Positions 1 through 64,000 of a stretch of DNA of 64,000 nt are shown here, one piece after another; the first letter of the stretch is position 1; every line of letters begins with the position of its first letter. Made by a program: the position numbers and the translations under genes. The DNA lies in assembly GCF_001542905.1 (NCBI RefSeq), contig NZ_LOAJ01000001.1, positions 2,356,001-2,420,000 of the forward strand. Direction: 5' to 3'. The DNA is from Halorubrum aethiopicum (GTDB taxonomy: Archaea; Halobacteriota; Halobacteria; Halobacteriales; Haloferacaceae). Under the pieces are notes generated by a model, which saw only the letters and a list, made by a program, of their open reading frames with translations, did no database searches and had not been told where the DNA came from.

Positions 1-20
1 CCACGCTCGCCGCGTCCAGC

Positions 21-152
21 GAGAATCGAAGATTCTCTGGCAGCCGGCGGCTCCGCCGCCGGCGACCTCGTGGGTTGCTCGCGCCCTGCCGGGCGCTCTC
101 AGGCGCAGGGCGAGAGCGAAGCTCTCGCTTGAAGCCGGCGCAAAGCGCCGGC
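21..152. repeat. cluster of five short perfect hairpins
   Basis: Five inverted repeats follow one another: 21-37 (GAGAATC arms), 43-63 (GCCGGCGG arms), 81-96 (GCGCCC arms), 110-128 (GCGAGAGC arms) and 134-152 (GCCGGCGC arms). The part around 78-107 resembles the 3' tail of the structured element found at 26164, 28449 and 35542 (GCGCCC, short loop, GGGCGCTC, then GGCGC), so this may be a decayed copy. No gene is apparent in 1-208. The hairpins lie downstream of the exporter operon that ends at 209 and could act in transcript ending. Confidence 0.5.
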
Positions 153-208
153 GACGCCACCGGGTTCGCTTTATGAACGATCGTCGTCGTCGCCTCGCTC
201 CGAGACGC

Positions 209-1255
209 TCACTGCCCGATCCCGTTCGCGGAGATGATCCGCCGGACGCCGAGATACGCCACGGCCGCGAGCGTGGCGTAGACGGCGACGGTCAGCGTCG
301 TCGCCGGGTCGGCGCTGTCGATGGCGAGTCGCGCGACCGCGTTCGTCGGGCCGCCCGCCATCGCGGTCGCGCCGCCGAAGAGGACGAGCACGGCGACCGA
401 GTAGAGGAACTGGGCGGCCCGGCGGTCGGGCGCGGCCGCGGCGATCCCCGCGGCGACCCCGACGACCAGCGTCGTCAGCGCGGTCATGAGGAGGAGGATC
501 GTCGGGACGTTGGCGACCGACGTCCCGTTGAGTTCGAGGAGCAGGAGCCACAGCAGGGCCTGTCCGGGCGCGATCGCGACCGCCGCGAGCGCCTTCCCGT
601 CGACGATCTCGCCGATCGTCACGGGCGCGACCCGCAGCAGCTCGAGCGTCCCGCGATCCAACTCCTCCGTGATCGAGTCGACGACGAGCGACCCCGAGAT
701 GAACACGGGAAGGAACACCAACACCGGGATCAACACGGTGTAGGTGAACGTGAAGTACGGGCTGGAGCCGGTCGATTCGGGGACGGGGAGCGGCGGCCGG
801 GTCAGCGACTCCGCCCGCTCGACGCGCTCGATCCGCTCGTAGGTGCGCAACAGGTCCCGCAGCTGGACGACGATCACCGTGGTCTCGACGGTGGCGTCGG
901 GCGCGGTCACCGCGACCGATATCCGCCCCGAGTCCTCCCGCGTCGCTATCGCCACCGCGTCGACGGCGTTTCCGTCGAAGGCGTTCCGGGCGGCGGCGGC
1001 GTCCTCGTAGGGCGTCACCGACGCGCCGGGCACCTCCGCGGCGGCGCGTTCGAGGTCCGCGATCGCGTCGCCGGCGGCCGCGACCTCGACCTCCGCGCCG
1101 TCGAGCGCGCCGGGGTCGTACATCGAGACGAGCCCGACGACGAGGAACGACGAGAACGCGGCGATGAACAGCTGGATCGCGATCGCGAGCAGGATCGTCT
1201 TCTCCGCGCGGAGCCCGGCGATCTCGCGTCTCGCGACCGTGAGTCGGCTACCCAT
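209..1255 (-). CDS. ABC-2 type transporter permease
   Basis: A 348-residue membrane protein and the last gene of a three-gene minus-strand ABC exporter operon. It starts with a cytoplasmic segment (GSRLTVARREIAGLRAEK), has one membrane helix at about residues 20-44, a large extracytoplasmic domain to about 165, then roughly five further helices (VLIPVLVFLPVFISGSLVV onward). This is the usual layout of ABC-2/NatB-type permeases. Its start overlaps the end of the upstream permease-protease gene by 8 bp, which implies translational coupling. The substrate is unknown; NatA/NatB-like export or antimicrobial export are family possibilities only. Confidence 0.85.
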   Translation of the reverse strand: MGSRLTVARREIAGLRAEKTILLAIAIQLFIAAFSSFLVVGLVSMYDPGALDGAEVEVAAAGDAIADLERAAAEVPGASVTPYEDAAAARNAFDGNAVDAVAIATREDSGRISVAVTAPDATVETTVIVVQLRDLLRTYERIERVERAESLTRPPLPVPESTGSSPYFTFTYTVLIPVLVFLPVFISGSLVVDSITEELDRGTLELLRVAPVTIGEIVDGKALAAVAIAPGQALLWLLLLELNGTSVANVPTILLLMTALTTLVVGVAAGIAAAAPDRRAAQFLYSVAVLVLFGGATAMAGGPTNAVARLAIDSADPATTLTVAVYATLAAVAYLGVRRIISANGIGQ

Positions 1256-3293
1256 GGAGGCTCACCACCCCGAAGTTGTACGCGGCGTGGACCAGCGTTG
1301 CGGCCGCGAGCGCGAGGACGTACCTCGTCCGGTCCCGTCGCGCGCCGACCGCCGACAGCGACGCGGTGACGCCGTGGAGCGCGAGCGGCGCGAGGAAGAG
1401 CCCGGCGAGGAGGAGCGGCGAGAGCCCCGCCACGCCCGCGACGGAGCCGAAGGCGGCGCGGCCGACGTACAGCTCCGTGAGCCCGACCGCCTGGACCACC
1501 GCGGTCGCCTTCTCCGCGAGGAAGAAGCCGAGCCCGGAGGCGAGCCCGACCGCGAGCGCGACCCGGTCGGTCCGGGCGAAGACGCCGCGTTCGAACCCGG
1601 CGTAGAGGTGGACGCTCTTCGCGACCTCCTCGACGAACGCGATGACGACGAGCAGAACGGGGATCGAGACGGTGATCGGCAGCGCGAACAGCACCGCGAC
1701 CGCGAGCAGCTCCGCGACGAAGACGAACGGGATCGTACACGCGGTGAGGAACGCGACCGCGGCGGGCCCGCGGGCCCGTCTCGGGATCCGGGCCGCGACC
1801 CCCGTCGCCGGCGACTCGCGGACGCCCTCGCCGACCGCCGAGAGCCGGACCGCGAGCGCGTCGAGGAACTTGCGGGTCACCGGCTTCTGGGTGAACAGGT
1901 CCTCCTCGCGGTAGACGCCGAGCCCGAGCCCGAAGAGCAGGGCGGCGGCGACCGCGGTCGGCCCGGTCGCGAACAGGAACTCGCCGACCGAGATCGCCTC
2001 CCCCTGGAGGTCGAAGACGACGAGCGTGAGCGGCGAGATCAGCGCGACCGGCGTGACGTTCGTGAAGATCGCGGGCACGAACGCGTAGGAGGTGAGGAGG
2101 ACGCTCACCGCGACCGTGACGAAGGTGAGCTCCTTGAACGACCGCGCGAACACCGCGCCGACGAAGGTGGCGGCGAGGAACGTCGCCGCGATCGGGAGCA
2201 CCGCGAGCACGGAGACCGCGCCGCCGCCGACGACGAGCGCGATCAGCGCCGTCGCGGCGACCGCGACCGCGACGTACGGCAGCGTCTTGCCCGCGACGAT
2301 CTCGGCCGGCGACAGCGGCGTGACGAGCAGCGGCTCGCCCCGGCGGTTGGTCCGCTCCTCGAGCACCGACGAGCCGTACGCCTGCGCGAGGAAGTTCATC
2401 GGCACGAGGAACGCGAACGCCAACACGAGCGACGCGAACGGGAACGGCGGCGTGATCGATCCGGGCGATCCGGCGGTGGCCGCGCCGAACGCCCCGCCGC
2501 CGATCGAGGGGACGGCGAGGCCGCCGGAGCCGCCATCGTCGCCGAATGGCCACCGGCCGCCGGATTCGTCGCCGGCGTCGACTCCGCCGCCACCGCTCCC
2601 CTCTCCGCCGCCGTCTCCGCTTCCGCCGGCGTCATCGTCTCCGCCTCCACCGTCCGCGGGTTCGGCGTCGTCGCTTCCGCCCCCGACGCCGTCCGACGTT
2701 CCCCCGGCGCTCCCGTCGCCCCCCGAACCCCCGCCGACCGTTGCCCCGTCCTCGAGCGCCGAGCCGCGGTTCGCGTACCGGAGCGTGACGACGACCGGGA
2801 ACGCGGCGGTCTCGTTTTCCTCCGCGGCCATCAGCCGCTCGTTGTGGGCGTCGACCGCCTCCCGGAACGACGCGGCGGCCGCCTCGCCCTTCGGCGTGTC
2901 GACCGCGCGGACGAACACGCCAGCGGGATCGCCGGACGGGTCGGTCCCGCCGCCCCGTACCTCCCGAACGGTCAGGTCGACCGTCGATCCGAGCGTCGCC
3001 CGCTCGAGCGGCACGGCGGTCAGGGCGGGTTCGGCCTCGACTGCGTCCGCGTACGGCGACGCCGGGTCGACGCCCACCCGATACACGTCCCGGTCCACGT
3101 CGAGGCCCACCGTGTCGGTGGCGAGCCCCGCGCCGACGACGCCGCCGGCGACGACGAGGAGCGCGAGCGCGGCCAGCAGGGTTCGGCGGTCGACCCCGCC
3201 GGTCGCCCGCGACGCCTCCCACCTCGCGACCCGAGCGACGCGCCGGGATCGGCGCGCGAGCCGCCGGATCCGCCGGGCCGCCCGTCGGATCAC
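1248..3293 (-). CDS. ABC-2 permease fused to a PrsW-like intramembrane protease
   Basis: A 681-residue polytopic protein with two parts. Residues 1 to about 480 are an ABC-2 permease half: a helix at about 40-58, an extracytoplasmic domain, a Gly/Asp/Ser-rich low-complexity stretch at about 170-260, then several helices. The C-terminal part from about 505 carries the PrsW-type glutamic protease/CAAX-like signature: EEVAKS (about 555-560), FFLAEK (Glu about 594), a histidine in LALHG (about 640) and VHAAYN near the end. It overlaps the ATPase gene by 4 bp (ATGA-type junction) and the second permease by 8 bp. The fusion suggests that export and membrane proteolysis are linked, for example maturation of an exported peptide. 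That functional link is inference. Confidence 0.85.
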   Translation of the reverse strand: MIRRAARRIRRLARRSRRVARVARWEASRATGGVDRRTLLAALALLVVAGGVVGAGLATDTVGLDVDRDVYRVGVDPASPYADAVEAEPALTAVPLERATLGSTVDLTVREVRGGGTDPSGDPAGVFVRAVDTPKGEAAAASFREAVDAHNERLMAAEENETAAFPVVVTLRYANRGSALEDGATVGGGSGGDGSAGGTSDGVGGGSDDAEPADGGGGDDDAGGSGDGGGEGSGGGGVDAGDESGGRWPFGDDGGSGGLAVPSIGGGAFGAATAGSPGSITPPFPFASLVLAFAFLVPMNFLAQAYGSSVLEERTNRRGEPLLVTPLSPAEIVAGKTLPYVAVAVAATALIALVVGGGAVSVLAVLPIAATFLAATFVGAVFARSFKELTFVTVAVSVLLTSYAFVPAIFTNVTPVALISPLTLVVFDLQGEAISVGEFLFATGPTAVAAALLFGLGLGVYREEDLFTQKPVTRKFLDALAVRLSAVGEGVRESPATGVAARIPRRARGPAAVAFLTACTIPFVFVAELLAVAVLFALPITVSIPVLLVVIAFVEEVAKSVHLYAGFERGVFARTDRVALAVGLASGLGFFLAEKATAVVQAVGLTELYVGRAAFGSVAGVAGLSPLLLAGLFLAPLALHGVTASLSAVGARRDRTRYVLALAAATLVHAAYNFGVVSLHG

Positions 3294-4342
3294 TCGCCCC
3301 CCTCGCTCGTCGCCTTCGCCCGGTCGTCGCCGGCGCGGTTGCGGTCACCGGCGCGGTTGCGGTCGCCGCCTCCGTCCTCGCCGACCTCGACGCCCCCGTC
3401 CTCGCCGTCCTCGACGCCACCCCGACGGCCCGGCATCGGTCGCCCCACGAGGTCGAGGAACACGTCCTCGAGGCTCGGCTCTCTGGTGCGGATGTCCACG
3501 ACGGCCCCGCCGGCCGCCGAGACGGCCTCGCGCACCCGCTCGACCGCGTCCATCGACGGCACGACCGTGCGGTACCGGTCGCCGACTTCCTCGACGTCTC
3601 CGATCCCGTCCGCGTCGCCTTCGGTCTCCCCGGACTCCAGCCCCGGCGGCACGTCGGTGTAGACGTGGTAGGTCGTCTCGCCGTGTCGCTCGCGGATCTC
3701 CTCCACCGTGCCGCGGGCGACGATCCGCCCCTCGTTCATGATGACGACGCGGTCGCAGACGGACTCGACGTGATACAGGTTGTGCGCGGAGAAGACGACG
3801 GTCTTGCCCGCGGACCGGAGCTCGCGGGTGAACTCCAGCACCGAGTTCGTCGTCACCGGATCGAGCCCGGAGGCGGGCTCGTCGTACACCAGCACGTCGG
3901 GGTCGTTCACCAGCGACCGCGCGATGGCGACCTTCCGTTTCATCCCCTTCGAGACGTCGCCGAGCCGGCGGTCGCGGTGGTCAAGGTCCAGCCGGTCGAG
4001 CGCGCGGTCGATCCGCTCGTCGGCGACGGACCGGGGAACCTCGTAGAGGTCGGCGAAGAAGCGGAGGTACGACGTCGCCGTCATCTCCTCGTACAGCGGC
4101 GACTCCTCGGGGAGGAAGCCGAGGTGGTGCCGCATCGCCGGGTCGGTGGAGTCGTAGCCGGCGACGCGGGCCTCGCCCGAGGTGGGCTCGATCAGCCCGG
4201 CGAGGACCTTCAGCGTCGTCGTCTTGCCCGCCCCGTTCGGGCCGACGATCCCGAAGACCTCGCCCTCCTCGACGGAGAAGGTGCTGTCGACGACCGCCGC
4301 GAACCCGCCGTACGTCTTCTCGAGGGCGTCGACCGCGATCAT
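3290..4342 (-). CDS. ABC transporter ATP-binding protein
   Basis: A 350-residue ATPase and the first gene of the exporter operon. The Walker A motif GPNGAGKTTT lies near residue 35, the signature region reads VSKGMKRKVAIARSL, and Walker B reads VLVYDEPASGLDP, followed by the switch histidine in FSAHN. This matches the CcmA/NatA-type ATPases that pair with ABC-2 permeases. The C-terminal about 50 residues are a charged low-complexity tail encoded by small tandem duplications (GDRNRA twice, VEDGEDGG-like twice) just before the stop codon. The tail is not part of the ATPase fold. The stop overlaps the next gene's start. Confidence 0.92.
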   Translation of the reverse strand: MIAVDALEKTYGGFAAVVDSTFSVEEGEVFGIVGPNGAGKTTTLKVLAGLIEPTSGEARVAGYDSTDPAMRHHLGFLPEESPLYEEMTATSYLRFFADLYEVPRSVADERIDRALDRLDLDHRDRRLGDVSKGMKRKVAIARSLVNDPDVLVYDEPASGLDPVTTNSVLEFTRELRSAGKTVVFSAHNLYHVESVCDRVVIMNEGRIVARGTVEEIRERHGETTYHVYTDVPPGLESGETEGDADGIGDVEEVGDRYRTVVPSMDAVERVREAVSAAGGAVVDIRTREPSLEDVFLDLVGRPMPGRRGGVEDGEDGGVEVGEDGGGDRNRAGDRNRAGDDRAKATSEGGE

Positions 4343-4432
4343 GGGCGCGGATCCGACGGGGACCGGGTTAAACCCACGCCCGCGGGTATCAGCCGCGAGA
4401 ACGTCCCGACCGCTCTCCGCCGGTTCCCGTTC

Positions 4433-5497
4433 TCAGTCGTCCGCCCAGGCGTCGCCGTGCGCGCGGTAGCCGTCGAACTCGCCACGGTCGATCTCCCGTT
4501 CGATCTCGCGTTTCGTCTCCCGGTCCAACCGGAGGAGGTGACAGAGCGGGTGGCCGGGGGCGGCGACCGGGTTCTCTAGAGCCCCGAGGATCAGCCCGTC
4601 GAAGGGCGCGCGGACGACGCGCTCCTCGGTCTTGAAGTGGTTCGTCACCGTACAGATCGGGTCGTCCTCGTGGACGAGCGGGTACGGCCCCCACTCCATC
4701 TCGACGAGTCCGCCGGCGTCCGCGCGGAGCCAGCGCTTGGTGGCGTCGGCGGCGGTCGACTGGTACCACCCCGGCCAGTGGACCGGTTCGTCGGGGAGGA
4801 GACCGTACTCGGCGAGCACGCTCTCGACGCCCTCCAGGGCCTTCTCGATCAGGGTGCGCTGGAAGCGGTGTGCCCGCCCCATCTCGACGGTGACCGTCGG
4901 GATCCCGTCTGCGGTCGCCACGGACCGCAGCGATCCCGCGTCGCCCTCGCCGTAGAGGACCACGTTGGTGGCGAACGCGCGGGCGAGCCGCGCCACGCCC
5001 GGGTCCTCGAGGTCGGCGCGGGCGTGGTAGATCGTCGTTCGGTTTCGCGTCGACGTGTGGAAGTCGAGCCCGAGGTCGCACGGCGAGACGAACCGGCGGT
5101 AGATCTCGTGGGCCATCCGCTCGGTCGTGTTCGCGCCCTCCCGACCGGGAAACGACCGGTTCATGTCCTGGTCGTAGATCGGCGTGTACCGCTGTTGGGC
5201 CTCGAAGGCGGGGACGTTACACGCGTGGAGACAGACGAGCGTTCCGTGGATCTCGCGCGGCTCGTATCGGTCGGCTATCTCCTGGACGACCTTGACGCCG
5301 TTGAGTTCGTCGCCGTGGATCCCGGCGCTGAAGAAGACGGTCGGACCGCCGCCCTCCCCGTTGATCACGGTGACGGGGATCCGGATCGGATCGCCCAGGT
5401 AGGTCTCGCCGACCTCGTAGCGGACGTGTCGCTTCTCGCCCGGATCGACCTCGGCGTCGTAGCGGAACGGTTCCGGATCGGCACGCGAGTCGTTCAT
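4433..5497 (-). CDS. succinylglutamate desuccinylase/aspartoacylase family deacylase
   Basis: A 354-residue zinc carboxypeptidase-like protein of the AstE/AspA family. The zinc site is visible as GIHGDELNG (His61, Glu64) and a later histidine in LDFHTSTRN (about His147). NRSFPGRE is the conserved arginine region that binds the substrate carboxylate. The C-terminal third (WLRADAGGLVEMEWGPYPLVHEDD and onward) is the small beta domain usual for the family. Haloarchaea carry several paralogues of unknown substrate, so true desuccinylase activity should not be assumed. It is monocistronic, about 90 bp upstream of the next minus-strand gene's start. Confidence 0.85.
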   Translation of the reverse strand: MNDSRADPEPFRYDAEVDPGEKRHVRYEVGETYLGDPIRIPVTVINGEGGGPTVFFSAGIHGDELNGVKVVQEIADRYEPREIHGTLVCLHACNVPAFEAQQRYTPIYDQDMNRSFPGREGANTTERMAHEIYRRFVSPCDLGLDFHTSTRNRTTIYHARADLEDPGVARLARAFATNVVLYGEGDAGSLRSVATADGIPTVTVEMGRAHRFQRTLIEKALEGVESVLAEYGLLPDEPVHWPGWYQSTAADATKRWLRADAGGLVEMEWGPYPLVHEDDPICTVTNHFKTEERVVRAPFDGLILGALENPVAAPGHPLCHLLRLDRETKREIEREIDRGEFDGYRAHGDAWADD

Positions 5498-5586
5498 GGG
5501 AGCGAGTCGCGGGGAGGGGGGAAAACTGCTGGGTCGAGGCCGGCGCGGCGGTAGCCTTACGGCGTCACTTCGATAACGGGGTCCGT

Positions 5587-6510
5587 ATGAACGAGGGGTC
5601 GGAGAGGGACGAGGGGACCGAGTCGGCGGCGGACCCCGTGGCGGAGTCCGGGGTCGAATCGAGTCCCGACCGCGGATCCGGTCCGGAGATCGACCCCGCG
5701 GTCGCCGCGACGGCTCGCGAGGAGCTGCGGACGACGTTCACCTACCAGGTCGAACGCCTCCGGGAGATCGACACCAAGGCCATCGAGATCCTCAAGGCCA
5801 ACCTCGTGCTCATCGGGATCGTCGTCACCGGCGGGTCGATCGTGGTCCAGACCGAGTTCGACCTCGGCGGGTTCCTCAACCCCTTCACGCTGGCCGGCGG
5901 CGTGCTGCTTCTCGTTTCCACAGGACTGGCCGCGGTCACCTACACGGCCTCCGACCTCCGCGGCGGGTTGAGCATCGCCGACGTCGACGCGGTGATCGCG
6001 GCCGAGCACCGACGGACGCGATCCGAGGAGTCGGGCGGCGACGGGGTGAGGGACCGACCGCCCGGGTTCGACGAGCGACTGCTCCGCAGCTACGCCGAGT
6101 GGATCGACTACAACGCCCGCGTCACCGCGGTCAACGACCTGCTCGCGACGGTGACGGTGCTTCTCGTCTTCCTCGCGTTCGTCTACGTCGTCGCCGGCGT
6201 CGCGGTCGGCGCGGCCGGGCTCTCCCCGGCGGAGTCGTGGCTCTCGTTCGCCGTGTTGACGGTCTTGGGCGGCGGCTTCACCTGGATCGCCGCGCACATG
6301 GACCACCTCGGCCCGGAGACGAGACACGCGGCGGCGTCGTTCGACGGCGTCCAACTCTCGAAGGGGGCCGACAGAACCGAGGCGTGGTCCTCGCTTCTGG
6401 CGATGCTCGGGAGGGAACCGCCCGAAGCGTCGCTGGAGGAGCCGTTCGAGCCGAGCGAGAAGACGGGGGACGCGGAGGGAGACGGCGGCCCGGATCGCGG
6501 CGACGAGTGA
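5587..6510 (+). CDS. hypothetical four-helix membrane protein
   Basis: A 307-residue protein I do not recognise. The N-terminal about 45 residues are acidic and low complexity. A cytoplasmic segment (TFTYQVERLREIDTKAIEILKANL) leads into helices at about 75-95, 103-122, 190-215 and 220-240. A long acidic C-terminal tail follows. The pattern of a paired-helix unit repeated on either side of a soluble loop resembles small membrane-anchored stress or effector-like proteins of haloarchaea, but no catalytic motif is visible. The stop codon abuts the convergent small gene at 6511. Confidence 0.65.
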   Translation: MNEGSERDEGTESAADPVAESGVESSPDRGSGPEIDPAVAATAREELRTTFTYQVERLREIDTKAIEILKANLVLIGIVVTGGSIVVQTEFDLGGFLNPFTLAGGVLLLVSTGLAAVTYTASDLRGGLSIADVDAVIAAEHRRTRSEESGGDGVRDRPPGFDERLLRSYAEWIDYNARVTAVNDLLATVTVLLVFLAFVYVVAGVAVGAAGLSPAESWLSFAVLTVLGGGFTWIAAHMDHLGPETRHAAASFDGVQLSKGADRTEAWSSLLAMLGREPPEASLEEPFEPSEKTGDAEGDGGPDRGDE

Positions 6511-6630
6511 CTACTCCTCTTCTTCCTCTTCGACCGGGACTCGCCCTCGCTCCCAGACGGCTCCGGCCGAGGTGTCGTTCGGAGCGGTGTGTGAGACGTC
6601 CTTCATCGTGTCGCGGTCGGCGTCGGTCAT
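6511..6630 (-). CDS. small acidic protein (39 aa)
   Basis: A 39-residue ORF beginning MTDADRDTMKDVSHTAP and ending in a run of glutamates (VPVEEEEEE). The ATG at 6628-6630 is preceded on the minus strand by an AT-rich promoter-like palindrome (6688-6704). The sequence resembles small conserved haloarchaeal proteins with a DADR-MKDVxHTPP start, from memory and without a search. It is convergent and directly adjacent to the membrane protein gene ending at 6510. Function unknown. Confidence 0.5.
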   Translation of the reverse strand: MTDADRDTMKDVSHTAPNDTSAGAVWERGRVPVEEEEEE

Positions 6631-6687
6631 GGTGGCGGCAGTAGCGCGGATCCGAGTATTAACGCTTCGTGGAAAGAGATAACGAGT

Positions 6688-6704
6688 CCTTATATTGTAT
6701 AAGG
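6688..6704 (-). promoter_or_regulatory. 17-bp AT-rich palindrome between two minus-strand genes
   Basis: CCTTATA-TTG-TATAAGG is a perfect 7-bp inverted repeat just downstream of the VOC gene stop (6714) and 58 bp upstream of the 39-residue gene start. It may combine a TATA element with an operator for the small gene, or be a 3' hairpin of the VOC transcript. The AT richness stands out in a GC-rich background. Confidence 0.4.
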
Positions 6705-6713
6705 TCTGGAGGT

Positions 6714-7202
6714 CTATCCGGAGTAGCCTCGATCGAACGGGTCGATCACTTCGGAACCGGGTTCGTCCTCGTCGCGGGTGAAACCGGGGCCGCCGGTCGC
6801 CAGTTCGAAGACGAGCCCGTCGGGGTCGCTGAAGTAGATGCTCTTGAAGTAGGTGCGGTCCTTCACCTCCGAGACGTTGACGCCCTGCTCGCGCAGGTGC
6901 GACTGCCACTCGCGGAGCGTCTCCTCGTCGTCGACGCCGAACGCGAAGTGGTGGCTCGCGCCGGGCCCGGGGTTCCCGCGCGAATCGGGATACTCGAAGT
7001 ACGTGACGTTGGTTCCGGGTTCGCCCTCCGGCGTCGGCGAGAAGTAGTAGTGGGGCGTTCCGGGGTCGTCGTAGTTCTGGGTTCGCTTGACCGTGTGCCA
7101 GCCGAGGACGTCCTCGTAGAACGCGGCGGTCTCGTCCATGTCCGTACAGATGTTCGTCACGTGATGCAACCCGGTGGTCGGTGGCGCGTCACCCATACCC
7201 AC
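6714..7202 (-). CDS. VOC family protein (glyoxalase/ring-cleaving dioxygenase fold)
   Basis: A 162-residue vicinal-oxygen-chelate protein. It starts TTGLHHVTNI with the first metal histidine at about 13-14, has a second histidine in ASHHFAFGV (about 89-90) and a glutamate ligand in GLVFELATGG (about 133). FYEDVLGWHTVKRTQNYDD is the typical alpha-beta module. It is a single module with two beta-alpha-beta halves, so it probably acts as a dimer or intramolecular half pair. The substrate is unknown. The ATG at 7202 and a second in-frame ATG two codons later (7196) are both plausible starts. Confidence 0.85.
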   Translation of the reverse strand: MGMGDAPPTTGLHHVTNICTDMDETAAFYEDVLGWHTVKRTQNYDDPGTPHYYFSPTPEGEPGTNVTYFEYPDSRGNPGPGASHHFAFGVDDEETLREWQSHLREQGVNVSEVKDRTYFKSIYFSDPDGLVFELATGGPGFTRDEDEPGSEVIDPFDRGYSG

Positions 7203-7292
7203 ACGTGAACGTCCACCGTGAAAGGCGTTGGCTGGAGGAGTCGGTTCGCGAACGATGGTCCGGGCGAGCGACCGAAAGCGCGTCGAGCGGAC

Positions 7293-7742
7293 CTAGAAGA
7301 GACCGATCCCGACCGCGTACGGCCACGCGGAGCCGCCGACCGCGAGCAGCGCGAGCGCCGCGCCGGCGCCGTAGAGGTTCTTGAGGAAACTCGTCATCTC
7401 GCTCTGCTTCTCCTCGGGGTCGTCCACGGACCAGAAGTCGTGCATCGTCACGGCGGAGACGAGCAGGAAGACGGCGAGTCCGCCGGCCGCGACGACGGGA
7501 TACGCCCCGGCCGCGACCCCGAGCCCGCCGAGCACCAACAGCGTCCCGGAGGCGATCACCGAGAAGCGCGGGGCCGGCAGGCCCTTGAACTCCGCGTAGC
7601 CGGCCATCGTGTCGACGTCCATGAAGTGGTTGAGACCCATGAACGCGAGGGTCGCACCGAACAGCAGGCGACCGAGCAGGAACAGTTCGCCGGCGAACGG
7701 CGTGTCGAGCTGGAGCGGTAGCGTCGTGATTTCAGCTATCAT
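7293..7742 (-). CDS. DoxX family membrane protein
   Basis: About 149 residues from the ATG at 7740-7742 (MIAEITTLPLQLD). I prefer this over the upstream in-frame start at 7790 because the TATATAT box at 7769-7776 lies 27 bp upstream of it. Four membrane helices are visible (LFLLGRLLFGATLAFMGLNHF; FSVIASGTLLVLGGLGVAAG; AAGGLAVFLLVSAVTM; a C-terminal one), with the DoxX-typical GLNHFMD. It is divergent from an HxlR-type regulator, as is common for doxX genes tied to thiol or electrophile stress. The exact activity is unknown. Confidence 0.85.
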   Translation of the reverse strand: MIAEITTLPLQLDTPFAGELFLLGRLLFGATLAFMGLNHFMDVDTMAGYAEFKGLPAPRFSVIASGTLLVLGGLGVAAGAYPVVAAGGLAVFLLVSAVTMHDFWSVDDPEEKQSEMTSFLKNLYGAGAALALLAVGGSAWPYAVGIGLF

Positions 7743-7811
7743 CGTGTAACTACGTGTACGAACGCAACCTATATATCGCTTCCCGGACAAAAGGGTTAGT
7801 AGGTAACACCC
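7743..7811. promoter_or_regulatory. divergent doxX/hxlR promoter with one symmetric TATA box
   Basis: The 69-bp gap holds a single clear TATA element, TATATAT, at about 7769-7776. It is 27 bp from the doxX ATG on the minus strand and about 36 bp from the regulator ATG on the plus strand. Because the box is nearly symmetric it may serve both directions. GTGTAACTACGTGTAC at 7744-7759, overlapping the predicted doxX transcription start, contains a GTGTA direct repeat and is the best candidate site for the HxlR-type protein. Confidence 0.5.
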
Positions 7812-8243
7812 ATGTCATCACAGGATCTCACGGGCGCGGACTCGACGGCGGAGAGCACGACGACGGAGAGCGCGGCGACCGGCGAGTCCGCGCCCGGCGA
7901 GGACACGACCGACGAGGCGGCGGCGACGACGGTCGACACGCCCTGTCCGATCGTCGACTCGATCGAGCAGATCGGCTCGCAGTGGCGGCTCGTCGTCCTC
8001 TACGAGCTCCAGAACGGCGAGCGGCGGTTCAACGAGCTCAAACGCGAAACCGACGCGAACGCCCGCACCCTCTCGCGCGTGCTCGACGACCTCCAGGAGT
8101 CCGGGTTCGTCGACCGCCGGATGGAGGAGGACGCCCCCGTCGCGACCTACTACAGCCTCACCGAGAAGGGCGAGTCGCTCGCACCCGTCTTCGCGGAGAT
8201 CGACGAGTGGGCCCACGAGTGGCTCGCCGAGTGTAACGCCTAG
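7812..8243 (+). CDS. HxlR-type winged-helix transcriptional regulator
   Basis: A 143-residue protein. After a low-complexity 40-residue N-terminus it has the HxlR/YodB pattern TPCPIVDSIEQIGSQWRLVVLYEL, then the recognition-helix region RRFNELKRETDANARTLSRVLDDLQ and the wing (VATYYSLTEKG). The single cysteine before the domain (about Cys45) is where YodB/HypR-type redox sensors carry their sensing cysteine; a second cysteine lies in the C-terminal ECNA. It is divergent from doxX and probably represses it in response to thiol-reactive compounds (inference from family and layout). Confidence 0.88.
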   Translation: MSSQDLTGADSTAESTTTESAATGESAPGEDTTDEAAATTVDTPCPIVDSIEQIGSQWRLVVLYELQNGERRFNELKRETDANARTLSRVLDDLQESGFVDRRMEEDAPVATYYSLTEKGESLAPVFAEIDEWAHEWLAECNA

Positions 8244-8350
8244 CCCGCCGAACGAGTCGCCCGCGAGATCCTCCGTACGTCCCGTATCGGTCGATCTCCG
8301 GACGATCTCGTCGGGCCGCCGCTCCTTATATTCCTATTAACTCCTCCAGC

Positions 8351-8364
8351 GTCACCCGGGTGAC
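8351..8364. promoter_or_regulatory. perfect 14-bp palindrome upstream of an 85-aa gene
   Basis: GTCACCCGGGTGAC is fully palindromic. It lies 44 bp before the start codon at 8409, near AT-rich stretches at 8326-8341 (TTATATTCCTATTAAC) and 8390-8400. Its position between a TATA-like element and the gene suggests an operator. The protein that might bind it is unknown. Confidence 0.4.
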
Positions 8365-8408
8365 TATACGAAGTCTTGAAGTAGGGTTTCCAATTATGTA
8401 GGAGCAAG

Positions 8409-8666
8409 ATGGCGAAGTCAAACAAGTTCACCGTCGTTTCCGAACAGAACGATCACGATCACGCCGCAGTACGTGCGCATCCGCGCAACGAGACGTACCA
8501 CATCGTCGACTACGCCGACGGGACCGCCCGCGACCGCGTCGCCGACCTCCCGGCCGGCTCCGTCGTCCAGATGGAGCTCTCCCGTGCGGGTCGCCGGAGC
8601 AACGTCTGGCGCGCCGAGTCGGTCCGGGTCGCGGAGACCGACGGCGGCGTCGAACTCGAAGGATAG
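8409..8666 (+). CDS. small conserved haloarchaeal protein (85 aa)
   Basis: An 85-residue protein starting MAKSNKFTVVSEQNDHDHAA. The rest is beta-rich (TYHIVDYADGTARDRVADLPAGSVVQMELSRAGRRSNVWRAESV), suggesting a small OB- or SH3-like barrel with a basic patch. A strong Shine-Dalgarno GGAG at 8401-8404 sits 4 bp before the ATG, notable in a genome where many transcripts look leaderless. I believe it belongs to a conserved uncharacterised haloarchaeal family but cannot name it. Nucleic-acid binding is a guess from the fold pattern. Confidence 0.7.
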   Translation: MAKSNKFTVVSEQNDHDHAAVRAHPRNETYHIVDYADGTARDRVADLPAGSVVQMELSRAGRRSNVWRAESVRVAETDGGVELEG

Positions 8667-8737
8667 AAGAGCCGAGCGGCCGGCCGCGCTCCGCTCTTTC
8701 GTCCGTTTCCTTTTCCCCTTCCTCGCCGGTCGGCCGC

Positions 8738-10531
8738 CTACTCGTCGGGCGTGAGCCGCGGGTTCGTCACCGCGCCGATCGACGCCGAGGAGAAGTCGCG
8801 GCCGTACTTCGCCAGCACGCCGCCCTCGTACGGGGGCTCGGGCGCTTCCCATCCCTCGGCGCGCTCGTCGAGTTCCGCCTCCGAGAGGTCGACCGAGAGC
8901 TCCCGGTTCGGGATGTCGACCGTGACGTGGTCGCCGTCCTCGAGGAAGCCGATCGGGCCGCCGACGGCCGCCTCGGGGGCGACGTGGCCGATCATCGGGC
9001 CGCGGGTCGCGCCCGAGAAGCGCCCGTCGGTGAGCAGCGCGACGTCGTCCTCGTGGCCCGCGCCGACGACGGCGGCGGTGACGCCGAGCATCTCGCGCAT
9101 CCCCGGACCGCCCGTCGGCCCCTCGTTGCGGATCACGATCACGTCGCCGGAGTCGATCGCGCCGGACTGGACGTACTCCATCGCGTCCTCCTCGTTCTCG
9201 AAGATCCGCGCCGGGCCCTCGTGGTAGAACTCGTCGTCGCCGGTCACCTTGAGCACGGAGCCGTCCGGCGCGAGGTTCCCCTTCAGGATCTTGATCGCGC
9301 CCTCCTCCTCCTTGGGGTCGTCGACGGAGTAGAGGAAGTCGGCGTCGATCGCGTCGTCGTCGGGGAGGTCGCCGTTCGCCTCGAGCTCGGCGATCTCCTC
9401 TTCGATCGTGTTGCCGGTCACGGTCAGCTGGTCGCCGTGGAACAGGTCCGCCTCCAGCAGCCGGCGGATCACGACCGGAACGCCGCCGATCTCGTGGAGG
9501 TCGTTCATCACGCGCGAGCCGCCGGGCTGGAGGTCCGCGATCTTCGGCGTCCGCCGCGATATCTCGTCGAAGTCCTCGATCGAGAGGTCGACGTCGGCCT
9601 CCCCGGCGAGCGCGAGCAGGTGTAACACCCCGTTCGTCGAGCCGCCGATCGCGGTCTGTAAGGCGATCGCGTTCTCGAAGGACTCCCGCGTGAGGACGTC
9701 GGAGGGTCGGCGGTCGTTCTCGATACAGTCCATGACGAGTTCGCCGGCGCGCTCGGCCACCTCGTAGCGCTCCTCGTCCTCCGCGGGCGCGGAGGCGGAG
9801 CCGAGCGGCGCGAGCCCGAGCGCCTCCGAGATCGACGCCATCGTGTTGGCGGTGAACATCCCGCCACAGGAGCCCGCGCCGGGGCAGGCGTGTCGCTCCA
9901 GCTCGTCGAGCTCCTCGCCGCTCATGTCGCCCTCGGCGTACGCGCCGACGCCCTCGAACACCTGGACGATCGTCACGTCGCGCCCCTCGTGTTCGCCGGG
10001 CATGATCGAGCCGCCGTAGAGGAAGACGCTCGGCAGGTCCGTCCGGATCGCCGCCATCATCATCCCGGGCAGGTTCTTGTCACAGCCCGCGACGGTGACG
10101 AGGGCGTCCATCCGCTCGCCGAAGGAGACGAGCTCGACCGAGTCGGCGATCACCTCCCGCGAGATCAGGCTCGCCTTCATCCCCTCCGTCCCCATCGAGA
10201 TGGCGTCGGAGATGGTGACGGTGCCGAACTCGATCGGCATCCCGCCGGCGGCGTCGATCCCGTCGAGCGCGGCGTCGGCCACGTCGTCGAGGTGGACGTT
10301 ACAGGGCGTGATGTCCGCCGCGGGGTTCGGAACCCCGACGATCGGCGAGGAGAGGTCCTCGTCGTCGAACCCCATCGCGCGGAACATCGACCGGTGTGGG
10401 GCCCGGTCGGCACCCTCGGTCACGTCCCGGCTCCGGAGGTCGTCGTCCTTCTCGCCCGCGAATCGGTCCGCGTCGTCCGCACGCCGTCGGGAGCGTTCCT
10501 CCCCGTCGGGTCGCGGCTGCTGTTCGCTCAT
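8738..10531 (-). CDS. ilvD: dihydroxy-acid dehydratase
   Basis: A 597-residue IlvD/Edd family enzyme that dehydrates 2,3-dihydroxy-isovalerate and 2,3-dihydroxy-3-methylvalerate in valine, leucine and isoleucine synthesis. The Fe-S cluster cysteines lie in [19 protein letters not shown] and [41 protein letters not shown] and GRFSGATRG are family landmarks. The N-terminal about 50 residues ([19 protein letters not shown] and so on) are a haloarchaeal charged extension. A TATA-like TTTAAG lies about 25-30 bp upstream of the ATG on the minus strand, implying a near-leaderless transcript. It is not clustered with other ilv genes. Confidence 0.95.
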
Positions 10532-10752
10532 GGTCGTACCTGTCGCTCGGGGGTCTTAAACGAACCCACCCGAACAAGTCCGTCCGGCTCTGTCGAACTC
10601 ATTGAGAGCTGATAGGAACGCTTGCCGGATACGGAGTACGGGTTCAGTCCCGAAGTCTCGATCGTTTAACGCTGAAACCAGTGAATCCCTCGCTACGTAG
10701 GACCGTACTCCTAACGAAAAGACACATTCCACCGTCTACGGTAACTGCGCGT

Positions 10753-10965
10753 ATGGACACTCTTCGAGATGTGTACCGGCAATTAGATGATCGAGTGCGT
10801 GGACTGTCCCGCGTTTCCTACGCTCTTCTCGTCGGGTTCGTCTCCGCTGTGAGCGTGTTTGCCGTTCGACTCCTGCTTCCGGGCGGTGGAAGCTTTGGAC
10901 CAGTAGCGATGGGCGTCACGATGGCCGTGGTCTACTACGTCTTTAACCCGAACAACGAGACCTGA
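10753..10965 (+). CDS. small two-helix membrane protein (70 aa)
   Basis: From the ATG at 10753 this gives MDTLRDVYRQLDDRVRGLS, then two membrane helices (YALLVGFVSAVSVFAVRLLL and PVAMGVTMAVVYYVFNP). An upstream in-frame start at 10681 would add a non-conserved-looking basic stretch, so the internal ATG is preferred. No function is recognisable. It is the first of three small membrane-protein genes between ilvD and the rhodanese. Confidence 0.6.
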   Translation: MDTLRDVYRQLDDRVRGLSRVSYALLVGFVSAVSVFAVRLLLPGGGSFGPVAMGVTMAVVYYVFNPNNET

Positions 10966-11047
10966 TACGAACCGCCCTCTCCGTACTGACTACCGTCTGC
11001 GGAACGGCATCGCCACCGTTTTGAGACTTACGTTGGAATTTCAATCG

Positions 11048-11332
11048 ATGCCCTCCAACGAAGCGACGGCCGCGGCCCCGATAGCAACCGGCGTCCTTCT
11101 CGCCGGGACGGCTACACGAGAAGTCGCACAGCACGGACTGGAGCTCTGGACGACGCTGGCACTCGCCGGTGGCCTCTCCGCGGTCGCTGTCGGTCTGGGC
11201 GTTCTGACCGGTCTTGGCGGGTTCGACTCCGACGACGACGACCTCGACGGACGCCACGACCGGACGACGGTCGCGCTCGTCGGCCTCGCACTGACGAGTC
11301 TCGCCGTCGGTGCCGGGATCGCGCTGGCGTAG
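11048..11332 (+). CDS. small membrane protein (94 aa)
   Basis: The ATG at 11048 gives MPSNEATAAAPIATGVLLAG with helices at about 8-24, 34-54 and 75-94, separated by an acidic loop (FDSDDDDLDGRHD). It is not recognised. The start is favoured over 11021 because the helix-rich protein begins there and the preceding codons look non-coding. It lies in tandem with the 70-residue membrane protein and may share its transcript. Confidence 0.6.
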   Translation: MPSNEATAAAPIATGVLLAGTATREVAQHGLELWTTLALAGGLSAVAVGLGVLTGLGGFDSDDDDLDGRHDRTTVALVGLALTSLAVGAGIALA

Positions 11333-11399
11333 ACGACGCCAACGGACCCGCGTCCGCGTTACATCCTCGACGGAGCCGGATCGGCGTATCGTTCGGAAC

Positions 11400-11852
11400 T
11401 CACGAGGATGACGAGAATCCGGAGGAGATCCGTGGGAGGATGCTGCTTCCGATAAGCAGAGCAACGGAAACGTTTCGAACGACGTGTAGGACGATAGCCA
11501 CCGTTCTGGAATCCGGTTGCGGGACGACGAAGTAGAACAGACCGGAGCTAAAAGGCGTCAATAGCAGGAACGCCAACCCGGCGAGGACACCGATCCGAAC
11601 CCCTCGTTCCAACCGGTCAAACGAACGATCGTCCCGAAGAGCCATCCAGAGCAGACGAAAAGCGAGAACGGCTACGAGAACCTCACCGGAGTGATCGATT
11701 CCGACGACCATGAACAGCCCAACGATGAGGCGTTCAATACCGCCCATCGATTCGATTATCTCCCAGATCTGACGGCGTAGTAGCCGAAGGCTCCAACAAA
11801 TGCCGGCGACTATCGAGAGAGCGAAAACGTCTCCGGGGACCTGATCGGACAC
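11400..11852 (-). CDS. hypothetical membrane protein (150 aa)
   Basis: A 150-residue protein with about four helices (VFALSIVAGICWSL, IERLIVGLFMVVGI, VRIGVLAGLAFLLLTPF, AIVLHVVRNVSVALLIGSSI). The Arg and Asp loops include DRSFDRLERG, and the C-terminus is a serine run. The base composition is less GC-rich than that of its neighbours. The 11.4-12 kb stretch is noticeably AT-richer, hinting at recent acquisition or relaxed selection. Function unknown. Confidence 0.6.
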   Translation of the reverse strand: MSDQVPGDVFALSIVAGICWSLRLLRRQIWEIIESMGGIERLIVGLFMVVGIDHSGEVLVAVLAFRLLWMALRDDRSFDRLERGVRIGVLAGLAFLLLTPFSSGLFYFVVPQPDSRTVAIVLHVVRNVSVALLIGSSILPRISSGFSSSS

Positions 11853-11975
11853 GGCAGAGAGTCGCGTGGGGCGTACTAAGTACGTTCGATGGATTAAACC
11901 GCCGTTTTACCTCATCGTCGAACTGGACCCGATCCGTACTGAGCGATTGGAACTGCCACGGACGGAGGGACGGTA

Positions 11976-12797
11976 TCACGAGTCGTTCTCAGGTGACTCC
12001 GAATCGCCCGTCTCCAGCCGGCCGTCCTCCCGCTCCCACTCGGTCAGGCTTCCCTCGTAGAACGCGATCTCCGAGTAATCGAGCGCGCGGAGGACGGTGT
12101 AGGTGTGGCTGATGCGGCGCGCGGTGTTACAGTAGAGGACGACCCGGCCGTCGGGGTCGATCCCGCGCTCCGCCAACAGCTCCCGCAGCTCCGCCTCGGG
12201 CCGGATCGTTCGGGCGTCGGTGTCGACGAGTTCGCGCCAGTCCAGCCGGACCGCGCCGGGGATGTGGCCCTCCTCGTACTCCCACTCCTCGCGGGTGTCG
12301 ACGATCGTCGCGTCGGGGTCGTCGACCGCGGCCGCCATCGCCTCGCGGTCGATGAGGGGGCCATCGGTCCGGAAGGCGGCCGGATACGTCGATGCGGTCA
12401 CGTCCGGCTCGTCGGTCGTCGTCGGCTGCGAGCGGTTCCAGACGGAGTAGTCGCCGTCGAGCAGGTGGAGCCGCGCCGGGTCGTGGCCGTACAGTTCGGC
12501 GGTGACGAGGAAGCGCGCCGCGAAGACGCCGTGGGTGTCGTCGTAGGCGACGATCTCGTCGTCGGGATCGATCCCGGCGGCCTCGGCGATCGCGGCGAAG
12601 GCGTCCGCGCCGGGGAGCATGCCGGCCTCGGCCGCGCCGTGCTCCTCCGCGCGGAACGTGTCGAACGGGACGGAGACCGCGCCGGGGAGGTGGCCGATCC
12701 CCTCGTACTCCCAGGCGTCGCGGACGTCGACCACGACGACGTTCGGGGCGTCGAGTCGCTCGGCGACCCACTCCACGTCGACGATCCGGTCGTTCAT
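11976..12797 (-). CDS. thiosulfate/3-mercaptopyruvate sulfurtransferase (tandem rhodanese)
   Basis: A 273-residue protein with two rhodanese domains. The N-terminal inactive domain spans about 1-125 (VVVDVRDAWEYEGIGHLPGAV, no catalytic cysteine). The C-terminal domain carries the persulfide-forming Cys223 in LYCNTARRISHTY. It transfers sulfane sulfur, for example from thiosulfate to cyanide or to thiol acceptors, in the cytoplasm. It is divergent from a second tandem rhodanese that starts at 13034, 236 bp away. The active loop CNTARR differs from CRIGERS in the partner, so the two probably have different donors. There is no signal peptide. Confidence 0.88.
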   Translation of the reverse strand: MNDRIVDVEWVAERLDAPNVVVVDVRDAWEYEGIGHLPGAVSVPFDTFRAEEHGAAEAGMLPGADAFAAIAEAAGIDPDDEIVAYDDTHGVFAARFLVTAELYGHDPARLHLLDGDYSVWNRSQPTTTDEPDVTASTYPAAFRTDGPLIDREAMAAAVDDPDATIVDTREEWEYEEGHIPGAVRLDWRELVDTDARTIRPEAELRELLAERGIDPDGRVVLYCNTARRISHTYTVLRALDYSEIAFYEGSLTEWEREDGRLETGDSESPENDS

Positions 12798-12850
12798 GTC
12801 TCGTCGTTCGGAGCCGCCGGCTTAACGCCTCCCTTCGTGGCGAACCTCTC

Positions 12851-12898
12851 CCCGGTCGGGGACGGGTACAGGTGCCCGGTCGGGGGCGGACACAGGTG
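12851..12898. repeat. 24-bp tandem duplication between divergent rhodanese genes
   Basis: Two adjacent 24-bp units (12851-12874 and 12875-12898) each start CCCGGTCGGGG and end ACAGGTG, with about two internal mismatches. They lie between the two divergent sulfurtransferase promoters. The similar nearby GAGAGGTGAGGG sequence may be a further decayed copy. This may be a duplicated operator or slippage product. Confidence 0.6.
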
Positions 12899-13033
12899 AG
12901 AGGTGAGGGGCGGGCGGGAGCGGAGGCAGGGGCGGGAGAGGCAACCAACAGATGTTGCCGGAATCGGCGAGGAGCGGCCGAGCGTGCCGTGAGGGTGGGG
13001 GATATACGGGGGCGACCCGTACGGACGGGCGTA

Positions 13034-13903
13034 ATGAGCGATTCCGATTACGCGAACGACGTGCTGGTCTCGGCCGACTGGGTCGAGGAGCGACTCGACG
13101 AGTTCGAGAGCGACGACTCCGACCTCCGGCTGGTGGAGGTCGACGTCGACACCGAGGCGTACGACGAGAGCCACGCTCCCGGGGCGATCGGCTTCAACTG
13201 GGAGACGGACCTCCAGGACCAGACCACCCGCGACATCCTCGAGAAGGACGACTTCGAGGCGCTGCTCGGCGACCACGGGATCACCGAGGACTCCACGGTC
13301 GTGCTGTACGGCGACAACGCCAACTGGTTCGCGGCGTACACCTACTGGCAGTTCAAGTACTACGGCCACGACGACGTGAAGCTGCTCGACGGCGGCCGCG
13401 AGTACTGGCTCGAGAACGACTACCCGACGACCGACGAGGTCCCCGAGTACTCCGCGGTCGAGTACGAGGCCTCCGGCCCGCGCGAGTCCATCCGCGCGTA
13501 CCGCGAGGACGTGGAGAACGCCATCGACCGCGGGCTCCCGCTCGTCGACGTCCGCTCGCCCGAGGAGTTCAGCGGCGAGGTCCTCGCCCCGCCCGGACTC
13601 AACGAGACGGCCCAGCGCGGCGGCCACATCCCCGGCGCGCAGAACGTCTCCTGGTCGGTCGTCACGAACGACGACGGGACGTTCAAGACCGCCGAGGAGC
13701 TGAAGGACATCTACGCCGAGTACGACATCGACGGCGACGAGACGACGGTCGCGTACTGCCGGATCGGCGAGCGCTCGTCGGTCGCGTGGTTCGCGCTCCA
13801 CGAGCTGCTCGGGTACGAGGACACGGTCAACTACGACGGCTCCTGGACCGAGTGGGGGAATCTGGTCGGCGCGCCGATAGAGACGGGCGAAGTCGACGAC
13901 TGA
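13034..13903 (+). CDS. thiosulfate sulfurtransferase (tandem rhodanese)
   Basis: A 289-residue tandem rhodanese. The ATG at 13034 gives MSDSDYANDVLVSADWVEER. The N-terminal domain contains ESHAPGAIGFNWETDLQD. The C-terminal domain has the active loop YCRIGERSSVAWF with Cys242, which matches the CRxGxR[ST] thiosulfate-type loop. This is the classical TST/SseA layout. GGHIPGAQNVSW is the second domain's conserved turn. It is divergent from the paralogue ending at 11976. A TATA-like GGGATATACG lies about 30 bp upstream. The last 8 bp and stop codon belong to a 25-bp sequence repeated 144 bp downstream. Confidence 0.92.
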   Translation: MSDSDYANDVLVSADWVEERLDEFESDDSDLRLVEVDVDTEAYDESHAPGAIGFNWETDLQDQTTRDILEKDDFEALLGDHGITEDSTVVLYGDNANWFAAYTYWQFKYYGHDDVKLLDGGREYWLENDYPTTDEVPEYSAVEYEASGPRESIRAYREDVENAIDRGLPLVDVRSPEEFSGEVLAPPGLNETAQRGGHIPGAQNVSWSVVTNDDGTFKTAEELKDIYAEYDIDGDETTVAYCRIGERSSVAWFALHELLGYEDTVNYDGSWTEWGNLVGAPIETGEVDD

Positions 13904-14062
13904 GCGTAGCGAAGGAGTTGACTTCGGAACATCGAACGGGGAGTGAAACGACCCGTGAGAAGGGCGAGGCCGAGTGACGGAGGAACGAGGCCTCGTAGCG
14001 GAGCGGTGACGAGAGGAACCGCGGAGCGGGGCGAGAGCGACGACTGAGCGAAGCGAAGGAGT
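13894..14062. repeat. 25-bp gene-end sequence repeated 144 bp downstream
   Basis: The sequence CGACGACTGAGCG(T/A)AGCG plus AAGGAGT occurs at 13894-13918, spanning the TGA stop of the sulfurtransferase, and again at 14038-14062 with one mismatch. Between the copies are further short repeats rich in GAGCGGAGCGG-like and AGAGGAAC motifs. The interval 13904-14144 shows no convincing gene. This is one of several loci in the window where a duplicated unit contains the gene's own stop codon. Confidence 0.6.
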
Positions 14063-14144
14063 CGGTCTCGTAGCGAGCCGAACACGACCCCGTTTTTCGA
14101 CGCCGACCGTCGCATACAACTACTCGGAGGTGATAGCGAATCGC

Positions 14145-14771
14145 ATGACTCCCGAGGAGCTCATCGAGGCCGTTCGCGGCGACAACGAGACCGCCCTCTC
14201 GCGGCTCGGCTCGTCGAAGTCGCTGTTCGCGGACACGGCCGGCGAGATGGAGCCCGAAGCCGTCCTTTCCGCCGCGGCGACCGCCGAACACCACGCGGCC
14301 GAGACGTACGAGGCGTGGGCGGAGAGCGAGGACGGCGACGTCGCCGAGGCGTTCGCGGAGACGGCCCGGGAGGAGCGATCCCACTACGACACGGTCGCCG
14401 GCGAGCTCGACGGCCACGAGCCGGGCGAGGTCCCGGCGATCCAGTCGTACCTCCGCGGGCTGGACGACACGGTCGAGCGGCTCGGCGGGTTCGTCGGGCG
14501 GACGCTCGCGGCCGAGAAGTCGAAGACGCAGGTGACGGGCTTCTTCGTCGGCAACGCGGACCCGCAGACGGCGGGGCTGTTCCGAGCGATGGGCGACGAC
14601 CTCGACGCGCAACTGGAGCGGGCGAGCGACCTGCTCGCGGCCGAGTGCGGCGACGACGAGGCGGGGTGGGAGCGCGCCCGCGAGGCGGCGGGCGGCGCGA
14701 TCGAGGCGGCCTACGAGGAGTACACCGGGCGGCTCGAGTCGATGGGCGTCAACCCGAAGCCAGTCTGTTAG
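14145..14771 (+). CDS. rubrerythrin-like ferritin-fold protein
   Basis: About 208 residues from the ATG at 14145 (MTPEELIEAVRGDNETALSR). An all-alpha protein with the ferritin-like EHHAAETYEAW and REERSHYDTV pair (Glu/His/Glu-x-x-His pattern) about 50 residues apart. It lacks the C-terminal rubredoxin domain; the C-terminus is NPKPVC. Haloarchaeal relatives are annotated as rubrerythrin family. The second half shows weaker metal-ligand conservation, so di-iron binding is plausible but unproven. GGAGGTG at 14126-14132 serves as Shine-Dalgarno, although the GTG at 14130 is an alternative start. Confidence 0.75.
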   Translation: MTPEELIEAVRGDNETALSRLGSSKSLFADTAGEMEPEAVLSAAATAEHHAAETYEAWAESEDGDVAEAFAETAREERSHYDTVAGELDGHEPGEVPAIQSYLRGLDDTVERLGGFVGRTLAAEKSKTQVTGFFVGNADPQTAGLFRAMGDDLDAQLERASDLLAAECGDDEAGWERAREAAGGAIEAAYEEYTGRLESMGVNPKPVC

Positions 14772-14867
14772 CCACCGGGCGAGACGACCAGGACGACCGC
14801 GTCGAGCGGGACAACCGGCGCGACCGCGGATCAGCACGCCTTTTTCCGACGGCCGCCGAGGGCGACC

Positions 14868-15443
14868 ATGGAGACCAGCAGTCGGGGCGACGCGGAACGT
14901 GACGGCTCGGAGCGCGTCGGCGTCGCGCTGTTCGTCGACGGGCCGAACGTGTTGCGCGAGGAGTTCGACGTCGACCTCGACGACGTCCGCGAGGCGGCGG
15001 AAGCCGAGGGACAGCTCGTGACGACCCGGCTCTACCTCGACGAGCACGCCACGCCCGGACTGATCCAGGCGGCGGAGGCGCGCGGGTTCGAGGTCGTCGT
15101 GACCAGCGGCGACGTGGACGTGAAGCTCGCGGTCGACGCCGCGCGCTTCGCCGCCGAGGAGCGGATGGCGACGCTCGCCATCGCCTCGCGCGACACCGAC
15201 TTCAAGCCGGTTCTCGAGACCGCCAACGGGTACGGCATCCGGACGCTGGCGATCGCGCCCGGCGAGTTCGGCCGGTCGGACGCCCTCCGCAACGCCGCCA
15301 GCGACTCGGTGACGCTCGACGGGGATCTGACGGAGACGGGAGCAGACGCCGGAGGATCGAACGGTTCGGACGGGGGCGAGGGTCCCGAGGGAAACGGGGG
15401 AAGCGAGGGAAACGGGAGCGGCGGCGCTGGTGGCGGTGAGTGA
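14868..15443 (+). CDS. NYN (PIN-like) domain protein, LabA/TIGR00288-like
   Basis: A 191-residue protein with a PIN-like NYN nuclease fold: VALFVDGPNVLREEF (first acidic residue in DGPN), VTSGDVDVKLAVDAARFA (DVDVKL acid) and LAIASRDTDFKPVLETA (RDTDF acid). GIRTLAIAPGEFGRSDALRNAAS closes the domain near residue 150. The last 40 residues are Gly/Ser/Asn low complexity. NYN proteins are usually RNA nucleases; archaeal members are uncharacterised. The ATG at 14868 follows a TTTTTCC stretch. It is convergent with the signal peptidase gene. Confidence 0.85.
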   Translation: METSSRGDAERDGSERVGVALFVDGPNVLREEFDVDLDDVREAAEAEGQLVTTRLYLDEHATPGLIQAAEARGFEVVVTSGDVDVKLAVDAARFAAEERMATLAIASRDTDFKPVLETANGYGIRTLAIAPGEFGRSDALRNAASDSVTLDGDLTETGADAGGSNGSDGGEGPEGNGGSEGNGSGGAGGGE

Positions 15444-15516
15444 GACGGCCGCGGCGCGGTCGGCGTCGGTGGGCAGGACCGCGTCGGCGTCAGTCGGCGG
15501 GAACGGGTCGGCGTCG

Positions 15517-16209
15517 CTACTTCGACCGTCCGCGGTCGCGGTCCCGATCGCCGCGGATCCGCCACCCGTCCCGGACGCGGCCGACGAGGAGCGCGCCGGT
15601 CCCGCTCACGAGCGAGACGGCCGTGAGGATCCCGACTCCGGCCGGAACGACGCCGAACCGGGCGACCGCCGCGTCGACGGCGAGCTGGACGTGGCCGAGG
15701 TTCGGGATCGAGAACAGCGCCTTCGCGTGAACGAGCCGCTCGTGAACGACCGGGGCGATCCCGGCGCTCTGGTCGTACTCGCCGTTGGCGTCGCCGTACG
15801 TCACGTACCCGTCGTATGGGGCCGGACACGTCGCGATGTCGGCGCAGTCGGCCCCGTCGAGCAGGTCGGGATCGGCCCGGTCGGTCCAGTCCTCCCCGGC
15901 GGTCACGCGGAACGCGACCCGGTGGAGGATCGGCCGACGGGGGTCGACCGGCGAGGTGAAGACGACGACGTCGCCGGCCCCGTCCAGTCGCGTCGGCGGG
16001 TTCGCCGCGTCGCTTCCGACGGGAGCGTCCCACGGGAAGCGGTCGACCGCGGTCACGACGACGAGGTCGCCGCGCTCGACGGCAGGCTCCATGCTCCCGC
16101 TCTCGACGGCGACGAGCGGGGGCCACACGCCGCCGACGGCCACGACGAGGAGGGCGACGGCGAGGACGGCGGCGGCGGGCCCGAACCGGTCGGACGGACG
16201 GCGTATCAC
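15517..16209 (-). CDS. signal peptidase I (S26, archaeal Ser-His type)
   Basis: A membrane-anchored signal peptidase. One helix (AAAVLAVALLVVAVGGVW) precedes the nucleophile motif VESGSMEPAVERGDLV (about Ser39), then VVVFTSPVDPRRPILHRV with the catalytic His (about 96) in place of bacterial Lys, and YGDANGEYDQ, the box E-like acidic region. A C-terminal helix (VGILTAVSLVSGTGALLVG) and a basic tail follow. The frame is open to an ATG at 16335, but that start lies only 27 bp from divergent gcvT and adds a disordered 42-residue stretch. I prefer the GTG at 16207-16209. A start at 16335 cannot be excluded. Confidence 0.82.
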   Translation of the reverse strand: MIRRPSDRFGPAAAVLAVALLVVAVGGVWPPLVAVESGSMEPAVERGDLVVVTAVDRFPWDAPVGSDAANPPTRLDGAGDVVVFTSPVDPRRPILHRVAFRVTAGEDWTDRADPDLLDGADCADIATCPAPYDGYVTYGDANGEYDQSAGIAPVVHERLVHAKALFSIPNLGHVQLAVDAAVARFGVVPAGVGILTAVSLVSGTGALLVGRVRDGWRIRGDRDRDRGRSK

Positions 16210-16361
16210 GTGTCGTAGGGGGGTAGGATCGAACTTGAGGCTGTCGCCGGTCGACCGGCGCGACCGCCGGCACGACGTCGATCCCGAGACCCTCGGCGAC
16301 GCCGACGGCGGGTGATCCCCCCGATGACAAGACATTAGGTCCGCCCCGGAGAGGGGCCGGT

Positions 16362-17552
16362 ATGAGCGAACGGACTCCTCCGCTTCACGGCGTTCACGAG
16401 GCGCGCGGCGCGACGTTCACCGACTTCGGCGGGTGGGGGATGCCCGTCGAGTTCGACTCGATCCGCGAGGAGCACGCGGCCGTCCGCGAGGCCGTCGGCG
16501 CGTTCGACGTCTCGCACATGGGCGAGATCGAGGTGTCGGGCCCGGACGCGACGGCGCTCTTGAACCGGCTGACCACGAACGACGTGGCGGCCCTGGACCC
16601 GGGCGACTCCCAGTACGCCGCGGTCACGAACGAGGAGGGCGTCATGCTCGACGACACGGTCGTGTATCGGCTTCCCGACGGGGTCGAGGCCGGGTCCGCA
16701 ACCGCGTCGCTGTCGGATCTCGCCGGCGAGACCGACGGCGACCTGGACGCGACGAGCGGCGAGCCCGCGTACCTCTTCGTCCCCAACGCGGGCCACGACG
16801 GCGAGATGACGGAGCGGTGGGTCGACTACCGCGACGACCACGGCCTCGACGCCGCCGTCGCGAACGCGACCGACGAGTGGGCGATGTTCGCGATCCAGGG
16901 GCCGGAGGCGGTCGACGCGATGGAGGAGGCGCTCGGTGACGACGCGTCCGCCTCTGCCCAGGCGGTCACGGAGCTGTCGAAGTTCCAGGCAACGCTTGCG
17001 ACCGTCGGCGGCGTCGCGAGCTGGGTCGCCCGCACCGGCTACACCGGCGAGGACGGCTTCGAGGTGATGTGTCCGGCGGCCGACGCCGAGGCGGTCTGGT
17101 CGGCGTTCGACGTCCAGCCGTGCGGGCTCGGCGCGCGCGACACCCTCCGGACGGAGATGGGCTATCTGCTGTCGGGCCAGGACTTCGACCCCGACGAGGA
17201 GCCGCGGACCCCCTACGAGGCGGGGATCGGGTTCGTCGTGGACCTCGACACGGAGTTCGTCGGCCGCGACGCGCTGGCCGCGGAGCGCGACGCCGGCGGT
17301 CCCGACGAGGAGTTCACCGGCGTCAGGCTCCTCGAGCGCGGCGTGCCCCGCAACGGCTACGCGGTCACCGACGGCGACCTGACCCGGATCGGTCATCTCA
17401 CCTCGGGCACGATGAGTCCGACGCTCGGCGAGCCGATCGGCTTGGGTTACATTCACGAGGAGTACACGGAGCCGGGGACCGAGGTGAGCGTCGTCGTTCG
17501 CGGCGACGAGAAGCGCGCGGAGGTCGTCACGCCGCCCTTCCTCGACCGGTAG
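16362..17552 (+). CDS. gcvT: glycine cleavage system T protein (aminomethyltransferase)
   Basis: A 396-residue GcvT that transfers the methylene group from lipoyl-bound aminomethyl of GcvH to tetrahydrofolate, releasing ammonia. Landmarks are HEARGATFTDFGGWGMPVEFDSI, VGAFDVSHMGEIEVSG, ARTGYTGEDGFEVM (folate-binding region), GARDTLRTEMGY and the C-terminal beta barrel with VPRNGYAVTDGD and TSGTMSPTLGEPIGLGYI. The family's usual length is about 360-400. It is separated by 35 kb from the gcvH-gcvPA-gcvPB operon at 52.3 kb, so coordinated control would have to act in trans. Confidence 0.95.
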   Translation: MSERTPPLHGVHEARGATFTDFGGWGMPVEFDSIREEHAAVREAVGAFDVSHMGEIEVSGPDATALLNRLTTNDVAALDPGDSQYAAVTNEEGVMLDDTVVYRLPDGVEAGSATASLSDLAGETDGDLDATSGEPAYLFVPNAGHDGEMTERWVDYRDDHGLDAAVANATDEWAMFAIQGPEAVDAMEEALGDDASASAQAVTELSKFQATLATVGGVASWVARTGYTGEDGFEVMCPAADAEAVWSAFDVQPCGLGARDTLRTEMGYLLSGQDFDPDEEPRTPYEAGIGFVVDLDTEFVGRDALAAERDAGGPDEEFTGVRLLERGVPRNGYAVTDGDLTRIGHLTSGTMSPTLGEPIGLGYIHEEYTEPGTEVSVVVRGDEKRAEVVTPPFLDR

Positions 17553-17620
17553 GGACGGAGCCGGCCGGGGGTCGCCGGAGCCCGACACGCTTAACCCTCG
17601 AACCCGCCGAACTGGGAGTA

Positions 17621-19357
17621 ATGAGTACCGACGCGCCGAGCGACGCGGAGTCCGGATCGGATGCGACCGGCTCCGACGCCGACGCCGAGCCCGAGGCGTT
17701 CGTCGAGGCCTGCGAGCACCTCGTCGACCGGATCCTCGCGGGCGAGGTCGACCGGGAGAACCTCGAGTCCGCGAAGCTCGACGCCTGCTCGGAGTTCTCC
17801 TCGCCGAAGGTGCCGAAGAACACGGAGATACTCGATCACGCCCCCGCGGAGGCCCGCGACGACGTGATCGAGGTGGTCCGCCGCAAGCCGGTGCGGACCG
17901 CCTCCGGCGTCTCGCCCGTGGCGATCATGACCTCGCCGAAGCTCTGCCCGCACGGGAAGTGTCTCTACTGTCCCGGCGGGCCGGCCTCGGAGTTCTCCTC
18001 CGCGCAGTCGTACACGGGCCACGAGCCCGCCGCGGCCCGCGGCGAGCAGAACGACTACGACCCGTACGGCCAGGTCACGCTCCGGCTCGAACAGCTCCGG
18101 AAGATCGGCCACCCGGTCGACAAGGTGGAGCTGATCTTGATGGGCGGAACGATGACGGCGCGCTCACACGACTACCAGGAGTGGTTCGTCAAGCGCGCGC
18201 TCCAGGCGATGAACGACTACGACCTCGAGAAGGAACCGGAGCCCGCGGAGGGCGAGTCGTTCGCGACCGATCCCGAGGAGACCGAGTTCGAGTACCTCGA
18301 GGACGTGATCGCGGAGAACGAGACGAACGCGATCCGCAACATCGGGACGACCTTCGAGACGAAGCCCGACTGGTGTGACCCCGAGCAGATCGATCGGATG
18401 CTCGATCTCGGGGGAACGAAGGTGGAGGTGGGCGTCCAGACCACCTACGAGCGGATCAACCGCGAGATGCACCGCGGGCACGGCAACGAGGCCTCCCGCA
18501 ACGCCAACCGTCGCCTCCGCGACGCCGCGTTCAAGGTCGGCTTCCACATGATGCCGGGGCAGCCGGGGATGACCCGTGAGATGTGTCTCGAGGACTTCCG
18601 GCAGCTCTTCGAGAATCCCGCGTGGCGGCCCGACTACCTCAAGATCTACCCGACGCTCGTCGTCGGCGGCACCCGGGTCTACGACCGCTGGCGACGCGAC
18701 GACTTCGAGCCGCTCTCGAACGAAGAGGCCGCGGACCTCGTCGCCGAGGTCATGGACGTCATCCCGAAGTACACCCGGCTCCAGCGCGTTCAACGGGACA
18801 TCCCGGCCGACTTCATCGAGGGCGGCGTCTGGAAGTCGAACCTCCGACAGCTTGCCAGCCAGCGCGCGGCGGAGAAGGGGATCGTCCAGCGGGACATCCG
18901 CGCCCGCGAAGTCGGCCACAACGACGCCGACCCCGATCCCGACGACGTGGAGCTCGACGTGCTCACCTACGAGGCGGGCGGCGGGACGGAGCACTTCATC
19001 TCCTTCGAGGACCCCGTCCGCGACCTGCTCGTCGGGTTCTGTCGGCTGCGGTTCCCCTCCTTCTCGCCCGACCAGCCCGGCGCGCCCGGCACCGAGAGCG
19101 ACGCGATCCGCCGCGAGCTCGAGGACGCGGCCCTGGTCCGCGAGCTTCACGTGTACGGCAGCGAGGTCGCGCTCGGCGGCGACGGCGACTGGCAGCATCA
19201 GGGGTACGGCCGGAAGCTCATCGAGCGCGCCGAGGAGCTCGCCCGCGAGGCGGGCTACCGGAAGGCGGCGGTCATCTCCGGGATCGGCGCGCGCGAGTAC
19301 TACCGGACCAAGCTGGGGTACCACCAGGACGGGCCGTACGTCTCGAAGCGGCTGTAG
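17621..19357 (+). CDS. elp3: tRNA uridine-34 modifying radical SAM/GNAT enzyme Elp3
   Basis: A 578-residue archaeal Elp3 that installs carboxymethyl-type groups on U34 of tRNAs using acetyl-CoA and radical SAM chemistry. The radical SAM cluster cysteines are Cys109, Cys114 and Cys117 in LCPHGKCLYCPGGP. ILMGGTMTAR and GVQTTYERINREMHRGH are family signatures. The C-terminal GNAT domain is complete (HQGYGRKLIERAEELAREAGY, GIGAREYYRTKLGY). The N-terminal about 25 residues are an acidic extension. A TATA-like CTTAACC lies about 30 bp before the ATG. It is a single-copy housekeeping gene. Confidence 0.95.
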   Translation: MSTDAPSDAESGSDATGSDADAEPEAFVEACEHLVDRILAGEVDRENLESAKLDACSEFSSPKVPKNTEILDHAPAEARDDVIEVVRRKPVRTASGVSPVAIMTSPKLCPHGKCLYCPGGPASEFSSAQSYTGHEPAAARGEQNDYDPYGQVTLRLEQLRKIGHPVDKVELILMGGTMTARSHDYQEWFVKRALQAMNDYDLEKEPEPAEGESFATDPEETEFEYLEDVIAENETNAIRNIGTTFETKPDWCDPEQIDRMLDLGGTKVEVGVQTTYERINREMHRGHGNEASRNANRRLRDAAFKVGFHMMPGQPGMTREMCLEDFRQLFENPAWRPDYLKIYPTLVVGGTRVYDRWRRDDFEPLSNEEAADLVAEVMDVIPKYTRLQRVQRDIPADFIEGGVWKSNLRQLASQRAAEKGIVQRDIRAREVGHNDADPDPDDVELDVLTYEAGGGTEHFISFEDPVRDLLVGFCRLRFPSFSPDQPGAPGTESDAIRRELEDAALVRELHVYGSEVALGGDGDWQHQGYGRKLIERAEELAREAGYRKAAVISGIGAREYYRTKLGYHQDGPYVSKRL

Positions 19358-19402
19358 GAGGCGATCGAGGGACTTCGGCGACTCGGGTCGCCCGATCGGT
19401 CG

Positions 19403-19765
19403 TCACGAGTCCCTCTGCGTTTCGGCGACCCGAGCCACCAACTCGTTCACCGGGAAGTCGTCGTCGTAATCGAAGGACGCGAAGACCGCCTCGTACCGGT
19501 CCGACGAGAAGAGGAACACGACGATGTCGTCGAAGAACAGCGTCTGTGCGTTGTATCGAGTCCTCCCGACGAGTCGCTTGAAGTCGTCCCCCGTGACCTG
19601 GTTCGACATGATCAGTTGGTACGCCTCCTCCAGGTCCGTCTCCGAGTAGAGGTCCTCCACGTCGTCACGCATGTACTCGATCTCGAAGTTGATGTTCCGT
19701 AGATCGGCGACGACGCGGGGCGTGGGGCCCTCGAAAGTCAGGATCGCTTCGGCGATCGTCGACAT
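19403..19765 (-). CDS. hypothetical protein (120 aa)
   Basis: From the ATG at 19763-19765 the protein reads MSTIAEAILTFEGPTPRVVADLRNINFEIEY, contains an acidic helical region and ends FASFDYDDDFPVNELVARVAETQRDS. FFDDIVVFLFSSDRYEAVFASF looks like a paired beta-hairpin of a small alpha/beta fold. I do not recognise the family. It is divergent from rqcH (127 bp between starts) and convergent with elp3. An AT-rich stretch GGCGTAATAAATCGG at about 19782-19796 could serve as its TATA region. Confidence 0.65.
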   Translation of the reverse strand: MSTIAEAILTFEGPTPRVVADLRNINFEIEYMRDDVEDLYSETDLEEAYQLIMSNQVTGDDFKRLVGRTRYNAQTLFFDDIVVFLFSSDRYEAVFASFDYDDDFPVNELVARVAETQRDS

Positions 19766-19892
19766 GTTACGATCAGTTCTCGCCCGGCGTAATAAATCGG
19801 GTCGGAACGCATCGACGGAAAACGCGTTCCCGTTCCCCGTGACGACGGGTCGAACCCGACACGCCTTTTCCCGGCCCGCGTGTGGGGCCCGT

Positions 19893-22082
19893 ATGGACCC
19901 GAAGCGGGAGCTATCGAGCATCGACCTGGGCGCGCTCGTCACCGAACTCGGCCGGTACGAGGGCGCGAAGGTCGACAAGGCGTACCTCTACGACGACGAC
20001 CTGCTCCGGCTGAAGCTGCGGGACTTCGATCACGGCCGCGTCGAGCTCATGATCGAGGTCGGCGACGTGAAGCGCGCGCACGCCGCGGATCCAGAGCACG
20101 TCGCCGACGCGCCCGGCCGACCGCCCAACTTCGCGAAGATGCTGCGGAACCGGCTGTCCGGCGCGGACTTCGCCGGCGTCACCCAGTACGAGTTCGACCG
20201 GATCCTCACCTTCGAGTTCGAGCGCGAGGACGAGAACACGACGCTCGTCGCGGAGCTGTTCGGTCAGGGGAACGTGGCCGCGCTCGACGAGACCGGCGAG
20301 GTCGTCGGGTCGCTCTCGACCGTCCGCCTCAAGTCTCGCACCGTCGCGCCCGGCGCGCAGTACGAGTACCCCGCCTCCCGGCTCAACCCCCTGGACGTGA
20401 GCCTCGACGCGTTCGTCCGCCACATGAACGAGTCCGACACCGACGTGGTCCGGACGCTCGCCACCCAGCTCAACCTCGGCGGGCTCTACGCCGAGGAGGT
20501 GTGTTCCCGCGCGGGCGTCGAGAAGGAGACCCCGATCGACGAGGCGGACGAGGAGGTCTACCGCGCGCTCCACGACGCGCTCGGGCGCATCGCCGAGCAG
20601 CTCCGCTCCGGCGACATCGACCCGCGCGTCTACGAGGAGCCGCTCGAGGACTCGGAGCTCGACGACCCGGACGCGGACGGGGACCGCCCCGTCGTCGACG
20701 TCACTCCCTTCCCGCTGTCGGAGCGAGAGGGACTCCCGAGCGTCGGCTTCGACTCGTTCAACGCCGCCGTCGACGAGTACTTCTACCGGCTCGCGCGCGA
20801 CGACGCGGCGGAGGCCGACGCCCCCGCGGACGCCTCGGCGTCCCGTCCGGACTTCGAGGAGGAGATCGCCAAACAGGAGCGGATCATCGAACAACAGAAG
20901 GGCGCGATCGAGGGGTTCGAGGAGCAGGCGGAGACGGAACGCGAGCGCGCGGAGCTCGTGTACGCCCACTACGACCTCGTCGACGAGGTGCTCTCGACGG
21001 TCCGGGAGGCCCGCGAAAACGACGTCTCGTGGGACGAGATCGAGGAGACTCTCGAGACGGGCGCGGAACGCGGGATCGCGGCCGCGGAGGCCGTGGTCGA
21101 CGTCGACGGGAGCGCGGGGACGGTCACGGTCGAACTCGGCGAGGACGACCTCGCGGTCGAACTCGAGGCCGACGACGGCGTCGAGGTGAACGCCGACCGG
21201 CTCTACCGGGAGGCGAAGCGGATCGAGGAGAAGAAGGCGGGAGCCGAGGAGGCGATCGAGTCGACCCGGCGGGAGCTGGAGGCGGTCAAGGAGCGGAAAG
21301 CGGAGTGGGAGGCGGCCGACGAGGACGACGGCGGCGGCTCGCCGGAAGACGGCGAGGACGGAGAGGGCGACGGGGACGACGAACCGTACGAAACCGACTG
21401 GCTCTCCCGGTCGTCGATCCCGATCCGCAGTCCCGACGACTGGTACGAGCGGTTCCGCTGGTTCCACACCTCGACGGGTTACCTCGTCATCGGCGGGCGC
21501 AACGCCGACCAGAACGAGGAGTTGGTGAAGAAGTACATGGGGAACCACGACCGCTTCTTTCACACGCAGGCGCACGGCGGCCCGGTGACCCTCCTGAAGG
21601 CGGCCGGTCCCTCGGAGTCGGCGGACCCGGTCGACTTCTCGGAGGAGACGCTGCGGGAGGCCGCGCAGTTCGCGGTGTCGTACTCCTCGGACTGGAAGGA
21701 CGGCCGCGGCGCGGGCGACGCCTACATGGTCGAGCCCGACCAGGTGTCGAAGACGCCCGAGAGCGGCGAGTACATCGAGAAGGGGAGCTTCGTGATCCGC
21801 GGCGACCGCACCTACTTCGAGGACGTTCCCTGCCGGGTCGCCGTCGGCGTCCAGTGCGAGCCGGTCACCCGCGCCATCGGCGGGCCGCCGTCGGCGATCA
21901 CGGAGCGGGCGGCGACGAGCGTCACGCTGGAGCCGGGGATGTACGCGCAGAACGACGCCGCGATGATGGTCTACCGGACCCTGAAAGAGCGGTTCGCCGA
22001 CCAGTCGTTCGTGCGGAAGGTCGCGAGCGCGGACCGGCTCCAGGAGTTCCTGCCGCCGGGCGGCTCCGACCTCGTCGACTGA
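19893..22082 (+). CDS. rqcH: ribosome rescue protein RqcH/NEMF family
   Basis: A 729-residue NFACT protein that binds split 50S subunits carrying peptidyl-tRNA and promotes C-terminal tailing of stalled nascent chains. The N-terminal NFACT-N domain (SSIDLGALVTELGRYEGAKVDKAYL) is followed by helix-hairpin-helix and a long charged coiled coil (about 330-480, EEEIAKQERIIEQQKGAIEGFEEQAE). An acidic linker leads into the NFACT-R domain (DWYERFRWFHTSTGYLVIGGRNADQNEELVKKYM, with the conserved RNADQNE), and the C-terminus contains TERAATSVTLEPGMYAQNDAAM. The ATG at 19893 matches the family N-terminus (MDPKRELSSIDL). Confidence 0.93.
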   Translation: MDPKRELSSIDLGALVTELGRYEGAKVDKAYLYDDDLLRLKLRDFDHGRVELMIEVGDVKRAHAADPEHVADAPGRPPNFAKMLRNRLSGADFAGVTQYEFDRILTFEFEREDENTTLVAELFGQGNVAALDETGEVVGSLSTVRLKSRTVAPGAQYEYPASRLNPLDVSLDAFVRHMNESDTDVVRTLATQLNLGGLYAEEVCSRAGVEKETPIDEADEEVYRALHDALGRIAEQLRSGDIDPRVYEEPLEDSELDDPDADGDRPVVDVTPFPLSEREGLPSVGFDSFNAAVDEYFYRLARDDAAEADAPADASASRPDFEEEIAKQERIIEQQKGAIEGFEEQAETERERAELVYAHYDLVDEVLSTVREARENDVSWDEIEETLETGAERGIAAAEAVVDVDGSAGTVTVELGEDDLAVELEADDGVEVNADRLYREAKRIEEKKAGAEEAIESTRRELEAVKERKAEWEAADEDDGGGSPEDGEDGEGDGDDEPYETDWLSRSSIPIRSPDDWYERFRWFHTSTGYLVIGGRNADQNEELVKKYMGNHDRFFHTQAHGGPVTLLKAAGPSESADPVDFSEETLREAAQFAVSYSSDWKDGRGAGDAYMVEPDQVSKTPESGEYIEKGSFVIRGDRTYFEDVPCRVAVGVQCEPVTRAIGGPPSAITERAATSVTLEPGMYAQNDAAMMVYRTLKERFADQSFVRKVASADRLQEFLPPGGSDLVD

Positions 22083-22146
22083 GCCGCCCGGTCGCCACCC
22101 GCCGCCCGAGCGCGACCCTTTCAAGCCTCCGCGACCGAAGGCGACC

Positions 22147-22530
22147 ATGAGCTTCGAGTCCCTTCCCGAGGGGTGGCGGGTGTGGAACGAGGAGCCGAGC
22201 GGGCGGGCCATCCTCGTCTACCGGCCGGACGTCTTCGACGGCGACGACGTACCCGCCGAGTGTCTGCCGACGATCTACCTGACCAACGGCGCGCGGAACG
22301 CCCGGCCGGGGTCGGGCCAGTACGCGACCGACGAGTGGCACGTCGTGCTCTTCTTGGAGCCCGAGATCGAGGCGGTCGCGGAGACGCACGGGTCGCGCGA
22401 GGCGGGCGCGGACGCGGCCGTCGACGTCGCGGCGCGGTTCGCCGCCGGCGACGTGGACTACCGGGCGGCCTATCAGGTCCCCCGCGAGACGTACTTCGAG
22501 CGGCTCGACGACCTCGTCGGCGGGGACTGA
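22147..22530 (+). CDS. conserved haloarchaeal protein (127 aa)
   Basis: A 127-residue soluble protein beginning MSFESLPEGWRVWNEEPSGRAILVYRPDVFD and ending QVPRETYFERLDDLVGGD. AECLPTIYLTNGARNARPGSGQYATDEWHVVLFLEPEIEAVAE is the likely conserved core of an alpha/beta domain. From memory it resembles haloarchaeal DUF5820 proteins; that is not verified. It lies 64 bp after rqcH, with TTTCAAGCC before it acting as a possible promoter, and upstream of purF. Function unknown. Confidence 0.7.
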   Translation: MSFESLPEGWRVWNEEPSGRAILVYRPDVFDGDDVPAECLPTIYLTNGARNARPGSGQYATDEWHVVLFLEPEIEAVAETHGSREAGADAAVDVAARFAAGDVDYRAAYQVPRETYFERLDDLVGGD

Positions 22531-22636
22531 TCCGGCCGGGACCGAGCGTTCCCGCGGTCTCTCGTTTCACGCATGATGATCCATACTTGTGGATAATCTC
22601 GGCAGTATGTGAGGGCTCGAAAACCACGAACACGAG

Positions 22637-22646
22637 GGTTTTTATC
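22637..22646 (+). promoter_or_regulatory. purF TATA box
   Basis: GGTTTTTATC at 22637-22646 is a strong archaeal TATA element centred about 28 bp before the purF ATG at 22671. This predicts a leaderless or nearly leaderless purF transcript. Confidence 0.6.
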
Positions 22647-22670
22647 GATTCCCGTCCCAGGGTCGCGTAC

Positions 22671-24167
22671 ATGAACGCCGGTGGGGACCACGCCGACGAC
22701 GAGCCGCGAGAGAAGTGCGGCGTCGTCGGCGTCTCGCTCGCGGGGAGGGACGCCGCGCGGCCGTTGTACTACGCGCTGTACGCGCTCCAGCACCGCGGCC
22801 AGGAGTCGGCGGGGATCGTCACGCACGACGGCTTCCAGCAGCACAGCCACGTCGAGCGCGGGCTCGTCGGCGACGCCTTCGAGCCGGGCGACCTGGAGTC
22901 GCTCGCCGGCTCGACCGGGATCGGCCACGTCCGGTATCCGACGGCCGGCAGCCTCGACAAGAGCTGTGCGCAGCCGTTCTCGGTGTCGTTCAAGTCGGGG
23001 TCGCTGGGGCTCTCGCACAACGGGAACCTCGTGAACGCCGACGAGGTGCGCGAGGAACTGGCCGCGGCGGGCCACGCGTTCACCTCCGACGGCGACACGG
23101 AGGTGATCGCCCACGACCTCGCACGGAACCTGCTCGAGGAGGACCTCGTCCGCGCGGTCAAACACACGATGAACCGGATCCACGGCTCCTACTCGCTCGC
23201 GATCACCCACGACGACACCGTCCTCGGCGTGCGCGACCCGATGGGGAACCGCCCGCTGTGTATCGGCGAACTCGAGGACGGCTACGTGCTCGCCAGCGAG
23301 TCCGCCGCCATCGACACCCTCGACGGGGAGCTGATCCGCGACGTCCGCCCCGGCGAGCTCGTCGTCCTCGAGCCCGACGGCTCCGGCTACGACACCTACC
23401 AGCTCGTCGAGCGCGACTCGACGGCCCACTGCTTCTTCGAGCACGTCTACTTCGCGCGTCCCGACTCCGTGATCGACGGGGAGCTCGTCTACGAGGTCCG
23501 CCGCGAACTGGGCCGGAAGCTGTGGGAGGAGTCCGGCGTCGAGTCGGACGTGGTGATGCCCGTCCCCGACTCCGGGCGGGCGTTCGCCACCGGCTACGCC
23601 GACGCCGCCGCGGAGACGACGGCCGACGGGGCGGTCCGCGAGGACGAGGGCGGCATCGAGTTCGCCGAGGGGCTGATGAAGAACCGGTACGTCGGCCGGA
23701 CGTTCATCATGCCGACGCAGGACGAGCGCGAGCGCGCGGTCCGGCTGAAGCTCAACCCGATCAGATCGACCGTCGAGGGGAAGTCGGTCACCATCATCGA
23801 CGACTCCATCGTCCGCGGGACGACCTCGACGCAGCTCGTCGAGCTGGTTCGCGAGGCGGGCGCGGAGGAGGTCCACCTCCGGATCGGTGCACCGCCGATC
23901 GTCGCGCCGTGTTACTTCGGGATCGACATGGCGACCCGCGACGAGCTCATCGCGTCCGACAAGTCGACGGAGGAGATCCGCGACCGGATCGAGGCCGACT
24001 CGCTGTCGTACCTCTCGATCGACGCGGTCGCGGAGGCGCTCGACGCGAGCCGGGCCGACCTCTGTCTCGGCTGCGTGACCGGCGAGTACCCCTTCGACGT
24101 CGAGGGCGAGGCGACCGACCGGCCGGTCGACGCGCCGCCCGCGGACGTGACGGCCGCGGACGACTGA
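22671..24167 (+). CDS. purF: amidophosphoribosyltransferase
   Basis: A 498-residue enzyme for the first committed step of purine synthesis (PRPP plus glutamine to phosphoribosylamine). The N-terminal nucleophile is Cys16 in EKCGVVGVSLAGRD, so a short propeptide must be removed. The glutaminase domain contains LQHRGQESAGIVTHDG and GHVRYPTAGS. The PRPP site is VTIIDDSIVRGTTSTQLVEL. Cysteines in AHCFFEHVYFARPDS, VAPCYFGID and DLCLGCVTGEYPF match the Bacillus-type enzyme that carries a regulatory [4Fe-4S] cluster. A tandem 16-bp repeat array begins over its stop codon. Confidence 0.95.
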   Translation: MNAGGDHADDEPREKCGVVGVSLAGRDAARPLYYALYALQHRGQESAGIVTHDGFQQHSHVERGLVGDAFEPGDLESLAGSTGIGHVRYPTAGSLDKSCAQPFSVSFKSGSLGLSHNGNLVNADEVREELAAAGHAFTSDGDTEVIAHDLARNLLEEDLVRAVKHTMNRIHGSYSLAITHDDTVLGVRDPMGNRPLCIGELEDGYVLASESAAIDTLDGELIRDVRPGELVVLEPDGSGYDTYQLVERDSTAHCFFEHVYFARPDSVIDGELVYEVRRELGRKLWEESGVESDVVMPVPDSGRAFATGYADAAAETTADGAVREDEGGIEFAEGLMKNRYVGRTFIMPTQDERERAVRLKLNPIRSTVEGKSVTIIDDSIVRGTTSTQLVELVREAGAEEVHLRIGAPPIVAPCYFGIDMATRDELIASDKSTEEIRDRIEADSLSYLSIDAVAEALDASRADLCLGCVTGEYPFDVEGEATDRPVDAPPADVTAADD

Positions 24168-24238
24168 ACCGATCGACGGCTGAACCGGCCGACGACTGAA
24201 TCAGCCGACGACCATATCGGCCGACGACCGAACCTCCG
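24159..24238. repeat. five 16-bp tandem repeats spanning the purF stop codon
   Basis: Units at 24159-24174, 24175-24190, 24191-24206, 24207-24222 and 24223-24238 follow GACGACTGAATCGGCC with small variation. The first unit holds the purF TGA stop, and units two and three keep the TGA. The same 16-bp unit recurs at the stop of the BCCT transporter gene (62349-62396). Confidence 0.75.
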
Positions 24239-24336
24239 AAGCGGTCGTCCGGATCCTCCGCCGGAGGACGCCCCGCGTTCCCGCTCCGGCGGAACGTATC
24301 GGGAGCTTAAATACGGCGACCGTTCGACATGCGCGT

Positions 24337-25028
24337 ATGACAGCGAACGCCGACGAGGCGTCGATGAGTCGCCGCCGACTCCTCCGAGCGGGCGGTGCGA
24401 GCGCCGCGGCGGCGGCGGGGATCGCCGCGGGGACCGGAACCGCAGCCGCCCAGTACGACGGCTGGCTGGACGACGTGAGCAACTACGACGGCACCCACGA
24501 CTACCGGGGCCAAGACGAGGTCACGGTCGAGGTCGGCGCGGGCGATACCGGGTTGCTCTTCGCGCCGGCGGCGATCCTGATCGATCCCGGCACGACCGTG
24601 GTGTGGGAGTGGACCGGTCGAGGCGGCGCGCACAACGTCGTCGCGAACGACGAGACGTTCGACAGCGGCGAGACGGTCAACGAGGAGGGGTACACCTTCG
24701 AGTACACCTTCGAGGACGCGAGCGAGGGGGACGTCTTCAACTACCTCTGTGTGCCCCACGAGGCGGTCGGGATGAAGGGGTCGGTCGCGATCGGCAGCGT
24801 CGACGACGACCTCGTGAGCACGGGCGGTGGCGGCAGCGGTGGAGGCGGCGGGGGGGCAGCAGCGGTGGTGGAGGCGGTGGCGGCGAGGGCGACGGTGGTG
24901 GAGGCGACGGAGGCGAGGGGCTCTCCGCGGGCGACCTCGGCGCGCTCGCGCTCGGTCTCGGCGTCGCCGGCTCACTCCTCGTGCCGCTGTTCTACGCGGC
25001 CCACCGCAAGGCGGAGAAGAACCGGTAG
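24337..25028 (+). pseudogene. halocyanin-like copper protein, frameshifted at a G7 tract
   Basis: A blue-copper protein with a twin-arginine signal (SRRRLLRAGGASAAAAAGIAAG) and a plastocyanin domain with a full ligand set: His in GGAHNVV, Cys and His in YLCVPHEAV, Met in GMKG. A Gly/Ser-rich linker should lead to a C-terminal membrane anchor (LGALALGLGVAGSLLVPLF plus basic AHRKAEKNR), as in membrane-bound halocyanins. The anchor is in a different frame. At about 24850-24856 a run of seven Gs throws the frame, and the original reading continues into a spurious arginine-rich tail to 25131. Eight (or five) Gs would restore the anchor at 25028. This may be a sequencing error, a real mutation or a phase-variable tract. 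Confidence 0.8.
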
Positions 25029-25118
25029 CGCGGCGGATCCGGGCCTCCCGGACCGTCGACGGGACCCCGGTCGAACGCGCCGTTTTTCCCTACTGTCGCC
25101 CGGTTCCCCGTCACGCCG

Positions 25119-25679
25119 TCAGAACGCGTGATACAGCATGACGTAGACGCCGATCCCCATCGCGAAGGAGACGAGCCAGAGGAGCGCGGCGACGAAGCCG
25201 ACCTGCGCGTGGCGGGTGTGATACAGCTCCTCATAGGGACGGGTGGCCGCGAGGAACAGCGCGTGGAAGACGAAGGGGATACAGACGATCGCGAACAGGA
25301 TGTGGATCGCGAGAAACGGGAGGTAGAGGTAGGTGTAAGCGACCTCCGGGCCGGGGAACTCCGCGGTTCCGACGAGTATCAGCCGGTAGAGGTAGCCGGC
25401 GAGGAACGCCGAGAAGAGCGCGAACGACGCCAGCATGAACGCCCGGTGTCGCCGGACGTTTCCGCGGGAGATCGCGCGCCAGCCGAGGAGGATCGTGGCG
25501 ATCGCGGTCGCGGAGATCGCGGCGTTCAGGTGCGGGATCGCGGCGAGCGCCGCGTCGCTCGCTCGGGGGAGGAGACCGCTCGGGATGGCCCCGCCGACGG
25601 CGCCGAAGACGAGCGCGAGCGAGACGACGGAGGCGACGGCGGTCAGTGCCGGGACGTTCTCGCGGGCCCACTCTCGCAT
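25119..25679 (-). CDS. DUF420 membrane protein
   Basis: About 186 residues from the ATG at 25677-25679 (MREWARENVPALTAVASVV). An in-frame ATG at 25706 would add nine residues. Five helices are visible, with the DUF420 pattern of conserved histidines: IPHLNAAI, RRHRAFML, FLAIHILFAIVCIPFVFHALFLA and YHTRHAQVG. These proteins accompany haem-copper oxidases and are thought to help oxidase assembly. No oxidase genes lie here, but it is adjacent to and convergent with a halocyanin, a likely electron donor to such oxidases. Confidence 0.85.
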   Translation of the reverse strand: MREWARENVPALTAVASVVSLALVFGAVGGAIPSGLLPRASDAALAAIPHLNAAISATAIATILLGWRAISRGNVRRHRAFMLASFALFSAFLAGYLYRLILVGTAEFPGPEVAYTYLYLPFLAIHILFAIVCIPFVFHALFLAATRPYEELYHTRHAQVGFVAALLWLVSFAMGIGVYVMLYHAF

Positions 25680-25844
25680 GGATCGTGGATCGGTCCGGAG
25701 GGGCAAACCGGTGCCGGTCCCGGCGTGGAGGGCCGCCGCCGATGCGGCCCGCGTCCGCCGGTGTCATCGGTCGTCACCCCGGTATCGAATGGAAGGGCTT
25801 TTAATCTGGGACGGGGTACGACGAGACGCGACAGAACGCAGCGA

Positions 25845-25929
25845 GCGTGGGTAGCCAAGCCAGGCCAACGGCGCAGCGTTGAGGGCGCTGTCCTGTAGAG
25901 GTCCGCCGGTTCAAATCCGGTCCCACGCA
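25845..25929 (+). tRNA. tRNA-Leu (anticodon GAG)
   Basis: An 85-nt cloverleaf. The acceptor arm GCGTGGG (25845-25851) pairs with CCCACGC (25922-25928), and the discriminator A is at 25929. The anticodon stem GCAGCG/CGCTGT encloses the loop TTGAGGG with anticodon GAG, which reads CTC and CTT leucine codons. A long variable arm follows, as expected for class II Leu, then the T arm GCCGG TTCAAAT CCGGT. CCA is not encoded. An upstream TTTTAATC at about 25799-25806 is the likely TATA box. Confidence 0.95.
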
Positions 25930-26163
25930 TCGCACGGCGGCACACCCGCCACACCGATGCACGGTGTTGTCTCTACGACAGCACCCACGCACAATTCCTA
26001 CGGACGCCACGCGAGTAGTGGCGACGCCGTTGTGTCTCTTCGAGGTCTTATAAACGGACGAGCGGCGTTGACGACGACCGGCTTTTCGTTGCTAGCGCGG
26101 AAGCCAATCATCAGTCCTCGGGCGTTCATGTGTCGTTTCTGACGTGGTAACCGGTAATCACCT

Positions 26164-26387
26164 CCAAAGCCCCAGTCGCGAGGCGGGCGCACACTCGTTG
26201 CGCTCCTCGTTCGCGTTGCTCACTGCGGTGCTTACGTCGTCTGCGCCCGCCTCGCGACTGCCCCTTTGAGTCCCACCCACCCGCCCCCACACCTCACGCC
26301 TCCCCAGCCTCGCCGCTCACGCTTTCCAAGCGCTCGCGGCGTCCCTCGCGGGCCCCTCGCGCCCTATCGGGCGCTCGGAGGCGCGCC
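26164..26387 (+). repeat. structured dispersed element, copy A
   Basis: This copy starts CCAAAGCCCCAGTCG and contains a 19-bp perfect inverted repeat (26173-26191 with 26242-26260). Then come GCGGTGCTTACGTCG in the loop, CTGCCCCTTTGAGTCCCACC, TCACGCCTCCCCAGCCTCGC, a hairpin, CGTCCCTCGCGGG, a GCGCCC/GGGCGC hairpin and GGCGCGCC. The same ordered blocks recur at 28449-28760 (minus) and 35542-35831 (plus). The rest of the 580-bp gap shows no gene: 25930-26163 is featureless apart from a moderately AT-rich stretch, and 26388-26509 carries the gatE promoter (CCCTTTTAGTCC, about 30 bp before the ATG). Confidence 0.75.
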
Positions 26388-26509
26388 ACCGCCTTGTTGA
26401 CCTATATACCACGTCGCCGGCAGAGGTCCGTGACCCTCGCTCCCACGGTCGCTCGCCGTCACCCGCGAACTGCCACCCTTTTAGTCCCGCCGTGCCGGAG
26501 TGAGCCGTA

Positions 26510-28378
26510 ATGAGCGAGTACGACCACGAGGAGTTGGGCCTCGTCGCCGGGCTGGAGATCCACCAGCAGCTCGACACGGCGACGAAGCTGTTCTGTGACT
26601 CCCCGACCGTCGAGCGCGACCCCGCCGAGGCCGACCGGGAGATAACCCGGCGGCTCCACCCGACCAAGAGCGAACTGGGCGAGCTCGACCAAGCCGCCCT
26701 AGAGGAGAGCCGCGTCGACCGCGAGTTCACCTATCTCGCGTACGACACGACCTGCCTGGTCGAGGAGGACGACGAGCCGCCGAGGCGGATCGACGAGGAG
26801 GCGCTGTCGGTCGCGCTCCAGATCGCCGACCTCCTCGACGTGAGCGTCGTCGACCAGGCGCACGTGATGCGAAAGCTCGTGATCGACGGCTCGAACACCT
26901 CCGGCTTCCAGCGGTCGATCCTGCTCGGACAGGACGGCGAGATCGAGACGGACGACGGGAGCGTCTCCATCGAGGACCTCATGCTCGAGGAGGAGTCGGC
27001 CAAACGGGTCGAGGAGACCGACGACGGCGTCGTCTACTCGCTCGACCGCCTCGGCGTCCCGCTCGTCGAGATCGGCACCGGTCCGGACATCACCAGCCCC
27101 GAACAGGCGAAGGAGGCGGCCGAGCGGATCGGCATGCTGTTGCGATCGACGGGGGCGGTGAAACGCGGACTCGGCACGATCCGTCAGGACGTCAACGTCT
27201 CGATCGTCGAAGGGGCGCGCGTCGAGGTGAAGGGCGTCCAGGATCTGGCGGGGATCGAGGACATCGTCCGCGGCGAGGTCGGCCGGCAGGCCGAACTGCT
27301 CGCGATCCGCGACGAGCTCGAGGACCGCGGCGCGAGCGTCGGCGACGTTTCGGACGTCACCGACGTCCTCGCCGACACCGATTCCGGGGTGATCCGAGGC
27401 GCGCTCGACTCGGGCGGGAAGGTGACGGCGGTCCCGCTGTTCGGCTTCGACGGGCTCGTGGGCCGAGAGATCCAGCCGGACCGGCGGCTCGGCACGGAGC
27501 TTTCTGACCACGCGAAACGTCACGGCGCGGGCGGGATCTTCCACACCGACGAGCTGCCCGCCTACGGCGTGACCGAGGCCGAGGTCGACGCGCTCCGCGA
27601 GGCGGTCGGCGCGGGCGAGGACGACGCGGTGGCGATCGTCGCCGCCGATCCGGAGACCGCGGACCTCGCGATCGAGGCCGCCGCGGAGCGCGCGGCCGCC
27701 GCGATCGAGGGCGTCCCCGAGGAGACCCGCGGCGCGAACGACGACGGCACCACGCGCTACCTCCGGCCGCTTCCCGGCGCGGCGCGAATGTACCCCGAGA
27801 CGGACGTGCCGCCGGTCGAGCCCGACCCCTCGGACGTCGATCGACCTGAGCTGCTCGACGAGAAGACCGACCGGTACGTGGAGGCGTTCGGGCTCGACCG
27901 CGGGCTCGCGGAGCAGGTCGCCTTCGGCCGCCGGTTCCCGCTGTTCGAGACCGCCGTCGACCGCGGGATCGACCCCACCTTCGCCGCCTCGACGCTGGAG
28001 TCGACGACGACGGAGATCCGCCGGGACGGCGCGCCGGTCGAGAACCTGACGGACGACCACTTCCTCGCGGTCTTCGAGCTGGTCGAGGAGGGCGACCTCG
28101 CGAAGGAGGGCGTCCCGGAGGTGCTGGCGACGCTCGCCGAGGAGCCCGACCTGACCGCGGCCGAGGCCGTCGAGGAGGCGGGTCTCTCGGGCGTGAGCGA
28201 CGAGGCGGTCCGCGAGGCGGTCCGCGAGGTCGTCGAGCGCAACGCCGACCAGGTCGAAGCCGAGGGGATGGGCGCGTTCTCCGGGCTGATGGGCGAGGCG
28301 ATGGGCGCGCTCCGCGGGAAGGCGGACGGCGAGGTCGTCTCCGACGCGCTCCGCGAGGAGATCGGAAAGCGCTCGTAG
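26510..28378 (+). CDS. gatE: Glu-tRNA(Gln) amidotransferase subunit E
   Basis: A 622-residue archaea-specific GatE, the tRNA-binding and kinase subunit that works with GatD to turn Glu-tRNA(Gln) into Gln-tRNA(Gln). The GatB/GatE catalytic core is seen in LVAGLEIHQQLDTATKLFC, FQRSILLGQDG, GVPLVEIGTGPDITSPEQA and GTIRQDVNVSI. The GAD insertion domain, shared with bacterial AspRS, lies around residues 290-410 and marks GatE rather than GatB. The C-terminal YqeY-like helical region ends GVVSDALREEIGKRS-like. It is flanked by inverted copies A and B of the structured element. gatD is not in the window. Confidence 0.94.
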   Translation: MSEYDHEELGLVAGLEIHQQLDTATKLFCDSPTVERDPAEADREITRRLHPTKSELGELDQAALEESRVDREFTYLAYDTTCLVEEDDEPPRRIDEEALSVALQIADLLDVSVVDQAHVMRKLVIDGSNTSGFQRSILLGQDGEIETDDGSVSIEDLMLEEESAKRVEETDDGVVYSLDRLGVPLVEIGTGPDITSPEQAKEAAERIGMLLRSTGAVKRGLGTIRQDVNVSIVEGARVEVKGVQDLAGIEDIVRGEVGRQAELLAIRDELEDRGASVGDVSDVTDVLADTDSGVIRGALDSGGKVTAVPLFGFDGLVGREIQPDRRLGTELSDHAKRHGAGGIFHTDELPAYGVTEAEVDALREAVGAGEDDAVAIVAADPETADLAIEAAAERAAAAIEGVPEETRGANDDGTTRYLRPLPGAARMYPETDVPPVEPDPSDVDRPELLDEKTDRYVEAFGLDRGLAEQVAFGRRFPLFETAVDRGIDPTFAASTLESTTTEIRRDGAPVENLTDDHFLAVFELVEEGDLAKEGVPEVLATLAEEPDLTAAEAVEEAGLSGVSDEAVREAVREVVERNADQVEAEGMGAFSGLMGEAMGALRGKADGEVVSDALREEIGKRS

Positions 28379-28448
28379 AGTTCCCAACTCGATCCGGGAT
28401 CTCTCTCCGCTCATTACAGCCGAAGGAGTGAGCGATCGCCGGAGCGGT

Positions 28449-28760
28449 GGCGCGCCGGTGAGCGGGCCGAAGGCCCGCGAACCGCCCGCGAGGGACGCGA
28501 CGACCGAAGGGAGTCGCGAGGCTGGGGAGGTGTGAGGTGCGGGGCGGTTGCGTTCCCGCGAGCGAAGCGAGCGGGAGCATGGAAGTCGCAGCCCGCGCAG
28601 CGAACGGAGTGAGCGAGCAGGACCGTCTTCCAGTGGTCGGGTGGGACTCAAAGGGGCAGCCGGCTCCGGGAAGACGGCCGAAGCAAGCACCGCAGGAGCG
28701 AGCAATGCGAGCGACGAGGAGCACAGCGAGGCCCTCAACCGGAGCCGGCTGGGGCTTTGG
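28449..28760 (-). repeat. structured dispersed element, copy B (inverted)
   Basis: Read on the minus strand this has the same blocks as copy A: CCAAAGCCCCAGCC, a stem, GCGGTGCTT, CTGCCCCTTTGAGTCCCACC, TCACACCTCCCCAGCCTCGC, a hairpin, CGCGTCCCTCGCGGGCGG, a GGGCC/GGCCC hairpin, TCACCGGCGCGCC. The outer stem (28658-28669 with 28739-28750, 12 bp perfect) has a different sequence from copies A and C yet still pairs. An extra hairpin of CCCGC GAGCG type is inserted at about 28555-28575. The 519-bp gap between gatE and the HTH gene holds only this element. Open frames across it look accidental. Confidence 0.75.
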
Positions 28761-28897
28761 TGGTGGTCACCGCGCCAGCAACGATCCCGTTCTCATCAGC
28801 CCGATCACTCACGAAACACCCGTCGTATAAGCACTCGAAATATAACGGCCGTTTCGGATGAAACCACATTCAAGAGACGTATTCAACGGAGTTCCGC

Positions 28898-29626
28898 TCA
28901 CCCGTCGAGATACGCGTCGACGAGCGCGGCCTCCGCCTTCCGGAGGTGTGCGCCCGCGGTCGACGACGAGCAGTCGAGCGCGTCGGCTACGTCCGCGACC
29001 GACCCGGTCCGCGGCACGTCGTAGTAGCCGATCCGCCGCGCCGCGCGGAGCGCCTCCGCCTGTCGGTCGGTCACCTCGACGCCCGCGAGCCGGCGGCCGC
29101 CGTCGTACGATCCGATCCGGTCGACATCGACGTCGATCGCATCCGGGAGCGCCGAGAACGCCCCCCGTAGCTGGTCCGCAGGACCGACGACGCCGATGGA
29201 GAGCCGCCCGTCCGGGCGGTACACGACCGGCGGGACCGAGAGAAACTCGGTCTCGAGGAACGCGCCGAGGAACGCGTCGAGGGGACCGTCGAGCGTCTCG
29301 TGTGCCTTCAGGTAGAACGTCTCGGGGTCGTCGTCCCCGTCGTTCCCGTCACCCCCGTCGTTCTCGTTGCCCCCGCCGTCTCCGTCGTCGGAGGCCGATT
29401 CGGTCGCCGGACTGACCTCGAATCGCTCGATCGAGTCGACGGTCCGCAGCCGTTCGAGGTACGGCTCCCGCGCGGCGGTGACCCGGAACAGCGTCGCGAG
29501 CGTCCCGTCGTCGAGCCGACGCCAGGTCAGAAGCTCCGAGCGCCACTCCCCGCCACCGTCGAGGAAGTCGTGCATCGGGTGCCGGATCGACGGCGGGAAT
29601 CGAAACTTCACGTGGACGTACCGCAT
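28898..29626 (-). CDS. Bat-type HTH transcriptional regulator
   Basis: A 242-residue regulator of the bacterio-opsin-activator HTH family. The N-terminal ligand-type domain begins MRYVHVKFRFPPSIRHPMHDFL and is interrupted at about 75-100 by an Asp/Gly/Asn low-complexity stretch. The C-terminal HTH reads VTDRQAEALRAARRIGYYDVPRTGSVADVADALDCSSSTAGAHLRKAEAALV, the typical HTH_10 sequence with the Y-x-x-P turn. It is divergent from the cytochrome P450 gene (135 bp between starts), so local control of that gene is likely. The effector is unknown. Confidence 0.88.
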   Translation of the reverse strand: MRYVHVKFRFPPSIRHPMHDFLDGGGEWRSELLTWRRLDDGTLATLFRVTAAREPYLERLRTVDSIERFEVSPATESASDDGDGGGNENDGGDGNDGDDDPETFYLKAHETLDGPLDAFLGAFLETEFLSVPPVVYRPDGRLSIGVVGPADQLRGAFSALPDAIDVDVDRIGSYDGGRRLAGVEVTDRQAEALRAARRIGYYDVPRTGSVADVADALDCSSSTAGAHLRKAEAALVDAYLDG

Positions 29627-29761
29627 GCGGGAGTCGTCGATCGCCGGCGACTTGAAGGTGCGATCCGGCTCGGGTGGGACTTACTCCGGCGCGGAGGGGT
29701 ACAAGAACGCACGGACGTGTCCGACCGAACCCTCAGCACGCCGTCGGGTCTATCGGGAGAC

Positions 29762-31228
29762 ATGAGCGACACGAGTTCACGATCCGACGACGGCGAGAAC
29801 TCTCCCGGCGCGGCGTGCCCGCCCGACCCGGACGGGCTTCCCGTCCTCGGCAACGTCCACGCACTCGCCGCCGACGCGCTCGAGTTCTACGAACGCCGGG
29901 CGGCCGAGCGCGGCGGCGTCGCTCGGTACGACGTGTTCGACACGGAGAGCTACCTCCTCACCGACCCCGACGCGATCCGGCGGGTCCTCGTCGACGAGCA
30001 CGCATGCTACGTGAAAGGCGAGATGCCCCGCGAGCAACTCGGCAACCTCCTCGGCGACGGGCTCTTCCTCGCGGAGGGAACGCGGTGGCGCGAGCAGCGG
30101 ACCGCGATGCGGTCGGCGTTCTTCCGCGAGCGCGTCGACGAGTACGGCGACGCCATGGTCGAGCACGCCCAGGGCGCGGCCGCCGACTGGGACGACGGCG
30201 ACGTCGTCGACGTCCACGAGGCGGCCACGGAGTACGCGTTCGCGGTCCTCGCGGAGAGCCTCCTCGGCGACGACATCGAGCGCGAACGCGAGACGGTGCG
30301 TGCGGCCGCGGCGAGCATCACCGAGCGGTTCGACATGCGACGGCTGACTTCCTTTCTGCCCGAGTGGATCCCGACGCCGGCGAACCGGCGGTATCGCCGG
30401 CGGCTCGACGCGCTACGGGGAGCGATCGAGGACCTCGTCGCCGAGCGACGCGCGGCGGGGCCGCCCGCCGATCCCGGATCGGCCGACGACCTGCTCGGGA
30501 CGCTCGTCGCGGCCGCGGAGCTCGGCGCGCTCGACGACGACGAGCTCGTCGACAACGCCGTGACGTTCCTCTTCGCCGGCCACGAGACGAGCGCGCTCGG
30601 GCTGAGTTACACCCTCCACGCGCTCGCGACGCGCCCCGACGTTCAGGATCGAGTCCGCGAAGAGGTCGCGGCGTTCGACGACGACCCGACGCCCGCCGAG
30701 GTCCGCGACTGTCCGGCGCTGACCGCCGCGGTCGACGAGGCGCTCAGGCTGTATCCGCCGGTTCACACCTTCTTCCGGGAGCCGACCGAGCCGGTGACGC
30801 TCGGCGGGTACCGGATCCCCGCCGGCGTGGTGGTGTCGCTCTCGCCGTGGGTGGTCCACCGCGACGACCGGTGGTGGGACGAACCGGAGACCTACCGGCC
30901 GGAGCGCTGGCTTCACGAGTCGTCGTCGGGGGAGGTTTCCGTGGGCGACGACACGTCGGGACCGGCCGTCGGCGAGCGGCCGGAGTACGCCTACTTCCCG
31001 TTCGGCGGCGGGCCGCGCCACTGTATCGGGATGCGGTTCGCTCGCCAGGAGCTGCGGCTCGCGACCGCGACGCTGCTCCGCCGGGTCCGGTTGGAGGCGG
31101 TCGACGAGGACCTGACGCTCCGCGCCAGCGCGAACACGCGGCCGGCGGGACCGGTTCGGGTCAGGATCCACGAACTGGACGGGGAGACGGCAACCGGCGA
31201 CGACCGGGTAGCAACCGGCGACGCCTAG
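29762..31228 (+). CDS. cytochrome P450
   Basis: A 488-residue soluble P450 monooxygenase. The I-helix oxygen-activation motif is LFAGHETSALGLSY, the ExxR motif of the K helix is DEALRLYPP, a PERW meander (YRPERWLHE) is present, and the haem loop is FGGGPRHCIGMRFA with the axial Cys. There is no N-terminal membrane helix. The ATG at 29762 is preferred over earlier in-frame starts, since MSDTSSRSDDGENSPGAACPPDPDGLPVLGNVH gives the normal P450 N-terminus. It resembles haloarchaeal and bacterial CYP174/CYP102-like fatty acid or terpenoid hydroxylases; the substrate is unknown. A redox partner is not adjacent. Its stop overlaps the convergent ZIP gene stop by 4 bp. Confidence 0.93.
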   Translation: MSDTSSRSDDGENSPGAACPPDPDGLPVLGNVHALAADALEFYERRAAERGGVARYDVFDTESYLLTDPDAIRRVLVDEHACYVKGEMPREQLGNLLGDGLFLAEGTRWREQRTAMRSAFFRERVDEYGDAMVEHAQGAAADWDDGDVVDVHEAATEYAFAVLAESLLGDDIERERETVRAAAASITERFDMRRLTSFLPEWIPTPANRRYRRRLDALRGAIEDLVAERRAAGPPADPGSADDLLGTLVAAAELGALDDDELVDNAVTFLFAGHETSALGLSYTLHALATRPDVQDRVREEVAAFDDDPTPAEVRDCPALTAAVDEALRLYPPVHTFFREPTEPVTLGGYRIPAGVVVSLSPWVVHRDDRWWDEPETYRPERWLHESSSGEVSVGDDTSGPAVGERPEYAYFPFGGGPRHCIGMRFARQELRLATATLLRRVRLEAVDEDLTLRASANTRPAGPVRVRIHELDGETATGDDRVATGDA

Positions 31229-32022
31229 ACGTACGCCAGCGGGACCATCACCGCCGCGCCGAGGAGGATCCCGCCGACGAGTTCGCGCTTGCCGCCGTAG
31301 GGGAGCCCCTCGCCGGCGTCGAGCGCCTCCGGGAGGAACTCCGTGAGCACGAGGTAGATCATCGCGCCGGCGGCGAAGCCGAAGCCGTACGGGAGGAACT
31401 CCCGGGCGATCCGGACGAACGCGAACGCGATCACCGCGCCGATCGGCTGCGGGAGACTCGAGAACACCGCCCACCACACCATCTTCCACTCGGGGACATC
31501 CATCGCCCGCAGCGGGATCGAGATCGCCGTCCCCTCGGGGACGTTGTGGATCGAGATCGCGAGCGTCATGAACACCGCGAGGGCGGGCACGGTGAACCCC
31601 AGAACGGAGACGCCGCCCTCCAGCCCGAGGTCGGCGAAGGAGACGCCGACGGCGACGCCCTCGGGGAAGCTGTGGACCGTGAGGACGCCGAGGATCAACA
31701 CGAGCTTGCGGAAGTCCGCCTCCTCGTACTGGTGGGGGTCGATGTCGGCGTCGAGGAGCACCTCGTGGGCCAGGATCACGAGGACGACGCCGGCGGCCAT
31801 CCCGACCGCGACCTCCCCGATCGTCCCCTCGGCGAGTCCCTCGTCGATCAGCCCGAACAGCGACGCGGTCACCATGATCCCGGAGGAGAGTCCCCAGAGA
31901 ACCACGTTTCCGCGGTCGCTGATGGACTCGAAGAAGAGGAAGGGAAGCGCGCCGAGCCCGGTCGCGAGCGCCGTGAGGAGTCCCGCGAGGAAGACGAACG
32001 CGAGGTTCTGGAGAAGGGCCAT
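31225..32022 (-). CDS. ZIP family metal transporter
   Basis: A 265-residue, eight-helix transporter from the ATG at 32020-32022 (MALLQNLAFVFLAGLLTALATG). The metal pathway is clear: VHSFPEGVAVGV in TM4 and SIHNVPEGTAI in TM5, matching the HxxPEG signatures of ZIP proteins, plus HEVLLDADIDPHQYEEAD in the loop. It probably imports Zn2+ or other divalent cations into the cytoplasm. It is convergent with the P450 gene, the two TAG stops sharing bases at 31225-31228. Confidence 0.92.
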   Translation of the reverse strand: MALLQNLAFVFLAGLLTALATGLGALPFLFFESISDRGNVVLWGLSSGIMVTASLFGLIDEGLAEGTIGEVAVGMAAGVVLVILAHEVLLDADIDPHQYEEADFRKLVLILGVLTVHSFPEGVAVGVSFADLGLEGGVSVLGFTVPALAVFMTLAISIHNVPEGTAISIPLRAMDVPEWKMVWWAVFSSLPQPIGAVIAFAFVRIAREFLPYGFGFAAGAMIYLVLTEFLPEALDAGEGLPYGGKRELVGGILLGAAVMVPLAYV

Positions 32023-32094
32023 CCGTGCGCGAACTTCTCCCCGCGACGACAAATCCGTGACGGACGAGGCCACCCGATCCGGATCGCGCCGGGC

Positions 32095-32148
32095 AGTCAG
32101 GGCCCGCCGGACGGTCAGGACCTGCCGGACGGTCAGGACCCGTCGCTC
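32095..32148. repeat. three 18-bp tandem repeats over the stop of the 5-FCL-like gene
   Basis: Units at 32095-32112, 32113-32130 and 32131-32148 follow RGTCAGGRCCYGCCGGAC. The third unit is within the coding end of the minus-strand gene at 32133, and its TCA is that gene's TGA stop. The two downstream units preserve the TCA. Confidence 0.7.
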
Positions 32149-32894
32149 GGTTCGGGCGCGCGCTCGGCCAGCACCGGGATCTCGGCCAGGCGCTCCGCGT
32201 CGAGCGCGTCCCAGTCGACGCCCGCGGGCCGCTCGGCGTCGCTTCCCGTTCGGACGACTCGCTCGGGCGTCACGACGAGATCGAGGGGAACGTCGTGGCG
32301 GTCGGGGTCGGGGAGTCGCGCCGCGTCGTCGACCGGCGAGGGCGGCTCGTCGACGACCTGGAGCTCGTGGACCGTCGTCACCACTACCGTGTCGTCGTCG
32401 ACGGCGTCGAGTTCGCGGAGGACGGCCCACTCGAGGTCGCTGTACCCCTCCCCCTTCCCGATCCGGGCCCCGTCCGTCCGCACCGCGACCGACCCGGAGA
32501 CGACGAGGTCGACGCGGGGCACGTCCTCGGGGGCGGTCGGGATCCCGTGATCGGAGATCCCCGAAACCGTCGTGGCCGCGTCGACGTCGTCGATCGCGGC
32601 GGGGTCGAGCCGGAGGAAGGGATCCGGATCGCGCAGTCGTGGCTGGGCCACGTAGACGGTCTTGCCGGCGCGGAGCGCGGCCCGGCGGACCGGGAGTTGC
32701 GGAGCGTCGGGGTTGGCCTTCACCGTCTCCGCGGACTCCCACTCGTGCGTCTCCGCGAGTCGGTCGCGGGCGTCGTCCGCGCCCGCGAAGTTCGGGATCC
32801 GGTCGTGCGGCGGGAAGGGGAACCGAGCGATCCCGCGGTCCTCGAGGGCGTCCCACACCGTCTGCCGGACCTGGCGTTTGGTCAGACGTTCCAT
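32133..32894 (-). CDS. 5-formyltetrahydrofolate cyclo-ligase family protein
   Basis: A 253-residue MTHFS/5-FCL-like NagB-fold protein. It starts MERLTKRQVRQTVWDALEDRGIARFPFPPHDRIPNFAGAD. The nucleotide/phosphate-binding part is VRTDGARIGKGEGYSDLEWAVLREL, the conserved G-R/K-GKGY-D motif, followed by VHELQVVD. It either converts 5-formyl-THF to methenyl-THF or is a related folate or thiamine-linked paralogue; haloarchaeal members are longer than bacterial ones (about 190) because of the middle DDVDAATTVSGISDHG region. A folate role would fit a genome with a glycine cleavage system. It is about 70 bp upstream of the two-domain halocyanin on the same strand, but separately spaced. Confidence 0.82.
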   Translation of the reverse strand: MERLTKRQVRQTVWDALEDRGIARFPFPPHDRIPNFAGADDARDRLAETHEWESAETVKANPDAPQLPVRRAALRAGKTVYVAQPRLRDPDPFLRLDPAAIDDVDAATTVSGISDHGIPTAPEDVPRVDLVVSGSVAVRTDGARIGKGEGYSDLEWAVLRELDAVDDDTVVVTTVHELQVVDEPPSPVDDAARLPDPDRHDVPLDLVVTPERVVRTGSDAERPAGVDWDALDAERLAEIPVLAERAPEPSDGS

Positions 32895-32964
32895 GTCGAC
32901 CGTGGGGTCGGCGACCGATTAAGCGATCCGGGGCGGCACCGGAGATCGACCGCGACCGACCACC

Positions 32965-33825
32965 TCACTCGACGACGATCGCGCCGCGGTGGCCGAGGGC
33001 GCGGTGGGGTCGACAGGCGTACCGGAACACGCCGGGTTCGTTGAAGGTGTGCTCGAAGTGGACGCCGGGTTCGACGGCGATCGATTCGGTCCGGACGTCC
33101 GCGTCCTCGAAGACGACGTCGTGGCCGCCTCCCTCGCCGGTCCACGCCCAGCGGACGGTCGTTCCGGCGGAGACCTTCACCGCGTGCGGCTCGAACGCGA
33201 AGTGGCCGCCGTTGCCGTCGGCTCCGGTGACGACCTCGACGAGGTCCTCGCCCGTCCGTTCGGTGATGGTCCCGTCGTACCCGTTCGTGTCGACCAGCCA
33301 CTCGTCGACCGCCGGGTACTCGCTGGAGGGAGCGGGCTCGGCGACGACGACGCCCTTCATCCCCGCGTCGGCCTGCGGCTCGCTCACGTAGCGATACGTG
33401 CCCGCGTCCTCGAAGGTGTGCTCGAACGTCGTTCCCGCCTCGGACTCGGCGGGGCCGCTGTCGAACTCGCCGTCGACCGCGACGACGTTGTGTTCGTCGT
33501 CGGCGTCGGTCCACTCCCACGTCACCGTCGTTCCCGGCTCGACCTTGACCGCCGGCGGCGAGAACGACTTCGAGTCGGCGACGTCGAGGTACACCGTCGG
33601 CGGGTCGTCGAACCGGAAGTCACGGACCTGCGGCGTCCGCGGGTCGTTGGCGGTCGCGAGCCAGTCGTCGAGCGGGTCGCCGTCGGCGGACGGATCGGCG
33701 TCGTGGTGATCTCCCGTCGTCTCCGCGCCCGCGTTCACGCTTCGGACGGCGTCGAAACCGACCAGAGCCCCGAGGCCCATGACTGTACTCGCTCCGAGGA
33801 ACGTTCGTCGATCACTGGAGGGCAT
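32965..33825 (-). CDS. two-domain halocyanin-like protein with altered copper sites
   Basis: A 286-residue exported cupredoxin. The N-terminus SSDRRTFLGASTVMGLGALVGF is a twin-arginine-type signal (DRRTFLG). Domain 1 (about 65-160) keeps the first His (DDEHNVVAV) and Met (AGMKGVVV), but the Cys/His positions read YRYVSEPQAD, so two copper ligands are lost. Domain 2 (about 175-286) keeps His (GGGHDVVFE), Cys and His (FRYACRPHRA), but the axial Met is replaced (LGHRG). Only domain 2 is likely to bind copper, probably with altered potential. It is divergent from the DUF4013 gene. Confidence 0.85.
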   Translation of the reverse strand: MPSSDRRTFLGASTVMGLGALVGFDAVRSVNAGAETTGDHHDADPSADGDPLDDWLATANDPRTPQVRDFRFDDPPTVYLDVADSKSFSPPAVKVEPGTTVTWEWTDADDEHNVVAVDGEFDSGPAESEAGTTFEHTFEDAGTYRYVSEPQADAGMKGVVVAEPAPSSEYPAVDEWLVDTNGYDGTITERTGEDLVEVVTGADGNGGHFAFEPHAVKVSAGTTVRWAWTGEGGGHDVVFEDADVRTESIAVEPGVHFEHTFNEPGVFRYACRPHRALGHRGAIVVE

Positions 33826-33966
33826 GTGCGCGTCAATATTTGCCGGACCGGGTACAAAACGTCATGGCGATTCCAGATTTCTTGGAATCGTCGCGTTCGA
33901 GCGCTCTCACGGACGATCCACGGACGATCGTTTCCGGTAGCGCGTCGTTCGTCTCGCGTCGCCGGA

Positions 33967-34002
33967 TCGTGTCGAGGTCTCGAGTCGTGTCGAGGTCTCG
34001 AG
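33967..34002. repeat. perfect 18-bp tandem duplication in a divergent promoter region
   Basis: TCGTGTCGAGGTCTCGAG occurs twice without a gap (33967-33984, 33985-34002) between the halocyanin start (33825) and the DUF4013 start (34075). Each unit ends in the palindrome CTCGAG, so the array could be a double protein-binding site. Confidence 0.7.
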
Positions 34003-34074
34003 CGAGGTTCCCGCGACGCGATCGACGCCGATTGTCGACCTACTTTTATATACTTCCTGTGAGATCTCTCGCTC

Positions 34075-34794
34075 ATGCTCGAAGACGGACTCTCGTACCC
34101 GGTTCGTGGCGACTGGATAGGCCGCATCCTCATCGGCGGGGTGTTGGGGTTCCTCTCGGTGCTTCTGCTCCCGGCGTTCGTCATACTCGGCTACCTCGTC
34201 CGGGTGCTCGAGACCACGGTGGAGGGCGCGGAGGACCCGCCGGAGTTCGAAGACTGGGGCGACCTCCTCGTGAAGGGGATCATCGGAACGGTCATCACCG
34301 TCGCGTACACGTTCGTTCCGGTGCTCGCGTACGCGATCCTGGTCTTTCTGGTCATCGGGACGGGCGGTGCGATCGGCGGCGACGCGGGCGCGATCGTGGG
34401 GATACTCGGCGTGCTGCTCGCGCTCGCGTTCCTGCCGGTGTTGCTGTTGGTCTACTATGCGGTTCCCGCCGCGTTGACCGCCTACGCGGCTCGCGGCGAG
34501 ATCGGCGCGGCCTTCGACGTCGATCTGTTGAAACCCACCCTGTTGAGCACCGACTACCTCGTGGCGATCCTCATGCCGCTCGTCGTCACCTTCGTCCTCT
34601 GGATCGCGACCGGGATCCTAGCGATCACGGTCGTCGGTCTGCTCCTCGTTCCCTTCCTCCAGTTCTACGGGCAGGTGGCGGTGTTCCGGATGTTCGGCGC
34701 CGCGTTCTCGGACCAGAGCGACGAGCTCGACGCCGGCTCCGCCGGGTCGGACGACGCCGGACCTGTGGACCCGACCGAGCCAGCGGCGAACTGA
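34075..34794 (+). CDS. DUF4013 polytopic membrane protein
   Basis: A 239-residue membrane protein. It opens MLEDGLSYPVRGDWIGRILIGG, the conserved cytoplasmic start of DUF4013 proteins, then has paired helices (VLGFLSVLLLPAFVILGYLVRVL; GIIGTVITVAYTFVPVLAYAILVFLV; ILGVLLALAFLPVLLLVYYAVPAALTAYA; DYLVAILMPLVVTFVLWIATGILAITVVGLLLVPFLQFY). PPEFEDWGDLLVKG is the usual intervening loop. An AT-rich TTTTATATACTT at 34043-34054 gives a strong TATA box about 25-30 bp upstream. It lies 50 bp before engB and could be co-transcribed with it. Function unknown. Confidence 0.82.
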   Translation: MLEDGLSYPVRGDWIGRILIGGVLGFLSVLLLPAFVILGYLVRVLETTVEGAEDPPEFEDWGDLLVKGIIGTVITVAYTFVPVLAYAILVFLVIGTGGAIGGDAGAIVGILGVLLALAFLPVLLLVYYAVPAALTAYAARGEIGAAFDVDLLKPTLLSTDYLVAILMPLVVTFVLWIATGILAITVVGLLLVPFLQFYGQVAVFRMFGAAFSDQSDELDAGSAGSDDAGPVDPTEPAAN

Positions 34795-34844
34795 ACGCGC
34801 CCCCACGACGCGCCCTTTAACCCGTTCGGCGGTCGAATGCCGGT

Positions 34845-35465
34845 ATGTTCGAAGACCGGCCGGACCGCGACGCGGAGGTCGTCCTCGTCGGACGGTCGAA
34901 CGTCGGGAAGTCGACGATCATGCGCGAGCTGACGGGCCACGACGTCTCCGTCGGGGGGAAACCCGGCGTGACCCGCCAGCCGAACCACTTCGACTGGGCG
35001 AGCGAGTCGTTCATGTTTACGGACCTCCCCGGCTTCGGCTTCATGTCCGGCGTCGAGGAGGACCGTCGCGAGCAGATCAAGACCGACGTGGTGCGGTACG
35101 TCGAGGAGAACGCGGAGCGGATCCTCGCGGGCATCGTCGTCGTCGACGGCAAGAGCGCGGTCGACATCATCGACCGCCACCGCGAGCGCGGGAACGTCCC
35201 GCACGACGTGGAGATGTTCGCGTTCCTCGAGGAGATAGGGGTCGACCCGATCGTCGCCGTGAACAAGACCGACAAGATCGACGACCTCGACGAGCGGCTG
35301 AACGAGATCTGTGACCGGCTCGGGCTGTATCCCCCGTGGCAGCAGTGGTCCGACACGGTCGCGCCGATCTGCGCGAAGCGCGGCGACATCGACGCGCTCG
35401 AGGAGTGTCTGCGCGACCGCTTTCACGACCACAACCGCGACGACCTGCTGAAGTTCGTCTCCTAG
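34845..35465 (+). CDS. engB: EngB-type GTP-binding protein
   Basis: A 206-residue TrmE-Era-EngA-EngB family GTPase. G1 is [12 protein letters not shown], the G2 threonine is in [11 protein letters not shown]3 is [10 protein letters not shown] and G4 is VNKTDKID. Length and motif order match YihA/YsxC (EngB), which helps large-subunit ribosome assembly in bacteria. The archaeal role is presumed similar but not established. TTTAACCC upstream may be its TATA box. It is followed by structured-element copy C. Confidence 0.9.
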
Positions 35466-35541
35466 ATCAAAAACGGGGTAGCATCAACGACCTCAGCCGA
35501 TCGGCGATACGAAGCGGGAATCACGATCGCGGAGAACACCG

Positions 35542-35831
35542 CCAAAGCCCCAGTCGTGAGGACTCGCGCGGCTCGTTTCGCTCCTCAGTCGCTCGTTTCA
35601 CTCGCTCCCTGTGGTGCTTACGTCGCCGAGCTTCGTCCTTCCGAGAGACTTCGTCTCTCGACTTCCCGCTCGCTTACGCTCGCGGGAATCGCGACTGCCC
35701 CTTTGAGCCCCGCCCCGCACGGCACCGCAACCGCTCCTCACGCCTCCCCAACCTCGCGATTCGCGCTCTTCGAGCGCTCATCGCGTCCCTCGCGGTCGGG
35801 TTCGCGCCCGCCGGGCGCTCACCGGCGCGCC
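35542..35831 (+). repeat. structured dispersed element, copy C
   Basis: Blocks appear in the same order as in copies A and B: CCAAAGCCCCAGTCG, TGTGGTGCTTACGTCG, CGCGACTGCCCCTTTGAGCCC, TCACGCCTCCCCAACCTCGC, a hairpin (GCGCTC TTC GAGCGC), CGCGTCCCTCGCGG, a GCGCCC/GGGCGC hairpin and TCACCGGCGCGCC. The outer stem pairs 35551-35559 with 35689-35697, with one G-U-type wobble. Two extra hairpins lie inside (35642-35660 and 35665-35686). This fills most of the 381-bp gap after engB; no gene is seen. Confidence 0.75.
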
Positions 35832-35846
35832 GACCGCACGGCGTGA

Positions 35847-36893
35847 TTAGAACTCGAAGCCGACGGCGTCGTCGTCGGGTTCGAGCGGACTCCTCGGGTA
35901 CGGCGGGGACGCGTCCGGATCGTTGAACGCGCCGGGCGCGACGTCGTTGGGGCCGTTCGGGTAGAACAGCGCCGCGAGCGTCTGGATCGCGGTCCGGCCG
36001 CTCGCCAGTTCGAACTGCCCGCCGCCGTACATCTCGATCCCCTCCTCGCGGCAGTAGGCGATCGTCTCGAACAGCGACTCGAGCGTCCCGAACCGCGAGG
36101 GTTTGACGTTACACCATCCCGGCTCGACGGGCAGCGACTCGATGGCGTCGACCCCGTCGATCGGGTAGTCGAAGGCGAGGCGGTCGGCCTGGGGCTCGAG
36201 CAGCGGCCGGGTCTCGGGCGTGAACGCCGCGTCCTCGATCACGGCCGACGGGAAGGCGGCGAGCGTGTCGCGGTAGAGTTCGGGGTCGGCGGGGACGTCC
36301 ACGTCCGTCCCCTCGTACCACCCCTTCAAGTCGAGGACGCGGACCGCGCCCGTCTCGCGCAGGCGCTCGAACGCCGATTCGGGCCAGTCGGGCGTCGGGT
36401 CGAGCTTGAACTCGAGGTCGTCGTCGAGCGCGAGCAGGTCCTCGACGCGGTCGGCGGAGGGCGGATCGCCGAGCCGCGTCGAGACGACGAACCTCACGGG
36501 GTCGGGCTCGATCCCGAGGAACTCGCCGAGGCTCGCGTCGGCCTGACGAAGGCCGAGGTCGAGCGCCGCGCTCTCGACGGCCCACCGGCGGTAGTTCCGG
36601 AACGACTCCCGTTCGGGCGGCTTCGTGTCGAAGAGGTCCACGTCGTCGAGGGCGGCGGAGAGCTCGTCGATCGTCCACTCCCCCTCGAGATCGACCGGGT
36701 CCGTCCCGGCGAGCGCGTCGTGGTCGGCGGTCTCGTAGGTCACGTCCTCGCCGCGGCCGACGAGCCCGTCGCCGGCGAGCCGGAACTCCGTGGTCGTCCG
36801 CTCGAACCCGCTCGTCGTGTCCGCGGCGTAGCGCCGCCTGTCGACCGACTCGATCGTGACGGAGAGGTCCGCGATCCGCTCGTACGCGCTCAT
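35847..36893 (-). CDS. enolase-superfamily protein (o-succinylbenzoate synthase-like)
   Basis: A 348-residue enolase/muconate-lactonizing-like TIM barrel. The N-terminal capping domain runs to about 130 and includes SFRNYRRWAVESAALDLGLRQADASLGEFLG. Barrel ligands can be read as LDLKGWYEG (Asp), VIEDAAF (Glu/Asp), LAFDYPIDG (Asp) and NVKPSRFGTLES (catalytic Lys in the xKxSRxG motif), then GGGQFELASGR. In haloarchaea such proteins sit near menaquinone genes or alone, so MenC activity is possible but unproven. No other men genes are nearby. Confidence 0.8.
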   Translation of the reverse strand: MSAYERIADLSVTIESVDRRRYAADTTSGFERTTTEFRLAGDGLVGRGEDVTYETADHDALAGTDPVDLEGEWTIDELSAALDDVDLFDTKPPERESFRNYRRWAVESAALDLGLRQADASLGEFLGIEPDPVRFVVSTRLGDPPSADRVEDLLALDDDLEFKLDPTPDWPESAFERLRETGAVRVLDLKGWYEGTDVDVPADPELYRDTLAAFPSAVIEDAAFTPETRPLLEPQADRLAFDYPIDGVDAIESLPVEPGWCNVKPSRFGTLESLFETIAYCREEGIEMYGGGQFELASGRTAIQTLAALFYPNGPNDVAPGAFNDPDASPPYPRSPLEPDDDAVGFEF

Positions 36894-36960
36894 GGATCGT
36901 CCGACGCCGCCTAGGGACTTAAACGGGCGTCGTGGAGGGAGCGGGCCGAGCCAGCGGAAC

Positions 36961-37668
36961 TCACTCGCGAATCCGCAGCGTCTCGACGCGGGTCGCGAGC
37001 GCGAGGAACAGCGGCACGACCGTGAGCACGACCGCGCCGGCGGCGGCGACCTGGAGGACCGTCGTCGTGAACCAGGGTTGGGCGTCCGGATACGGCAGCG
37101 ACGTGTGGGTGACCCCGTCGATCACCGGGACGAAGTAGTCCATCAGCAGGTCGACGGTGTACCACGCCGTCGCGACCGCGACCGCCCGCACCGGGAAGTC
37201 GGTCATCCGGTGGAGCACGAACGCCTGGACCACCATCCCGAGGTGGCTCACGAGGAGGAACGCGTACAGCGCGGGCCCCGAGGTCGCGAGGAACTCGGGG
37301 TAGAAGACGACGAGCACGTACGGCGTCCACAGCCCGAGTTTGACGTTCCCGAAGAAGGCGAGCGCCGCGAGGGTGTCGCTGGAGCGGCCGACCGCCCACG
37401 AGGCGAGCGCGAGCGCGATGAGCAGCGTCGCGCCCGGGCTGTCCGGAACGAACGCCCACATCTCGACGGGCACCCGGGCGAACTGGAAGCGGTAGTACCA
37501 GAAGCCGAAGGCCGTCCCGAGGAGGTTGATCGCGACGATGACCCAGACGAACCGGTAGGCGACGTTCTCCAGCGCCGCCGGCAGCGGCGCGGCCCACCGG
37601 GGGAGCCGGCCGGATTCCGCGGGTCCGCGCTCCGGCGGGTCGCGGCCGAGCGCGCCGACGATGTCCAT
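36961..37668 (-). CDS. DUF1405 membrane protein
   Basis: A 235-residue integral membrane protein with about six helices: YRFVWVIVAINLLGTAFGFWYY, LLIALALASWAVG, LGLWTPYVLVVFYPEF, YAFLLVSHLGMVVQAFVL, VAVATAWYTVDLLMDYF and VLQVAAAGAVVLTVVPLFLALA. WYYRFQFARVPVEMWAFVPDSP is characteristic of DUF1405. Its role is unknown. It is divergent from fxsA (127 bp) and about 70 bp downstream of the enolase-like gene's start. Confidence 0.82.
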   Translation of the reverse strand: MDIVGALGRDPPERGPAESGRLPRWAAPLPAALENVAYRFVWVIVAINLLGTAFGFWYYRFQFARVPVEMWAFVPDSPGATLLIALALASWAVGRSSDTLAALAFFGNVKLGLWTPYVLVVFYPEFLATSGPALYAFLLVSHLGMVVQAFVLHRMTDFPVRAVAVATAWYTVDLLMDYFVPVIDGVTHTSLPYPDAQPWFTTTVLQVAAAGAVVLTVVPLFLALATRVETLRIRE

Positions 37669-37794
37669 GACCGTGGCTCGGCCCGCCGGTTCAAAGCCGT
37701 GGCGGTCGCAGGCGGGAGACGGGAGGATCGCGCCGTCGGCGGTCCGCCGCCCGCGACGAAAAGGGCTATGGGGGCCGGGACGGAACCCAGGGGC

Positions 37795-38451
37795 ATGCGC
37801 CCGCGAACGCTGCTCGCGTTGCTTCTCGTCATCCCCTTCGCCGACGCCCTGTTCCTCGTCTTCGTCGCGACGCGGCTCGGCTGGGTGATGACGGTCGGAC
37901 TCGTCGTGTTGACGGCGATCCTCGGGATGCTGCTCTTACGCGCGGAGGGTCGGGCGACGCTCGCGCGAGTCCAACGGAAGCTCGCCCGCGGGGAGCCGCC
38001 GACGGACGAGCTGCTCGACGGCGGGCTCCTCATCGCCGCCGGCGCGTTCCTGCTCACGCCGGGGCTCGTCACCGACGCGCTCGGGTTCCTCCTCGCGTTG
38101 CCGATCACGCGGGTCCCGATCCGCATGGCGGTCAAGCGGTACGTCGTCGTGCCCTACATCGACAGCGAGACCGGCGGCTTCGCCACCGGGAACGTGTACA
38201 TCGGGGGTTTCCCCGGCGGGGAGGGGTTCGGCGGCCAGGGCGACTTCTCCGGCGACCCGGAGGACTTCCCCGGCGGATTTCCGGGCGCGTCCGGAGACGA
38301 CGGTGACGACGGGGACGACGGCTTCCCGGGCGGGGTCGGCGGTCCCGAAGCGGGGGGACGCGGGGGCGACGAGGAGAACGACTCCGAGGACGTCGTCGAC
38401 GTGGAGTACACGGTCGAGGACGACCGGGAAGGCGAGAGCCGCTCCGGGTGA
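37795..38451 (+). CDS. FxsA family membrane protein
   Basis: A 218-residue FxsA (F exclusion of T7 suppressor) homologue from the ATG at 37795 (MRPRTLLALLLVIPFADALFLVFVATRLG). An alternative ATG at 37768 adds nine residues. Helices lie at about 4-22, 27-45 and 75-100 (LIAAGAFLLTPGLVTDALGFLLALP). The C-terminal about 100 residues are a Gly/Asp/Phe-Pro low-complexity tail with FPGG repeats. FxsA proteins form small membrane assemblies; the archaeal function is unknown. tRNA-Ile follows. Confidence 0.88.
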   Translation: MRPRTLLALLLVIPFADALFLVFVATRLGWVMTVGLVVLTAILGMLLLRAEGRATLARVQRKLARGEPPTDELLDGGLLIAAGAFLLTPGLVTDALGFLLALPITRVPIRMAVKRYVVVPYIDSETGGFATGNVYIGGFPGGEGFGGQGDFSGDPEDFPGGFPGASGDDGDDGDDGFPGGVGGPEAGGRGGDEENDSEDVVDVEYTVEDDREGESRSG

Positions 38452-38567
38452 GCGTCCGACCGCGCCCGTCGGGTCGCGCGATCCGGTCAGGAACCGCCTG
38501 ACGGCGGCGCACTGCTGAAAGGAAACCCTTAAAATCCTACCCACGAAATCATCTGATGCGCTCACCT

Positions 38568-38641
38568 GGGCCAATAGCTCAGTCAGGTTGAGCGCTCGGC
38601 TGATAACCGGGAGGTCCACGGTTCAAATCCGTGTTGGCCCA
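38568..38641 (+). tRNA. tRNA-Ile (anticodon GAU)
   Basis: A 74-nt cloverleaf. The acceptor GGGCCAA (38568-38574) pairs with TTGGCCC (38634-38640), with discriminator A at 38641. The anticodon stem CTCGG/CCGGG encloses CTGATAA with anticodon GAT. The T arm reads CACGG TTCAAAT CCGTG. A TTAAAATCC box at about 38529-38537 is the likely promoter. It marks the left edge of the accessory island. Confidence 0.95.
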
Positions 38642-38813
38642 CCTCGAAAGCGGTCGGCGTTATGCCACCGCGGTTGGGGCCGTACAACTCCCCAGCCACC
38701 TAATTTCCGTATCCTACTCCCCTAGAGACACCGCTAGCGTGTCTTGTCCGGGCTGAAATCAATCCGGTAGTCGCCGCCGTCCCTCGATCGGCGTTAGCCG
38801 AGGTGGTCTCGGC

Positions 38814-39056
38814 GTGACGTTGCTCCGATCTCACGGTAGCCGGAGCAACTGCCTCCATCGTGAGGCGCACGTCCCGAGCGACTTCCGGCGAGTCCACGGT
38901 AACGACGAGGATCGGACGCACCGGTGTCCCGAGTGTGACTCGTGGTCTCGGATCTTCGACGGGAGCGCAGCCGGCAAGGACGTGCCGACGCCTGATCCCG
39001 AGACGAGCCCCGCCCGCAACGCCGGCGAGCCGTGGGACGGAGGGCTCTCGGGATGA
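38814..39056 (+). CDS. small zinc-finger-like protein, possibly decayed
   Basis: An 80-residue ORF. NCLHREAHVPSDFRRVHGNDEDRTHRCPECDSWSRIFDGSAAG looks like a haloarchaeal plasmid- or virus-type zinc ribbon in which the first knuckle C-x-x-C reads C-x-x-R (TGT to CGT would explain it) and the second, CPEC, is intact. Its stop overlaps the next ATG in an ATGA junction, which supports real translation. It lies within 175 bp of the tRNA-Ile 3' end, in an accessory island. The exact start is uncertain. Function unknown; DNA binding is plausible. Confidence 0.45.
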   Translation: MTLLRSHGSRSNCLHREAHVPSDFRRVHGNDEDRTHRCPECDSWSRIFDGSAAGKDVPTPDPETSPARNAGEPWDGGLSG

Positions 39057-39172
39057 CGCCGTTCGTCCGCGCGAGCCGGCTGTACGACTCGGCTCACGGT
39101 CCGCACCAGCACGTCCGTGACGCCGTGCGGCTCCGGTGGAAACGCGACGCCGAACGGGGGCGGTCCGCGTGA
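39053..39172 (+). CDS. tiny basic protein (39 aa) coupled to the zinc-finger gene
   Basis: The ATG at 39053 overlaps the preceding stop (ATGA). It encodes MTPFVRASRLYDSAHGPHQH, then VRDAVRLRWKRDAERGRSA: an amphipathic basic helix. The compact coupling and biased composition argue that it is real. From memory it resembles small ORFs in haloarchaeal proviruses, but I cannot name a family. The stop is at 39170-39172. Confidence 0.45.
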   Translation: MTPFVRASRLYDSAHGPHQHVRDAVRLRWKRDAERGRSA

Positions 39173-39459
39173 TCGACCGGAGCCAGCAAACCGAGCGCGG
39201 GCGTGTGCCTCTGACAGAAGGGTTCGGATGCTCCGGTAGTATGGAGGACGAAGCGGAGAGACAAATCACCGTCCCGGTTGGGCACCGAAATCACACAGGA
39301 GAGGCGGCCGCGATCTTCATCACCCACGGAATTCTCGATACGACCCCGTGGGGTCCGACGCGGATGTATCGCCGAACCGCGATCTATGTACTTCGGTGGT
39401 CCTCGAGGACGGCCGAAATACATAGAAATCGATCGTGTTGCGGGTGGCCGTCGTCGTGA
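39169..39459 (+). CDS. possible coupled small protein (GTG start)
   Basis: A GTG at 39169 overlaps the previous stop (GTGA). The open frame runs 96 codons (starting VIDRSQQTERGRVPLTEGFG, with MEDEAERQITVPVGHRNHTGE following). Its last third reads through the 42-bp palindrome at 39384-39425, so the C-terminus may be non-native or truncated. I do not recognise it; the coupling chain is the main support. Confidence 0.3.
   Translation: MIDRSQQTERGRVPLTEGFGCSGSMEDEAERQITVPVGHRNHTGEAAAIFITHGILDTTPWGPTRMYRRTAIYVLRWSSRTAEIHRNRSCCGWPSS
39384..39425. promoter_or_regulatory. 42-bp near-perfect palindrome in the accessory island
   Basis: Two 21-bp arms beginning CTATGTA and ending TACATAG, meeting at CCTCGAGG, match at 18 of 21 positions. 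It lies about 125 bp upstream of the ribbon-helix-helix-like gene at 39551. The length and symmetry fit an operator for a dimer-of-dimers regulator, or a recombination/excision site. As RNA it would form a long hairpin. Confidence 0.5.
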
Positions 39460-39550
39460 TCGCGATCGATCCGTCCCGACCACTTCAACGCGGACCGGTT
39501 CAGTCAGCCGAGAACGACGGGATCGCGACCGTACATACGGTGAGATCTAA

Positions 39551-39811
39551 ATGAGCCGTCGAACCAGCCTGAAACTCTCCGACGAACGAGAGCGTCGGAT
39601 CGAAAAGGCGAGCGAGATCGTGGCGAGCGGTCTCGAAGACGATCCGCCGATGAGCGTCGTCATCGACGCCGCACTTGCGCATCTCATCGAGAGCGAGGAG
39701 AACATTCGGGAGGGACGTAGCGAGTACGATCCCGTGACGGTTCAGGCGCTCTGTAATACGTCAGTTCTCGGGCTTCAATACCGAACGGGAATAAAAAGTC
39801 GGTGGCGGTAA
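39551..39811 (+). CDS. ribbon-helix-helix-like small regulator (86 aa)
   Basis: MSRRTSLKLSDERERRIEKASEIVASG begins with a short beta strand carrying SRRTSLKL, then two helices (DERERRIEKASEIV and MSVVIDAALAHLIESEENI), a pattern of RHH/Arc-type proteins common on haloarchaeal plasmids and proviruses. The tail (YDPVTVQALCNTSVLGLQYRTGIKSRWR) is unlike the family and may be eroded. A palindrome lies upstream. It is probably a DNA-binding autoregulator (inference). Confidence 0.6.
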   Translation: MSRRTSLKLSDERERRIEKASEIVASGLEDDPPMSVVIDAALAHLIESEENIREGRSEYDPVTVQALCNTSVLGLQYRTGIKSRWR

Positions 39812-39826
39812 TTGAGTCGATCCGAT

Positions 39827-40294
39827 CTAGCTGAAGTTGAGATCAGCGTCGTAGACGAATTCGTCGGTAACTTCGAACGTCCGGTCGGCGAGGATTGAAT
39901 CACTCGGCTGGTGGATTATACGTACACGGACCTCCTCACCGCTGCTGACTGTCTGCCCAGTCCCAGTAGCTGAGGAGATCCGATCTCCCACAGAGAGCCT
40001 CTGAGTAATGGTATCGTTTCCTTCAGCGTTGCCGTCAGAGGTTACGATCACACGGAGCGAATCTGAATCGATAGAATCGCCGCCGGCGTGTTCAATTATT
40101 GTCTGATTATTTGCTTCATCGATACTCACATCCAGCTGTGCCGTCGGCTGACTGTCTCCGAGCGAGTCGCCGAGTCCGAGGACGAACGTTCCGATGACGG
40201 CGGCCAGAATGACGGTGATTGCGACCATCAGGATGACCCCGATAACGGGACTCACAGCGCGGTCGTCCGTTTTGAACAGGTTGCTTGGTTTCAT
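39827..40294 (-). CDS. archaeal type IV pilin-like protein
   Basis: A 155-residue pilin precursor. The N-terminus [20 protein letters not shown] has the haloarchaeal class III signal: a charged leader cut by PibD after Arg/Ala around residue 13-14, then the hydrophobic helix ([17 protein letters not shown]) needed for filament assembly. The rest is a polar beta-rich head ([21 protein letters not shown]). No pilus assembly genes (pilB/pilC) are nearby, so it relies on machinery elsewhere. Its GC content is clearly lower than that of flanking genes, consistent with an island. The ATG at 40292-40294 is followed by MKPSNLF. Confidence 0.85.
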
Positions 40295-40466
40295 GATTGA
40301 ACCCAGCTGGGGCCGAGAACGCGGTTACGAGAATCCCCCGATCCGCGTTCGTCGGTTGCTGGCTATCTGAAAGGAAGCGGATCGAGTATATGTACTTGAT
40401 GGCGTACGTATCAAAGTTGAGAATCTAATCGGCATCTTCAAATCCTGTTTGCGCGAAATCACGAGT

Positions 40467-41243
40467 ATGTCCCCCACGGCACCGTCACTCGCCCGCACCT
40501 ACAGCGATCGTGAGTACTCCGACCCGTGGGAGAAAGTCCTCGACTACCGGCGCGTTCGGGAGTACGCCGCCGATCATCCCAAGCACGGCCGTACCCGCGT
40601 CGGGAACGCCCTCGATCTTCCCCCGAGTCGCGTCCGCGGATGGCTCAACGGCGGGATGCCCGATCCAGTCCGCGGCGTCCAGACCGCGATCGATCACGGG
40701 TGGATCGATCCCGACCCGGACGGCGACGTGGCGGCCGCGCTCGTCGAGCTGCTCGCGCATGTCCTCGCGGGCGGGAGCATCACGAGCCGGACGTTCGTCC
40801 CCGCGGTGACGACCGGCCGGCGCGTCGGGCTCGAGGAGGTTCGGGACGCCTTCGAGCGCGTCGGCGTCGAGACCGTCGTTCGGCGTGCCGACGACGAGAA
40901 CCGCGCGACCGAGGTGATCCCCACCGCCGACGGCTCGGTCCTCGGCCGGTGCCTCGTCACGATGGGTGCCCCCGCGGGCGAGAAGATCGCTCTCGACAGC
41001 TTCCCGTCGATCGTGTGGGAAGTCCCGAGAGCGGTCCGCGAGTCGTTTGCACGGATCTACGTCGACCACCGCGGTACCGGCTACTCGGAGAAGCAAACGA
41101 TGGCGATCCAGGAGGAGCGATCGGCGGAGTACCTGGAGGGGCTTCGCGGGTTGCTGGCGGACGTGACCGGCCAACCGGTGACCGCCGGAGGTCGTCAGGT
41201 CACGATCTCGGCCGCCGCGGTCCGCGAACTCGGTGCGGCGTGA
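40467..41243 (+). CDS. HTH protein with a LAGLIDADG-like domain
   Basis: A 258-residue protein from the ATG at 40467 (MSPTAPSLARTYSDREYSDP). The N-terminal helix-turn-helix reads HPKHGRTRVGNALDLPPSRVRGWLNGG. The middle and C-terminal parts resemble LAGLIDADG endonuclease folds: LVELLAHVLAGGSITSRTFVP, then GRCLVTMGAPAGEKIAL, and FPSIVWEVPRAVRESFARIYVDHRGTG, where homing enzymes have an FLRGLFDGDGS-like catalytic helix. The catalytic acid motif looks degraded (YVDHRG), as in WhiA-type regulators derived from homing endonucleases. I infer a DNA-binding regulator or solo endonuclease relic. A 56-bp gap separates it from the next gene. Confidence 0.5.
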   Translation: MSPTAPSLARTYSDREYSDPWEKVLDYRRVREYAADHPKHGRTRVGNALDLPPSRVRGWLNGGMPDPVRGVQTAIDHGWIDPDPDGDVAAALVELLAHVLAGGSITSRTFVPAVTTGRRVGLEEVRDAFERVGVETVVRRADDENRATEVIPTADGSVLGRCLVTMGAPAGEKIALDSFPSIVWEVPRAVRESFARIYVDHRGTGYSEKQTMAIQEERSAEYLEGLRGLLADVTGQPVTAGGRQVTISAAAVRELGAA

Positions 41244-41299
41244 TCGCTCGCGGTCGTCGGCGCACCCACGTTCAAGTAGCCTGACATCCATTCCCACGT

Positions 41300-42052
41300 A
41301 TGGCGGGGCCCGACCCCGAGCAGCTACGTCACCTGATCGACCGCTTCCCCCGGCCGCCGGACGACGACCGCGCTGACGACCTGCTCGACGGCGCCTACGG
41401 CCGGATGGCCGGCGAGTGGTACGACCGCCTCCGCGGCCTCGCGGACGCCTACGCCGACGGCGACGCGCTCCGCGAGGAACTGCTCGTCCACGCCGAGGCC
41501 GTTCCCGCGTTCCGCCTGAGCGACGGGGCCGCGCCGCTGCCCGAGCGCCGGAGACGACTGACGGAAGCCGCCGACGAACTCCCGGAGGTCGCCGAAGCGG
41601 CCGCGTGGTACGCCGACCTCCGAGACCTGCTCGAGGACGACCGCGACGACCTCACCCCGGTCGAGCGCGCGCTACACGATTTCGGCTACGTCCTGGCACA
41701 CGGGCTGTTCCTCGGCGCCAACGCGCCCGAAACCGTGGTTCGCCGGCTCAGGCTCGCCTACCGGCTCGTCGGCGTCCGGATCGACGAGACCGAGACCGAC
41801 GGCGCAGAGCGGACGACGTTCACCTGCCCGTACCGGAACCTCGGCGCCGGTCGGTGCGGAACGCGCTGGATCTGTCACGAGAAACTCGACCGCGTCGACG
41901 ACGGCTACGTCACCTACCTCGCGGAACGCGGGATCGACTACCGGCGGCCGCGAGCCTGTGCCGGATCCGAGCAGTGCCACTCCGCGGTCGCGCGGGAGAG
42001 CCCCGAGCGCTGGTGGCCGAAGACGCCGCCCGCGGCAGTGAGCGAGTCGTGA
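41300..42052 (+). CDS. cysteine-rich protein of unknown function, coupled to a methyltransferase
   Basis: A 250-residue protein. The first 170 residues are helical and acidic. The C-terminal third carries FTCPYRNLGAGRCGTRWICHEKLDRVDDGYVTYLAERG and CAGSEQCHSAV, that is five spaced cysteines plus histidines, suitable for an Fe-S cluster or zinc. The stop overlaps the GTG start of the methyltransferase gene (GTGA), so the two products are probably made together and may act in one pathway. I do not recognise the family. RRPRACAGSEQCHS could equally be a structural zinc knuckle. Confidence 0.6.
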   Translation: MAGPDPEQLRHLIDRFPRPPDDDRADDLLDGAYGRMAGEWYDRLRGLADAYADGDALREELLVHAEAVPAFRLSDGAAPLPERRRRLTEAADELPEVAEAAAWYADLRDLLEDDRDDLTPVERALHDFGYVLAHGLFLGANAPETVVRRLRLAYRLVGVRIDETETDGAERTTFTCPYRNLGAGRCGTRWICHEKLDRVDDGYVTYLAERGIDYRRPRACAGSEQCHSAVARESPERWWPKTPPAAVSES

Positions 42053-42717
42053 CGGGTCCCGAGCACGTCGACCGCGTACGGGAGAGCTACGACCGCTGGG
42101 CGCGGGTCTACGACTTGTTCGCGCGGGCGACCGCCGGCGTCGGCGGCGTCCGGGACGCCTGCGTCGACGCGCTGGACGTGGACGAGGGCGACACGGTGGT
42201 CGAGTTCGGCTGCGGCCCCGGTCCGAACCTCCCCGCGCTCCGGGAGGCGGTCGGCCCGTCGGGTCACGTCGTCGGCGTCGACCTCACCGGGCGGATGCTC
42301 GACCGCGCGCAGGTGCAGATCGCCCGTCGCGGCTGGCGGAACGTCTCGCTCGTACGGGGCGATGCGGCCACCCCGCCCGTCGCCGACGCGGACGCGGTGC
42401 TGTCGACGTTCGTCACCTCGCTGTTCCCCGATCCGGCGGCGGTGGTGGGCGAGTGGTGCGAGCTGGCCGACCGCGTCGTCGTCGCCGGCTTCGCACCGCG
42501 CGGGAACCGCGCCGCGAACGCGGCGCTGTGGGCGTTCACGCGACTGAGCACGTCGCTGTTCGACGCGACCGGTGAGGACCCGCTGGGGCAACTGGACCGA
42601 CGGACTGCGGCCGCCCGGCACGAGTTGGACGCGCGGATGGACAGGGTGGAGGGCGGGACGTTCGTGTTCGGGACGATCGTGGTGAGCGCCGGGTACCGAG
42701 AGACGGCCGTTCGTTGA
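42049..42717 (+). CDS. class I SAM-dependent methyltransferase
   Basis: A 222-residue Rossmann methyltransferase with a GTG start at 42049 overlapping the upstream stop. It begins VRESYDRWARVYDLFARATAG, a UbiE-like N-terminus. Motif I is VVEFGCGPGPNLPAL, the acidic ribose-binding residue is in VVGVDLTGRML, and motif II/III lies near LVRGDAATPPVADADAVLSTF. FTRLSTSLFDATGEDP suggests a lipid or quinone type substrate pocket (UbiE/COQ5 or phosphatidylethanolamine methyltransferase-like). The target is unknown. Translational coupling to the cysteine-rich protein is the best functional clue. Confidence 0.85.
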   Translation: MTGPEHVDRVRESYDRWARVYDLFARATAGVGGVRDACVDALDVDEGDTVVEFGCGPGPNLPALREAVGPSGHVVGVDLTGRMLDRAQVQIARRGWRNVSLVRGDAATPPVADADAVLSTFVTSLFPDPAAVVGEWCELADRVVVAGFAPRGNRAANAALWAFTRLSTSLFDATGEDPLGQLDRRTAAARHELDARMDRVEGGTFVFGTIVVSAGYRETAVR

Positions 42718-42898
42718 GGAACTCTACGTCCGGTACGAGGAGCGGCACGACGACCCCGTGACGCTACGGTATCTCCGGGAGAACTACCTGCCGAAGCCGG
42801 AGCAGTACGACCTGATCGAGGTCGAGGGCGATAGAGGGACGAAGCGGTACTCCTTCGTCGGCGTTGACGGGCCGAAATCTTCCCTCGAACGGCGCTGA
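42716..42898 (+). pseudogene. C-terminal gene fragment
   Basis: An open frame with clear protein character but no start: EELYVRYEERHDDPVTLRYL, then RENYLPKPEQYDLIEVEGDR and GTKRYSFVGVDGPKSSLERR, stop at 42896-42898. It follows the methyltransferase stop directly in another frame. It looks like the C-terminal winged-helix-like end of a larger protein whose front part has been lost. I cannot name the parent. The rest of 42899-43011 holds the promoter of the antitoxin gene (TTTATTGG at about 42984). Confidence 0.4.
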
Positions 42899-43011
42899 TT
42901 CGGCAATCATCGGGTACGGACGGCCGGCTGAACGAGAAATGGAGATCCACGTTCCGAACCGTAGTGTGATGGCACACTAGGTTTATTGGCGGTGGTCCCA
43001 TACCGCCGCGT

Positions 43012-43263
43012 ATGAGCAGCGAGAGCGTCGACTCCGAGAGCAAGGTCTCGGGGAATCAAGCGAATATTCCGGCACACATCCGCCGAGAGCTGGAGATCGA
43101 CGACGGCGACAAGCTCCGCTGGCGGATCGAGGACGACGGAACGCTCCGCGTGCGGGTCGTTCAACAGCGCAGCGGGACGTTCAGCGACTTCGACGGGTAC
43201 GACGGCGATCAGGAGACGAACGTCGAGAGCGACCACGACGCGTGGGGCGTCGACCCCGAGTAG
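43012..43263 (+). CDS. AbrB/MazE-type antitoxin
   Basis: An 83-residue SpoVT-AbrB swapped-hairpin protein: KVSGNQANIPAHIRRELEIDDGDKLRWRIEDDGTLRVRVVQQ. The C-terminal 30 residues are acidic and probably wrap the toxin. It is immediately followed by a PIN-domain gene (stop TAG then ATG without a gap), the standard antitoxin-first order. The AbrB dimer likely represses the operon. A TATA-like TTTATTGG lies about 27 bp upstream. Confidence 0.88.
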   Translation: MSSESVDSESKVSGNQANIPAHIRRELEIDDGDKLRWRIEDDGTLRVRVVQQRSGTFSDFDGYDGDQETNVESDHDAWGVDPE

Positions 43264-43698
43264 ATGCCGCGCGCGCTCGTCGACACGACCGTTCTCTTCG
43301 CGGCGGCGTACCGCCGCGACGGCGCACACGATGACGCCCTCCCGATCCTCAGGGGGATCGATACCGCCGACCTGCCGGAGGCGGTGATCCTGGATTACGT
43401 GCTCGCGGAGACGCTCAACGGGCTGACGACGCACGCGGGCCACGACGCTGCCGTCGACTTTCTCGACCGGGTGGAGGAGAACACGCGACTCCACGTCGAC
43501 TCCCTGACGGCGGACGCGTTCGCGACGGCGAAGGGCCTCTTTCGGCAACACGAACGGTTCTCGTTCGTCGACGCCTGTGTCGTCGCGTACATGCGACTGG
43601 AGGGACTCGGCTACCTCTACGCGTTCGACGACGACTTCGACGCCGCCGAGGACGTCTACCGCCTCGACGTCGCGACCGATCCGTATCAGCCGGAGTGA
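43264..43698 (+). CDS. PIN-domain ribonuclease toxin (VapC-like)
   Basis: A 144-residue PIN nuclease. The acidic active site is Asp7 (ALVDTTVLFAAAY), Glu49 (VLAETLNGL), Asp103 (SFVDACVVAYM) and Asp122 (YAFDDDFD). All four are present, so the toxin should be active. PIN toxins cut tRNA or rRNA when the antitoxin is lost. It is encoded directly downstream of an AbrB-type antitoxin. Confidence 0.9.
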   Translation: MPRALVDTTVLFAAAYRRDGAHDDALPILRGIDTADLPEAVILDYVLAETLNGLTTHAGHDAAVDFLDRVEENTRLHVDSLTADAFATAKGLFRQHERFSFVDACVVAYMRLEGLGYLYAFDDDFDAAEDVYRLDVATDPYQPE

Positions 43699-43755
43699 CC
43701 GAGACGCGGTCGGCGTTCGACGAGGCACACCGGAACTCTCACACGGGTCTACCTC

Positions 43756-43930
43756 GTGAACACGGTCGACGAGGCGCTCGTCGACGGGCTCGCGGCGTTG
43801 GGGGGCGACCGGATCCCCTTGTACGAGGACCTCCCGGTGCGAACCGAGATTCGTTTTCGAGGACTTCGAGGATGGGGTCGTCAGTTGGCAGTTGTATCCA
43901 CTCGATGGTTTCGCACGTATCACGACTCGG
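43756..43930 (+). pseudogene. possible frameshifted gene remnant
   Basis: A GTG-initiated reading VNTVDEALVDGLAALGGDRIPLYEDLPVRTEI has protein-like codon use, then degenerates. In another frame sensible sequence resumes (FEDFEDGVVSWQLYPLDGFARIT, about 43853-43921), suggesting one frameshift near 43850 in an old gene. No family is recognised. It is squeezed between the PIN toxin and a convergent hicA gene. Confidence 0.3.
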
Positions 43931-43933
43931 CAG

Positions 43934-44185
43934 TCATCGATGCGCGTCGATCCACCGACACCACGCCTCGAAGTCGTCGGCACCGCACTGGTCGGCGATC
44001 GACCGGTACGTCTCCTGTGAGATCTGGTCGCTGTCGGTGAGCGGAACGCTCACCACACGGATCTCGTCGGTCTCCGGGTGCTCGTACCGGAGCTTCACGT
44101 GACTTCCCTCGCGGCCGACCGGTCGGTACCGCATCGACCGGAGCGCCTTCACGATCTCTCGACCGTCAAAACTCGCATAGACCAT
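43934..44185 (-). CDS. HicA-type toxin (module 1)
   Basis: An 83-residue HicA/YcfA dsRBD-like mRNA interferase: FDGREIVKALRSMRYRPVGREGSHVKLRYEHP, with catalytic His29 in GSHVKL. The sheet continues EIRVVSVPLTDSDQISQETYRSI. It is encoded 6 bp downstream of a HicB-type gene on the minus strand. It is 58% identical over its full length (48 of 83, ungapped) to the second HicA at 44514, so the two modules are a diverged tandem duplication. Confidence 0.88.
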   Translation of the reverse strand: MVYASFDGREIVKALRSMRYRPVGREGSHVKLRYEHPETDEIRVVSVPLTDSDQISQETYRSIADQCGADDFEAWCRWIDAHR

Positions 44186-44191
44186 TCGGGA

Positions 44192-44449
44192 CTACTCCCA
44201 CGGCGGCTCGCCGGCGTCCTCGATATCGTCGGGGTCGACGCCGATCTCCTCGAGGAACGCCTCCTCGTCGTCGATCGGCTCGCCGCCGCCGGCGTGGAGG
44301 GTCAACGCGTCCGCGAGCCGGGAGAGCGCGACCGGCTTCGACTCGCCCGACGCGGCGACGCCCGACTCGACGTCGCGCGCCGTCACGAGATCGCCCTCGT
44401 AGGTGAACTCCACCCCGTCGGCGCGGTCGTTCTCCGAAGTGGTCGCCAT
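44192..44449 (-). CDS. HicB-type antitoxin (module 1)
   Basis: An 85-residue HicB-like protein from the ATG at 44447-44449. VEFTYEGDLVTARDVESGVAASGESKPVALSRLADALTLH is the degraded RNase H-like HicB fold that binds and blocks HicA. The acidic C-terminus ([16 protein letters not shown]) replaces the usual DNA-binding tail, so autoregulation may be weak or need a partner. It is paired with hicA at 43934. Confidence 0.8.
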   Translation of the reverse strand: MATTSENDRADGVEFTYEGDLVTARDVESGVAASGESKPVALSRLADALTLHAGGGEPIDDEEAFLEEIGVDPDDIEDAGEPPWE

Positions 44450-44513
44450 TACCAGTAACGAGGCGTGGAACCGGTGAAAAGTGTTCTGGCGCGGTGTGTA
44501 AGAAGTCGGCACG

Positions 44514-44765
44514 TCACCGATGCTCGTCTATCCACTCACACCACGAGTGGAAGTCGTCCGCTCCGCACTGGTCAGCGATCGAGTGAAGCGTCCCGGTCGG
44601 GATCTCGTCCTCGGACTTCATTGGGACCGTGACGATCCGCACCTCGTCGGTATCGGGTGACTCGTATCGCATCTTCAAGTGGCTTCCAACCCGACCGACT
44701 CGCCTGTATCCGAAGTCGTTGAGCACTGATGCGATCTCTTGTCCGGAGAAGTTCGTCCGGACCAT
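44514..44765 (-). CDS. HicA-type toxin (module 2)
   Basis: An 83-residue HicA: FSGQEIASVLNDFGYRRVGRVGSHLKMRYESP with catalytic His29, then EVRIVTVPMKSEDEIPTGTLHSIADQCGADDF. The start codon directly follows the HicB stop of module 2 with no gap. It is the same length as, and shares a near-identical C-terminal SIADQCGADDF with, module 1. Both catalytic sites look intact. Confidence 0.88.
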   Translation of the reverse strand: MVRTNFSGQEIASVLNDFGYRRVGRVGSHLKMRYESPDTDEVRIVTVPMKSEDEIPTGTLHSIADQCGADDFHSWCEWIDEHR

Positions 44766-45026
44766 TCACTTCATGAAGTCAGGAAGTTCCTTGTCGCCGG
44801 GTTCCGCGTCTTCGAGGCCCCACTCCTCGAGGTCCTCGTCGGTCACGGGTTCGCCGCCTCCCTCGTGAAGCTCGATCGCCTCCGCGAGCATCCGGAGGGC
44901 TTCTGCCTTCGTATCGCCGAAGGACGCGACACCGGTCTCGATGTCTTTCGCGGTAATCGAGCCGTCATCCTCGTGAATGAACTCGACGCCCTCCCTGTTG
45001 GATGCGTCGCGTGTCGCACTCGCCAT
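44766..45026 (-). CDS. HicB-type antitoxin (module 2)
   Basis: An 86-residue HicB-like antitoxin from the ATG at 45024-45026. EGVEFIHEDDGSITAKDIETGVASFGDTKAEALRMLAEAIELHEGGGEP carries the HicB core (DxETGVASxGxTxxEAL). The tail is acidic. It is first in the tandem hicB2-hicA2-hicB1-hicA1 array, so all four genes could be read from its promoter near 45030-45060. Confidence 0.85.
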   Translation of the reverse strand: MASATRDASNREGVEFIHEDDGSITAKDIETGVASFGDTKAEALRMLAEAIELHEGGGEPVTDEDLEEWGLEDAEPGDKELPDFMK

Positions 45027-45167
45027 ACTCTCCTTTCGCGGACCGCTCGAATAAGCGTTCTGTCGGTGTCGGACCATCCGGAACCGATCGGAACCCTGCG
45101 GGTCAGGCGAAATCGATTCTCGTCGTGGCCGAGCCCATCGGTCACCGTTCCACACGACGTGAATCGG

Positions 45168-46697
45168 TTAGAGCCGTTCCTCCAGCGTCTGCCGGTCGAG
45201 CTTTCCGGTGGCGTTCCGCGGGAGCGCGTCGACGAAGGTCACTTCCCGCGGATGTTTGAACGCCGCGAGCTCCGCGAGAACGTGGTCTCTCACCTCCTCG
45301 GCGGTGAGATCGGCTCGAGGGTGACGGTCGACGAACGCCACCGGCTTTCTTCCCTTCCACTCGTCGGGTTTCCCGACGACGGCGGCCTCGCGGACGCCGT
45401 CGAGTTCCTCGATGACGCCCTCGACCTCTTGAGGGTAGACGTTCTCGCCGCCGGTGATGATCGTGTAGTCGACCCTATCGAGCACGTGGACGTAGCCGTC
45501 CTCGTCCACGCGGGCGTAGTCGCCGGTGTGGAACCACTCGGCGGTCCACTCCGCCTCGTGGTCGAGATAGCCCGTCAACAACGCTTCGCCGCGAACCAGC
45601 AGTTCGCCGGGCTCGTTCGTCGGGACCTCCGCGCCGGTCGATCTGTCGACGACCTTCGCCTCGATGAGCCGGCCGGAGGTCCGTCCGACGCTCGGGAGCC
45701 GTCGCGACCCGCGTCTGTCCTCCCAGAGGCCGGCGGCGAAGGTCTCGGTCATGCCCCAGCCGTTGAGGACCGGCGCGTCGAGGAACGCCTCCGACCGCCG
45801 GATCAGGTCGGCGGACACGCCCGCCCCGCCGATGACGCCGGTGCGCACCGAGTCGGTGTCGACCGAGCGGTCCGACGCCACGGCCAGCCAGTCTTTGAAC
45901 ATGGCCGGGACGCCGGAGAAGACGTTCACGCCGTGGGCCTCGACGTCGTCGAGCGCCGCCACCGGGTCCCACTCCTCGCGCAGGAGCAGCTCGCCGCCCG
46001 CCTTCAGCGTCGGGCCCAGGATCGTTCCGATGCCCGTACAGTGATACAGCGGCATGACCGCGAGAAAGACGCTCCCCGGCCCCATCTCGTAGGAGATCAC
46101 GGAGGCGTCGCTGACGGCGATCAGGTTGGCATGCGTGTGGACCACGCCCTTCGGACGACCGGTCGTTCCGCTCGTGTGGAGGACGAACGCCTCGCGCTCG
46201 CCCATCGTCTCGGGGACGGCGACGGCGGGGCGTGTCGTGCGAACCGCGGCGTCCCACCGTCTGACGTCGTCGGGGGCGTCGTCCGAGGCGTCGTCGGTGC
46301 GAACGCCGAAGACGGTGACGTCGGTGGCGTCGGTGGCGTCGCTCTCCTCGAGCGCGTCGTTGACCGCCGGTAGCGTTTCCCCACTCGCGATCGCGGCGCT
46401 CGGCTCGACCTGATCCATCAGCGACGCGACCTCCCGGCGCCGGAAACGGGTGTTCACCGGGACGACGACCGCCCGCCGGGCGAGCGACCCGAGCGTGGAC
46501 GTGACGAAGTGGTAGGTGTTCGGGAGCATCACCACGACGGCGTCCCCGGCGTCGACCCCGGCGTCGCGGAGGACGGTGGCCGCCGAGCGGGCGTCCTCGA
46601 ACAGTTCCGCGTAGGTCCACGTTACGTCACCCTCCCGGACGGCGACCCGATCGGGAAACACGCGTTCGTTCGATGCCAGATAGTCGAGGTAGTTCAT
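45168..46697 (-). CDS. AMP-dependent acyl-CoA synthetase
   Basis: A 509-residue ANL-superfamily ligase that activates a carboxylic acid through an acyl-adenylate. The P-loop motif is VLHTSGTTGRPKGVVHTH, A5 is LNGWGMTETFA, A7 is WFHTGDYARVDEDGYVHVLDR, and the C-terminal catalytic Lys lies in PRNATGKLDRQTL. Medium- or long-chain fatty acid or aromatic acid substrates are possible. It is divergent from an acyl-CoA dehydrogenase, with which it would form activation plus first beta-oxidation steps. Confidence 0.92.
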   Translation of the reverse strand: MNYLDYLASNERVFPDRVAVREGDVTWTYAELFEDARSAATVLRDAGVDAGDAVVVMLPNTYHFVTSTLGSLARRAVVVPVNTRFRRREVASLMDQVEPSAAIASGETLPAVNDALEESDATDATDVTVFGVRTDDASDDAPDDVRRWDAAVRTTRPAVAVPETMGEREAFVLHTSGTTGRPKGVVHTHANLIAVSDASVISYEMGPGSVFLAVMPLYHCTGIGTILGPTLKAGGELLLREEWDPVAALDDVEAHGVNVFSGVPAMFKDWLAVASDRSVDTDSVRTGVIGGAGVSADLIRRSEAFLDAPVLNGWGMTETFAAGLWEDRRGSRRLPSVGRTSGRLIEAKVVDRSTGAEVPTNEPGELLVRGEALLTGYLDHEAEWTAEWFHTGDYARVDEDGYVHVLDRVDYTIITGGENVYPQEVEGVIEELDGVREAAVVGKPDEWKGRKPVAFVDRHPRADLTAEEVRDHVLAELAAFKHPREVTFVDALPRNATGKLDRQTLEERL

Positions 46698-46780
46698 TGG
46701 CGACGTCGCCCACGGGATCCGATGACAGGCGGACCGCTGTCACATCGATACAAAAGGATTACGGTGGTCGATCGAGGACT

Positions 46781-46850
46781 CGGCCGCGGACGGCCTCGGA
46801 CGGCCGCGAACCGCCGCATCACCGCGGATCGCCGCGGATCGCCGCATCGA
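46781..46850. repeat. seven 10-bp imperfect repeats in a divergent promoter region
   Basis: Units of 10 bp resembling CGGCCGCGGA follow one another from 46781 to 46850 between the acyl-CoA synthetase and acyl-CoA dehydrogenase starts. A 10-bp period places each copy on the same DNA face. A TATA-like AGTTATATCC at 46861-46870 follows, about 28 bp before the dehydrogenase ATG. Confidence 0.65.
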
Positions 46851-46893
46851 CGCCGCCGGTAGTTATATCCAGAAAACGTCGATAGTAGTTCGC

Positions 46894-48027
46894 ATGGAGC
46901 TGACCGACGAGGAGCGCTTCATCAGACGACAGGTGCGCGAGTTCGGCCGAGAGGAGATCGAACCGGTCGCGGTCGAGCACGAACGCGAGGGCCGCTACCC
47001 CTGGGACGTGATCGAGACCGCCGCCGAGGCGGACCTGCTCGCCCCCCGACTCGACGAGTCGGTCGGCGGTGCGGAGCTCGACGTCGTGGCCTCGTTGCTG
47101 GTCAACGAGGAACTCCACCGGGCCGACCCGGGTATCGCCGAGTCGGTTACGTCGACGACGTTCGGGTGTGAACCGCTCGTCGAGTACGGCCGCGACGAAC
47201 ACGTCGAGGAGTGGGTCCGACCCGCCACCCGAGGCGAGGCGGTCACGGGGGTCGCGATGACCGAACCCGAAGCGGGCTCCGACTTCGCCGCCATCCGGAC
47301 GACGGCCGAGCGCGACGGCGACGAGTACCTGCTGAACGGCGACAAAGTGTTCATCAGCAACGGCAGCGTCGCCGACGCGCTCGTCGTGTACGCGCGCACG
47401 AGCGAGCCGGAGGAACCCCATCGCGGTATCTCGGCCTTCGTCGTCCCGACGGACCGGGAGGGCGTCGACCGGACGTCGATGGACGGGTATCTCGGACCGG
47501 CCCCGACCGACGTCGCGCAAGTCTTCCTGAACGACGTACGCGTGCCCGTCGAGGACCGCCTCGGGGAGGAGGGCGACGGCTTCTATCAGGCGATGGCCTT
47601 CCTCGACGAGGCCCGCCTGGAGGTGGCGGCGGCGTCGATCGGGGCCGCCCGCGGCGCGATGGACCTGCTCCGCGAGTACACCACGGAGCGGGAGGCGTTC
47701 GGCGACGCCGTCGCCGAGAAGCAGGCCGTTCGCCACCGGGTGGCGGACCTGGAGACCCGACTCGACGCCGGTCGGGCGCTCGTCTACGAGGTCGGGCGTG
47801 ACCTCGAGCGCGAAGGGGAGGTCGACTCCGCCCGGTCGGCGAAGGCGAAGCTGCTGGCGACCACGCTTCTGGAGGACGTCGCGAGCGAGGCCGTCCAGCT
47901 ACACGGCGGGTACGGCGTCTTCGACGAGTACCGCGTCGAGACGTTCTTCCGCTTCTCGAAGATCCCACAGATATACGAGGGGACCAACGAGATACTGCGA
48001 GAAGTGATCGCGGAGGAGGCCCTGTGA
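46894..48027 (+). CDS. acyl-CoA dehydrogenase
   Basis: A 377-residue FAD enzyme. The N-terminal helical domain begins MELTDEERFIRRQVREFGREEIEPVAVEHE. The FAD/substrate region is TGVAMTEPEAGSDFAAIRTTAERDGDEYLLNGDKVFISNG. The C-terminal domain contains LHGGYGVFDEYRVETFFR and the catalytic Glu in QIYEGTNEILREVI. It oxidises an acyl-CoA to the 2-enoyl-CoA and passes electrons to ETF. Its stop overlaps the GTG start of the following oxidoreductase gene, so the two are co-translated. Confidence 0.93.
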   Translation: MELTDEERFIRRQVREFGREEIEPVAVEHEREGRYPWDVIETAAEADLLAPRLDESVGGAELDVVASLLVNEELHRADPGIAESVTSTTFGCEPLVEYGRDEHVEEWVRPATRGEAVTGVAMTEPEAGSDFAAIRTTAERDGDEYLLNGDKVFISNGSVADALVVYARTSEPEEPHRGISAFVVPTDREGVDRTSMDGYLGPAPTDVAQVFLNDVRVPVEDRLGEEGDGFYQAMAFLDEARLEVAAASIGAARGAMDLLREYTTEREAFGDAVAEKQAVRHRVADLETRLDAGRALVYEVGRDLEREGEVDSARSAKAKLLATTLLEDVASEAVQLHGGYGVFDEYRVETFFRFSKIPQIYEGTNEILREVIAEEAL

Positions 48028-49019
48028 CGATGAACGTCGGAATCAACGTCAGCGACATCGATCACGACCTGACGCTCGATCTCGCCCGTCGCGCCGAACG
48101 AGCCGAACTCGAGAGCGTCCTGCTCGGCGAGACCTGGGGCTGGGAGGCGTTCACGTTGCTCGGGGAGCTCGCACGGGTAACCGAGACCGTCACGCTCGGA
48201 ACGGGCATCGTCCCGGTCTACTCGCGATCACCCGCGTTGCTGGGGCAGGCCGCCGCGACGGCCGCTCGTGCCACGGACGGCCGGTTCCGCCTCGGGATCG
48301 GCGTCAGCGGTCCCGCCGTCATCGAGAACTGGCACGGCGTCGAGTTCGACCGTCCCGTCGGCCGGACGGCGGAGACCGTTCGGATCGTAAAACGGGTCCT
48401 CTCCGGCGAGGTCGTGGACCACGACGGAACGGACTTCGACCTCTCGGGCTTCCGGCTCAGGGTGGACCCGCCGGGCGACGTTCCCGTCTACGTCGGCGCG
48501 CTCGGGGAGACGAACGTCCGGATGGCCGGCGCCGAGGCCGACGGGTGGATGCCCGTGTTCATGCCCGAGGGGCGGTTCGAGGAGCTCCACGAGGAGTTCC
48601 GCGACAGCGCCGAGGGACGGGGACGCGATCCGGACGAGCTGGCCGTCGTCCCGAACACCGTCGCGGCGGTGGCGGAGGACGGACAAACCGCTCGCGACAT
48701 GGTCCGACACCACATCGCGTTCTACGTCGGCACGATGGGGTCGTTCTACCACCGGATGCTCTCGGAAGCGGGGTACGGGGACGAGGCCGACGCGATCCGA
48801 GACGCCTGGCGAGACGAGGGCTCGGAGGCCGCGACCGAGCGAGTCCCCGACGCGGTCGTCGACGCGGCGGCCGTCGCCGGCACGCCCGAACGGGCGGCCG
48901 AGCGTCTGGCGGCCTACGAGGACCTCGGCGTCGACGGGCTCTCGCTGTACTTCCCGCGGCGTGCGGACGCGGACCTCATGCGCGAGACGGTCGACCACCT
49001 CGGATCGCTCACGGAGTGA
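48024..49019 (+). CDS. LLM-class (F420-dependent Mer-like) oxidoreductase
   Basis: A 331-residue luciferase-like monooxygenase fold of the type that uses coenzyme F420 (Mer/5,10-methylene-H4MPT reductase-like). Landmarks are LGETWGWEAFTLLGELARVTETVTLGTGIVPVYSRSPALLGQAAAT, GRFRLGIGVSGPAVIENWHGV and VPVYVGALGETNVRMAGAEADGWMP. The start is GTG at 48024 (GTGA overlap with the previous stop) or ATG at 48030. Coupling to acyl-CoA dehydrogenase suggests F420-dependent reduction or oxidation of a related acyl compound (inference). Haloarchaea make F420. Confidence 0.9.
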   Translation: MTMNVGINVSDIDHDLTLDLARRAERAELESVLLGETWGWEAFTLLGELARVTETVTLGTGIVPVYSRSPALLGQAAATAARATDGRFRLGIGVSGPAVIENWHGVEFDRPVGRTAETVRIVKRVLSGEVVDHDGTDFDLSGFRLRVDPPGDVPVYVGALGETNVRMAGAEADGWMPVFMPEGRFEELHEEFRDSAEGRGRDPDELAVVPNTVAAVAEDGQTARDMVRHHIAFYVGTMGSFYHRMLSEAGYGDEADAIRDAWRDEGSEAATERVPDAVVDAAAVAGTPERAAERLAAYEDLGVDGLSLYFPRRADADLMRETVDHLGSLTE

Positions 49020-49050
49020 GCCGGACCGGCCGACGCCGCGGGCGTACCCC

Positions 49051-50376
49051 TCAACAGGAGCAGTAGTACTCGCGGTCGACGAACTCCGTCTCGAACAGCT
49101 TCGCGGCCGGGGCCGGATCGGACGGGCGGTAGACGCCGGTGGTCAGGTCGCCCTCGCGCTCGAAGGAGCCGGCGACGAGCCGCCGCCAGTCGTCGCCCGA
49201 CAGCTGGTCCCAGAAGGCGTCGTCGCCGGCGAGAAGCGAGAGGTAGTCGCGGAGGTACACCCACCGCGTCGGCTCGCTCGATTCCGCGACCTCCGGCTCG
49301 TACTCCGCGTCGGTGACGGAGGCGTACGCCGCCATTGGGAGGTTCGCGCCCGCGGCGACCGGCAGCGAGATCCACTTCCACGGGCGGGTGTTGACGTCGA
49401 GCAGCAGGAACTCCTCGCGCTCGTCGTCGTAGACGAACTCCGCCTCGCTGATCCCGTGGTAGCCGGCGTCGTCGAGCACGGCGAGCGCGCGCTCCTCGAT
49501 CTCGGGCTCGTCCGCCGTCTCGACGAGACAGGAGGTCCCGAACTGGAGCGGGTACCGGACCGCGGCGTTGCCCACGACCGCGAGCGCGTCGTCGACGCCC
49601 GAGGGCGGGACGTATGACGCCAGCGAGTGGTCCCTCCCGGTCGCGACATCGACGCGCTTCTGGGCCATCACCTCGACGCCCTCGGCGGCCGCGCTCGCGA
49701 CGACCTCCTCGAACTCCTCGCGGTCGGCGACGGTCAGCACGTTCGTGCCGAACGCCTCCTCGAACTCGCGTTTTCGGGCGGGCTTCACCACGAGCGGGAA
49801 GCCGAGCGCGTCGGCTGCCGCGTCGAGGGCGTCCTCGTCGATCTCCCCGGTATCGTCGGCGTCTTCCCCCGTTCCGTCGGATCCGCCGCCGAGACGATGG
49901 GTCTCCGGGTAGGGGATTCCCAGCTCCTCGCAGGTCGCGTACAGCCGCGACTTGTTCAACACGTCGTCGATCGTGTCGATCCCCGAGTAGGGGAGCCGGA
50001 CCCCGTCGGGGTCGGCCTCCGCGTACGCGAGCGCCCACTCGTCCATACAGCCGAACGCGACCGCCTCGGTCCCGGCGGCGTCGACGATCGCCTCCACGTC
50101 CTCGCGGAAGCCGTCGAGGTCCTCGAGCGGATAGGTGACCGCGCCCGCGAAGTCGACGGCGTCCGAGGGCGGCGCGAGCCCGTCGTGGGTGACGGGCTCC
50201 GTCCCGTCGCCGGCCGCGCGGTCGAGCGCGATCACGGGCACGCCGTGGGCGTCGAGCGCGCGGGCGACGCCGAGGCCGGTGACGTGGGCGTTGCTGACGA
50301 GCGCGGGCGGCCGGTCGAACGACGCGTCCGCGAGCGCGTCGATCAACCCCTCGGTCGAGCGGAAGCGGTCTGCCAT
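49051..50376 (-). CDS. ATP-grasp family ligase
   Basis: A 441-residue protein from the ATG at 50374-50376. The N-terminal Rossmann-like part (ALVSNAHVTGLGVARALDAHGVPVIALD) precedes the ATP-grasp domain: FPLVVKPARKREFEEAFG (nucleotide lysine), the acidic metal site in FVYDDEREEFLLLDVNTRPWKWISLPVAAGANL, with NTRPW as the Mg-binding Asn. Similar proteins ligate amino or carboxylate groups, for example in cell-envelope or compatible-solute pathways. An internal acidic insertion (GGGSDGTGEDADDTGEIDEDA) lies near 165-185. The C-terminus DREYYCSC is unusual. Substrate unknown. Confidence 0.85.
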   Translation of the reverse strand: MADRFRSTEGLIDALADASFDRPPALVSNAHVTGLGVARALDAHGVPVIALDRAAGDGTEPVTHDGLAPPSDAVDFAGAVTYPLEDLDGFREDVEAIVDAAGTEAVAFGCMDEWALAYAEADPDGVRLPYSGIDTIDDVLNKSRLYATCEELGIPYPETHRLGGGSDGTGEDADDTGEIDEDALDAAADALGFPLVVKPARKREFEEAFGTNVLTVADREEFEEVVASAAAEGVEVMAQKRVDVATGRDHSLASYVPPSGVDDALAVVGNAAVRYPLQFGTSCLVETADEPEIEERALAVLDDAGYHGISEAEFVYDDEREEFLLLDVNTRPWKWISLPVAAGANLPMAAYASVTDAEYEPEVAESSEPTRWVYLRDYLSLLAGDDAFWDQLSGDDWRRLVAGSFEREGDLTTGVYRPSDPAPAAKLFETEFVDREYYCSC

Positions 50377-50533
50377 GGGGGTTCTCGCGCGTCCGGGTAC
50401 AAAGGTACACCAGTACCGGTCCGACGTGCCCCCATCGGTGACGGCCGGCAGTCGTCGCCCCGGCGACGCCCTCGACGACGACCGGTCCCGCCGCCGACGC
50501 GGTCCTTTTGAGGACGCGGGCCCTTCTCGAGGT

Positions 50534-51067
50534 ATGAGCGAGAGCGAACGCGAGGACGACGTCGACGAGGTGCCGGGACGCGTCCGGCGGGCCTTCCGCG
50601 ACCACGGCTCGTTCGAACCCGCCGGGGAGGGCGTCTGGACCGCGACGACGACCGCCTTCGACGCCGCGATCGAGGCCGAGCCGACCCCCGAGGACGACGG
50701 CCGGATCCGCTTTTCGGTCACCGTCCGCGTCCCGACGCTGTCGGCGGTGACCGTCGACGACGTGGCCGACGTCGTCGAGACGGGCTGGTGTGAGACGTTC
50801 GAGCGCCGCGTCGTCGACGTGGGCGGCGTCACCCGCGGGGACCACTCCTTCGAGCCGCGAGTCGACCGCGACGGAGAGACGGTCGCCGTGTCGTTCTCGC
50901 TTACCGACGTCAACGAGCGGCGCGGCGTCGACGACGCGGGCGCGCTGGTCGACTTCGTCGAGGGGACCTACGTCCAGGGCGTGATCCCCGGCTACGAGTA
51001 CACGGAGCCCGTCGAGGGGCTCATCTCCTCGGCCAGACGACAGGGCGGCGGCTCCGCGGGGCTCTGA
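50534..51067 (+). CDS. conserved haloarchaeal protein (177 aa)
   Basis: Starts MSESEREDDVDEVPGRVRRAFRDHGSFEPAGEGVWTATTTAFDA and contains RIRFSVTVRVPTLSAVTVDDVADVVETGWCETFERRVVD and VERGTYVQGVIPGYEYTEPVEGLI-like strands: a beta-rich soluble domain. It resembles haloarchaeal DUF5813 proteins from memory, unverified. The promoter TCCTTTTGAGG lies about 30 bp upstream. It is divergent from the ATP-grasp gene. Function unknown. Confidence 0.7.
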   Translation: MSESEREDDVDEVPGRVRRAFRDHGSFEPAGEGVWTATTTAFDAAIEAEPTPEDDGRIRFSVTVRVPTLSAVTVDDVADVVETGWCETFERRVVDVGGVTRGDHSFEPRVDRDGETVAVSFSLTDVNERRGVDDAGALVDFVEGTYVQGVIPGYEYTEPVEGLISSARRQGGGSAGL

Positions 51068-51161
51068 CCCGTGACCGGCGATCGACCGGAGCGATCCCGC
51101 GACGCCGTCCTCGGACCGGGCGGGGCGATAGGGGCAAAAGCGGGGGGCCCGTAGCGGGGGT

Positions 51162-51482
51162 ATGATCGCGCTCTTCGGGTTCGCGAGCCTGGTCGCGCTC
51201 GTCGCCCTCCACACGCTGGTCGCCGGCGTGACGACACGCTTTTTCAGGCTTCGACTGTCCACGTCGTGGGGGTGGGTGCTGTACACGGTCGTGTTGACGC
51301 CGATGCTCCTGTTGATCTCGACGCTCTTTTTCACCGGCATCGGGGTCGGCGCGGGCGTCGACCTCGTGAGCCCGACGATCGTCGTCTCGGCGCTCGTCGG
51401 ACTCCCGATCGTGCTCGGCGTCGCGATCGACTACCTCTACGTGCCGCCGCCGGAGGAGTACGAGCTTCCGGACACGCGGTGA
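51162..51482 (+). CDS. small membrane protein (106 aa)
   Basis: Three helices: MIALFGFASLVALVALHTLVAG, WGWVLYTVVLTPMLLLISTLFF and TIVVSALVGLPIVLGVAIDYLYV, followed by a short acidic cytoplasmic tail (PPPEEYELPDTR). It is not recognised, though its compact shape is common among conserved haloarchaeal membrane proteins. It is about 95 bp after the 177-residue gene, perhaps co-transcribed, and convergent with tmk. Confidence 0.65.
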   Translation: MIALFGFASLVALVALHTLVAGVTTRFFRLRLSTSWGWVLYTVVLTPMLLLISTLFFTGIGVGAGVDLVSPTIVVSALVGLPIVLGVAIDYLYVPPPEEYELPDTR

Positions 51483-51538
51483 GAGGGCAGGAACCGCGAC
51501 GTTCAGGAGCCGCGGCTGGACCTCCCGCGGCTCTCGCC

Positions 51539-52138
51539 CTACTCCGCGTCCGCGAGGAGGTCGGCGACGACGTCCTCGACGCGGGCGATCACGTCCTCGG
51601 GGGCCCGCGTGGCGTCGACGCGGACGAACCGGCCGGGCTCGGCGTCGATCAGCCGCTCGTAGTTCTCCCGGACCGCGGCGAGGTAGCCGTCCTCCTCGAA
51701 CTTGTCCGTGCGGCCGGCGCGCTCGGCCGCGGTCGACGCGTCCAGATCGAGGTAGATCGTCGCGTCCGGCGGGCGCGAGAAGGCGGCGTGGATCCCCCGG
51801 ACGTACTCCATCGGCCGGGCGATGTCGACGTCGCTCCGAGCGAGCGTCGCGCCCTGGTAGGCGAACCGGGAGTCGGAGTACCGGTCCGAGACGACGAGGT
51901 TCCCCTCGGCGAGCGCGGGCCGGATCGTCCCCGAGAGGTGGTCGGCGTGGTCGGCGGTGTACAAGAAGAGCTCCGCGAGCGGGTCGGCGTCCGCGTCGCC
52001 CATCGAGCGGTACACCGCGTCGCCGTACCAGCTGTCGGTCGGCTCGCGGGTGAAGACGGCGTCCGGGTGGACGTCCCGTAACGCCTCCCACACGGTCGTC
52101 TTCCCGCTCCCGTCCAGCCCCTCCAGCGTGATCAGCAT
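51539..52138 (-). CDS. tmk: thymidylate kinase
   Basis: A 199-residue dTMP kinase. The P-loop is [20 protein letters not shown], the DR-x region that binds dTMP is [23 protein letters not shown], and the lid region is [33 protein letters not shown]. It phosphorylates dTMP to dTDP for DNA synthesis. Length and motif order match the family. It is divergent from gcvH. Confidence 0.93.
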
Positions 52139-52215
52139 GCTCGCGCTCCGACCCGCCGGGAGAATAAACCGTCGGGATCCGGTCGGTAGGGGCCGGGAGC
52201 GACCGCCGGGAACAC

Positions 52216-52227
52216 ACCTTTTATTTC
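52216..52227 (+). promoter_or_regulatory. gcvH promoter (TATA box)
   Basis: ACCTTTTATTTC is a clear TATA element in a GC-rich region. A start about 25 bp downstream would leave a leader of about 65 nt before the gcvH ATG, longer than the near-leaderless pattern elsewhere, so the leader could carry control elements. No recognisable glycine riboswitch core was found. Confidence 0.5.
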
Positions 52228-52312
52228 CCCGTCCTCGGTAGGCATACGCACGCGTGTCGCGGGGGCGCTCGGACCGAACCGCCGGTCGGCGTGTGCCGCG
52301 ATCGATCCCACA

Positions 52313-52696
52313 ATGAGCTTCGAAGTTCCCGACGAGTTACGATACCTGGAATCGCACGAGTGGACCACCGTCGACGACGAGACAGTCCGGGTCGGGATCT
52401 CCGACTTCGCACAGGACGAGCTCGGCGACGTGGTCTTCGTCGAGCTTCCCGACGCCGGCGACGAGGTCGTGGCGGGCGAGGCGTTCGGCGTGGTCGAGTC
52501 CATCAAGGCGGTCTCGGACGTGTACTCACCCGTTTCCGGGGAGGTCCTCGCGGTCAACGAGGAGCTCTTCGACCGCCCCGAACTCGTCAACGAGGACCCC
52601 TACGGCGACGGCTGGCTGATCGAGGTCGCCCCGAGCGACGGCGTCGGAGGCGACGACCTGCTCGACGCCGACGAGTACGACGCGCAGATCGCCTGA
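52313..52696 (+). CDS. gcvH: glycine cleavage system H protein
   Basis: A 127-residue lipoyl carrier. The lipoylated Lys65 lies in [21 protein letters not shown], the GcvH-specific ESxKxxSD motif. [36 protein letters not shown] is the N-terminal hammerhead. It shuttles the aminomethyl group between the P and T proteins. It is first in the gcvH-gcvPA-gcvPB operon. The 178-bp gap before gcvPA contains GACCGAACCGACGA-like direct repeats and no gene. Confidence 0.96.
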
Positions 52697-52874
52697 ACGT
52701 GGAGCGTCCCGACACATCGAACCGACACCACATGCCGAGCCACCAGACCCCATCGAGACCGACCCGACGGATCGGACCGACCGAACCGAACCGACGATCC
52801 GGACCGAACCGACGAACCGGATCGTCCGCCACGAACGCCGCGGCCGCCGCGACCGGAACCGACGCGGGGCGCAG

Positions 52875-54194
52875 ATGAGCGGGAGCCCGTACGCGCCCCA
52901 CACCGACGCCGAGACCGCGGCGATGCTGGAGGCGGTCGGCGTCGACGACGAGGAGGCGCTCTTCGACATTCCCGAGGCGGTCGCCTTCGACGGCGAGTTC
53001 GGGATCGACGCCCGGACCGAACGCGGGATCCGCGACGAGTGCGCCCGCATCTTCGGCCGGAACGCCGACGCGACGGAGTTCCTCGGCCGCGGCCACTACG
53101 CCCACTACGTGCCGAGCGTCGTCGACCACCTCTCGGACCGCGCGGAGTTCCTCACGAGCTACACGCAGTACCAGCCGGAGATCTCCCAGGGGTTCCTCCA
53201 GGCGCTCTTCGAGTACCAGTCGATGCTCGTGGAGCTCACCGGCCTCCCGGTCGCGAACTGCTCGATGTACGACGCCGCCACCGCGCTGGCGGAGGCCGCG
53301 ACGCTCGCGGACCGCACGCGCTCGACGTCCGGCGACGTGGTCCTCGTCCCCGGCCACCTCCGGGAGGGGAAGCGGGCGGTCCTCGACAACTACTGTGCCG
53401 GCGCGGACCTGACCGTCGAGTCGTACCCGATGGACGACGGGATCGCCGACCTCGACGCCCTCGCCGACCGCGTCGGCGACGACGTCGTCATGGTGTACGC
53501 GGAGAACCCCACGCTCCGCGGCTGTATCGAGGAGAACCTCGCCGCGATCGGCGAGATCGCCGACGACGGCGACGCGCTGTTCACGCTGGGGTCGGACGTC
53601 GTCGCGCTGTCGGTGCTCGAGGAGCCCGCGAGCGTCGGCGCCGACGTCGTCGTCGGCGAGGCCGGTGCGCTCGGGCTCCCGACCGCCTACGGGATGGGAC
53701 TGGGGATCTTCGCCTGCCGCGAGGAGCACCTCCGGCAAGTCCCCGGCCGGCTCGTGGGCGCGAGCGAGGACGCCGCCGGCGACCGGGCGTTCACGCTCAC
53801 GCTCCAGACGCGCGAACAGCACATCCGCAAGGAGCGGGCGACATCGAACATCTGTACGAACCAGGCGTGGGTCGCGCTGCGCGCGGCGATCCACGCCGCG
53901 TGGCTCGGGCCGGACGGCCTCGTCGACCTCGCGAACGACTGCGTGCGCGAGGCCGCCGACCTCGCCGATCGCATCGACGAGGTCTCCGGGGCGGCCGCGC
54001 CGGTCCACGACCGCCACCACGTCCGGGAGTTCGCGGTACGGACCGACCAGCCGGCGGCTCCCGTGGCCGAGGACCTCGCCGACGAGGGATTCCTCGTCCA
54101 CGTCGTCGGCGAGCATCTGCTCCAGGTGTGCGTGACCGACCTCACCGCCGGGAAGTCCGACGGCCTCGTCGCGGCGTTCGAGGAGGTGATCTGA
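52875..54194 (+). CDS. gcvPA: glycine dehydrogenase (decarboxylating) subunit 1
   Basis: A 439-residue N-terminal-half subunit of the split P protein. It has [76 protein letters not shown] and [20 protein letters not shown], all classic GcvPA landmarks. It lacks the PLP lysine, which is in subunit 2. It decarboxylates glycine together with GcvPB and passes the aminomethyl group to GcvH. The next start is 1 bp after its stop. Confidence 0.95.
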
Positions 54195-54195
54195 G

Positions 54196-55626
54196 ATGAT
54201 CCACGACCAGGCCGACTACACGCGCGAGGAGGAGGCGGTTCACGAGCCGCTGCTCTCCGAGAAGGGCGAGGAGACGGTCGACGTGCGCGAGGAGTCGCCG
54301 CTCCCCGACGATCTGACCCGCGAGGAGCTCACGCTTCCCGCGCCCTCGGAGCCGGAGATCGCCCGCCACTACACCCGGCTCTCGCAGATGAACTGGGCGA
54401 TCGACTCCGGCCCGTACCCGCTCGGGAGCTGTACGATGAAGTACAACCCGAAGTTCACGGAGGACGTGGCCGCGGACCCGAACGCCGCGGTCCACCCCGA
54501 CCGCCCGGACCGGTCGGTTCAGGGGAACCTCGAGTTACAGTACCGGCTCCAGAGGTTCCTCGCGGACATCGGCGGGATGGACGCCGTCACCCTCCAGCCG
54601 CCCGCGGGCGCTGCCGGCGAACTCACGGGGATCCTGATCGCGAAGGCGTACCACGAGCACCACGGCAACGACCGCTCGGAGGTGGTGATCCCGGCGTCCG
54701 CCCACGGGACCAACTTCGCGACCGCCGCGACCGCCGGCTACGACGTGGTCGAGTTGCCCTCCGGCGAGGACGGGCGCGTCGACCTGGAGGCGCTCGAGGC
54801 CGCCGTCGGCGACGACACCGCCGCCCTGATGTTGACGAACCCGAACACGGTGGGACTCTTCGAGCGCGACATCACGGAGATAGCCGAGATCGTCCACGAC
54901 GCGGGCGGCCTGCTCTACTACGACGGCGCGAACCTCAACGCGCTGCTCGGCCGCGGCCGCCCCGGCGACATGGGGTTCGACGTGATGCACTACAACGTCC
55001 ACAAGACGTTCGCGACGCCCCACGGCGGCGGCGGCCCCGGCGCGGGCCCCGTCGGGGTCACGGCGGAGCTGGCCGACTTCCTCCCGAGCCCGCGGGTCCG
55101 CGAGACGAACGGCGAGAGGGGGTACGAGCGGTTCGAGCCCGCCGAGTCGATCGGAAAGGTCCACGGCTTCGAGGGCAACTGGCTCGTGTTGATCAAGGCG
55201 TACGCGTACATCGCCCGCCTCGGCGACGAGGGGCTCTCCGACGCCGCGGCGAAGGCCGTGCTCAACGCGAACTACCTCGCCGAGCGGATCGACCTCGAGG
55301 TCCCCTACGGCCCCTTCCACCACGAGTTCGCGGCGACCGCGGGCGACCGCGGCGCCGCCGACGTGGCCAAACGCATGCTGGACTTCGGCGTCCACCCGCC
55401 GACGACGAAGTGGCCCGAGATGGTGCCCGAGGCGATGTTGACGGAGCCGACGGAGATCGAGAACCGCTCCTCGCTCGATGACCTCGCGGAGGCGTTCGAC
55501 CTCGCGTACGCCGACGCCGACGAGGCGCTCGAGACCGCGCCGAACCGGACTGCGGCCGCCCGGATCGACCAGGTCGGGGCCGCCCGGAACCCGCGGCTCT
55601 CCTGGCAGGCGCTCGACGGGGAGTAG
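54196..55626 (+). CDS. gcvPB: glycine dehydrogenase (decarboxylating) subunit 2
   Basis: A 476-residue PLP-binding half of the P protein. PLP Lys lies in MHYNVHKTFATPHGGGGPGAGPVGV. SQMNWAIDSGPYPLGSCTMKYNPK, TLQPPAGAAGELTGILIAKAYH and PASAHGTNFATAATAGYDVVE are conserved. It starts ATG one base after the gcvPA stop. The GcvT protein needed for the next step is encoded at 16362. A hairpin follows the gene. Confidence 0.95.
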   Translation: MIHDQADYTREEEAVHEPLLSEKGEETVDVREESPLPDDLTREELTLPAPSEPEIARHYTRLSQMNWAIDSGPYPLGSCTMKYNPKFTEDVAADPNAAVHPDRPDRSVQGNLELQYRLQRFLADIGGMDAVTLQPPAGAAGELTGILIAKAYHEHHGNDRSEVVIPASAHGTNFATAATAGYDVVELPSGEDGRVDLEALEAAVGDDTAALMLTNPNTVGLFERDITEIAEIVHDAGGLLYYDGANLNALLGRGRPGDMGFDVMHYNVHKTFATPHGGGGPGAGPVGVTAELADFLPSPRVRETNGERGYERFEPAESIGKVHGFEGNWLVLIKAYAYIARLGDEGLSDAAAKAVLNANYLAERIDLEVPYGPFHHEFAATAGDRGAADVAKRMLDFGVHPPTTKWPEMVPEAMLTEPTEIENRSSLDDLAEAFDLAYADADEALETAPNRTAAARIDQVGAARNPRLSWQALDGE

Positions 55627-55632
55627 TCGAGA

Positions 55633-55649
55633 GGGCGGACCGTCCGCCC
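55633..55649 (+). terminator. hairpin after the gcv operon
   Basis: GGGCGGA-CCG-TCCGCCC is a 7-bp perfect stem with a 3-nt loop, 7 bp after the gcvPB stop. No T-run follows, so a terminator role is only suggested by its position. Confidence 0.3.
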
Positions 55650-55746
55650 CCGGCGAGCCGTCAGACTGCTCCCGACCGGTCCCGACCGCTCTCGGAGCGT
55701 GAGAACCGTCGACGACCCTTTCTCCCGACGGGCCGTACGAACGCGC

Positions 55747-56196
55747 ATGATACGAGCTATCCTCGGGCTCGCCGGAGCCCTCGCCGCGCTGTTTCCGGAC
55801 CGAGCGGTCGACGCCTTCGAGGCGGTCGCGCTCGAGGGGACCGACGCGGAGACGAAGCCGTGGGTCGGCTCCGCGGTCCGCGCCGAGGGCGTCCTCGCGG
55901 TCGCCGCCGGCCTGCTCGGCGGCCGCGCCTACGCGTGGCTCGCGAACGTCACCGGCGTCTTCGGCCTCGTCGTGTTCGCGGTCCCGAGGGCGTACCGGGC
56001 CTTCGCCGCCCGACTCCTGTACGAGGAGCCGGACGAGGTCCGGTGGGCGGACCGCTCGACGCCGCTTCTCAGAGCCGTCGGGGCGGCGTACGTCCTCGCG
56101 GCCCTCCGCGAGTTCCGGCGGCGTCGCCGGCGACGCGGGGGCGACGCGACGGGCGACGAGCGCGGCGACGACCCGGTGGAGACCGTCGACGCGTGA
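55747..56196 (+). CDS. hypothetical membrane protein (149 aa)
   Basis: From the ATG at 55747: MIRAILGLAGALAALFPDRAVDAFEAVALEG, then AEGVLAVAAGLLGGRAYAWLANVTGVFGLVVFAVP and a third hydrophobic stretch (LLRAVGAAYVLAALREF), ending in an arginine run and an acidic tail. It is not recognised. Its stop codon lies in the first unit of a six-copy 20-bp repeat array. Confidence 0.6.
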   Translation: MIRAILGLAGALAALFPDRAVDAFEAVALEGTDAETKPWVGSAVRAEGVLAVAAGLLGGRAYAWLANVTGVFGLVVFAVPRAYRAFAARLLYEEPDEVRWADRSTPLLRAVGAAYVLAALREFRRRRRRRGGDATGDERGDDPVETVDA

Positions 56197-56310
56197 TCGA
56201 CAGGTAGCGGGCGTGATCAGCAGATAGCGGGTGTGATCGTCGGGGAGTGGGCGTGATCGGTGGAGAGGTGGCGTGATCGTCGGGGAGTGGGCGTGATCGG
56301 CGGGAATCGG
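56191..56310. repeat. six 20-bp tandem repeats starting at a stop codon
   Basis: Exactly contiguous 20-bp units at 56191-56210, 56211-56230, 56231-56250, 56251-56270, 56271-56290 and 56291-56310, consensus GCGTGATCGNCGGGGAGNGG. The first unit's GCGTGA contains the stop of the upstream gene; units 3 and 5 are nearly identical. The array fills most of the gap before the phosphoesterase gene (start 56389). No spacers, so not CRISPR. Confidence 0.8.
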
Positions 56311-56388
56311 GGGCGACCGCGCGCGATCCCGCCGGCTTTCGACGCGCCACCCCCGTGGCTTTTGGATGTCACGTGCGTACCGGCGGGC

Positions 56389-56898
56389 ATGCTCGTCGGC
56401 ATCGTCTCCGACACCCACGACGACCTCGCCGCCGTGGAGGCGGCGATCGATCTGTTCGAATCGGCGGGCGTCGACGCGGTCGTCCACTGCGGCGACTTCG
56501 TCGCCCCCTTCTCCGTGACCCCCTTCGACGCCGGGTTCGACTTCCACGCCGTCCGCGGCAACAACGACGGCGAGTGGGCGGTGGAGTCCACGGTGAACGC
56601 GTTCGGGACCTACCACGGCGAGGCCGGGACGCTCTCGTTCGACGGCGTCGACGTGGCCGTCACGCACGGGACGAGCGAGGTCGTCGTCGACGCGCTCGTC
56701 GACTGCGGCGACTACGACTACGTCCTCCACGGCCACACGCACGCACACGAGGTCGAGGAGCGGGACGGCACCGTGCGGGTGAACCCCGGCGGCCTCCCGA
56801 TCCCGGTCGCGGGCGCGGACGACGACTTCCGCGTCGCGACGCTCGACACGACGGAGTCGGGCGTCGCGGCCGTGACGCACCACCGCCTGGATCGGTGA
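56389..56898 (+). CDS. YfcE/MJ0936-type metallophosphoesterase
   Basis: A 169-residue two-metal phosphodiesterase. All five motif blocks are present: GIVSDTHDD, HCGDFV, RGNNDGEW, VTHGTS and LHGHTHAHE. Size and order match the small YfcE family, which hydrolyses phosphodiesters in vitro, although the biological substrate is unknown. It follows a 20-bp repeat array that may carry its promoter. A TATA-like CTTTTGG lies about 30 bp upstream. Confidence 0.92.
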   Translation: MLVGIVSDTHDDLAAVEAAIDLFESAGVDAVVHCGDFVAPFSVTPFDAGFDFHAVRGNNDGEWAVESTVNAFGTYHGEAGTLSFDGVDVAVTHGTSEVVVDALVDCGDYDYVLHGHTHAHEVEERDGTVRVNPGGLPIPVAGADDDFRVATLDTTESGVAAVTHHRLDR

Positions 56899-57000
56899 GA
56901 CGCCGGAACGGGAGCCGCGGGGAGCCGAGCGACGGTCGGGAGCCGGCACCGCGTGACCCCTTCCCGAGGCGTTATGCCGCTCCGCCGGGAGCGTCGCGAC

Positions 57001-58080
57001 ATGTCCGAACCGACGGTCGAGTTCGAGGACGTCGAACGACTGGTCGCCGCGCGCGGCCCGCCGGGCGACGAGTATCCGGTCGCGGCGGTCTTCGAGGAGC
57101 TCGTCGAACCGCACGTGGACGCCGTCTTCTACGACCCGATGGGGAACCTCATCGCGACGAGCGAGGGGGACCCCGACGCCCCTGAGCTGATGTTCGCGGC
57201 CCACACCGACGAGCTCGCGCTGCTCGTCGAGGAGGTCACCGACGACGGGTTCCTGGAGTTCGTGATGCTCGGTGGCCACTACAAGGGGAACCTCCCGGGC
57301 CAGGAGGTCCGGATCGGTCCGGAGGCGGTCCCCGGTGTGATCGGTCCGAAGTCCCGCCACCGGATGACCGACGAGGAGCGGGAGTCGCTGGCCGAGGACC
57401 TCGTCATCGACGTGGGGGCGACGAGCCGGTCGGAGGTCGCGGCCCTCGACGTGGAGCCGGGGGATCACGCGACGTGGGACCGGACGGTGACGCGACTGGC
57501 GAACGACCGGATCGCGGGACGGGCGCTCGACGACCGCGTGCCGCTCGCGGTCCTGCTCGCGGTCGCCCGCGAGGAGGACGCCGACGCGACGGTCCACTAC
57601 GTGGCCACGACTCAGGAGGAGGTCGGGCTGCGCGGGGCGCGGGCCGCCGGACATTCGGTGGATCCGGACGTGGCCGTCGCGCTCGAGATATTTCCCGCGA
57701 ACGACTACCCTTCGGGCGTCGACGGACGGCCGGCCGTCGAGGTCGACGGCGGCCCGGTCGTCGAGTTCGGCGACGGTACCTCCGAGTACCTGTTCGGCGG
57801 CCTCCTCGTTGACCGGCGGACGCGCTCCTGGCTCACGGGATCCGCGAGGGCGGTCGACGTGTCGGTTCAGGAGGCGGTGATGCTGCGGGGAACGACCGAC
57901 GCGACCGAGTTCCAGGGGGTCCGTGGGGGCCGCCACGCCGGCGCGGTCGCGGTTCCCTGCCGGTACACGCACTCGCCGGTCGAGACGCTCTCGCTCGCCG
58001 ACGCGAACGAGGCGGCGGTCGCGCTCGCGGAGGCGATACGCACGCCGTTCCCCGACCGGAACGAGGTCCGGCACGGATGA
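57001..58080 (+). CDS. M42-family aminopeptidase/glutamyl aminopeptidase-like
   Basis: A 359-residue dinuclear metallopeptidase. Metal ligands are visible as FAAHTDELALL (His68, Asp70), GRALDDRVPLAVL (bridging Asp), TTQEEVGLRGARAAG (catalytic and ligand Glu pair), a later Glu in VALEIFPAND, and CRYTHSPVETLSLAD (final His). This matches the M42 tetrahedral aminopeptidase (TET) family. It trims peptides in the cytoplasm. The stop overlaps the start of the beta-lactamase-like gene by 4 bp (ATGA). Confidence 0.92.
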   Translation: MSEPTVEFEDVERLVAARGPPGDEYPVAAVFEELVEPHVDAVFYDPMGNLIATSEGDPDAPELMFAAHTDELALLVEEVTDDGFLEFVMLGGHYKGNLPGQEVRIGPEAVPGVIGPKSRHRMTDEERESLAEDLVIDVGATSRSEVAALDVEPGDHATWDRTVTRLANDRIAGRALDDRVPLAVLLAVAREEDADATVHYVATTQEEVGLRGARAAGHSVDPDVAVALEIFPANDYPSGVDGRPAVEVDGGPVVEFGDGTSEYLFGGLLVDRRTRSWLTGSARAVDVSVQEAVMLRGTTDATEFQGVRGGRHAGAVAVPCRYTHSPVETLSLADANEAAVALAEAIRTPFPDRNEVRHG

Positions 58081-58955
58081 GACCCGACCGCCCGCCCGTC
58101 GAGACCGACGCGGACCTCGCGGAAGCGATCGACGTGATCGCCGACCGGTTCGACGGCCGCCTCGGCGTCCTCCTCGGCCTGTCGCGGGGACCGGACGCGC
58201 TCGACGTGCTCCACCGGCGGAACGCGGACGAGGCGTTCGTCGCCGCGAGCACCATCAAGCTCCCCGTACTCTACGCGCTCTACGAGGAGTACGACGGACG
58301 GCTCGACGCGCTCGCGGAGCCGCGACCGATCGCGGCCGAGAACCGCGTCGGCGGCAGCGGGATATTTCACCTCCTCGACGATCCGACCCCGTCGCTCGAG
58401 GACCTCGCGCGGGCGACCATCGCGATCAGCGACAACGCCGCGACCAACCAGCTGATCGACGAGCTCGGCGCGGAGCGGATCGAGGCGGCCGCGAGCCGGC
58501 TCGGCATGGCCGACACGCGGCTCCGCCGGAAGATGATGGCGACGCTCGAGGGCCACGACTTCGAGCCGCTCGGCGAACAGCCCGACGGCGAGCCGGCGAA
58601 CGTCACCACGCCGGCCGACTGCGCCCGTTTCTTCGCCGACATCGTCCACGAGTCGACGCTGTCGCCGGCGGCGTACGACCGGCTCCGCGTGCCGCTCGAC
58701 GAGCAGAAGGACGCGTCGCTGTTCGCCCGCTACCTCCCGTACGGGACGCCGATCGCACACAAGACCGGCGGTCTCCCGACGGCGGCGCTGGACGCCGGGG
58801 TCGTTCGGGCCGACGACGGCGGGACGCCGCCGCTCGTGTTCACGGCGTTCGCGACGCAAGCCGAGAACGGTGGCGACGCGGGCGACGCGGTCGCGGCGGT
58901 CGGGGACGCGGCGTTCGAGCGGTTCACGGCGCTACGGCGGGAACGCGGCGACTGA
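58077..58955 (+). CDS. class A beta-lactamase-like serine hydrolase
   Basis: A 292-residue protein with the penicillin-recognising fold. SxxK is FVAASTIKLPVL (Ser58, Lys61), SDN is TIAISDNAATNQLI (Ser118 to Asn120), an omega-loop-like QPDGEPANVTTPAD keeps Glu and Asn, and the KTG triad is IAHKTGGLPTAALD. All catalytic elements of class A enzymes appear intact. There is no signal peptide, so it acts in the cytoplasm, unlike bacterial beta-lactamases. Translational coupling to the M42 peptidase suggests a role in peptide or amide hydrolysis rather than drug resistance (inference). Its stop lies in a 21-bp repeat. Confidence 0.88.
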   Translation: MRPDRPPVETDADLAEAIDVIADRFDGRLGVLLGLSRGPDALDVLHRRNADEAFVAASTIKLPVLYALYEEYDGRLDALAEPRPIAAENRVGGSGIFHLLDDPTPSLEDLARATIAISDNAATNQLIDELGAERIEAAASRLGMADTRLRRKMMATLEGHDFEPLGEQPDGEPANVTTPADCARFFADIVHESTLSPAAYDRLRVPLDEQKDASLFARYLPYGTPIAHKTGGLPTAALDAGVVRADDGGTPPLVFTAFATQAENGGDAGDAVAAVGDAAFERFTALRRERGD

Positions 58956-58999
58956 CGAGAGGAACGCGGCGACTGACGGGAGGAACGCGGCGGGCGGTA
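58940..58999. repeat. 21-bp tandem repeats over the beta-lactamase-like gene stop
   Basis: GGAACGCGGCGACTGACGRGA occurs at 58940-58960 (containing the native TGA) and 58961-58981 (TGA preserved), followed from 58982 by a partial copy GGAACGCGGCGGG. Confidence 0.7.
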
Positions 59000-59030
59000 A
59001 CGGCGGAGAACGGGAACTGCCGACGTGGCG

Positions 59031-60200
59031 TTACCCGTCGTCGGACTCCGCCAGGATCGACCAGTGCGTTCGGTAGTGCCCTATCGCCTCGTCGAGCCAC
59101 GCGTCGACGAGTTCGGTCGGCTCGTCGAGCCACGCCATCGGGTCGTCGTGGCCGTACCCGTCCAGGTCGACGAGGCGGTCGAGCACGCCCTCGAGGACGC
59201 CGAGGGTGGCAAAAGAGAGGTGCGACGGCTGGTAGCCGCCCTCCTGGATCAGCGCCAGACGGCCGTCGGCGGCGTCGTCGGCGAGCGCCCGAACTCTGGA
59301 CCCGAGCGTCCGGAACCCGCCGCGGGTGACGAGGTTTCGGCCGTTGGGGTCGACCGTGCCCGCGTCCTGCCCGGCACTCACGAGGACGAGGTCGGGGTCG
59401 TACGAGCGGACGACCGGTTCGACGATCGTCTCGAACAGGCGCTCGTACCCGCGGTCGCCGGTGCCCGGCGGGAGCGGGACGTTGAGGGTGTACCCCGTCC
59501 CGTCGCCCGCGCCGTCCTCCACGAGCGACCCCTCCTGCGGGTGGTACTCGGACCACGAGCCGTGATCGTGGTGGGCGCTCACGAGGAGGACGTCGTCGCG
59601 GTCGTAGAAGGCCTCCTGGGTCCCGTTGCCGTGGTGGACGTCCCAGTCGACGATCGCCACCCGGTCCGCGCCCGAGGCGAGCGCCTCCTCGGCCGCGATG
59701 GCCGCGTTGTTGAGGAAACAGAACCCGTCCGCCTGGGTCGGCTGCGCGTGGTGGCCGCTCGGACGACACAGCGCGTACGGGACTCCCGGCCGCCCGGACA
59801 GCGCGTGGTCGACGGCGGCGACCGCGGCCCCCGCCGCGACCCGCGCCGCGTCGTACGTCGCCTCGTTCGCCCCGGTGGTCGTCCGGCCGATCCGGCCGCC
59901 GCCGTCGGCACAGAACCCCTCCAGCCAGTCCACGTAGTCCGCGTCGTGAACGCGCTCGATCGCGTCCCGCGTCGCCCGGTCGGGCTCGACGAAGCGGCTC
60001 TCCTCGGGGAAGCCGTGTTCCACCGTCGCCACGATGTTCTCGACGCGCTCGCGGCGGTCCGGGTGGGTCTCGTCGGCGGCGACGATCGGCGTCGAGGGAT
60101 GCTTGAACGCTCCCGGCGGCTGTTCGTGATCCAGCATGCGCTCGTGCCAGAAGACGGTGAGATCGGCGTCGCCTCCGTTCGCGGTCGGTTCGGCGGTCAT
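59031..60200 (-). CDS. histone deacetylase/acetylpolyamine amidohydrolase family protein
   Basis: A 389-residue arginase-fold zinc hydrolase from the ATG at 60198-60200 (MTAEPTANGGDADLTVFWHERMLDHEQPPGAFKHP). The catalytic His pair is RPSGHHAQPTQADGFCFLNN, zinc ligands lie in VAIVDWDVHHGNGTQEAFY (Asp, His) and SAGQDAGTVDP (Asp), and the transition-state region is IQEGGYQPSHL. LYxFHPxE-like SWSEYHPQEGSLVEDGAG is typical. It may deacetylate proteins or acetylpolyamines in the cytoplasm. It is divergent from the BCCT gene across 459 bp of repeats. Confidence 0.9.
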   Translation of the reverse strand: MTAEPTANGGDADLTVFWHERMLDHEQPPGAFKHPSTPIVAADETHPDRRERVENIVATVEHGFPEESRFVEPDRATRDAIERVHDADYVDWLEGFCADGGGRIGRTTTGANEATYDAARVAAGAAVAAVDHALSGRPGVPYALCRPSGHHAQPTQADGFCFLNNAAIAAEEALASGADRVAIVDWDVHHGNGTQEAFYDRDDVLLVSAHHDHGSWSEYHPQEGSLVEDGAGDGTGYTLNVPLPPGTGDRGYERLFETIVEPVVRSYDPDLVLVSAGQDAGTVDPNGRNLVTRGGFRTLGSRVRALADDAADGRLALIQEGGYQPSHLSFATLGVLEGVLDRLVDLDGYGHDDPMAWLDEPTELVDAWLDEAIGHYRTHWSILAESDDG

Positions 60201-60366
60201 CGGTTCTCCCTCCCGCGAATCGGGTCCGCTCCGCTCGAGTCGGTCGGGATCGGCGACGGTCGGCTCTCTCGCGGATCGGCGGCCGCCCGTGCGGACGGCG
60301 CGTGCGTCGCGTGTCGCATGCCCACGCTTTCGCGGGAGGGGGTGAAAAGATCCCGGCGTGACGGCG

Positions 60367-60430
60367 GATCGGTACGGCGACGGAGCGGTACGGCGACGGA
60401 GCGGTACGGCGACGGAGCGGTACGGCGACG
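60367..60430. repeat. four near-perfect 16-bp tandem repeats
   Basis: GAGCGGTACGGCGACG units at 60367-60382 (GAT variant), 60383-60398, 60399-60414 and 60415-60430, the last three identical, followed by the start of another unit. They lie between the divergent HDAC-like and BCCT genes, upstream of the operator at 60491. The rest of 60201-60659 holds the operator and the BCCT leader; no gene is seen. Confidence 0.8.
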
Positions 60431-60490
60431 GATCGACGACTCGAAGTTCCGGCACGCCGTTCCGGTTCTCCGGTCCGCTCGCGCCGGGTA

Positions 60491-60507
60491 TACACAACAA
60501 CCGTGTA
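60491..60507. promoter_or_regulatory. 17-bp palindromic operator upstream of BCCT gene
   Basis: TACACAACAACCGTGTA has the form TACAC-N7-GTGTA. An equivalent site, TACACACTTACTGTGTA, overlaps the start codon of the downstream aminotransferase gene. Relative to a TATA-like ATTTATG at 60531-60537 this copy lies upstream, the position of an activator site. Confidence 0.6.
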
Positions 60508-60659
60508 CTACGAATACGAAAAAGGACAACATTTATGTAAGGCCGATTCAACAACCGGACTGTGCTATCACGTATCACGGAAACCGGCCGGCGGGGGGAA
60601 TCGGACGACGACCGTCGCGTGCGCCCTATCTCGAGACGGTTCCGCGGGGGTGATCCCGC

Positions 60660-62357
60660 GTGAGCGACGCGGAGGAGGCGGACGGTCCGATCGCGACGTT
60701 CCGGGAGGAGATCGACCCGACCGTCTTCGCGTTCGGCGCGCTGATAACCCTGGGCGTGATCGTCGCGTTCTTCATCAATCCGTCCGCCGTCGAGAGCGGC
60801 ATCTCGTCGCTGAACAACCAGCTGCTCGGCGCGTTCAACTGGGCGCTGCTGCTCATCGTCTTCCTGATCGTGTTGTTCCTGCTGTTCCTGATCGTGGGGC
60901 CGTGGGGCGCCATCAAGCTCGGCGACGAGCCGCCGGAGTACAGCTTCCTCTCCTTCTTCGCGATGTTGTACTCGGCTGGCTTCGCGGCGGGCGTCGTCTT
61001 CTGGGGTCCGACCGAGGCGCTGTTCTACTACAGCAACCCCTCGCCGCTGTTCAGTACCGTCGAGGGCGGAACGGCCGAGGCGATGACGATCGCCGTCCAG
61101 CAGACGCTGTTCCACTGGGCGCTACCGCAGCTCGCGGTGTTCACCATCATGGGCATCGCGATCGGCTACTTCGCGTACAACTACGAGAGCGTCCCGCTGC
61201 GCGTCTCCTCGGCGCTCACGCCGATCCTCGGTGCCGACAACCTCGACGGTCCGCTCGCGAAGGTCGTCGACGTCCTCGCCGTCTTCGCGACGATCGGCGG
61301 CGTCGCCACGTCGCTCGGGTTCATCGGGAGCCAGTTCGTCACCGGGCTCGACTACCAGTGGGGGATCAACATGGGCGATCTCGGCATCCTGCTCGTCGTC
61401 ACCATGATGACCCTGCTTTTCACGACCTCGATGGTGCTCGGGGTCGACAAGGGGATCCGCCGGCTCTCGAACTTCAACATGGTGCTCTTCGTCGCGCTCA
61501 TGCTCGTGACGTTCGTCGTGGGTCCGACGCTGTTCCTCGTGCTGCTCGGGACGCAGGCGTTCGGCGGCATGATCAGCGAGTTCGTCTCGATGAGCCTCTT
61601 CACCGGTGCCGGACCGATGGGCGCGGGCGAGTCGGGCGCGACCGGCTGGATGAACGCGTGGACGGTGTTCTACTGGGCGTGGGCGCTCTCGTGGTCGCCG
61701 TTCGCGGGGCTGTTCATCGCGCGGATCTCCAAGGGGCGGACCGTCCGTGAGGTCGCCTTTACCGGGATCGTCGCGACCTCCGGCGCAACGATCCCGTGGT
61801 TCACGTTCGTCGGCGGCACCGCGGTCTGGGCACAGCACAACGGTATCGCTGACTTCGGCGCGGTGATCGCCGGCGAGGCCGGGCCGGAGGTGTCCGGGTT
61901 CATCCTCTTCGAGGCGCTGAACTTCACGTTGAACCTCGGCGGAGCGTCGATGACGATCCCGATCGGGTCCGTGCTGATCTACGTGTTCATGATCCTCGTG
62001 ACGACCTTCTTCGTCACGTCCGCGGACTCCTCGACGCTCGCCGTCTCGATGATGACGACCGGCGGGAAGGCCAAGCCGTCGAACATCAACCGGATCTTCT
62101 GGGGCGTCGTCCTCGGGATGACCGCGGCGATCCTGATGATCCTCGGCGGCACCGGCAGCGCGAACACGCTCCAGCAGGCGGCGATCATCACCGGAACGCC
62201 GTTCGCCTTCGTCTGCTTCCTCGCGATGTTGGCGCTGATCAAGGACTTCGGCGAGAACTACGATCAGGTGCTCTTCCAGAACGACACCGTGTTGTACGGA
62301 TCGAAGGACGACTCCGGATCGGGGTCCGGGTCCGTCGCCGGGTCCGACGACGACTGA
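60660..62357 (+). CDS. BCCT family (betaine/carnitine/choline) transporter
   Basis: A 565-residue, 12-helix transporter with a GTG start at 60660. GFAAGVVFWGPTEALFYY and the signature helix NAWTVFYWAWALSWSPFAGLFIARISKGRT (the W-x-W-x-x-W-S-P-F BCCT motif) are clear. FVTSADSSTLAVSMMT is the conserved TM10 segment. It imports trimethylammonium or related compatible solutes with Na+ or H+, suited to high salt. The N-terminal and C-terminal tails are short and acidic. The aminotransferase downstream is probably regulated with it through the shared palindrome. The stop lies in a 16-bp repeat. Confidence 0.94.
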   Translation: MSDAEEADGPIATFREEIDPTVFAFGALITLGVIVAFFINPSAVESGISSLNNQLLGAFNWALLLIVFLIVLFLLFLIVGPWGAIKLGDEPPEYSFLSFFAMLYSAGFAAGVVFWGPTEALFYYSNPSPLFSTVEGGTAEAMTIAVQQTLFHWALPQLAVFTIMGIAIGYFAYNYESVPLRVSSALTPILGADNLDGPLAKVVDVLAVFATIGGVATSLGFIGSQFVTGLDYQWGINMGDLGILLVVTMMTLLFTTSMVLGVDKGIRRLSNFNMVLFVALMLVTFVVGPTLFLVLLGTQAFGGMISEFVSMSLFTGAGPMGAGESGATGWMNAWTVFYWAWALSWSPFAGLFIARISKGRTVREVAFTGIVATSGATIPWFTFVGGTAVWAQHNGIADFGAVIAGEAGPEVSGFILFEALNFTLNLGGASMTIPIGSVLIYVFMILVTTFFVTSADSSTLAVSMMTTGGKAKPSNINRIFWGVVLGMTAAILMILGGTGSANTLQQAAIITGTPFAFVCFLAMLALIKDFGENYDQVLFQNDTVLYGSKDDSGSGSGSVAGSDDD

Positions 62358-62396
62358 ATCGGCCGGCGACCGAATCGACCGACGAAGGAAGCGGCC
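62349..62396. repeat. three 16-bp tandem repeats spanning the BCCT stop codon
   Basis: Units at 62349-62364 (GACGACTGAATCGGCC, holding the TGA stop), 62365-62380 and 62381-62396. The first unit differs by one base from the third unit of the array after purF (24191-24206), 38 kb away. Confidence 0.75.
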
Positions 62397-62453
62397 GGCG
62401 TTTCCCGCCCGTTCCGCTCGCGTCCCCGTTCGCCCGCTCGCGCGTCGGGAGAA

Positions 62454-62487
62454 GGTTTTAATGGACACTGTACACACTTACTGTGTA
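62454..62487 (+). promoter_or_regulatory. TATA box and 17-bp palindromic operator of the aminotransferase gene
   Basis: The TATA-like GGTTTTAATG at 62454-62463 is about 28 bp before the ATG at 62487, so the transcript should be leaderless. The palindrome TACACA-CTTAC-TGTGTA at 62471-62487 covers the predicted transcription start and the first base of the start codon. A bound protein would block transcription. The same motif lies upstream of the BCCT gene. Confidence 0.6.
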
Positions 62488-63848
62488 TGGACAGGGACAC
62501 TGCGGAGCCGGACGCCGGCGGTCTGCCGGGTCCGAACGCCGAGAAATGGGTGGAACGCTACGGCGAGCACGCCGCGCCCAGCGAGTACTCCCACGAGTTC
62601 GTCTGGGACGTCACCCGCGAGGCCGACGGCCCCTTCGTCACCGACGTCGACGGCAACGTCCTCATGGACTTCACGTGCCACATCGGGGCCGCGCCGCTCG
62701 GCTACAACAACGAGAAGGTGCTCGGCACGCTCCGGGAGTTCGACCTCGTCGAGCCGATGAAGATCGCGGGCCAGGACATGTACTTCGGCTCCGGACCGGA
62801 CCCCGACGACGCGCCGTTCCCCGGATCGGCCCAGCTGATGGAGCGGCTCACGGAGGTCTCCGCGACGTTCGGGCTCGACACCGTCTTCCTCTCGAACTCC
62901 GGGGCGGAGGCGATCGAGAACGCGATGAAGGTCGCTCACGACCACAAGCCGGCCGCGAAGTACGGCTTCGCGTTCGGCGGGAGCTTCCACGGCCGGACCC
63001 TCGGAACGCTCTCTCTCACCAACTCCAAGGACGTGTACACCCGCCACTACCCGGAGGTCGCCGGGATCGAGACGGTGCCGTTCTGCGCGGATCGCGAGTG
63101 TACCGCCGAGACGTGCGACTGCGGCTTCTTCGCCGGCGGCGGCTCCCAGTTGCGGAACGCGCTCTCTCCGGAGGGCGGCCACGTCGACCCCGCGGAGGTC
63201 GCGTTCGTCGTCCTCGAGCCCATCCAGGGCGTCGGCGGCTACCGCTTCCCGAGCGAGTCGTTCATGGCGGAGGTCGGCGCGGTGACCGACGAGTACGACA
63301 TCCCCCTGATCGTCGACGAGATCCAGTCCGGCGTCGGCCGCACCGGAACGTTCTGGGCGTCGGAGCACTACGACCTCGAACCCGACGTGATCGGGGCGGC
63401 GAAGGCGCTCCGGGTCGGCGCGACCGTCGGCCGCTCGGAGCTGTTCCCCGACGAGAAGAACCGGCTCGGCTCCACGTTCGGCGGCGGCGACCTCCTCGGG
63501 TCGATGATGGGCGCGCTCACGATCGAGGCGATAGAGGAGCACGACCTGCTCGCGAACGCGCGGACGCGCGGCCGGCAAGCGAAGGAACTGCTCGCGGACG
63601 ACGCGGGCGACCACGTGGTCGACGTGCGCGGGAAGGGGCTCATGCTCGCCGTCGAGTTCGACACGCCGGAACGCCGCGGCGAGGTCGTCAGGGAGGCGCT
63701 GGAGCGCGGCCTCCTCACGCTCGGCTGCGGCAAGAAGACGATCCGGCTTCTCCCCCCGCTCGACTCGACGGAACGCGAGATCGACCTGGGGATCTCGATC
63801 TTCCTCGACGCGGTCGCGGCCGCGGGACCGACGCCGACGACCGCCTGA
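62487..63848 (+). CDS. class III aminotransferase
   Basis: A 453-residue PLP enzyme of the acetylornithine/4-aminobutyrate/diaminobutyrate group. Landmarks are LSNSGAEAIENAMKVA, FHGRTLGTLSLTNSKDVYTRHYP, the PLP phosphate Asp/Gln in IPLIVDEIQSGVGRTGTFWA and the Schiff-base Lys in GAAKALRVGA. A cysteine-rich loop (FCADRECTAETCDCGFF, about residues 205-221) is unusual for the superfamily and may bind a metal. It probably transaminates an omega-amino acid or betaine-related amine taken up by the adjacent transporter (inference). The ATG at 62487 sits on the operator. Confidence 0.88.
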   Translation: MDRDTAEPDAGGLPGPNAEKWVERYGEHAAPSEYSHEFVWDVTREADGPFVTDVDGNVLMDFTCHIGAAPLGYNNEKVLGTLREFDLVEPMKIAGQDMYFGSGPDPDDAPFPGSAQLMERLTEVSATFGLDTVFLSNSGAEAIENAMKVAHDHKPAAKYGFAFGGSFHGRTLGTLSLTNSKDVYTRHYPEVAGIETVPFCADRECTAETCDCGFFAGGGSQLRNALSPEGGHVDPAEVAFVVLEPIQGVGGYRFPSESFMAEVGAVTDEYDIPLIVDEIQSGVGRTGTFWASEHYDLEPDVIGAAKALRVGATVGRSELFPDEKNRLGSTFGGGDLLGSMMGALTIEAIEEHDLLANARTRGRQAKELLADDAGDHVVDVRGKGLMLAVEFDTPERRGEVVREALERGLLTLGCGKKTIRLLPPLDSTEREIDLGISIFLDAVAAAGPTPTTA

Positions 63849-63902
63849 GACGCCGGGTTCGGTCGAACTGGTCGGGGACGTTCGGACCGTTCGGAAACGA
63901 GA

Positions 63903-64000
63903 CTACCCCTCGAGCGACCGCGACGCCACCGCGACGCCGTCGAGGTCGGCGAGCGCGTCGAGCGTCCCGCGGAGGTGATCGGGGCCGCTGCCCTCGATCC
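63903..64000 (-). CDS. C-terminal end of a gene, possibly an Lrp/AsnC-type regulator
   Basis: Only the last 32 codons are present: IEGSGPDHLRGTLDALADLD, then GVAVASRSLEG and stop at 63903-63905. The helix followed by a GVAVASR strand would fit the end of an AsnC/Lrp effector domain (or another small ACT-like domain). This is a weak call. If right, it is a good candidate for the protein that binds the palindrome at the convergent aminotransferase and BCCT promoters. Confidence 0.3.
   Translation of the reverse strand, partial: IEGSGPDHLRGTLDALADLDGVAVASRSLEG

Follow-up and report, generated by a model that had tools for sequence, protein, structure and literature searches.

In the haloarchaeon Halorubrum aethiopicum a single gene encodes one half of an ABC-2 exporter with a PrsW-type glutamic intramembrane protease domain at its C-terminus, and uninterrupted orthologues of this fusion, with invariant active-site residues and with genes for an ABC ATPase and a second permease as conserved neighbours, are spread across the phylum Halobacteriota. 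The gene lies in a window of 64,000 nucleotides (the whole stretch of DNA analysed here; contig NZ_LOAJ01000001.1, positions 2,356,001 to 2,420,000). It represents an ancient archaeal variant of the plan in which a permease and an intramembrane protease share one polypeptide. No published description of a permease-PrsW fusion was found in the open-access literature, and a survey of archaeal fusions, which contains many ABC-2 fusions, does not mention PrsW (PMC11237513).

Results

The fusion protein (P0002) is read from the minus strand, from a GTG at 3293 to a stop at 1248, and is a single copy in its own genome. Its start codon shares 4 bases with the stop of the ATPase gene, and the ATG of the second permease lies inside its 3' end by 8 bases, an operon-like packing of the three genes (Table 1). 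The open reading frame and these overlaps bear out the initial annotation, which had named no strand but had placed a permease half and a C-terminal protease pattern in one polypeptide and had described an operon of one ATPase and two permeases. The ATPase (P0004) is intact, with Walker A (GPNGAGKT), an SKGMKRK signature, Walker B, the H-loop and a DrrA1-3 C-terminal domain. It was matched by the Pfam models ABC_tran (1.3e-30) and DrrA1-3_C (4.6e-11) as well as by the NCBIfam models drrA (1.7e-77) and GldA (8.1e-61), in the last two cases under their cut-offs. Both Pfam matches of the second permease (P0003), to PF12698 (1.9e-11) and PF12679 (4.9e-11), exceed the cut-off. The ATPase gene is immediately preceded, on its own strand, by a gene for an AstE/AspA-type deacylase (4433-5497, minus), the nearest model for which is DoeB, under its cut-off; the same neighbour is found in several Halorubrum relatives and in Halobellus captivus, and not elsewhere. 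Just 3' of the second permease, within positions 1-180 of the window, there are inverted repeats capable of forming hairpins (e.g. CGCCGGCGCTTTGCGCCGGC and GCGAGAGCTTCGCTCTCGC), possibly a terminator or a repeat element.

Table 1. Genes and protein features of the exporter-protease module, in coordinates of the window.
Feature	Position	Strand	Basis
ABC ATPase of the exporter, P0004, 350 aa, DrrA/GldA-like	3290-4342	-	Pfam, NCBIfam, sequence
Fusion gene, ABC-2 permease half and PrsW-type protease domain, P0002, 681 aa	1248-3293	-	ORF, orthologues, AlphaFold
Permease half, residues 1-470: TM1, extracytoplasmic loop 62-296, TM2-TM6	1884-3293	-	PF12698, NosY/ABCA4
Disordered G/S/D-rich insert in extracytoplasmic loop, residues 178-279	2457-2762	-	pLDDT < 50, composition
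Conserved cytoplasmic linker, residues 462-504	1782-1910	-	Invariant A2 columns
PrsW-type intramembrane protease domain, residues 505-681	1251-1781	-	PF13367 in relatives, model, APH-1
EExxK motif, E555/E556/K559	1617-1631	-	Invariant in A2 and A6
FxxxEK motif, F590/E594/K595	1509-1526	-	E594 and K595 invariant in A2 and A6
First motif histidine, H640	1374-1376	-	Invariant in A2 and A6
HxxxN motif, H669/N673	1275-1289	-	H669 invariant, N673 over 90% (A2, A6)
Second ABC-2 permease, P0003, 348 aa, predicted partner half without protease domain	209-1255	-	Pfam, adjacency

The permease half of P0002 matched Pfam PF12698 (ABC2_membrane_3) with 1.1e-6, just below the cut-off. An AlphaFold model of the whole protein, built with an alignment of 60 sequences (A2), has a pLDDT of 78.7 and a pTM of 0.70, and is of low confidence only at the insert 178-279 and in a short loop near 610-621. 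Residues 17-467 of this model superpose on NosY of the NosDFY complex (7znq_y; Z 15.8, 3.7 Å, 211 residues), other structural matches being ABCA4 (Z 14.4) and a mycobacterial efflux pump. Judged by the model, the N-terminal half, in which the ABC-2 permease part spans W25/E26 to TM6, has six TM helices in a NosY/ABCA-like fold and so constitutes one half of a type V-like ABC-2 exporter; the cognate ATPase and the second permease are co-encoded with it in the window and in relatives. The charge pattern of the loops (positive-inside) fits 11 TM helices with the N-terminus inside and the C-terminus outside, in agreement with the model. In the linker between the two halves the residues EED-FTQK (463-470), K475 and D478 are invariant in A2, while among the most distant family members the linker is less conserved. 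With such unusual conservation this segment is a possible coupling element between permease and protease.

A Foldseek search with the whole protein gave weak matches only, and these covered the permease part and not the C-terminus; the C-terminal domain (residues 490-681) was therefore folded alone with 59 sequences, which gave a pLDDT of 89.1 and a pTM of 0.84. The best solved structure for the domain was APH-1 of gamma-secretase (Z 11.4, 4.8 Å, 166 residues), further matches being APH-1B (10.8 and 10.6), TMEM147 of the BOS complex (10.1) and the Abi/CPBP-type protein SpdC (5.7), and these Z-scores, which are near the level common among helical bundles and might by themselves reflect no more than a widespread arrangement of helices, play only a supporting role in assigning the CPBP/PrsW/APH-1 fold. 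No relative was found when solved structures were searched by sequence with alignments A2 and A3. Nor did the last 200 residues of P0002 match any Pfam family, even at E = 1. Its orthologues, however, did: of the 31 C-terminal domains aligned from the family, 11 matched PF13367 (PrsW), with a best E of 6.7e-9, and orthologues of P0002 pass the cut-off of this model with up to 38.6 bits against 23.5 (G022:C3:178598-179104). Profile comparison paired the domain with standalone haloarchaeal PrsW at probabilities of 90.4% and 89.5%, with the motifs in register, whereas archaeal CPBP proteins gave 2.7%. EExxK, FxxxE, H and HxxxN stand on successive TM helices, and their roles correspond to those given for PrsW, whose last two helices contribute a histidine and HxxxD/N, respectively, in addition to EExxK (PMC4602095). 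According to these sequence comparisons the domain belongs to the PrsW family and not to CPBP, and the fold result agrees with that, since APH-1, PrsW and CPBP form a recognised superfamily (PMC6588880; PMC4602095). 

In P0002 the motif set follows the cytoplasmic linker and consists of E555-E556-x-x-K559, F590-x-x-x-E594, H640 and H669-x-x-x-N673. Searched with a regular expression for the ordered motifs, the protein gave one match, whereas 200,000 shuffled versions of the domain gave none. Residues E555, E556, K559, S560, G589, F590, F591, E594, K595, H640 and H669 are invariant throughout A2. In an alignment of 31 diverse domains (A6), which reach down to 23% identity with the window copy, the only invariant columns left are E555, E556, K559, E594, K595, P636, H640 and H669; six of these eight (E555, E556, K559, E594, H640, H669) constitute the predicted catalytic set, unchanged even among domains that are about 25-35% identical. 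Individual inspection found EExxK kept in 20 of 20 further members, and EE, K, E, H and H in all 19 full-length distant members. In the model the motif residues occupy positions 15-20 of helices 26-29 residues long, that is, a common mid-membrane level of four helices. With the catalytic set invariant in an otherwise widely diverging domain, sequence conservation argues for a catalytically active domain, a predicted working protease. The EExxK, FxxxE and two-histidine pattern was thus read correctly at the outset, and the structure prediction then suggested as a check places its residues at one level of the membrane in a confident model; in the label "PrsW/CPBP-type" the first name holds and the second has to be dropped. 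One locus (L203, 4981-5487, minus) contains a remnant of the protease domain beside a homologue of the second permease; the permease half and the last histidine are missing, and the remnant is probably a decayed copy.

A profile of 60 proteins detected the full-length fusion in 148 of 295 genomes sampled from the whole phylum (62 of 107 genera), and in most cases a single unbroken frame spans both halves. Within the class Halobacteria a match was found in 214 of 292 genomes and in 57 of 77 genera. Scanning a genome collection with single-sequence patterns gave nearly full-length relatives down to 27-31% identity in Halorubrum, Halovivax, Halarchaeum, Methanolobus, Candidatus Methanoperedens and other Methanosarcinales. 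About half of the phylum genomes and a quarter of the class genomes lack the fusion, so that its task is not essential everywhere. The second permease follows it in nearly all loci with enough flank, and the ATPase is usually beside it, upstream on the same strand in Halobacteria and divergent in most other families. Among 72,556 plasmid records only one, from Haladaptatus, carries the module, with the fusion annotated as "ABC transporter permease subunit"; the module is widespread and mostly chromosomal.

Neighbouring genes were clustered for 30 loci, mostly from Halobacteria, and again for 29 loci across the phylum. In both samples no conserved neighbour was found beyond the ATPase and the second permease, and only lineage-specific genes recurred. 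Neither a precursor, immunity or cargo gene (among ORFs of at least 40-50 aa) nor a regulator or anti-regulator gene is conserved near the module in these loci. A library of defence systems gave no match to the fusion or to the second permease, and its matches to the ATPase look like generic P-loop similarity. In Methanosarcinaceae a gene for a BatD/DUF11-like surface protein with a signal peptide and a C-terminal TM helix lies directly 3' of the second permease (19 loci in all, including L092 8867-10699 and L058 8921-10756) and is followed by two small membrane proteins. This protein is a candidate partner or substrate in Methanosarcinaceae; as a general substrate it was rejected, being absent beside the module in other families. 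In Methanolobus and relatives a gene for an MscS-type mechanosensitive channel stands between the divergent ATPase and fusion genes (L058 5046-5852, L072 5006-5920), and it too is absent beside the module in other families.

The nearest named kind is the bacterial NCBIfam family NF041647 ("ABC transporter permease subunit/CPBP intramembrane protease"), which has the same plan of an ABC-2 half and a C-terminal glutamic-type protease. There, however, the protease part is CPBP with an EExxxR motif, whereas that of the fusion is PrsW with EExxK; P0002 reaches 10.7 bits where the cut-off is 435, and no genome in a set of 148 from the phylum passes it. Score, motif and the 2.7% profile probability rule out membership in CPBP and NF041647, and P0002 is to be classed with the ABC-2 exporters and with the PrsW family. 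With PrsW itself (PF13367, MEROPS M82; PrsW of B. subtilis, haloarchaeal HVO_0408) the fusion has in common EExxK, FxxxE, the histidine of the next helix and HxxxN of the last one. Unlike standalone PrsW, its domain sits at the C-terminus of an ABC permease, the N-terminal PrsW helices being absent or replaced by the permease, FxxxEK stands for FxxxEN, GPGH is not present, and the window copy is too diverged to match the Pfam PrsW model. The genome of H. aethiopicum also contains one standalone PrsW gene (G000:C1:875873-876445, L105) with canonical EExxK, GFxxxEN, GPGH and HAxYN. ABC-2 exporters of the NosY/NosDFY, ABCA, GldAFG and DrrAB types are like the fusion in permease fold (Z 14-16), DrrA and GldA resemble the ATPase of the module, and GldF weakly resembles the second permease, but we know of no protease domain in any of them. 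Peptidase-containing ABC transporters (C39, PCAT) likewise unite a protease and an exporter in one polypeptide and are alike in principle, though there a type IV exporter bears at its N-terminus a soluble cysteine protease, unrelated to the one here, and the fusion is not a member of this group. APH-1 and TMEM147, the best solved structures for the domain, are scaffold subunits without a complete EExxK/H/H site and are not known to be proteases.

Discussion

The likeliest working model, to which we assign slightly less than half of our belief, is an ATP-driven exporter or extractor whose substrate, a hydrophobic polypeptide, is passed on to the PrsW domain of the complex itself. The two permease halves would pair as a heterodimer served by the ATPase, and one of them ends in the glutamic intramembrane protease, which would share the membrane with the exporter. 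An ATP-driven cycle would pull a hydrophobic, membrane-inserted polypeptide from the bilayer, such as a lipid-anchored peptide, a TM segment or a signal segment, and offer it to the protease in the middle of the membrane; cleavage would in this way be coupled with extraction or export. Catalytic activity, the heterodimer, the coupling of ATP hydrolysis with proteolysis and the substrate class are our proposals. Many ABC-2 exporters transport lipids or small molecules, and for this reason the transported substance might be something other than a polypeptide. The task is probably cell-envelope housekeeping with substrates encoded elsewhere in the genome, as no conserved cargo gene neighbours the module.

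That an assembly error could have fused two separate proteins, or that the motifs could have arisen by chance in a hydrophobic tail, might be suspected from the failure of the window copy to match Pfam PrsW; this has a negligible probability and is refuted by uninterrupted orthologous frames in well over 100 genomes, with the parts kept joined in both the phylum and the class survey, by the invariance in A2 and A6 and by the shuffles. The domain may alternatively be an enzymatically dead scaffold of the permease, like APH-1 in gamma-secretase. Its best structural matches point that way, but a scaffold free of catalysis would be expected to lose some of the residues EE, K, E, H and H, which are invariant phylum-wide while the rest diverges, and we consider this reading quite improbable. 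Rather unlikely, though less so, is that the ABC module senses envelope stress or a membrane-active peptide and that its cycle activates PrsW for a site-1 cut in a membrane-anchored regulator. In B. subtilis, PrsW makes the site-1 cut in the anti-sigma factor RsiW when the cell responds to antimicrobial peptides (PMC4602095, PMC9263693), and site-2 protease homologues are present in haloarchaea (PMC9263693). The lack of a neighbouring cargo gene is consistent with signalling as well; on the other hand, no conserved regulator or anti-regulator adjoins the module, and PF13367 was matched in 39 of 39 Halobacteria genomes, nearly always by a strong non-fusion gene that could fill this role.

The initial annotation had proposed an exporter with a built-in intramembrane protease that could process its own cargo or act in peptide immunity. 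Its first part stands, the fusion being genuine and the catalytic residues conserved. The module could still be dedicated to export and maturation of, or self-immunity to, a bacteriocin-like peptide, by analogy with CPBP immunity proteins and with ABC exporters that have a C39 peptidase: exporters containing a peptidase are of similar architecture, and DrrA-like ATPases occur in resistance as well as in export systems. We find this improbable. The search for small precursor-peptide genes near homologues, recommended at that stage, revealed none conserved among the ORFs considered, no defence family matches the fusion or its partner permease, and the module is broad, mostly chromosomal and single-copy here, unlike patchy bacteriocin loci. 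Based on the neighbour, plasmid and defence results, a general envelope task fits better than a peptide-immunity cassette.

To our knowledge, ATP-driven delivery of substrate has not been described for intramembrane proteases of the PrsW/CPBP/APH-1 class. A phylum-wide ABC machine that extracts membrane proteins and feeds them to a protease of the same subunit would be an undescribed ATP-powered type, possibly a missing processor of lipid-anchored or C-terminally tagged surface proteins, although we hold this as a doubtful suggestion. To judge from the one annotated record, a conserved class of proteins is hidden under the label "ABC transporter permease subunit", and a permease-PrsW polypeptide with an intact site makes the coupling of transport and proteolysis testable in tractable hosts, Halobacteria and Methanosarcina-like archaea.
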